From contig JWZX01002266.1 in assembly GCA_001275005.1 (NCBI GenBank), positions 1-28,627 on the forward strand: 28,627 nucleotides of DNA, written 5' to 3'. Both the position numbers and the translations under genes were made by a program. Below are positions 1-28,627 of the stretch, one piece after another. This DNA is from Chrysochromulina tobinii. Lineage: Eukaryota > Haptophyta > Prymnesiales > Chrysochromulinaceae. The first letter of the stretch is position 1. Every line of letters starts with the position of its first letter. The notes beneath the pieces are model-generated. The model was given only the letters and a program-made list of their open reading frames with translations. It did no database searches and was not told the DNA's origin.

Positions 1-2
1 CG

Positions 3-614
3 CTCGCCCGCGCCTCCGCCTGCGCCTCGCTCCATATCGAAGTACTCCCTGCGGCCGGAGCCGCGTCCCGCGTCACCGGTCCTACGTACGAGCCGCCCGA
101 CGACGACGATGTCGACGAGCCGCCCGACGACGACGATGTCGACGAGCCGCCCGAGGACGACGATGTCGACGAGCCGCCCGACGACGACGATGTCGATGGG
201 CCGCCCGACGACGACAATGTCGACGAGGACGGCGACGAGGCAGCCGGACCCGCACTCACGCTCGAGCGTTTGATGGTCTCGAGGAAGGCGAGAAACGAAG
301 TGGTGGCGGCAGAAGAGGCAGCTGTCGTAGCCGACCTCACCCGGCGGATGGATACTGGCATCCGTGTCAACCCCCAGCTTGCAAAGCTGCATGGGGTTGC
401 ACACAGGGCGCCGGACGTCGGCGCCGCCGCCGCTGCCGCTGCTGCCGCCCAATCACCATGTGAGAATGAGTCAGAGAGATGGCAATCGCACAACCGGCGT
501 TGCCCGGCAGGAGAGAGGGTCAGAAGGCAAAAAAATAGGGGATCGAGGTGCGCGGGGCGCACACGCATGCTAACTGGCGGCTCGAAGGTGGAGTCGTTCT
601 TCAATGACTCATAG
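3..614 (+). CDS. Possible 3' end of an acidic repeat protein (partial at window start)
   Basis: A plus frame is open from the window edge to a stop at 612-614. It encodes a short Ala/Arg stretch, the five acidic DEPPDDDDV repeats (27-bp units), a helical segment around MVSRKARNEVVAAEEAAVVAD, an alanine run and a basic tail. No domain is recognised. The helical stretch after the acidic repeats is the most protein-like part; the tail after the poly-Ala looks non-coding, and a splice donor near CATGTGAG (about 458-465) could end an exon there. The opposite strand is also open here, so the coding strand is not settled. Low confidence. Confidence 0.3.
   Translation, partial: LARASACASLHIEVLPAAGAASRVTGPTYEPPDDDDVDEPPDDDDVDEPPEDDDVDEPPDDDDVDGPPDDDNVDEDGDEAAGPALTLERLMVSRKARNEVVAAEEAAVVADLTRRMDTGIRVNPQLAKLHGVAHRAPDVGAAAAAAAAAQSPCENESERWQSHNRRCPAGERVRRQKNRGSRCAGRTRMLTGGSKVESFFNDS
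87..221. repeat. 27-bp minisatellite, five copies
   Basis: Five head-to-tail 27-bp units lie at 87-113, 114-140, 141-167, 168-194 and 195-221 with only a few substitutions. In the plus frame each unit encodes DEPPDDDDV or a close variant (YEPPDDDDV first, DGPPDDDNV last). In one minus frame the same unit encodes a Ser/Gly/Thr linker. The unit is a multiple of three, so copy-number change would not break a reading frame on either strand. Confidence 0.95.
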
Positions 615-1003
615 AGCACCCAATCACCTTCGTCCAGCTCGGAGGCATCCTGCACCCAGATCACGTTGCGGCCCTGTGCGAGCAGCCCGATCTCGGTCAC
701 GATGACAGCGCACGGCCGGATAATCAGATTGTCGCCGCTGAATGGAGCACCTCGACGTACACTTGACCGCAAGTGCGCCTGTGAGCAGCACAAGAAGGTG
801 AGGGTCGGCTACGTCACGAGAGGGCAAGGTGTGGCGGGCAGCGAATGAGTGTGTGGCGGGCACACCCCGTGATGGAAGCCAAGGATCACCATCCCACCAG
901 TCATTGTCGCGGTGTCGCATGGGCGCCAGTCGGTAGCCTCGACGGGCGTCTCGCCCGCTCCGAGACCGATCCAATGGCCGAGGTCCTTCACCATCCACGC
1001 CAT
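566..1003 (-). CDS. Possible two-exon gene of unknown function (exons 1003-866 and 778-~566)
   Basis: On the minus strand an ATG at 1003 opens a 46-codon exon beginning MAWMVKDLGHWIGLG. It can end at a GT donor (865-864). An AG acceptor at 780-779, preceded by a pyrimidine-rich stretch, reopens the same frame. The resulting 87-bp intron carries an in-frame stop, so splicing would be required. Exon 2 encodes a hydrophobic, beta-rich segment (NLIIRPCAVIVTEIGLLAQG, then NVIWVQDASELDEGDWVLYE) that reads like real protein. The frame then stays open to position 1, but after about 566 it becomes low complexity, and a GT donor follows codon CCA there. No family is recognised. An overlapping plus-strand frame is also open, so this model is tentative. 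Confidence 0.35.
829..864. repeat. 12-bp direct repeat inside the candidate intron
   Basis: The sequence GTGTGGCGGGCA occurs twice on the plus strand, at about 830-841 and 852-863, about 10 bases apart. It sits at the donor end of the putative 87-bp minus-strand intron. It could be a local duplication, or a footprint of an element that created the intron. No element is recognisable between the copies. Confidence 0.55.
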
Positions 1004-1216
1004 GTTTTCTCTCCGTCGTGTTGGCGATTCGCCATTCGTTTCTTTGACGGATCACAGCTTCGGCACATGAATGGGCCGGAGTCCAGAAAATTAACGATTA
1101 GCTGCCCCTTACCGGTCAGATTGCGTCTGAAGATTTTCCAGATCTCCAGGAACTGACACTGACCGCCGGCGCCGCGCACGAATTTACCATGTAGAAGTCA
1201 CACCGGGAAACACACC

Positions 1217-2135
1217 GTGGAACAATACGGGGTTCAGGCCCAACAACCCGAGATCTTGTCAGATGAAGACGGTACGACGGCGAAAACACGCGCGTACATC
1301 CACAGACGCGCGTCGTTCCTCCCGCAAAAGCAAGGAGGCGGAGGCGTCATGCACTTCCGCTCCCACGCCCAAGCGTACTACGCCCAATGGATCCGCCGCT
1401 ACCTGGAACCTGGCAACCAGCCTTGGAAGAAAGTTGCCGACCGATGGCTCGCCACCTCCATCCACGGAAGAGGAGCGCTCCTAATCAACAATCCCCCACC
1501 GACACCCCCCCTGCCGCCGCACGCCACTTACCTTCGCCAATGCCTCATCTCCTTCTCGCTACTCAACATGAGACAGGACACGACCGTGCTAACTCACACC
1601 GTCCAGAGCGAGCCCATCTTCAACAACTGGCGCTTCACCATCGACATCCCGCCCGACACCAAGAAACAATGGATCAAACACGTTGAGCTCCTCAGAATCC
1701 ACAACGCAATAAACGCCAATCCGCCCCGCATCTTCACCGACGCGGAAATGGAGGTCTACACGCTCACATACGCCCCCCTCAACACAATCGGCACCGGGGC
1801 ACAGAGAGCGTTCTCCGGCTCAGAATCAGCATGCGCCTTTCTCCGCCACGCCTTTGGCTGCTTCTATAACGCCTTCCCCAAGGTCGACCTCGAGCAGAAG
1901 CTCTTCTCGACCCCCGTCGTCTTCCACAAGACCCTCCTCAGCTTCCGCTCGGCCGTCCTCCGCTACGCCCAGACCATCCGAATCCTGTACCTCCAGCGGC
2001 GCTACACGACGCTCCGGCTCAAGCTCCCCCCCCCAGGAATCGCGCGACCGTTTCAAGGCCCCTGTCGTCTTCCAGGAGAAGACCTACGACTTTGAGCTCA
2101 CCGCCGCCTTCAAACGAGCGATCAGTGACCGGTGA
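1217..2135 (+). mobile_element. LINE (non-LTR retrotransposon) 3' remnant, C-terminal part of ORF2
   Basis: An open frame at 1217-2095 encodes a segment that resembles the region after the reverse-transcriptase thumb in L1-like/Dualen-type LINEs of algae: a GGVMHFRSHAQAYYAQWI block, then RRYLEPGNQPWKKVADRW, a PPHATYLRQCL block and the IFTDAEMEVYTLTYAP block. The catalytic FxDD motif and endonuclease are absent upstream, so the copy is 5'-truncated. At a run of nine C residues (2026-2034) the frame shifts: the original reading continues in the next frame as SRDRFKAPVVFQEKTYDFEL and ends at a TGA at 2133-2135. The copy therefore cannot make its intact product. No poly-A tail or clear target-site duplication is visible. 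The family assignment rests on recognised motif order and not on an alignment. Confidence 0.65.
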
Positions 2136-2937
2136 GGCTTGTGATGCCGTCATCGGGGGTGTGGGTGGTCCATCCGTTCGGGCTCGGGAAGGTTTGGGTG
2201 ACTGGGCCTCCGAGGCATATGTCGACGGCCTTTGGTTGGGCGTCGTCGTCATCGTCGTCGCACTCCCAGTCCACCTAAGTCCACCAAGCCCACGCACAAG
2301 CGAGAATCATCCCAGGAGCGGCCGGCCCGCCCTAGAGAACCCCATCCCGTCACCGCCCTTCCCCTCAGGGGGTGGGCGCGGCCGGCTCCCCATAAGGGGT
2401 CGGTCACGACGAGGACCTAGCTCAGTCAGACGGCCTGGGGAGCGAAAATTGACCATCGCCAAAATGATCAATTCTGATGATGTCTCTATGGAATAAGGGA
2501 CGTGCCCTAGTGATGGGGATCAGGGGCCTATGCTCGGTTTTCACCCATTCGCAAGCGTTCCGGCGCAGTGCTCGGTCAAAGTTACGCTCCGAAAGGGCCC
2601 TTCGAGCGCCCGAGGGAGCGCGTTTTTCCTATTTGAAGTCACCCGATTTGGGTTTTTTGCTATGTGGGCGGGGCTTCTTGACCGGGCCTGACCTTGGGGC
2701 CCTCGCACGACCGTTGCTGCGTTGTTGGGGGCTCTTTGAGAGGCGCAAACTGAGCTCGATGGGGGTGGTCATCGTCGAGAAAGGTGTGGCTGCCAAAAGC
2801 ATGAGCACATCTTCAGCCACCGCGTAGTCGTCTTCCTCCGCCTGCTTGATGGCCACTGCACGCAGCTGCAGCGCCTATGATTGCACGCACTCGAGAGACT
2901 CACTGTATTTCGCGTGTTGATTGCCTCTCGATCGCAG
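2136..2937. other. Unassigned sequence after the LINE
   Basis: No convincing gene. A plus frame (2477-2827) is open but reads as low-quality Arg/Leu-rich sequence without domains. The DNA has a mixed base composition with G-runs and a stretch around 2590-2630 rich in GGGCCC/CGCCCGAGGG. It may be LINE 3' sequence or another old repeat. A self-comparison with other genomic copies would be decisive. Confidence 0.4.
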
Positions 2938-3093
2938 GAACATTCGGCCACCTCAAGCTGGCCATTCTACATCGCCAACTTGCTCTTTGCACGTGGTGTC
3001 CAACAACCGCTAGTTGACAAGGGTGGAAGAGTCACCAAGATGGGCAAGTACGTGATGCAAATGCATACCTCCTTCAATCCGGTGGTCGACACG
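2938..3093 (+). other. Exon-like fragment flanked by AG and GT
   Basis: A 156-bp (52-codon) open segment is preceded by a pyrimidine-containing acceptor ending CGATCGCAG and followed by a donor GGTATGAT. It encodes a protein-like stretch including SSWPFYIANLLFARGVQQPL and then KMGKYVMQMHTSFNPVVD. A second acceptor, CGCTCGCAG, precedes 3247, where MLNGFASYIIPHAS can be read, but that frame does not match the phase of this exon. No family recognised. It could be an exon of a broken or unmodelled gene, or chance. Confidence 0.25.
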
Positions 3094-4970
3094 GTATGAT
3101 TGCGCTGGAATCAACCGTGTGTTTGCAGCCCTAGCCTCGCGCGCCGCCACCCATCGCCTTTTCCTTGCTGCTGCACTGAATTAGCCGCTGCCTGCCAGGG
3201 GTGCTTCCGCCGCGTTGACAGCTCGCCGCTTGTCCGTCGCTCGCAGGATGCTGAACGGCTTTGCGTCCTACATCATCCCGCATGCCTCCGCGGCGGCGGA
3301 CGCGGTAGTGGAGTCGCGTAGGCGCGCTTCGCGCCTCTCGCGCGCGAGTGGTGCACGCGCCCGACGACGCTTGGCGGGCCTCGGCAGCAGCTCAGAGGCG
3401 GTCAGGTGCTACGGCTGGAGCCGAGGCGAGCACGGAGACGGCCGTGGCGGGTCCCATGCCGGTGGCCGTGAGGTGGAGGGACTGCAGTTCGTAGCGCATG
3501 GCGAGCTGGGAGTGCATACAGCACTCGCCGTGGTAGCACGCTCGCATGCCGCGTCCCATCTCACTTTGCATGTAATGTGTCATGTTCCGCGTGCACGTGG
3601 TGCCTGTTACCAAGGATCATGACCAGTTTACTTAATAGAATGGTCTCAGCTCACAAGCTACTCAACATGTAAATACATAGGCTGTAATTAGCCCCCCATA
3701 AGGCCTCAGTCAGCATGGGTATTTGAGCCCATCTCACACCATGTACCGGCCCCTCATGACTCCGGAGCCATCCGAATCAGCCGCCGACACGCCGATCCAC
3801 CCCGCACATGGTCTGGGGCGCCCTTGCCCCCGAGAGGCGGCGCTCAGCTGCACCCTGCACAGCAGGGTGGCAAGAGATGAGTGCGAGAGGAGTGAGCAGC
3901 CGTGCAGGTGCGCGGCTGGTGGCGCGGAAAGGGCGAGGTGAGGGAAGGCATGCGAGACGCTGAGGGTGGGCGGGGGCGCACATACCATTGGGCAAGCTTG
4001 CCGACCACGAGCGACGAGGTAATTGAGCTCGGATGTGACGCTTTCCTGCAAAGACACGTCAAAAGGCGACACGCAAGTGCATAAAGGCTTTGAGTGGGGC
4101 GCCCGGATGCGATCGTGGCAGTATGACAGCCGGGGACGGCGCCGCAACCGCCTCCAGCAGCCGAGCTGCGGACCTGTTGCTCAAGACGCAAGCTGTCCAG
4201 CTGTTGCAAGCGAGAAATGGTCGACACGAATTTTGCAGCGGCGGCACCTCCGAGCCAGAGCTCCACTGTATATGACCCGGCACGCAGGAAACATCGACTT
4301 GGTCTTCGTCGCGCTCCGATTCAGACTTATCAGCCATTGATACTTTGGTCGAACACCAGGAAAACCTGGTCGACTCTCCTGCACCAAAGCACCTGCGCAG
4401 CAAACGTCGGGACCAAAAGTGCAAGACACTTTGGGGTGGTTATGCAGACGATCCTGGCACCGACGGAGCACGCCATTGGGCAAAATGGCGAGGGGATAGG
4501 GCCGAGGCAACAGGTCAGCGCGCCCGTCCGAAAGCGGATGGCCAATCTTGTACCCTGGCCACGCCAAGAGGGAGCTCAATTCGCGTCCCCATGGAGAGCT
4601 TTGGCCTGGAGGCCTTATCAAGAGGGGTTTTCGCTTCTGGGAGAGAAACCCGATCTAACAGGTTCTTTTTGGGTCCCCAGTGGTGTCCGACCGAGCTACA
4701 TGTTACTGGCGAAACATCATGCGTTTAACAACAGTTGATGAATGCCCCCGACACATAGTACATGCTGCATGACGCTGTACCGCGATATCCACATCGGGCA
4801 TCGCATCCAGGGCCCAGTCAAGCATTTCCCAGTTCACGCCGTAACCGAATGATTGCGCGGCACCTTCGCGACACCTCTCTGACGTTCGTCCACGCAGTGG
4901 ATCGCCGACGTCACCGAGCGTGCCGAGCCGGAAATCGGTCCGAGGTCGTCGACCAGTGTGAAAGAACAGC
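3094..4970. other. Gene-poor region with overlapping open frames, no gene assigned
   Basis: Several overlapping open frames exist on both strands (for example plus 3215-3622, 4217-4738 and 4345-4728; minus 3844-4266 and 4181-4621). None shows a recognisable domain, signal peptide or codon pattern better than its shadows. An AT-richer patch at about 3620-3760 looks intergenic. One minus-strand stretch, 4703-4972, reads more like protein and is listed separately. Confidence 0.4.
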
Positions 4971-4972
4971 AT
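4703..4972 (-). other. Protein-like minus-strand fragment upstream of the transporter gene
   Basis: The minus frame from an ATG at 4972 to a stop at 4703 (89 codons) includes GYGVNWEMLDWALDAMPDVD followed by a Cys/His-containing tail (HAACTMCRGH). The middle part looks like genuine amphipathic protein rather than GC shadow, but no family is recognised and there is no partner exon. The ATG overlaps the start codon of the transporter on the other strand, so if this is a gene the two would be divergent with no spacer, which argues for an exon fragment or chance. Confidence 0.2.
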
Positions 4973-5864
4973 GGCTAATCTTTACACTACGCTTACCACG
5001 CCTTACCGTGACCTGAACGCTGCGCGCTCGGCATACGCCGATGGTCAAGATACTGCCGCTTCGAAAGCGGCGCACAGCATGTCGCTTGCTGTCGCTGGCG
5101 AGGAGCACGAGGAATCAGGAGGCAGGCTGAAGGCGATCATATTCGGCGGCCTCGACGGCATCCTGACTTCCTTTGCGATTATCGCCGGTGCGCACGGAGC
5201 CAATTTAGGGCCGGTCCCCATGCTTGCGCTCGGCATCTCCAATGTGCTGGCTGATGCCCTGAGCATGGGGGCGGGTGAGTTCCTCTCGTCACGCTCGTAC
5301 AACTCCTATGTGCTCAAGGAGCGCGAGCGTGAGATGTGGGAGCTGAAAAACCACCCCGAGGGCGAGATCGCGGAGATGGTTCAGCTATTTGTTGCACGGG
5401 GCATGTCGCGTGTAGACGCAGAGGTTGTCATCGAACGCATGGCCAAGTACGAAGAGTTCTTTGTCGATATCATGATGAAGGAGGAGCTGTCGCTGCCCGT
5501 GCCCTCAGAGGAGGACACCCTCGAGTCGCTAAAGGACGGAATCGCCATGTTCCTCGCATTCGCGCTCTTCGGCATGCTGCCTCTCGCGTGCTACATCCTC
5601 GCCGGCATGCTGGCTCCATCATTGGACGTCACGAGCCTCTTCAGCGTCGCATGCGTTGCGACGGCTATCTCGCTCTTCGCCCTCGGCGCCTTCAAGGCAC
5701 GCTTCCATGACAAGCGCTACCTGTATGCAGGCGTCGAGACCGTGCTGCTCGGTGGCGCGTGCGCGGCCGTTTCCTATTTCGTGGGCCGCGCCGTCTCCCA
5801 GTTCGCAGGGTTCGAGCAGCTCGAGTTCGTCATTCAGTATGAACAGCAGCCAACTGTGCTATAA
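4971..5864 (+). CDS. Vacuolar iron/manganese transporter (VIT1/Ccc1 family)
   Basis: A single-exon 297-residue protein. VIT/Ccc1 proteins move Fe2+ or Mn2+ from the cytosol into vacuoles or similar compartments by proton antiport. The family landmarks are present: GGLDGILTSFAIIAG in membrane segment 1 (residues 59-73, with the conserved Asp62), the LGISNVLADALSMGAGEF segment (87-104), and then a long charged, Glu-rich cytosolic helical loop (about 112-178, with KEREREMWELKNHPEGEI) that acts as the metal-binding domain in the family. Three further membrane segments lie at about 190-212, 219-243 and 250-272. The five-segment layout and total length match the family. The first 50 residues are a hydrophilic cytosolic tail. 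The ATG used is the first in frame. Metal specificity cannot be told from sequence. Family assignment is firm. Confidence 0.93.
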   Translation: MANLYTTLTTPYRDLNAARSAYADGQDTAASKAAHSMSLAVAGEEHEESGGRLKAIIFGGLDGILTSFAIIAGAHGANLGPVPMLALGISNVLADALSMGAGEFLSSRSYNSYVLKEREREMWELKNHPEGEIAEMVQLFVARGMSRVDAEVVIERMAKYEEFFVDIMMKEELSLPVPSEEDTLESLKDGIAMFLAFALFGMLPLACYILAGMLAPSLDVTSLFSVACVATAISLFALGAFKARFHDKRYLYAGVETVLLGGACAAVSYFVGRAVSQFAGFEQLEFVIQYEQQPTVL

Positions 5865-6122
5865 GTATGGCGCGCGTCCACTTGTATGCGTGCCCGACGA
5901 GCTCACCAAGTGATGCAGCCTCACCAACCGGAGGTCCCAGGCGTGAACGTCGCTTTTCAGTCTCGCTCCGCTTGTCCTTTGAGCTGGGCGTGTCGGTTGC
6001 TGAATCGGCGCGCGCCGTCGGTGTAGGTTATTACATTGGTTCTTCGAAAAACGCCGTTTCGAGCGCCACAATCGGACGGGCCTTTCATCGTGAGGAGAGT
6101 GACGGTCGGGAGCGTCTCTTTG

Positions 6123-7118
6123 ATGGCGCTGTCGAGCAAAGACGCCGGATGTGCAGCGTGCGCCTGCGACAAGTACAAGCTCGACATGACGGCGGCGACA
6201 TTTGGCACGTGCGTATGTGGGTTTGGGAAATCAGCACACGCCAACACGTCTGTTGCAAAGCCCCCCGGAAAAAGCCAAAAGGTCAATGCGCTTGCTGCCC
6301 AAATGAACAACGCGTTCAATCCAGCGATGCTCCAGCCGGGTGGCCCACCGAGACCATATCTGGCACGTGCTGAAAGTGGCGGCGCCGCAGCAGCTCCTGC
6401 GCCTTTGAATGATGCAGCAGCCACCGCAACAGCCATCAGTGCGCTTGCTGCCCAAATGAATAACGCGTTCAATCCAGCAATGCTCCCGCCATGTGGGCCG
6501 CCAACGCCTTACATGGCACGTGCTGAAGCTGGTGGCATTGCAGCGCCTCCTGTGCCTTCGAGCGATGCAGCAGCCTCGGTACCTTCAGCCAGCGTCTCTG
6601 AGGTTGTGCAGCCAATACTGGTGCCGACGTTGCCTGCTATTTTTGTCGGAGAGTTCAGCGTGCTCGGTCGCGCGCCTCCTCCAAAAAGGAGACCGCCCCG
6701 GCGGCTCACCTCTGCGGGCCCCGAAATCACGGCAGACGAGGCGAGCAAGGCAGATGGAGTGCTCGCCGAGGCGGAAGCTGCTACTACCGCCAAGGCCGAG
6801 GCAGCTGCACATACTGCCGCGGCCGCCCGTTACGTTCGTGAGCAGGCGGCGAAGGATGCGACGGCCGCCGCTCGTATGGCGGCCATACTCAGCTCCATAG
6901 AGGTGACCGAGGAGTTCGAGGAGGACGAGGAGGACGAGGGCGTGCCCGAGATGAGCGACATGCGAACCCTCCCAGGGGGGACCTCGAAGGGTCATCTGCT
7001 CCGGGCCGGCTCCAGGGATAGCTTAGGGTCCGTGGCGAGCAAGGCGAGCACCGCGACCGGCACCCACAAGCGCAAGAAGAGGAGGAAGAAAAAGTTGGAC
7101 GCAAAGGGGAAGGCTTGA
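6123..7118 (+). CDS. Cys/His-motif protein with a duplicated 51-residue unit, function unknown
   Basis: From the ATG at 6123 the protein is 331 residues; the frame is open further upstream (to about 6036) but without an ATG that gives a better start. Near the N-terminus Cys10, Cys13, Cys15, Cys30, Cys32 and His39 form a C-x2-C-x-C-x14-C-x-C-x6-H pattern that looks like a small zinc-binding motif; similar short motifs occur in many algal and protist proteins of unknown role. Two tandem 51-residue units (from ALAAQMNNAFNPAML) follow, then an Ala/Pro-rich linker, an alanine-rich probable helix with KAEAAAHTAAAARYV, an acidic patch EEFEEDEEDEGVPE, and a basic Lys/Arg tail (KRKKRRKKK) that could be a nuclear localisation signal. 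No catalytic domain is seen. A nuclear or scaffold role is only a guess. Confidence 0.7.
   Translation: MALSSKDAGCAACACDKYKLDMTAATFGTCVCGFGKSAHANTSVAKPPGKSQKVNALAAQMNNAFNPAMLQPGGPPRPYLARAESGGAAAAPAPLNDAAATATAISALAAQMNNAFNPAMLPPCGPPTPYMARAEAGGIAAPPVPSSDAAASVPSASVSEVVQPILVPTLPAIFVGEFSVLGRAPPPKRRPPRRLTSAGPEITADEASKADGVLAEAEAATTAKAEAAAHTAAAARYVREQAAKDATAAARMAAILSSIEVTEEFEEDEEDEGVPEMSDMRTLPGGTSKGHLLRAGSRDSLGSVASKASTATGTHKRKKRRKKKLDAKGKA
6288..6593 (+). repeat. 153-bp tandem duplication within a coding region
   Basis: Two copies with a 153-bp period (6288-6440 and 6441-6593), each starting GCGCTTGCTGCCCAAATGAA. The period equals 51 codons, so the frame is kept. The start of the unit is nearly identical between copies while the Ala/Pro-rich end has drifted. 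Confidence 0.9.
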
Positions 7119-7494
7119 GATGCACATGGACACGGCTCAGTGACGCGTTTCTAGTATACCGGTAGGTGTCTCGCGCAATCACAAAGTACTTTGTGCATTG
7201 TGCATTGAGGCGCGAGGAGCGACATGGTTTCGGTACCGGTAAAAAGACACCGGGGGAGCCGCGGGACACATGTACGGGGACACACGCGGGCGCACCGGTA
7301 GAGGAAAAGCAATATGCGGACTTTGCGAAGGGACTGGCCCCACCAGTGGCCCGCAGATACGGAGTGTGTGATTTACCGGTAGACGACCGGTTTTCGCGTC
7401 TGTCGTGTTAACGTTCACACCACCCAAATATAAGCGAAAGCGAGCACGCACACAAAGACCACCACGAGAGGCGCGAGGGAGAGGGGCCGACGAC
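7119..7494. promoter_or_regulatory. Intergenic region with clustered ACCGGT sites and a 16-bp palindrome
   Basis: The 376-bp gap before the TPR gene contains TACCGGTA at 7157-7164, 7234-7241 and 7374-7381, CACCGGTA at 7293-7300, and another ACCGGT at 7386-7391. It also has a perfect 16-bp palindrome CACAAAGTACTTTGTG at 7180-7195, followed by two copies of TGCATTG (7194-7207). A TATA-like ATATAAG lies at 7428-7434, about 60 bases before the ATG at 7495. Function as promoter elements is inferred from position, palindromy and clustering. Confidence 0.45.
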
Positions 7495-8415
7495 ATGCTA
7501 CTCCTCTTGCTGCTGCCATCAATGTTCACGTGTCTGCTGCAGCCTTCGCTGCATGCGCCGTTCCTGATCTCATACCCGACGCAGCCGCTGACGGCCCATT
7601 CCAAAGTTGCCATCAGCCGTCGCCGCGCCGTCTCTTTCTCATCAGCGGTAGCTCTGCTCGCGCGATGGCCTGAAGCGGCGGCGGCAGCGGCGCCGCCGCC
7701 ATTCTCACGCATGGCGAGCGATGCAGCCAGAGCCTTCGAGCAGGGCAAGTATGAGGAGTGCGAGCAATTGTGGCAGGCCGCGGCCGACGCCTATTCCAGC
7801 GAGGACCTCGCCTGGGCTAACTTGGCCGTGGCGCTCATCATCAACGCCTCGGATGACCCGACGATGAAGCTCGGCCAGCCACCAGCGGGTCGCGCCAAGG
7901 AACGGCTCGAGGCGGCGCTTGCCGCAATTGAGAAGGCAACCGCGCTCGGATCGAGCGACGCCTTGCTGCTCAACGCGAGGGGCAACGCACTTGGACTGCT
8001 CCTTCGGTGGAGTGAGGCACGCGAGGCGTACGCATCGGCCACGGCGCTGTCCGCGCGCGACTTTGAGTCGATCCCGCGTAGCAATGAGGCGCTCACACTG
8101 CTTCAGCTCGAGCAGCCCGAGCAGTCTGAGAAGATCGCACGCAATCTCCTGCGCCGAGATCCAAACTTTGTGGATGCGCAAGCGTTGCTCGCCACCATCC
8201 GATGGAGCCAGCGCGATATGGGCGGCGCGGCGGCGGAGCTTTCCGCGCTGTGCGATCGGCCTACGGACGGGCAGCAGTGGTGCGAGCGCTACAGCACCGT
8301 GGACGTGGTGCTTGGGCGCTGGCCGCCGCGCGCCGTCGCCACTTACCGGGACCTGCTCATGCAACCGAGCGTCGCACTCATCTTCAAGAATGCACGCGCG
8401 CTCCCGGCGAGGTGA
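7495..8415 (+). CDS. TPR-repeat protein, probably imported into the thylakoid lumen
   Basis: The ATG at 7495 gives a 306-residue protein; the frame extends upstream only without an ATG. Residues 1-18 (MLLLLLLPSMFTCLLQPS) look like an ER signal peptide, as expected for a plastid reached through the endomembrane system. A short Ser/basic transit region follows. Next comes SRRRAVSFSSAVALLA (41-56) and an Ala-rich stretch to about 67, which resembles a twin-arginine thylakoid signal with a cleavage site. The mature part (about 72-306) is helical with tetratricopeptide-type repeats, for example FEQGKYEECEQLWQAAADAY (81-100), and units around 155-188 and 193-258 ending in NFVDAQALLATIRWSQRD. No enzyme domain is present; it is likely a scaffold or assembly factor. 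The targeting is predicted from pattern only. Confidence 0.78.
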   Translation: MLLLLLLPSMFTCLLQPSLHAPFLISYPTQPLTAHSKVAISRRRAVSFSSAVALLARWPEAAAAAAPPPFSRMASDAARAFEQGKYEECEQLWQAAADAYSSEDLAWANLAVALIINASDDPTMKLGQPPAGRAKERLEAALAAIEKATALGSSDALLLNARGNALGLLLRWSEAREAYASATALSARDFESIPRSNEALTLLQLEQPEQSEKIARNLLRRDPNFVDAQALLATIRWSQRDMGGAAAELSALCDRPTDGQQWCERYSTVDVVLGRWPPRAVATYRDLLMQPSVALIFKNARALPAR

Positions 8416-8726
8416 TTACAAAAGTGGGCTACCGGGTTATCTGCTTTCGTCGCGCGATCGTGCGTGTGCGTGTGGTGGGTCGGATGGTTGTGAGGTTCGT
8501 CTGTGTGATCCGTGTGCCCAAGTGCCCCGTGTGTCCCGAGGACGCCCAAGGCGCCACAATTGCCAAGGACGTGTGCGGTGTCTGTCCAGCCGGCTGCGCC
8601 CTCCCCCCCGCCCCCGCGGCCCCCGCGGTGTTGCTATTTTGAACCGAGTGAAGCAGCGATAGATCTCCCCCTGTGCACGAACGCACGTGTGAGCCACGTC
8701 ACGCCCCACCATTGCTCCAGGTTGAC
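8416..8726. other. Intergenic region between TPR and GST genes
   Basis: No gene supported. The sequence has a GTGTG-rich patch around 8460-8530 and a C-rich patch near 8600-8620. Open frames here are short and without domains. Confidence 0.5.
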
Positions 8727-8746
8727 TGACGTCATGCCACGTGGCA
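8727..8746. promoter_or_regulatory. Adjacent CRE-type octamer and G-box palindrome upstream of the GST gene
   Basis: TGACGTCA (8727-8734), the perfect CRE palindrome bound by bZIP proteins in animals, fungi and plants, is directly followed by the perfect 12-bp palindrome TGCCACGTGGCA (8735-8746), which contains a G-box core CACGTG used by bZIP and bHLH proteins. The pair ends 88 bases before the GST start codon. A regulatory role is inferred from position and symmetry. Confidence 0.5.
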
Positions 8747-8834
8747 CACTCGCTCGTCTGTGACCGCACGGCAGCATTTGCCATTTCTCGCACAATCCGC
8801 GTCGTCGCGCGGTCGGAGCTCCCACGTCGTTGAG

Positions 8835-9548
8835 ATGCCTCTTGCGATCGTGCTCCTCGCCTCAGCGTACGGCGGGTCGCTGACTCTCAAGTACTTTGAT
8901 GCGCGAGGCGCTGCGGAGACCACACGTGTCCTCCTGGCCATCGGCGGCTTGCAGTATGAAGACAAGCGCTACAAGATCGGGCCTGGCTTCGACGCCCCCG
9001 AGTTCAAAGCCGAAAAGGAGTCGGGCGCGCTGTTGCTGAATCTCGACCGTGCGCCAATCCTAATGACGGACGAAGGCTCCATCGGCCAGTCGAAAAGCAT
9101 GGAGCGCTACGTGGCCCGCGAGGCTGGGCTCATGGGTCGCTCGTCGTTCGAGGCGGCCACGATCGACATGGTCGCTGAGCATGTTCGTGACGTCAGAGAC
9201 GCGCAGCAGCGAAAGGGTTTCTCCAAGATGGCTCGCGGCAAGACGGACGATGAGAAGGCCACGCTCTCCGCTGAGTGGTACGGCGCCGACCTCCCTGGCT
9301 GGTTGAGCCGATTGGAGGCGTGTGTCGTGCAGCTCTCTGGGCCGGGCGCGATGCACGCCGTCGGTGGCCGCATCTCGTACGCCGACGTCTGCATTTGGTC
9401 GTTGCTGCGTGAGGGATCCGCCGAGGATGTGGCGCTCGTCACCAAGGCTGCAGCTGGGTGCAAGACGCTGCAGTGCATTGCAGATGGAGTTGCTGAGCTG
9501 CCTGCGGTGAGCAAATGGGTGAAGAGCCGTCCCGTGACGTCATTCTAA
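8835..9548 (+). CDS. Glutathione S-transferase, sigma/alpha-like
   Basis: A 237-residue protein starting at the ATG at 8835; the frame is open upstream but lacks another ATG before it. GSTs conjugate glutathione to electrophiles or act as peroxidases or isomerases. The N-terminal thioredoxin-like half carries LTLKYFDARGAAETTRVLLA (16-35), with Tyr20 in the place of the catalytic Tyr of Tyr-type GSTs, the APIL turn that holds the cis-proline (73-76), and the glutathione-binding QSKSMERYVARE (85-96). The helical C-terminal half includes ISYADVCIWSLL (180-191), the conserved N-capping/Asp motif of GST helix 6. Residues 1-13 are hydrophobic, so a signal peptide is possible, or a slightly extended first strand. 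Length fits a one-domain GST. Class assignment is approximate. Confidence 0.87.
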   Translation: MPLAIVLLASAYGGSLTLKYFDARGAAETTRVLLAIGGLQYEDKRYKIGPGFDAPEFKAEKESGALLLNLDRAPILMTDEGSIGQSKSMERYVAREAGLMGRSSFEAATIDMVAEHVRDVRDAQQRKGFSKMARGKTDDEKATLSAEWYGADLPGWLSRLEACVVQLSGPGAMHAVGGRISYADVCIWSLLREGSAEDVALVTKAAAGCKTLQCIADGVAELPAVSKWVKSRPVTSF

Positions 9549-9593
9549 AGCCGTATTCGAATGTCAGGCTGAGGAGTCTGACTCTCAGAGGAG

Positions 9594-9611
9594 TCGAGGG
9601 GCACCCCTCGA
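9594..9611. other. Hairpin downstream of the GST gene
   Basis: TCGAGGGG-CA-CCCCTCGA forms an 8-bp perfect stem with a two-base gap. It could mark the 3' UTR of the GST transcript. No U-run follows, and a bacterial-type terminator is not expected in this genome. Confidence 0.4.
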
Positions 9612-10075
9612 GAGGCGCACGGTCGGGTGGTAGCAGTCGCGTCGTAGTACGGCTCGGGTTTCGTAGAGACGATGCACTCGACGCGTCCGGATCCGGAACT
9701 TTTGGAAGAAGCAAATCGAATTCGAAATTGCCCGTCTCGTGTGAAGGCGGCGGGTCGGCAGACGTCTGGGTCGGAAGAGCCCACTGTCGGCCAGGGTGCC
9801 GAATGATTGGAAGCCGAACGGTCTCCAGGTGTCGAGGTGTTTCTGTATTTCTGATCAATGTTTCTGACGCTTGCGATCGTGGATCGATCGTCGTGACCTT
9901 CTGTGTGCACACGCCTCCCCACACGTTGACCCGGCTGGCGATACGAGGCTCACTTATTTCGTCATATGTAGATGTTCTCGACGTCAACCCTGAGTACAAT
10001 TGATCCCTGCGGGACTCGCCCGAGCGGTAGGGCCGATGACACCAAGCTGCCATGCTGCCAAAGAATGCCAGCTGC

Positions 10076-10099
10076 AAGTTAAGCTCCAAGTTAAGCTCC
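10076..10099. repeat. 12-bp tandem repeat, two copies
   Basis: AAGTTAAGCTCC occurs twice head-to-tail, followed by a third partial copy (AA then TGAG). It is intergenic, about 190 bases before the HAD-type gene. Confidence 0.85.
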
Positions 10100-10283
10100 A
10101 ATGAGCAGGAGAGCAGCTGTGCAGTTGCCACGAGGAGAAAGGTGAGGCGCGAACTAGGTTTGTGCGCGCGCAAACTGCTTTTCTTCAACCCAGAGGCAAC
10201 ACATTGCATGCGAGGTTCGTCAACAAAAATGGAATGAAAAATAACCGCTGCCTGCGCTGTCGCAAGTCAGCCACACTCTGGAC

Positions 10284-12290
10284 ATGGCGGGGGTGCATGT
10301 GTCGGGCATCCGGTTGATCTTCCTAGACGTGGACGGGGTGCTCTGCTGCAATAAGCATGGACACCTGGAAGCAGACAAGCTGAAGAGGCTCGCAGGCATC
10401 GTGCAGCGCACCAACAGCAAAGTGGTGCTCTCGACAGACTGGCGGCGCCATCCAGAGTTGAAGCTTCGGCTCATGCAGGTGCTAGCCACCCATGACTGCC
10501 AGGTCATCGGCGCCACGCTCAAGGGACCTGCACTGGAGCCAGTGAGGCCACGCGAGATCACTGCGTGGCTGGATGGCTACGAAACTGAGCGCCACTTGCA
10601 CGCGTCGCCTGCTGTATCATCATGGGTGGCAGTTGACGACAGGCCTCTGCTCCGCGAGGACGGCGGTGAGGCATTAACCGGCCACTTTGTGCAGACCATC
10701 TTTCAGTTCGGCCTCGACGATATCGCCGCCGAGCGCATGACCGCCATTCTTCTCGAGGACGAGAAGTCGACGGCAAAGAACACCCCCCCTTCCACTCTTG
10801 CGGCATGCACGAACACCAACGTCACACCCATGGCTGCCCTGTGGCTAAGCGGTGGCGCTGCTGCGCCCGCGCCGTCATCACACGCGCCGCTAGGTGTCCA
10901 GGTCCAGTGGATCCACGTGTCGCCGCCTGCCGCGCACGTCACAGCGACAGGTACAGTCGAAAGCGCTCTGGCTGACGAGGAGCGTCGTGAACGGATAGGG
11001 CGCCATCTTCGGACTCCGACCTCACCGTCCAAGCCGGTGGAACCAGCGCAGCATGTGCCTCCGTCCCCCGTGTCGACGGTGACGCCGACGTTGTCGTGCG
11101 TCAGCCCCAGCCCCTACGGCCCCAGCCCCACCGCGCCCAGGAGCACGCCCTCTTCTCCGCCGCCCCCATCGTTTCAGGGCGGGCGATGGGTGCAAGGGAA
11201 GAGCTCCACGGACTATGGATCCGCCTCCGGGGCGGCTGCACCGAAGAGCCTCACGTGTAATGACATAGGCCAACTGAGCGGCTACAGCCCAGCCTCTGGA
11301 TCAGCCGCACCGTCAGTTACGTCGCCAGGATGTGGTCAAAGCTGCTGCCACGCCGCGCCCATGTATCAGCATGTTCCCCCCAAACAAGCCGAGAGAAGCA
11401 GACAGACGCGCAGCGCCCTCTCACGCAGCTCACCGCCCTCGATTACCGCACTGCGACAAGTCGCGACAATGCAGTCGACAATGCCCCCTTTTGCCTCGAT
11501 GATGCCACATGGTTTGGCCTTCAGTCATCAGGGCTTCGCAACCTCGCAGCAGGCACACCCGCATGGCGCACCCACGTTGCCCACGACAGCGCTCGCGGGC
11601 GCACCGACGGAGCTGCCGACGGCCGCACCCGATGGCGCTCAACGCGGCGCTCGGCCGCCTGATCTCTCGGTGCAGGTCGCCAAGTTTGTGCTCTCGTCGG
11701 ACGATGTCACCAGTGCCGGCACGGCTCGTGTACCGGCATGGCGAGCAAAGACGGCGCCCAGGACGGCGCCCATGAGCTCGCCAGGCAAGGGGGCTTCCCA
11801 GAGCCTGCTGAGTCACATGGCGCGTGCCCGCGAGGCGGCAAGGTTTCAAGCGGCGAGGGCTGTCGAGGAAGGTGACGGGATCAGGCCGCCTCGAGGCGCA
11901 CACGGAGGCGCACTGGACGGCGGAGGCCGGTCGCCTTCGGTCCGCCCTTCCATCCAAGTGCCAGCTTGGTCGGCCACTTCGATCCAAGTTCCGCCCACGG
12001 CTGGCGTCCTGAATCAGGTTCTCGCTAGCATGTCTCCGAGCTTCTCCGACGAGTTGTTCCCGACGCGTGCCCCTGCACGCCATCCCGGGCACAAACCTGG
12101 GCACGCTACACGAGTGCCGCCGGCATGTTCGCCCAATCAAGCGGCCGTGGCTGACCAGATGGTATGGTCGACTGCGCCTCCAGGCGGCCTCAGGCGGCTC
12201 GAAAACGGGCCCCGGCCCTATTCAAGCGAGAGTGCGAGACTTGTGGCTCTTGCCAACGCGCAGCAACACACGCGCCGTCATGTGTACTGA
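10284..12290 (+). CDS. HAD-superfamily phosphatase-like protein (RNA-repair-associated HAD type) with long disordered tail
   Basis: The ATG at 10284 gives 668 residues. The first ~155 form a HAD fold without a large cap: motif I IFLDVDGVL (12-20, nucleophile Asp15 and acid/base Asp17), motif II VVLSTDWRRH (47-56, Ser/Thr 50-51), a REITAWL segment (90-96), motif IV AVDDR (116-120) and the closing FGLDDIAAERM. This set matches the small HAD domain found in 'Swiss Army Knife' RNA-repair proteins and in stand-alone eukaryotic and viral proteins; such domains are thought to remove phosphates from RNA ends or small molecules. The remaining ~510 residues are Pro/Ser/Ala/Thr-rich and predicted disordered, with a short repeat around SIQVPAWSATSIQVPP. 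No RNA ligase or kinase domain is fused. The substrate is unknown. Confidence 0.78.
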   Translation: MAGVHVSGIRLIFLDVDGVLCCNKHGHLEADKLKRLAGIVQRTNSKVVLSTDWRRHPELKLRLMQVLATHDCQVIGATLKGPALEPVRPREITAWLDGYETERHLHASPAVSSWVAVDDRPLLREDGGEALTGHFVQTIFQFGLDDIAAERMTAILLEDEKSTAKNTPPSTLAACTNTNVTPMAALWLSGGAAAPAPSSHAPLGVQVQWIHVSPPAAHVTATGTVESALADEERRERIGRHLRTPTSPSKPVEPAQHVPPSPVSTVTPTLSCVSPSPYGPSPTAPRSTPSSPPPPSFQGGRWVQGKSSTDYGSASGAAAPKSLTCNDIGQLSGYSPASGSAAPSVTSPGCGQSCCHAAPMYQHVPPKQAERSRQTRSALSRSSPPSITALRQVATMQSTMPPFASMMPHGLAFSHQGFATSQQAHPHGAPTLPTTALAGAPTELPTAAPDGAQRGARPPDLSVQVAKFVLSSDDVTSAGTARVPAWRAKTAPRTAPMSSPGKGASQSLLSHMARAREAARFQAARAVEEGDGIRPPRGAHGGALDGGGRSPSVRPSIQVPAWSATSIQVPPTAGVLNQVLASMSPSFSDELFPTRAPARHPGHKPGHATRVPPACSPNQAAVADQMVWSTAPPGGLRRLENGPRPYSSESARLVALANAQQHTRRHVY

Positions 12291-12569
12291 GGCGCCGTCC
12301 AGTAACCGATCCAGTCGACGAGGCGGTTGAAGTACCGCCTTGTACGACAAGACACAGTGTGACTTCACAGAGATGCTTGAGTCGACGCTTGGATCCTTTC
12401 GAGGGTTGCTGCCTGTGCAATTGTGCGTGCGTGTGCGCGCGTGAGGCGTGCGGTGCTGGGCCGAGACCCTGAGTGTGCTTTTTTGGTTTTGTGCCGTGTC
12501 GATTGCATGCCGATTCCGGAAACGCGAAGGAAAAACGAGGACCAGCAACTCGTGTGGACCCAAGGGCAC

Positions 12570-14759
12570 ATGCAGGCGAGTCTAACTCTATTCGTCCTGA
12601 GCTTGACAACGTCGACGCGTCCGGTGAATGGAGTGTGCGAGAGAGACCGCTGCGAGCTCTGGTGTTCGTCCAGCGCCCCATTGGCCCACTGTGGCTGGTG
12701 CTCGTGCACGGCCTGTGCTTTCTGCACACCACCACCTCATTCGCCTCCACTGCCTCTACCGCCACGACCATCACCGTCGCCACCGCCGCCGCCAGTTCCC
12801 CCACGTGTGCCGCCGCCTCCCGGTTGTATCGCCGACACCGTCGCCATCGACCGATCCGGCGACGTTTCCTTTGCCGATTGCAAGGGATGGTGCACGGACC
12901 TTGCGAAGACCATCTCTGTTTGTCAGTGGTGCCACTGCAAGGCCTGTGGCATTTGCACACCAGCTCCTCCAGTTCCGCCAGCTTTCCCGCCTCTACCTCC
13001 TGCTCCCAAGCCGCCGCCACCGTCGCCGCCACATCCGCCACTGCCGATCACGTGCAGTCTGGCTTCGTCCTGGGAGTGGGTGCGCATTGCGCCGTACGGT
13101 CCCGACTGCCCCGACGGGTGCGTGCACGGCACCCTGTGGATGGACACGTGGCGAGCGGGGACGACCGTGTGGATGTCGTTCGCGGCCCCTGCCGATGCGA
13201 TGCCGCACTCGCCACGGTCCGTGCGGCACGCCCGGCTCACCTTTTCCCCATTAGCCGGTCATTTTGCCTTTGTGCTGGCCGAGCTGCCGAGCGGCGCGCG
13301 TACGCGCCGCTTGCAAGGCAAGGTGCCGTCGCGGCGGCTCGCCAGCATTCCCATGCATGGTGGGAAGACGATTCTGCGCGACAGCCCGAAGGCGCCGAGC
13401 CTCACGTCGACACCTCCGAGAGCACAGGGGCAGCCGAGCGCCGTCCCGAGCGCCGTCCCGAGCGCCGTCCCGAGCGCCCATCCGAGCGCTGTCCTGAGCG
13501 CCGACCCGAGCGCCGGCCCGAGCGCCGGCGAGGGAGCGGGCGCGCTGATTACGGACGCGCATGCGAATGCAGTCTTCTCTCGTGGGCCCGACACGTGCTG
13601 CTGGCTCTCATTCATATTGCAGGCACCGCCAAAGAGTTTGCCAGCGATGGAGACACCGACGGTGACTTGTCCCGAAGCCAATCCAAAGCCTCCGCCACCG
13701 TATACCACGCCGCCTCCCGGTCCACCGATGCCTCGGCCGCCACCCGCCCCACCACATCCTCGCCCGGCACCACGCCCACCCCCGCCACCACATCCTCCCC
13801 CGCGACCACACCCTCCGCCGCCACCACCGCGACCTTCGCCGCCGCCGCCGCCGCCATTCCCGCTGCCGCCGCCGTCTGCGGGCGCGCCACCGCCACCGTT
13901 GACGCACGCTTTGCTTGGCGTCTCGAGTGCGCTCGCAAGTGCGGCCTCCTCGCATGCAAGTGCTCACCACGCCGTCCCGTCGTCCGCCGAACAAGGCGGC
14001 AGGGGCTCCCAGGAAAGCGAGCGTCATGGCGAACGTGCCTCGGAGCCGCCGATGCTCACGGAGCCATTCACGGAGCATTTCACGGAGGGCTCGCGACCGC
14101 CGCCCGGCACGCATGCCAATCCGATCGACGAGGGCGACACAAATGATGCCTCGCCGTGGCAAGCTCGGTGGAAGCGCCTGCCGGTGACGGTACGCTGGGT
14201 TCTCGTGCTTCTGCTGCTGCTGGCGCTGTGCCTGCTCGTCGCTGGGGATGCATGCTGGTCGGCGACTTTCCCGCCGGCGCCGGGCGAATACAGCCAAATA
14301 CAGCTGGTGGATGCATGCTGCAAGGAGCACGAGCGCCATGTCGAGCGCCAGCTACAGGCAGCGGCGGCGACATCGCGACGGTGTACCGGTAAGGGCACTC
14401 GTAGTCGCAGGCGCGATTACGAGGACGACGAGGCGGACGACGGGAACGAGGACGAGGACGAGAGTGACGAGCGGAGCGACGACGAAGCTGATGGGCTTGT
14501 GGAAGGCTCACGAAGGCCATGTCGCGGTGGATGTCGTGAGGGGGCAAGCGAACGCTTCAGCGAACGCGCCGCACGCGGAGGCAAAGGAAGCGCCGCCCCG
14601 GCAACGCGCCGCCTCGAGAGCCGCCAAAACTCGACTCAGCCACGCAAAGGGAATCGCATGAAAAGCAAATCCGGCAGCGCAGCTTCCGCCCAGGACACTC
14701 GGGGCCCCGGCGGTGGCACATCGCTCAAGGCATCAAGAGATGCGCGATCCAGGCGCTGA
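12570..14759 (+). CDS. Proline-rich single-pass membrane protein with Trp/Cys modules (wall/surface type)
   Basis: The ATG at 12570 begins a signal peptide (MQASLTLFVLSLTTSTRPVNG); the frame is open upstream. The 729-residue product has two Cys/Trp modules (about 23-52 and 86-129), each closing with a CxWCxCxxCxxC pattern (CGWCSCTACAFC, CQWCHCKACGIC) and separated by polyproline. A beta-rich domain follows (about 161-240, with SSWEWV, TLWMDTWRAGTTVWMSF and HFAFVLAEL) that resembles a carbohydrate-binding sandwich; its last strand (DTCCWLSFILQ, 341-351) is split off by a Ser/Pro repeat insert. Next come a long polyproline tract (372-443), a Ser/Ala stalk, a transmembrane helix (WVLVLLLLLALCLLVAG, 543-559) and an acidic then basic cytosolic tail. 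This is a type I layout like hydroxyproline-rich/pherophorin-type surface proteins. A carbohydrate-binding role is inferred. Confidence 0.75.
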   Translation: MQASLTLFVLSLTTSTRPVNGVCERDRCELWCSSSAPLAHCGWCSCTACAFCTPPPHSPPLPLPPRPSPSPPPPPVPPRVPPPPGCIADTVAIDRSGDVSFADCKGWCTDLAKTISVCQWCHCKACGICTPAPPVPPAFPPLPPAPKPPPPSPPHPPLPITCSLASSWEWVRIAPYGPDCPDGCVHGTLWMDTWRAGTTVWMSFAAPADAMPHSPRSVRHARLTFSPLAGHFAFVLAELPSGARTRRLQGKVPSRRLASIPMHGGKTILRDSPKAPSLTSTPPRAQGQPSAVPSAVPSAVPSAHPSAVLSADPSAGPSAGEGAGALITDAHANAVFSRGPDTCCWLSFILQAPPKSLPAMETPTVTCPEANPKPPPPYTTPPPGPPMPRPPPAPPHPRPAPRPPPPPHPPPRPHPPPPPPRPSPPPPPPFPLPPPSAGAPPPPLTHALLGVSSALASAASSHASAHHAVPSSAEQGGRGSQESERHGERASEPPMLTEPFTEHFTEGSRPPPGTHANPIDEGDTNDASPWQARWKRLPVTVRWVLVLLLLLALCLLVAGDACWSATFPPAPGEYSQIQLVDACCKEHERHVERQLQAAAATSRRCTGKGTRSRRRDYEDDEADDGNEDEDESDERSDDEADGLVEGSRRPCRGGCREGASERFSERAARGGKGSAAPATRRLESRQNSTQPRKGNRMKSKSGSAASAQDTRGPGGGTSLKASRDARSRR
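13434..13530 (+). repeat. 12-bp tandem repeat encoding PSAV-type units
   Basis: About eight units of CCGAGCGCCGTC and variants encode PSAV/PSAH/PSAD/PSAG. The period keeps the frame. It lies inside the beta-rich domain of the surface protein, as an expansion between its last two strands. Confidence 0.85.
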
Positions 14760-15577
14760 CTCGGGCTGTCTACTCACGCCGCTTGCCGGCGCGGCAAGCA
14801 AGCATCGCGCGGGGAGAAGGCGTGCCTGATCTGATCCCCCTGCCATATTTGGCGCGCATTTTACAAGACATATTGAAATAATCCCGTACACCGCACGACC
14901 GGACACCCTCCCCCCTCCCCTTCGCGCTCCGCCCACCGGCTCCGCGCCCGGCATGTCACCCGCTCGTCCCAAACCCAGCTCCTGCTCTGTCAGCAGTGTG
15001 TCTCCCGGCCTCTGCCGCGGCCCACCCCGTCGTTGAAATCACACAGGTGGTGGGGAGCGATGTATGGGTGGAGAACGGATCGTTACCCACCACGTGTGTT
15101 TTGATTGTGTATTGGAATTATGGGCTATGTCGGACTTCCTTTGTGGCAGTCATGTCAAGTCGAGTCAAGTTCGATAGGCTTGTCCGTGGTTGTCGTTGTT
15201 TAAATGCACATGTACGTAGTAACGGTGGCAACTACTTGACTTTGTCGCACATGCAGACAGCTCCTCGGGTGATTGCCCCTTGGAGCAATTGCCTAGGAAG
15301 GACAGTTGAGTGGGTCCCTGTCTCGAATCCGGCGTCATGCTGGGTCGTGCGCGAGGACGGACGGAGTCAGCGTTTCTTCAGGCATCAGGGGCCCGATCAG
15401 GGGGTCGCGGGTTGCTCCATTGGCTCGCCCACCTGGGGTTTCACCGCCCACGTCGGCGGGCGCCCTCCCTCCCGAGTTCATACATGGGTTTTGCCGCTTT
15501 TTCTCATTGGGTTTTCTCCCCCACCTTTCGCGGGCTGTGAATGTTGTGTGAATGACGAATCGGACTTCTTTGCATCT
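14760..15577. other. Intergenic region upstream of the ORP gene
   Basis: No gene supported. The frame of the ORP gene is open back to 14996, but the predicted peptide has no domain and the base composition is AT-richer at 15080-15260, so I treat it as promoter/5' UTR. An AT-rich patch with a TACAAGACATATTGAAATAATCC stretch (about 14861-14883) may mark the 3' end of the preceding gene. Confidence 0.5.
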
Positions 15578-17659
15578 ATGGATTCTCCTCCGTCCGCGCG
15601 AAGAAAGACGTACGCCCCCGCGGCTCGAGTTGAGCAGACGCCCACAACGGAAGACGCGCTGTCGGCCGGTTCGGCGCGTGTCAGCAAACCTGCCAGCACA
15701 TTCAACTTACCAGGGCCCAACAAGAGCCCGGCGGGCAACGAGCCGTGGCAGATTTTGAAGAAGGAGCTGGGCACTTTACATCTCGGCTCCAGGCTGGAAT
15801 CCCTTGTCGCGCCGGCATCGCTGATGCTGCCCTTCAGCTCCACGGAGCTCTCGCTGCTCGGAGTTGCATGCAGTGCCCCTGGCCTCGCCGCGGCGACGCG
15901 GGAGGCCGATCGCATCCGACGCATGCTTCGTGTCTTAAGCGCCCATCTGGGGGCGATGGCACACACATTGTCGGCGCCGATGATGAAGCCTTACAATCCG
16001 GTGCTTGGGGAGGTCCTCGCCGCTCGTGGCGGAGAGCTTGCGGAGGCGGGCTCGGGCGGAGCGAGCGCATGGCGCGCGGTCATAGAGCAAGTCTCGCTGA
16101 ATCCGCCTCTCACTGCTTTCCACCTTGAGGGATACGCTGGTGCCTCCAGCTTCCGACACTACGGGTCCTCGGGATCCTCCGTCTTCTTCCTTGGGAACAC
16201 AGTCGAGGTGCGGATAGCGCCGCAGCCAGGCGGTACGTTTCTGACGCTCGAGGACGGCACGGAAGAGCAGTATCGTGTCAAGAGCCTCCCGTCCATGTGC
16301 CTGCGCAACATCCTCGGGATCGGACGGCCGTATTGCGAGTGGGTGGGCGATCTCGAGGTCGAGGGCGTTTCGTCAGGCCTCGTCGGCCGAATTACCTTCC
16401 AAGCCGCGCAGATGTTCGATGCGGCGAGCGCGCACCGCGTCGTAGGGGCCGTCTCCTCTGGCGACGCTAAACTCGCCACTGTGCTCTACCACATCGCTGG
16501 CGCTTGGACGAGCCGAGTCGTTGCAACAGCAGCCGATGGGCATGATGAGCTCGAGCTGCTACCGGCGCTTCCGGGCGGCGCGGCGCGGCCCACCGGACTG
16601 GTCCACTTACCGCTGCCGCTGCCGTACGAGCTGCCCACTCACTCCCTCGCCTGGCCGTTACATCCGCATGCGATCTGGTCCGAGCTCACGACGGCGCTCC
16701 GAGCGCGCGACTGGGCGGCAGCGCGCGCGGCCAAGCGCAGAGTGGAGGAGGCGCTGCGAGCGAAAGCCGCGGAGATGGCCGAGGCGGAGACCACTTGCAT
16801 GCCCATGCTCTTCGAAGAGGCGGCTGGCCCTCCCGGCGCGAACGCATGGATTTTGCGCGCCGGAGCTCTCGATCGCGCTTTCAATCCGGTGGGGGTACTG
16901 CCAAATATGGTATCGGATGGCACGCTATTGAGTTGCAACACCCCCGAGGATGCAGCGGAGGATGCAGCGGTGCACTCCACCGCCACACCCTCGAGCTCGG
17001 ATCACAGGCTCATCACGACGGATCACAGGATCGAGACGAATCACATGACGCCAAACCTGACGTCGCGCCGAACCACCACACCGACCGAGGCGGCAGTCGT
17101 GCGCTGGCTGAAATCGCAGGAGCTCCATCTCCCTGCGGAGGTGGAGCGCCGCGCTGAGCGCCCCAGCCCTGAGGCACGCCCTAGCATTCACGTCACACCA
17201 TCCAATAGCGCCCGGAACGGCGCCCGGCCGAGGCTGGACCATTCACAGCTGGACCATTCCCAGCTGGGCCATTCACGGGAGGTCATCGTGGGCCTAGCAA
17301 GGCGCGTTCTGGAGACGCGCTATGTGACCATTGAGCTTCCAGTGGACGGTGGGAAGGCGTTTGATTGGACCGTCGATGACGTGGACATGACGTTCATCGC
17401 GCCCGAGGGAACGTGCAAGGGCGACGAGCACGAGTTCACATTCACACGCATCCCCAAGCCGAGCTTGGTCTCGATGGTCGCTGGCTTTGTCATCGGCATA
17501 GCGCTCGGGTTCGTGAGCATGCACCATCTTCACCTTCTGGACCGATCCGATGCATGCGCCGATGCACTTTTCATGAACCCACGGCAGTGCATAACGCTTT
17601 CGCCGCCCGAGTGTCGGCTGCCCCCGAGTAATGTGATTTGTTGTCAATTTGTTGGTTGA
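15578..17659 (+). CDS. Oxysterol-binding-protein-related (ORP/OSBP) lipid-transfer protein with C-terminal membrane anchor
   Basis: The ATG at 15578 gives 693 residues. ORPs carry sterols or phosphatidylserine between membranes in exchange for PI4P. The ORD core is at about 56-440: WQILKKELGTLHLGSRLES, LPFSSTELSLLG, the family block KPYNPVLGE (137-145), EQVSLNPPLTAFHLEG (170-185), CEWVGDLEV and a C-terminal helix with AKRRVEEALR. The diagnostic EQVSHHPP fingerprint reads EQVSLNPP, so both histidines that contact PI4P phosphates in other ORPs are lost. A low-complexity linker follows, with a DHSQL triplet repeat near 17230-17280. Then comes a small folded segment (YVTIELPVDGGKAFDWTV...) and a transmembrane helix (LVSMVAGFVIGIALGFV, about 630-646) with a ~45-residue tail. 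No PH domain or FFAT motif is evident. Family assignment is firm; ligand is unknown. Confidence 0.87.
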   Translation: MDSPPSARRKTYAPAARVEQTPTTEDALSAGSARVSKPASTFNLPGPNKSPAGNEPWQILKKELGTLHLGSRLESLVAPASLMLPFSSTELSLLGVACSAPGLAAATREADRIRRMLRVLSAHLGAMAHTLSAPMMKPYNPVLGEVLAARGGELAEAGSGGASAWRAVIEQVSLNPPLTAFHLEGYAGASSFRHYGSSGSSVFFLGNTVEVRIAPQPGGTFLTLEDGTEEQYRVKSLPSMCLRNILGIGRPYCEWVGDLEVEGVSSGLVGRITFQAAQMFDAASAHRVVGAVSSGDAKLATVLYHIAGAWTSRVVATAADGHDELELLPALPGGAARPTGLVHLPLPLPYELPTHSLAWPLHPHAIWSELTTALRARDWAAARAAKRRVEEALRAKAAEMAEAETTCMPMLFEEAAGPPGANAWILRAGALDRAFNPVGVLPNMVSDGTLLSCNTPEDAAEDAAVHSTATPSSSDHRLITTDHRIETNHMTPNLTSRRTTTPTEAAVVRWLKSQELHLPAEVERRAERPSPEARPSIHVTPSNSARNGARPRLDHSQLDHSQLGHSREVIVGLARRVLETRYVTIELPVDGGKAFDWTVDDVDMTFIAPEGTCKGDEHEFTFTRIPKPSLVSMVAGFVIGIALGFVSMHHLHLLDRSDACADALFMNPRQCITLSPPECRLPPSNVICCQFVG

Positions 17660-17848
17660 CCGGAAGGTAAAATAGTCACTGGTGCGTGATGTGTGCCTCG
17701 GCTCCGCCGTGTCGGAGGGAAGGCCGTTTTCTGCTCTGGTCGAAACCGACGATCCCAAACTTGACCGACACTCACGGTTCCACGTGCATGCAACAGACGC
17801 CGAACTCGAAGCGGAGCGCGTCGGCGGCGCGCTGCCTTCTCGTCTGCT

Positions 17849-20800
17849 ATGGCGTTCCTGAAATCCAAGAATATGATCCATAAGGCGGATTGGGGCCGCG
17901 AACGCCACGACGTCGACCGGCCATTCACCAGTTTGACCTCGAAGTTTGGACCCAATGCTGCTCGCCAATACGCAGAAGCTTACAGCCGGCAGCAGCATCA
18001 GCAGCATCCCGTCACTTCGCCGAGCAGTCAATCATTGCCCGCCTCTGCACGAGGGCATGCCGGATCATCGCTGCCGCTGCAGTCTCGCATCACGCTGACG
18101 ATCCCGCCGTCGACGCCGCTGTATGCACCGGTGCTGCCGCTGTCGCCGCGCACGCTGTCGCCACGCACGGCCTCCTCTCAGGCCGCTCGTGGGCCGCACC
18201 CGCCACCGCCGCTCATCCCGCGGCCGCTGATGAGCGCCACCCAGGTGCGCATCGCGACCGCCGCCCTCATCGATGCGCACCCGCCACGGCCAGTCACGGC
18301 CATCCTGGCCAACGTGCCGTTGGCAGCGCCGACGCCGCTGCTCGAGCACTTGCACCCGAGCACCTTCGTGCCGGTGCCTCCGTCTCCTCGGCCGGGTTCG
18401 CACCGTGTGCGGGCGGCGCGCGAGGTGCCCTGCGCGGAGCTTGAGCAGATCATGCAGGCTCACTACAAGCACGCGATGCCACCGATGATGCCGGGCGCGA
18501 GCTCAGCGTCTGTCGGCGCGCCGCGGCCGGCGAGCCCCGTGGGAGAAGGCATCAGAAATGAGATGGCGCCCAACGGCACCCCACGGGCATTCACAGGAGC
18601 GCGGCCGGCGACGCGAGCCGACCGGCTGTCGCCGCCCGGGCTGTCCGCCGAGGAGCCACTCGCCATTCACAGGAGCCATTCACAGGAGCCACTCGCCGAG
18701 GAGCCACCGGCGCGGCCGGTGCCATACGTGACCGTGTCTCATGAGGAGGTGTGGGGGCACTTCCAGATGGAGATCTGGCGGCGGCTCACGGGGCCCGCCG
18801 AGCCTCCCCCGCGCCCGCCCAAGAAGAAGCCGGTGCGCAAGAAGCTGCCCAGGAAGAAGGCCGAGGTCGAGGAGGTCGCTGTAGAGGATCTGTCTTGGGA
18901 GTTCCGCATCCCGCGCCTGCTGCAGCAGATGGCCGCCAAGAACCACCTCAAGATGATGGACGTGTTCAAAAAGTTCGACTCGGACGGCTCGGGAGCGATA
19001 GATCAGTTCGAGTTCGAGGCGGCGCTCGTCGAGCTCGGGCTCCACGACGTCCCTTGCTTGGAGGCGCGAAAGGTCTTTGAGTCGTACGACGCGGACTCGT
19101 CTGGATCACTAGATATGGATGAGCTTGCCACCATGATCAAGGCGGGCCGCGGCCCTTCGCAGCTGGGCGCGAAGTTGCAGGTGGGTGCGGTCACCGGCTA
19201 CACCAAGGCCGATCACAAGGCCACCTTCACCCGCGCGGGCCACATGCAGATGGAAGGCGCCCTCGCACGCCTCAAGGCCATCGACACGGACGGTGACGGC
19301 TCCGCTAGCATCAAGGAGGTGCTTGCTTTCCTCCTCGCCGAGGGCTACAGCGCCGCAGCGGTAGACGAGCTCATGAAGATCATCGACAAGGACGGCGACG
19401 GTACTCTGACGGAGGACGAGTGGAAGACGGGCGTGAGCAAGCTCGCGGCGACGCTAGGCGCATCGCCCCTCCTCGCACTGACGGAACCTGTCGACGCGCC
19501 CAATTCGGACCTCTTCGTCGATGCTCTGCACCCCACTTGGGTCGGGCCGGATGGCAAGGTGCCCTACCGGAGTTCTCGGTCCGCAATGGCACAGGCCATC
19601 ACGGTGGCTCCAGAGGGATGCACCATCCAAGACCAGACGATGCGCGGCATTCAGCTGCAGCAGCTGCGCTCGCTCATCGTGCATCTCAAGCGCCGATGCA
19701 AGAGTGAGGGCTGGGTCACCACCGACGAGGAGGTCAATGCCGAGCTTGGCCTCGAGACCGGTGCGTCCACGCCGCTTGAGTGGGACAGGTGCTCCATGTA
19801 CGATGTGCTCGCGTATGTCGTCAAACCGGCGACGCGCGCGCGCCGCTGCTCGTTTGTAGAGCTCGTTGCCAAGGACGCGCAGCGGCCGGAATGGTATGTG
19901 GTGCATCGATGGGGCGAGCCGCTTGTGGATACCCTCACGTGCCTCGAGCGCCATGCGAAGGACCGGAATCTCGACCTGAACACGACGACCTACTGGGTGA
20001 GTGCACTCGCCATGTCGCCATGGGACGTTTCAGAGCATCTCGCCGCCGACCCGTTCAGCTCGCCCTTTTTCCACGCCCTCGAGGCCACCAAGGGTTGTGT
20101 CGTCGTCGTCGACCGCGACCGCTCGAAGCAGAGCCTGGACACGAATGTGCCGTACAAGGGTGCGAAGGCGTTCAGCAGGCTGTGGGTGTGCTTCGAGATC
20201 GCAGTCGCTCTCCAGAGAGCCGCCGAGAAAGGGTACATCTTCGACATGTACACGGCGCGCAGCCACAACATCACTGGCAACCTCGTGTACCCGGCATTCG
20301 GCCTGGACGAGCCTCCCCTCTTCATCGTAAATGCAAAGGGCGACGGTTACGAGAAGCGGCAGGCGGTAGGCATTACCGATCCGTCCGCACCGCTCGAGCT
20401 CCCCGTGTCGACACGTGAGTTCAAAAATTACGAAAGCGAAGAGCAGCGCGACTACCGGCAGACCTTCTTCCCTAGCAATGCTCTCATCGCGGGGCTCTCA
20501 TCCAAACTACAGAAGGCGGAGGCCACCATCGCCGCCGACCGCAAGCACATCCTCAACGCGCTCGTGAACCTGTACACGGAGTCGCAGGCCCGGGTTGCGG
20601 GCGCGATCGCGGCGGGCGCGTGGCACTTGAAGCGCACAGCCTCGCTCCAAGACGTGAGGAGTATCAGCATTACTATGGAGGCCCTCAGAGCGGAACCGCC
20701 GGCGGAGCACGAGGGGTATGACGTGTACAATGGGTTGCTGCAGGCGAAGCTCGCTGCCGAGGCGCTGCAGCGAGCGTTCCGTGAGGGAGAGTCGACACTC

Positions 20801-21505
20801 GAGAAGGTGATCAAGGAGGTGCGCACGGCGCCCCTGACGGTCCTACGTGTCTCGATGCGCGACGCCAAGAACACGGCGCAGTTCGAGGAGGCGCTCAAGT
20901 GCCTGCCAGAGACGTTGCGCATCCTCGAGCTTGAGCTACCCGACGTGTTGTACAAGGTGAAGCCGAAGAAGCGCGACGAGGCAGATGCTTCCTCGTGGGA
21001 TAATGTCAAAGTCTTCCCCGACATGACCCACCTCAAGCTCCGCCAGCGCGCGCTCTCGGATGAGGAGACCGAGAAGCTGTCCAAGATGGCGCGCCATCTG
21101 CAGTCGCCCGAGATGGTGATTGGCCGGCTCGTCGGGTACGCGCACGAGTCGGCGCTCTTCCGCGCGGCTCAGCTCGAGACGGTCGACCTCCAGGGCTGGC
21201 CTACTCTCGAGGAGATCCCGTGGAACCTTTTCGAGATGACCTCGCTCCGCACGCTCAACGTCTCCGACTGCAAGAGGCTGTCCAGGATCAAGGTGCAGTT
21301 CCCGCTCATCCCCAGCCAGCTCGAATCGCTGATTCTCGATGGGTGCTCCGCGCTCACCGAGCTCGAGGAGGGCATCAGCCAAAAGCTGAGCAACCTGACC
21401 GGGCTCAGCCTCCGAGGCTGCACCAGCCTCGGCAAGCTGCCAATCTGGGTCAACGACATCGAGCGCAAGGGCGCGGGCGTTGTCCGCCCGGCCCATCTGA
21501 AATGA
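17849..21505 (+). CDS. Four-EF-hand protein with TIR-like domain and leucine-rich repeats
   Basis: A single-exon 1218-residue protein. Residues 1-340 are Pro/Ser/Ala-rich and likely disordered, ending in a basic KKKPVRKKLPRKK patch. Four canonical EF-hand loops follow: 377-388 (DSDGSGAIDQFE), 414-425, 479-490 and 513-524, all with the Asp and Gly positions needed for Ca2+. A domain at about 680-830 has YVVHRWGEPLVDTLTCLE (683-700), TYWVSALAMSP, a GCVVVVDRD strand (749-757) and RLWVCFEIAVAL (777-788). Its motif order resembles TIR domains (an RGE-like start and Trp-x3-Glu in W779/E783), and it is like an unnamed domain common in dinoflagellate and haptophyte proteins. A helical linker (870-990) leads to LRRs (about 995-1200) of the plant-NLR style, e.g. 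LRTLNVSDCKRL and LESLILDGCSAL. There is no NB-ARC ATPase. Ca2+ sensing coupled to a TIR-like output is inferred. Confidence 0.82.
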   Translation: MAFLKSKNMIHKADWGRERHDVDRPFTSLTSKFGPNAARQYAEAYSRQQHQQHPVTSPSSQSLPASARGHAGSSLPLQSRITLTIPPSTPLYAPVLPLSPRTLSPRTASSQAARGPHPPPPLIPRPLMSATQVRIATAALIDAHPPRPVTAILANVPLAAPTPLLEHLHPSTFVPVPPSPRPGSHRVRAAREVPCAELEQIMQAHYKHAMPPMMPGASSASVGAPRPASPVGEGIRNEMAPNGTPRAFTGARPATRADRLSPPGLSAEEPLAIHRSHSQEPLAEEPPARPVPYVTVSHEEVWGHFQMEIWRRLTGPAEPPPRPPKKKPVRKKLPRKKAEVEEVAVEDLSWEFRIPRLLQQMAAKNHLKMMDVFKKFDSDGSGAIDQFEFEAALVELGLHDVPCLEARKVFESYDADSSGSLDMDELATMIKAGRGPSQLGAKLQVGAVTGYTKADHKATFTRAGHMQMEGALARLKAIDTDGDGSASIKEVLAFLLAEGYSAAAVDELMKIIDKDGDGTLTEDEWKTGVSKLAATLGASPLLALTEPVDAPNSDLFVDALHPTWVGPDGKVPYRSSRSAMAQAITVAPEGCTIQDQTMRGIQLQQLRSLIVHLKRRCKSEGWVTTDEEVNAELGLETGASTPLEWDRCSMYDVLAYVVKPATRARRCSFVELVAKDAQRPEWYVVHRWGEPLVDTLTCLERHAKDRNLDLNTTTYWVSALAMSPWDVSEHLAADPFSSPFFHALEATKGCVVVVDRDRSKQSLDTNVPYKGAKAFSRLWVCFEIAVALQRAAEKGYIFDMYTARSHNITGNLVYPAFGLDEPPLFIVNAKGDGYEKRQAVGITDPSAPLELPVSTREFKNYESEEQRDYRQTFFPSNALIAGLSSKLQKAEATIAADRKHILNALVNLYTESQARVAGAIAAGAWHLKRTASLQDVRSISITMEALRAEPPAEHEGYDVYNGLLQAKLAAEALQRAFREGESTLEKVIKEVRTAPLTVLRVSMRDAKNTAQFEEALKCLPETLRILELELPDVLYKVKPKKRDEADASSWDNVKVFPDMTHLKLRQRALSDEETEKLSKMARHLQSPEMVIGRLVGYAHESALFRAAQLETVDLQGWPTLEEIPWNLFEMTSLRTLNVSDCKRLSRIKVQFPLIPSQLESLILDGCSALTELEEGISQKLSNLTGLSLRGCTSLGKLPIWVNDIERKGAGVVRPAHLK

Positions 21506-21849
21506 GAGAGCCGCGAGCTTCAGAGGGAAGGTGGTTCGGCACTTCGGCTGTCGTACAGATGTTCAGATCACACACGCCGACCGGACACCCGACCAGTAAA
21601 CTATGATTGTATGAGATCAGTGAGTCGAGTTCACGTGTCCAGAAACGCATGTGGCGAGTCGTTTAAGGTTGGGTGTATTAATTGGGGGGGTGGGGTCGGC
21701 CGAGCTGCTCGCTCGCGGGACTCGCGACTCCCGTCTCGTCCCCTCCCCCCGTTTTCCCCCCGTTGCCGTTCCGCGCGCTGCCTCTGACTCCGGAACGGAA
21801 AGAGTAGTAGTAGTACGAAGCCTCGCCTATTGTTTCATGACCGTAGGGT
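21506..21849. other. Convergent intergenic region
   Basis: It lies between the 3' ends of the EF-hand/LRR gene (plus) and the glycosyltransferase-like gene (minus). It contains a G-run (about 21684-21692), a C-rich tract (about 21740-21765) and a TAGTAGTAGTA microsatellite-like stretch near 21805. No gene is seen. Confidence 0.6.
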
Positions 21850-22647
21850 TCACACTACATCTCCGCGTGTGCCTGGCATATCAGGAGTATCCCGATAGTA
21901 CCCGCCTGATCCTGATCTCGTGCGCGCCGAGAATAGGAATGGAAGATTGAGCACTGCTCGCTGTTTGTAATCGGCCAGTTTCGGCATCCGGTAATGCATC
22001 GCATTCTCACAATTGTGATTCCAATAGGGGCACTTCCACAATAAGTCGCACATCGTCTTATTCTCATCTCTAGATTTCTTGTATTGGTGGCTCACGCTGT
22101 TTCGGCATCCCATGACACTGCATCCTCCCCCTAATCCATCCGTTGCCATGGTGATGATGTCGTGCGATGTTTTCAACCTCTCGGCCAGCACATCCACAAG
22201 GGAGGGGATGTAGTAGCGGCCACTGACCATGAGGACATGCGTTGCGTTTTGAACTCGCTTAGCTCGTCTTCGTGCCATGTTTAGCGCGATGAGCTCGTGC
22301 TCGCCCATATACTCAGTCGGTTCTCCGCATTCGTCCCGCTCCACCTGTGTACTGTGCTGAAATGCCACCAATTCCAAGTTTGGATAGTGCTTGGCGTATG
22401 TCTGATTGGGTTTCAAAGTCTCCGGCGGGTCATGATTTTCCGCGATGACAACTGCTTGACGCTGTCCCCGATCCTGCTGCCAGAGGTGGAGGCTCCTCGC
22501 AAACCACAGCCTGCGTTCCTCAAGGTCCTTCTCCGCCGGATGACGTGGGTCAGGGACTTGTTTGGTAGCCGTTCGGTTCACGCTCACGGTGAGGACAATT
22601 GCAAGACAGATCTCACCGGAAGCTTGGGTCATGATGCGCAAGCACAT
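21850..22647 (-). CDS. Glycosyltransferase-like lumenal protein (type II membrane or secreted)
   Basis: A 265-residue minus-strand frame. A short hydrophobic stretch near the N-terminus (ICLAIVLTVSV, 13-23) could be a signal or anchor. The body has VVIAENHDPPETL, LELVAFQHS, the GEHELIAL helix (115-122), VLMVSGRYYIPSL (138-150), and a Cys-rich part with CSVMGCRNS and CDLLWKCPYWNHNCENAMHY. The order of a [GE]xHE helix followed by a [TS]GRYY[IV]P strand is typical of a group of algal and viral glycosyltransferase-like proteins. N-glycosylation sequons (NRT, NQT, NAT, NKT) suit a lumenal position. No canonical DxD metal motif is visible. The ending GTRGDVV looks unconserved and an intron near the 3' end is possible. 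Start could be Met1 or Met6, or lie in an upstream exon. The function assignment is tentative. Confidence 0.55.
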   Translation of the reverse strand: MCLRIMTQASGEICLAIVLTVSVNRTATKQVPDPRHPAEKDLEERRLWFARSLHLWQQDRGQRQAVVIAENHDPPETLKPNQTYAKHYPNLELVAFQHSTQVERDECGEPTEYMGEHELIALNMARRRAKRVQNATHVLMVSGRYYIPSLVDVLAERLKTSHDIITMATDGLGGGCSVMGCRNSVSHQYKKSRDENKTMCDLLWKCPYWNHNCENAMHYRMPKLADYKQRAVLNLPFLFSARTRSGSGGYYRDTPDMPGTRGDVV

Positions 22648-22857
22648 GACTGGATTTCTGCACGGTTCGACGATTCGTCACGCCATGGGCGCCGTTGGAT
22701 TGCAAACGCAATTCGCGATTCGCGGGCATTGCGGCGGGGAGTTCAATCTCCTTCGGTGTTTGGTCTTTGGTGTCAGCCTCATACTTGCCGGTACCCAGTT
22801 CCCCCCGATGTTTTTGAGCCGCGCATTTCACAGGCACAAGGACTGTGTGTGCACAAG

Positions 22858-23047
22858 ATGAAGGCTCTTCTTTCTGCTCGTCGGTGCGATCGTCATCGCG
22901 ACTACATCGCGAACGTCTCCGCTACGAACGAGGCTGGCCTCGCATTCCTGGCTGCGAACAAAGAGAAGGAGGGGGTCGTCACGCTGCCCTCCGGCCTCCA
23001 GTACAAGGAGCTCTCTGCAGGCACCGGCACCGAACATCCGGCTACCG
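22858..23047 (+). pseudogene. FKBP-type peptidyl-prolyl isomerase, N-terminal fragment only
   Basis: From the ATG at 22858 the frame encodes ANVSATNEAGLAFLAANKEK, then EGVVTLPSGLQYKELSAGTG and EHPATG, a clear match to the segment just before and at the start of the FKBP core in secreted FKBPs. It ends at a consensus donor, CCG|GTACGT (23047/23048). The rest of the core (the YxGxLxDGxxFDSS strand and the active-site part) is not found downstream before the next gene. The first codons read MKALLSARRCDRH, which is too charged for a signal peptide. The overlapping +1 frame encodes a hydrophobic LLVGAIVIATT, suggesting two compensating indels. It is most likely a truncated gene copy; a first exon with a distant partner is less likely. 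Confidence 0.55.
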
Positions 23048-23329
23048 GTACGTACGCACCGCATGTGATCACGCCAACACCACCCCCAGGCACATCGACG
23101 CGCCGTGGCTTCGGTGAGATTGAAGATAGATCGAACGGAAATCAGCCCCCTCAACCACATGTCAGCGGCCGGTACGCGGCAACTAGTACGCGGAAAAGAA
23201 CGGCGGGATGCATGCCGTTTCCTAATGAGGAAAGCGCGCGTCGCTCAAAAAGAAACTCACCGGAATCCCGGCCGCGTGTGGGTCCGGTGCCGGGCGAGCG
23301 AGGTGCGGATCCTGCGGTCAGGGGCGCCC

Positions 23330-25768
23330 ATGTCTATGAACTGTGTCACCGACATACCAAATTGTTCGCCTGAGGAGTGGACCTCCCTGCGCGACGAGGT
23401 GGCGTATGAACTGTGGTGCCAAGAACAAGAGGGGCAGGCGTTTACTCTTGTTTCGGCGCGGCTCACGACAGATGGGCGTATCGAGCGGCACAATTTGATC
23501 AGTAGTCTTGTCAATCCGATTCCGTTTCCATTCAGACCGATCGTTGGGCATGGAACGCTCACCTTCGACATGAAGCAGTCCTGGCCCATACACGGCGATT
23601 GCACTCGGCAGCAGCCGATGACCAACAGGACAACGGTACTCCAACCCCACGGCCTCGTCGGTGCGCTGGTGGTCACCGGCAGCCAGTGGGCGGAGCCGCT
23701 GGCACCGAGCGGGGTGCGTGTCCATTCCAGCGTCAAAGTGGAGGTTAACTTGAAACCGCTTTGGGTTGGCAAGACCATCGCGCACCTGGTCCTACGTCGT
23801 GCTGAGTCACGCATGAAAGCTTTGCCAGAGGACACGCACTTGTACCTCGCTCACCGGAAGAGCGCCGAGGGCCGGAGCAACGTGCTGGAGATGGGCTCGT
23901 GGTCTGGTGCCGCCGTGAAGTCCGCGGGGCCCGGCGGCTCGGAGGAAACGCGCGACGAACCTCAAGAAAGCGACGTAGAAGGAGCGGCAGATGTGGACGG
24001 AAGTGCGATGACATGGACGTGGTCATCCCACGATGATGATGATGGTGGCCTGGCGGCGGAGGCGAGCGGCGAAGCCATGGCTGCGGCAGCGATGGGCATG
24101 GGGTTCCCGGCCGTCGTGCTCGCAGCTCTCGAGCAGCGCGCTGAGGAGTGCCTCGCTGCCGCTGCCGCCGACGTCGACGCCGCCGTGGCTTCGGCGGCCA
24201 AGCCTAAGCCTAAGAAAAAGAGCCTGGCCAGCAAGGCAAGCGCCACGATCGGATCTCTGCTGTCGCCACGCGGGGAAAGGAAGCCCACACTCGAGCCGCC
24301 GGCGACCGTTGCCGCGGCCACCGTTGACGGGGCACCGTATTCATCGACTCCTGCATCGACCTCGGCAGCACACCCGACGATCAGCCCGACGAGTCGGCTG
24401 CCGCCTGGTTCTGCGGCCCCTTCGTCGTCATCATGTGCCCCGCCGGGCGCCCCACCTGCTGCCCCGCCTCGCGCCCCGCCGCCAGATCCCGCGAAAGAGA
24501 ACGTTTCTCGGAGCCTGCCGTCCCTCGACGACGGTCGCTTGAATGCGGAGGCCGTGGGCTTGTATGCGGAGGCCGTGGGCTTGTATGTGGTGGCCATCCG
24601 GTGGCCCTCCTTGGCCAAGGTGGAGGCGGTGGAAGATGAGGGCCTGCGGCGCGACTACGCGCGCGTCGTCGAGTTCCTGCGCCAGAGGCGCACACCATAT
24701 GGACTGTTGCACGACTTGCGCGCGGTGCGCTCGATCGAGAAGCTCTCACCGATCGCCCAGGGGTTGCTCGATGACGCCCTCGAGCTCCAGCGCACTGGGC
24801 TCATGCTCCGCGTGGCCGTGCTGCACAGCGTCGGCGGCGTTGTGGGCAACGCCTACATCCCGCTACTCCTCAAGCTTTCACCGATCCATCCCGCGATCGC
24901 GTTCCGGGCAGAGCAAGCCGACGAGGCCTTGCGATGGGTCGCGGACGAGGACCGGCCTAGGATGGCGACTTCAATGCACGGCACAGACGATGGCAAGGCT
25001 CACGACGGATTCGCCGGCATCCAAAGCGCGTGGCAGAAGCGCATCGCGGAGCCGGTGCAGGGGTTTGGGCAGAGTCTTGCAAAGGCCATCGAGAACGCAC
25101 CGGTCGCATTCGAACGACACGTGGCCGAGCCCGTACAGGAATTCAGCCAAAACCTGGCCAAGGGCGTGTCGGAGCACGTCACAGAGCCCGTGCACGAGTT
25201 TGGCCAGAGCTTTGCCAAGGGGATGGACGAGCATGTGGCCAAACCGGTCCGCAACTTCTCGGGAGAGGTTGGAGAGGGCCTGGAGAAGTTCGTCCGAGAG
25301 CTGGCTCCAAAGCCAGTGCCTGCGGCCGACTTCGAGCGTCTCGTCAGGCAGGCTTCAGCAGTCCTCGTCTCCTCCGCTCCCGGCACAGCCAAAGAGCCCG
25401 CTGTTGCCATATTCCCGGCATCCGCGACGACTCCTGAGAAGGCGACGCTGAGCTTCCACGGGCCAACTACACTGGCCTCGGCCGGGCTCGTCTCCGCCGA
25501 GGACGCCAAGATTGGGGCCATCGTTCAGGTCTTCTGGGCCGAGGGTATCTGGTACGATGCGACGATCGTCGACGTCGCGCGCGGAGAAGACGGCTCTGTC
25601 GATGTCAAGCTACACTACAAGGGCTTCGGCAAGCGCTACGACGACTGGCAACCCCTCCATGAGGGCAGCGTGAGGTGGCCGTTGACGGGCTACGATTTGT
25701 CGCGCGACGGCGAGTCCACGTCCGTCAAATCGCTCCTCAGCATGATGGTCGTGCCTCCTCCTCCATGA
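23330..25768 (+). CDS. Multidomain protein: StART-like N-terminus, helical region, C-terminal chromo-barrel (Tudor-knot)
   Basis: I choose the ATG at 23330 (812 residues); the frame is open to 23105, but that part overlaps sequence after the FKBP fragment and is low quality. Residues ~15-175 alternate strand and helix in the manner of a StART/SRPBCC lipid-binding fold (FTLVSARLTTDGRIERHNL, NPIPFPFRPIVGHGTLTF, LYLAHRK); this is a tentative match. Residues 180-400 are low complexity. Residues 402-545 are helical and MIT-like, including ALELQRTG. Residues 570-655 carry three ~20-residue amphipathic repeats, each with a VxxPVxxF core. Residues 727-785 form a chromo-barrel/Tudor-knot domain: AIVQVFWAEGIWYDATIVDV, then VKLHYKGFGKRYDDWQPL, which in MSL3/Esa1-type proteins binds methylated histones or nucleic acid. 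No catalytic domain is seen. The combination is unusual. Confidence 0.7.
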   Translation: MSMNCVTDIPNCSPEEWTSLRDEVAYELWCQEQEGQAFTLVSARLTTDGRIERHNLISSLVNPIPFPFRPIVGHGTLTFDMKQSWPIHGDCTRQQPMTNRTTVLQPHGLVGALVVTGSQWAEPLAPSGVRVHSSVKVEVNLKPLWVGKTIAHLVLRRAESRMKALPEDTHLYLAHRKSAEGRSNVLEMGSWSGAAVKSAGPGGSEETRDEPQESDVEGAADVDGSAMTWTWSSHDDDDGGLAAEASGEAMAAAAMGMGFPAVVLAALEQRAEECLAAAAADVDAAVASAAKPKPKKKSLASKASATIGSLLSPRGERKPTLEPPATVAAATVDGAPYSSTPASTSAAHPTISPTSRLPPGSAAPSSSSCAPPGAPPAAPPRAPPPDPAKENVSRSLPSLDDGRLNAEAVGLYAEAVGLYVVAIRWPSLAKVEAVEDEGLRRDYARVVEFLRQRRTPYGLLHDLRAVRSIEKLSPIAQGLLDDALELQRTGLMLRVAVLHSVGGVVGNAYIPLLLKLSPIHPAIAFRAEQADEALRWVADEDRPRMATSMHGTDDGKAHDGFAGIQSAWQKRIAEPVQGFGQSLAKAIENAPVAFERHVAEPVQEFSQNLAKGVSEHVTEPVHEFGQSFAKGMDEHVAKPVRNFSGEVGEGLEKFVRELAPKPVPAADFERLVRQASAVLVSSAPGTAKEPAVAIFPASATTPEKATLSFHGPTTLASAGLVSAEDAKIGAIVQVFWAEGIWYDATIVDVARGEDGSVDVKLHYKGFGKRYDDWQPLHEGSVRWPLTGYDLSRDGESTSVKSLLSMMVVPPPP
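24544..24585 (+). repeat. 21-bp tandem duplication in the helical region
   Basis: Two perfect head-to-tail copies of a 21-bp unit (starting TGCGGAGGCCGTGGG) encode AEAVGLY twice. The frame is kept. This looks recent because the copies are identical. Confidence 0.9.
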
Positions 25769-25951
25769 GCATGACATTCATCTGAACGGCCAGGAAGCTG
25801 TTTAGCTCACTCTCTGTAGGTACCGTACAGTACACCCGCGAAATGCGCCCTCAGAGCCTCACATATTTATCGTTTCACCCTCCACGGGGCCCGCGCACTC
25901 GGCGACCACCTTCTTGGTAGCTGGTTGGTATGACATGCAGACTGCAGTCTC
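25769..25951. other. Short convergent intergenic region
   Basis: Only 183 bases separate the stops of the chromo-barrel gene and the GH8 gene, so their 3' UTRs probably abut or overlap. An AT-rich ACATATTTATCG stretch (about 25861-25872) is the best candidate for a 3'-end processing region. Confidence 0.45.
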
Positions 25952-28627
25952 TCACACCGGGCGGTACGAATGGGGCTTCTTCCAAGTCGAAGTCACCCCG
26001 TCACTCCAGTACGGGCGGCCCGTGCGGTCGTAATGCATCACCCACTCGGGCTCAGCGCTCTCTCCACTCTCTCCCATGCTACTCGTATCGCAGACCCCTT
26101 GGGTCTCACTCAGTGGCTGCCGCTCGTACTCATCGCCCGCCGCGCGCCCCGGCCGCAGCTTCTTGGCGATGTCGAGTACTACGCCGCCGCCGGGACCCGT
26201 GGCTCGACGAAACACGAGGCACGCGAGCATAAAGAGCACGCCCGCAGCGGGCAGCACCCATCGTACGAGGGGCACCTCCTCTGAAGCTGCGCGGGAGGGC
26301 TCCAGCGCAGCTTCGAGCACTGCGAGCCACGGCTTAGGCGGCGTTGTGTCGAGCTCGGCGAACAAGGGCGCGGCGGCATGCACTGTGCCCGTCAGCGTGA
26401 GCGTGCCTAGCGCGACCCACGCGCCGTCGTAGTACTCGTCAACGGGCATCTGGCTCAACAGCACGGCGGCGATGTCGAGGCTGGCGGACTGGTCGTCCAG
26501 TGCCTGACGCCCGGGATCGCGCACGTCTCCAAGAGGGGGCACCATGAGTGCAGCGGCGATGGGCGTCAGCATAAAGGCACGTCCCGTCCAGTTGGCATGC
26601 ACGCTCGTGACAGCGCAACTCGATGGCGTCTCCAGCCGCAAGCCCTCGCATGTCTCCGGCGCAGTGCAAGTACCCAAGGACATACGCCTTGGCTCGTCGT
26701 GTGCGTGTAAGGCGCCAGCTGTGACCACCGCTCCAGACGCACTAGCCGCCGCATCGCTGCCCGCCGCCGCGCTGCTCGCTGCCACGCCATCGTAGTGTGC
26801 GAGCTTGGGCACCACATGAGCGCCAACAGCGCGTGAGAAGCGAGCTGCCTCGCCGCTCCCAAACCAGATCGCATCCAGAGCGACGCGCCATAGCGTGCGG
26901 CCGGCCTCCGAGCCAAACTCGGCAGCGGGCGTTCCGCTGCCCGAGCACGATGCGCTGCCCGGGCGCCAGTCGTGCCATTGCTCCCGCGCCTGCGCTGCCG
27001 CGCCCGTCGGCAGCTCACCCTGCGCGGCCACCCACCAATTCGGCACCAGGCCGGTGGGCGCGCATTGTGCCTCGTCCAGCAGGGAGTACGAGGTCTCAAT
27101 GAGCGCCTCCCAATCGGAGGATATCTCGGCCTTTTGGGCGGCGCTCGCCGCGCTGCCCACGACGGCGCCGTGCGAGTCCATGAAGAGTCGGAAGACGCGA
27201 TAGTGCGCGGGCGCGAGGTACGATGGGTTCAGGCAGTCCCATCCCCCCCAGCAGGAACCTAGCTTGACGATCCTCTCGGGCCGGCCGTTGGAGGCGAGGC
27301 GCGTCGGGTGCGGCTGGGTGGAATGGACGAGAAAGGAGTGGCATGACTGATAGGCCCAGCGCGCGAGGTGCAGCCACCACGTGGGCCGTGGTACCTGCGC
27401 CTTCGTCGCGAGCAGCAGCACAATCATGCCGAGGATCGCGTCCTCGTCGCCGTCTGGCGCCGAGCCGGTGCCTACCTCGCCCATCGCCTGGTTGTCAAAC
27501 TTCCACGACGGCAAGCACGGGAAGCCAATAGGCTCAGCGTTGGCCGCCGCCTCCTCGGCAGAGCCTGGCCGGGGGCAAGGGTCGCACTCCCCGGGCTTGG
27601 CGCCGGTAGCACACCATTCGGCGCCGTCGCACTGCCAGCCGGGGCACCAGCTCGGGCACTCGGCCGCCGGGTTGGGCGTGAACCCATCCCTCGCGCCCTC
27701 GCCGCACAAGGGCCCGGTCTGGCACGACGTCCCGCCAAGCCGCCGGCGCTTCGCCGTGCGCTCTCCCATTGTTCGCCAGCCGAGGAACGTGGCGTACGCC
27801 CGCTCGGTGAGCTCGATGCGTCTCTCGTGATCCGCGGGGAGCGCTGCGAGCATCAGGGACGAGAGGAGGAGGCCGTAGCCCTGCCCCTCGCTGATGACGC
27901 CGCCTGCGGCGCCGCCCGACGATAAGACCACCCGTGCCTCTCCCGGTGCGCCTGCGCGCTCGCCGGCCGGCACAATGGCCGTTAGACGGTAGTAGAAGGC
28001 GTCGAGGCGACGAAGGCTCATCGCGAGGCCTGCGGCGCGGCGCCATGAGGCCGACGACGGGTGCAGCAGCTCCTCAGGTGAGACGCGAGGCAGGATGGGG
28101 CGCGGCGATGGGGGTGGCTCCACCGGCAGCGGGGGCGGCGCCGGCGGGCAAGGGTCGCAATCCCGGGGCTTGGGCGCCGGTAGCACACCATTCGGCGCCG
28201 TCGCACTGCCAGCCTGGGCACCAGCTCGGGCACTCGGCAGGCGGTGGCGGCGGCAGCGGCGGTTCGAGGGAGGGGGAGGAGGGCGGAGAAGTGGGGCGGA
28301 GATGGTGCACCGGAGCGGGTGCCTGATCGGGCTCCCAAGTCCCGGGGCATTCCCAATGCTCGTTGCTTGTGCACGGCTCTGCAGGAACCACCCGGCAGAG
28401 CGCAAACCGCTTGCCGACCGACTTGAAGCAGCCGTGCCGCTCGTCTGCACAGCAGCGCGTCTCCCAGCACCGCTGCCCCGCGGCCGAACACTCGCCATGG
28501 GGCGTCACTGACGAGGGTGGCGATGAGGCAGGTGGCGCAGGTGAGGCGGCGGGCGCGGCGGCGGGAGGCTCGGCGGACGCGGCGGCGAGCGGGGCGGGCT
28601 GAGTGGGTGAGGGAGTCGGGGGGTGGG
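25952..28627 (-). CDS. Membrane-anchored GH8 family glycoside hydrolase with cytosolic WW domain (5' partial, one frameshift)
   Basis: Residue numbers follow the 848-codon frame at 28498-25952. GH8 enzymes cleave beta-1,4-linked glucans, xylans or chitosan. Key blocks: ISEGQGYGLLLSSLML (202-217, catalytic Glu204), APDGDEDAILGMIVLLLA (347-364, the DGD active-site block), PSYLAPAHYRVF (425-436) and FGSEAGRTLWRVALDAIW (528-545). A Cys/Trp module (CPSWCPGWQCDGAEWC, 281-296) is inserted between the two active-site blocks. A membrane helix (WVLPAAGVLFMLACLVF, about 745-761) precedes a cytosolic tail with a WW-like domain (W819, YW 830-831, W839, P842). A near-copy of the module precedes the catalytic domain in another frame, joined by a one-base shift at 28172-28174. 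That frame runs upstream through a Cys-rich segment (CSAAGQRCWETRCC...) to the window edge. So the N-terminus is incomplete here. Confidence 0.82.
27575..27664 (-). repeat. Duplicated Trp/Cys module, inner copy
   Basis: About 90 bp nearly identical to 28148-28240 (a few substitutions plus one base fewer). It encodes CPSWCPGWQCDGAEWC and the KPGECDPCP tail inside the GH8 catalytic domain, in the main frame. The other copy precedes the catalytic domain. Confidence 0.9.
28148..28240 (-). repeat. Duplicated Trp/Cys module, outer copy, with one extra base
   Basis: Matches 27575-27664 but has GGG at 28172-28174 where the inner copy has GG. As a result the module start is in one frame and its DCDPCP end is in the next. 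The upstream frame stops at 28074 if not corrected. Confidence 0.88.

Follow-up and report, generated by a model that had tools for sequence, protein, structure and literature searches.

A haptophyte protein combining EF-hands, a predicted TIR-like domain and leucine-rich repeats

The HET proteins of fungi (PF06985; HET-E, TOL) carry a domain regarded as a remote TIR relative that shares the conserved Glu (PMC4986451, PMC9153377), and homologues outside fungi, including Haptophyceae, with an Emiliania sequence in a figure, were reported in 2014 (PMC4986451). In the NLR-type proteins of fungi, a NACHT or NB-ARC domain is joined to WD40, ANK or TPR repeats; no LRR was reported among them (PMC4986451), nor are they known to carry EF-hands. 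A 2025 review gives the biochemical evidence for HET/TIR proteins as “not determined”, yet later mentions that modules of this type hydrolyse NAD+ in other kingdoms (PMC12881547). Among TIR domains, a survey locates E75 between strands C and D, W71 and E75 binding the ligand in SARM1 (PMC7075850). Oligomerisation is required for TIR activation according to a preprint on the DUF4062 TIR-like NADases (TEP1, Swarozyc), a diverged family found by its fold and conserved Glu, whose activity was measured (PMC13174449). Finally, the putative TLR LOC101845043 of Aplysia associates TIR, ROC-COR and an EF-hand; this predicted TIR protein, a TLR and hence of the LRR kind, is known from genome annotation only (PMC9334734).

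The window considered here, the whole stretch of 28,627 nucleotides analysed from Chrysochromulina tobinii (contig JWZX01002266.1), contains an uninterrupted open reading frame at 17849..21505, which encodes 1218 amino acids; this frame and all features described within it lie on the + strand. According to its translation, Pfam and the relative P0002, the protein consists of a low-complexity N-terminus, EF-hands, a TIR-like domain, a helical neck and leucine-rich repeats (LRRs), in that order. P0002 is also 1218 residues long, and over residues 540-900 the relatives are 98 (P0002), 97, 93, 69 and 61% identical to the window protein, which is accordingly conserved. An earlier note had reported EF-hands, a middle domain containing YVVHRWGEPLVDTLTCLE, VVVV and RLWVCFEIAVAL, and LRRs in this single frame, and the observation was confirmed as a whole, all quoted strings being present. 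Its interpretation is partly supported: the kinship with TIR and the Trp+4 Glu spacing stood, although the domain is no plain member of PF01582 or PF13676, and the Ca2+-gated immune or cell-death receptor is a hypothesis.

Like the fungal HET proteins, the window protein thus associates a putative TIR relative bearing a conserved Glu with repeats, whereas it adds EF-hands and LRRs and gives no Pfam HET match. With the plant TIR-NB-ARC-LRR receptors (RPP1, ROQ1) and the TIR NADases (SARM1, AbTir) it shares the predicted TIR-like fold and the Trp+4 Glu spacing, W779/E783 being separated exactly as W71/E75 of SARM1; in contrast to them it has no NB-ARC, carries EF-hands in front as well as extra conserved helical subdomains, and has no sequence match to TIR models. 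The DUF4062 NADases form another family with other partners, characterised by activity where the window protein is known from sequence and model, and the Aplysia protein differs by its animal origin and its ROC-COR GTPase. No EF-hand/TIR-like/LRR protein of protists was found among the matches listed in the open-access literature, judged by titles and abstract openings, a scope outside which most subscription journals lie. Because TIR-related HET homologues of Haptophyceae figure in the 2014 report (PMC4986451), novelty lies more in the arrangement with EF-hands and LRRs than in the type of domain.

Residues 1-355 (17849..18913) are rich in Pro, Ala, Ser and Lys, of low complexity and without Pfam match. 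A segment of contig C110 (L019, 7913-8368) copies residues 60-237 at 73% identity within a frame of 239 amino acids; nothing matching the rest of the window protein follows the copy, which is apparently a partial duplicate. The EF-hand region then spans residues 362-535 (18932..19453) as two pairs, with Pfam E-values of 6.5e-20 for PF13405 (EF-hand_6) and 1.4e-16 for PF13499. Loops were defined as 12 residues with acidic or polar residues at positions 1, 3 and 5 and an acidic residue at position 12. The four intact loops announced by the earlier note were indeed recovered: DSDGSGAIDQFE at residues 377-388 (18977..19012), DADSSGSLDMDE at 414-425 (19088..19123), DTDGDGSASIKE at 479-490 (19283..19318), with Ala at position 8, and DKDGDGTLTEDE at 513-524 (19385..19420). 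By chance, approximately 0.005 such loops would be expected per shuffled family protein. With four loops and Pfam matches above cut-off, the region has the sequence features of an EF-hand Ca2+ sensor. In the same genome, EF-hands exceeded the Pfam cut-off in 7 of 10 family genes scanned. Across all 98 family sequences, 52 of which have at least 80 amino acids preceding the domain, 24 possess an upstream EF loop and 16 at least two; in the non-redundant set of 82, the corresponding figures are 41, 16 and 10.

The middle domain (residues 586-985) gave no Pfam match, and no such family was found in Pfam, PADLOC or NCBIfam. In front of its TIR-like core it has a helical subdomain at residues 588-675 (19610..19873), defined by family conservation (Y651, P660, T662, C667-S-x-V-E671) and by model helices 18-31, 65-77 and 84-88. 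This is followed by the stretch that aligns with TIR structures of the PDB in predicted models, residues 679-971 (model 94-386; 19883..20761), with a low-confidence insertion at about 811-834. A helical neck between the TIR-like core and the repeats, residues 864-985 (20438..20803; F874-P875, D897, I901), is supported by conservation and by the model, in which the final helix of the neck is included in the alignment with TIR.

Four conserved motifs punctuate the core, as illustrated by column counts, i.e., the members having a residue at that column (65-82 for the columns listed). At the end of strand A, H686-R-W688-G689-E (19904..19918) corresponds to the family consensus SHWWGE (H686 77/80, W688 80/80). 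In strand B and after it, Y715-W716...P724 (19991..20020) corresponds to YWVCAYANNQ, with W716 in 81/82 and, at position 724, Gln in 77/82 and Pro here. GCVVVV-D755 (20093..20113) forms strand C (model strand 164-169; D755 79/81). R777-L-W779-V-C-F-E783 (20177..20197) lies in helix C, after the third core strand of the model, as the counterpart of the Trp/Glu ligand-binding residues of TIR domains, an assignment based on conservation and on the alignment of E783 with the Glu of TIR_2. R777 and W779 are invariant (81/81 each) and E783 is found in 80/81; position 780 is Cys in 73/81 and Val in the window protein. The family motif RxWCxxE thus derives from column counts, the window protein itself reading RLWVCFE and departing from the commonest residue at positions 687, 718, 723, 724 and 780. 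Both the W779/E783 numbering of the earlier note and its spacing were correct, and the spacing proved to be a family feature. In one member, L012 (contig C1891), which has a Med26-like region in front, the catalytic-type Glu is replaced by Ala as the alignment reads.

Kinship with TIR was assessed by fold and by profile. Two predicted models aligned best with TIR domains via realignment of Foldseek candidates against the PDB: TIR rows came first in both (29 and 37), while SEFIR and deoxyribosyltransferase rows scored lower. Only this realignment puts TIR first, Foldseek itself giving no significant PDB match for either model and top rows other than TIR. A parallel five-stranded sheet is present in the prediction, its strand directions being deduced from the alignments and not seen in coordinates. 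With model 1, no significant match was found in a viral library by Foldseek, and a PDB sequence-profile search returned no TIR. Neither PF01582 nor PF13676 matched at E<=10 in 17 family members or, likewise, in the consensus of 82, a listing that is incomplete as HMMER filters discard most matches above about 0.1. The HMM-HMM comparison proposed in the earlier note was answered with TIR_2 domains of the same genome (20 domains, from 24 above cut-off) in place of the PF01582 and PF13676 models. The family scored 33.4 (P 5e-4, probability 30.6%), to be compared with 21.8 and 25.3 reached by 100 and 300 shuffles, 13.3 for the reversed profile and 9.9, 13.7 and 18.0 for three non-TIR controls. In the alignment, E783 coincides with the Glu of TIR_2, and SHWWGE with strand A. 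Against 13 non-redundant TIRs the score was 36.0, dropping to 25.1 without L020, and three TIR subgroups taken singly gave 27.9, 17.2 and 9.8. Given these scores against shuffles, by subgroup and without L020, the profile comparison supports the kinship but does not decide it. Altogether, the middle domain very probably belongs to the TIR superfamily.

The LRRs occupy residues 1102-1200 (21152..21448). Pfam recognises them weakly (best LRR match 6e-4, none above its cut-off), though plant NLRs provide the best PDB sequence matches for the LRRs (7crb, E 1e-7; At5g66900, E 9e-7, residues 1102-1204), in line with the plant-NLR style attributed to these repeats. The lack of an NB-ARC between effector and LRRs, stated in the earlier note, also held, since neither NB-ARC nor NACHT was found in the protein at E<=1 by Pfam scan; the central NTPase by which NLR (STAND) receptors are recognised is thus missing at that threshold. 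Elsewhere in the genome, 24 of 27 PF13676 matches (L020-L046) and five of six NB-ARC matches exceed the cut-off, NB-ARC matching in prokaryote controls as well; judged by these matches, TIR and NB-ARC proteins exist beside this family.

Residues 540-900 used as a protein query retrieved 11 proteins with identities from 98 down to about 30%, and an alignment search seven, one already known. The suspicion that dinoflagellates often carry this unnamed domain was borne out when P0008, a member from Polarella, served as query and gave 73 proteins, including itself and P0011. Named organisms were the dinoflagellates Polarella, Symbiodinium, Effrenium, Durusdinium, Zooxanthella and Alexandrium, most rows being nameless, and at least 11 family loci occur in the genome of the window. 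The domain profile matched all 98 family sequences (89 proteins and nine loci, the window protein and near-copies included), of which 82 remain at <80% mutual identity. Near-copies P0002-P0004, short P0016 and P0017 and distant P0018 were excluded from alignments A2 and A3; L014, a near-copy of L013, from A2, A3 and A5; and the split gene L011 from all alignments and from the 98. Alignment A5 comprises 28 sequences: the window protein, 22 proteins from 50 chosen as diverse, and five loci. The dN/dS of 0.34-0.47 in four paralogue pairs of this genome, three of them among three near-copies and the fourth with a dS of 1.6, suggests that the paralogues are under constraint. EF-hands, LRR, TPR, ankyrin and Kelch are listed as domain partners, and accessions add two more: P0048, P0076 and P0064 combine the TIR-like domain with PF03366 (YEATS) or PF00240 (ubiquitin). 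In the family member L009 (contig C1792), the TIR-like domain shares an open frame of about 2000 amino acids with EF-hands and Kelch repeats, with LRR-like repeats at its end as seen by eye.

From the association of a Ca2+ sensor, a TIR-like effector and repeats with no switch ATPase, one may suppose that the effector is released or assembled by Ca2+ acting jointly with signals bound to the repeats. We give an even chance to a presumably cytosolic receptor-effector that dispenses with an NTPase, in which a diverged enzyme of the TIR superfamily, on its TIR/HET side, would act in a Ca2+-dependent manner, ending in defence or cell death. In such a protein, a partner would be sensed or bound through the LRRs and helical neck, while the EF-hands would tie activation to rising Ca2+; the active state would arise by self-association, like that of other TIR enzymes. 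The middle domain would then process NAD(P)+ or a related nucleotide in a putative pocket lined by W779, H686 and W688, E783 serving in catalysis, and the resulting NAD+ loss or signalling nucleotide would lead to the outcome. That the middle domain is an enzyme seems slightly more probable than the contrary; that Ca2+ controls it is evenly balanced, and a role in defence or cell death could go either way. The fullest version is proposed tentatively: a Ca2+-gated, nucleotide-processing receptor of TIR type in algae and dinoflagellates, with EF-hands where NLRs have the switch ATPase, in which a Ca2+ rise and an LRR signal would trigger assembly and then NAD+ destruction or a signalling nucleotide, possibly with Ca2+ feedback, and so set off defence or cell death. 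A possible though doubtful alternative is that the TIR-type fold acts as an adaptor devoid of enzyme activity, recruiting TIR or TIR-like proteins while Ca2+ and LRRs control assembly. Indeed, some TIR groups keep the Glu with no NADase activity reported (PMC7075850), the above-cut-off PF13676 proteins of the genome would be possible partners, and the departures of the window protein from consensus and the member with Ala for Glu point the same way. However, the R, W and E of the motif and the strand-A His and Trp are near-invariant over 82 divergent members, as would be expected of an active or ligand-binding site more than of a mere interface.

That the domain is a true HET domain of algae, i.e., a cell-death domain of the fungal kind, seems improbable, and this reading overlaps with the enzymatic reading because HET is itself regarded as a TIR relative. 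Besides the Haptophyceae homologues and the shared Glu cited above, it draws on P0018, an Alexandrium protein with TPR repeats, which shows a sub-threshold PF06985 match (E 1.1); a profile of P0018 and the TPR-repeat relatives found in the genome of the window matched the family with a probability of 99.2% (E 7e-20, without shuffle control). The motifs S[HY]xWG (SHWWGE), WxxAxxxNQ (WVCAYANNQ) and RxWxxxE (RxWCxxE) also seem to resemble HET motifs. Against it, PF06985 matched none of 17 family members nor the consensus, and was absent among the matches listed at E<=5 for eight TPR relatives of this genome. The PF06985 counts of zero in the genome of the window, in the 30 genomes behind 30 of 80 groEL loci (alphaproteobacterial by titles) and in 398 of that phylum do not establish absence, as control genomes gave none either. 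The TPR family around P0018 scored only 18.8 against TIR_2, a value that lies inside the null distribution of the main family. These TPR-repeat proteins of the same genome (L047-L058, one also with ankyrins) are distant kin of the middle domain, and the N-terminal domain of the eight scanned has no Pfam name among the matches listed. A superficial fold match, with the domain being another doubly wound alpha/beta enzyme such as a nucleoside 2'-deoxyribosyltransferase relative, is very improbable given the leading TIR rows in both models and the alignment of E783 with the TIR_2 Glu.

Viruses end algal blooms, and the ways in which marine protists detect an infection and commit themselves to dying are poorly understood. 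Because of its TIR-like predicted fold, its near-invariant RxWCxxE, its LRR, TPR, ankyrin and EF-hand partners and its occurrence in dinoflagellates and this alga, the family, unnamed in Pfam, PADLOC and NCBIfam, is a candidate for such machinery. The proposed Ca2+-gated receptor raises the question of a TIR-type enzyme placed under direct Ca2+ control in place of an NLR ATPase.

The surroundings of the gene appear ordinary by Pfam, with a VIT family protein (4971-5864), a glutathione S-transferase (8760-9548), an oxysterol-binding protein (14996-17659) and, on the - strand, a glycosyl hydrolase family 8 member (25952-28498). The window locus has a GC content of 62%, compared with 38% for a groEL on contig C1598 that reads as plastid-encoded, which would indicate an alga with a red plastid; a haptophyte would agree with the hint in the earlier note and with the 2014 report (PMC4986451). 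Another frame of the window, at 10284-12290, encodes 668 amino acids; at its N-terminus Pfam recognises the HAD domain known as “Swiss Army Knife RNA repair” (PF18143, 2.5e-21), and the protein has a long tail rich in Pro, Ser and Ala.
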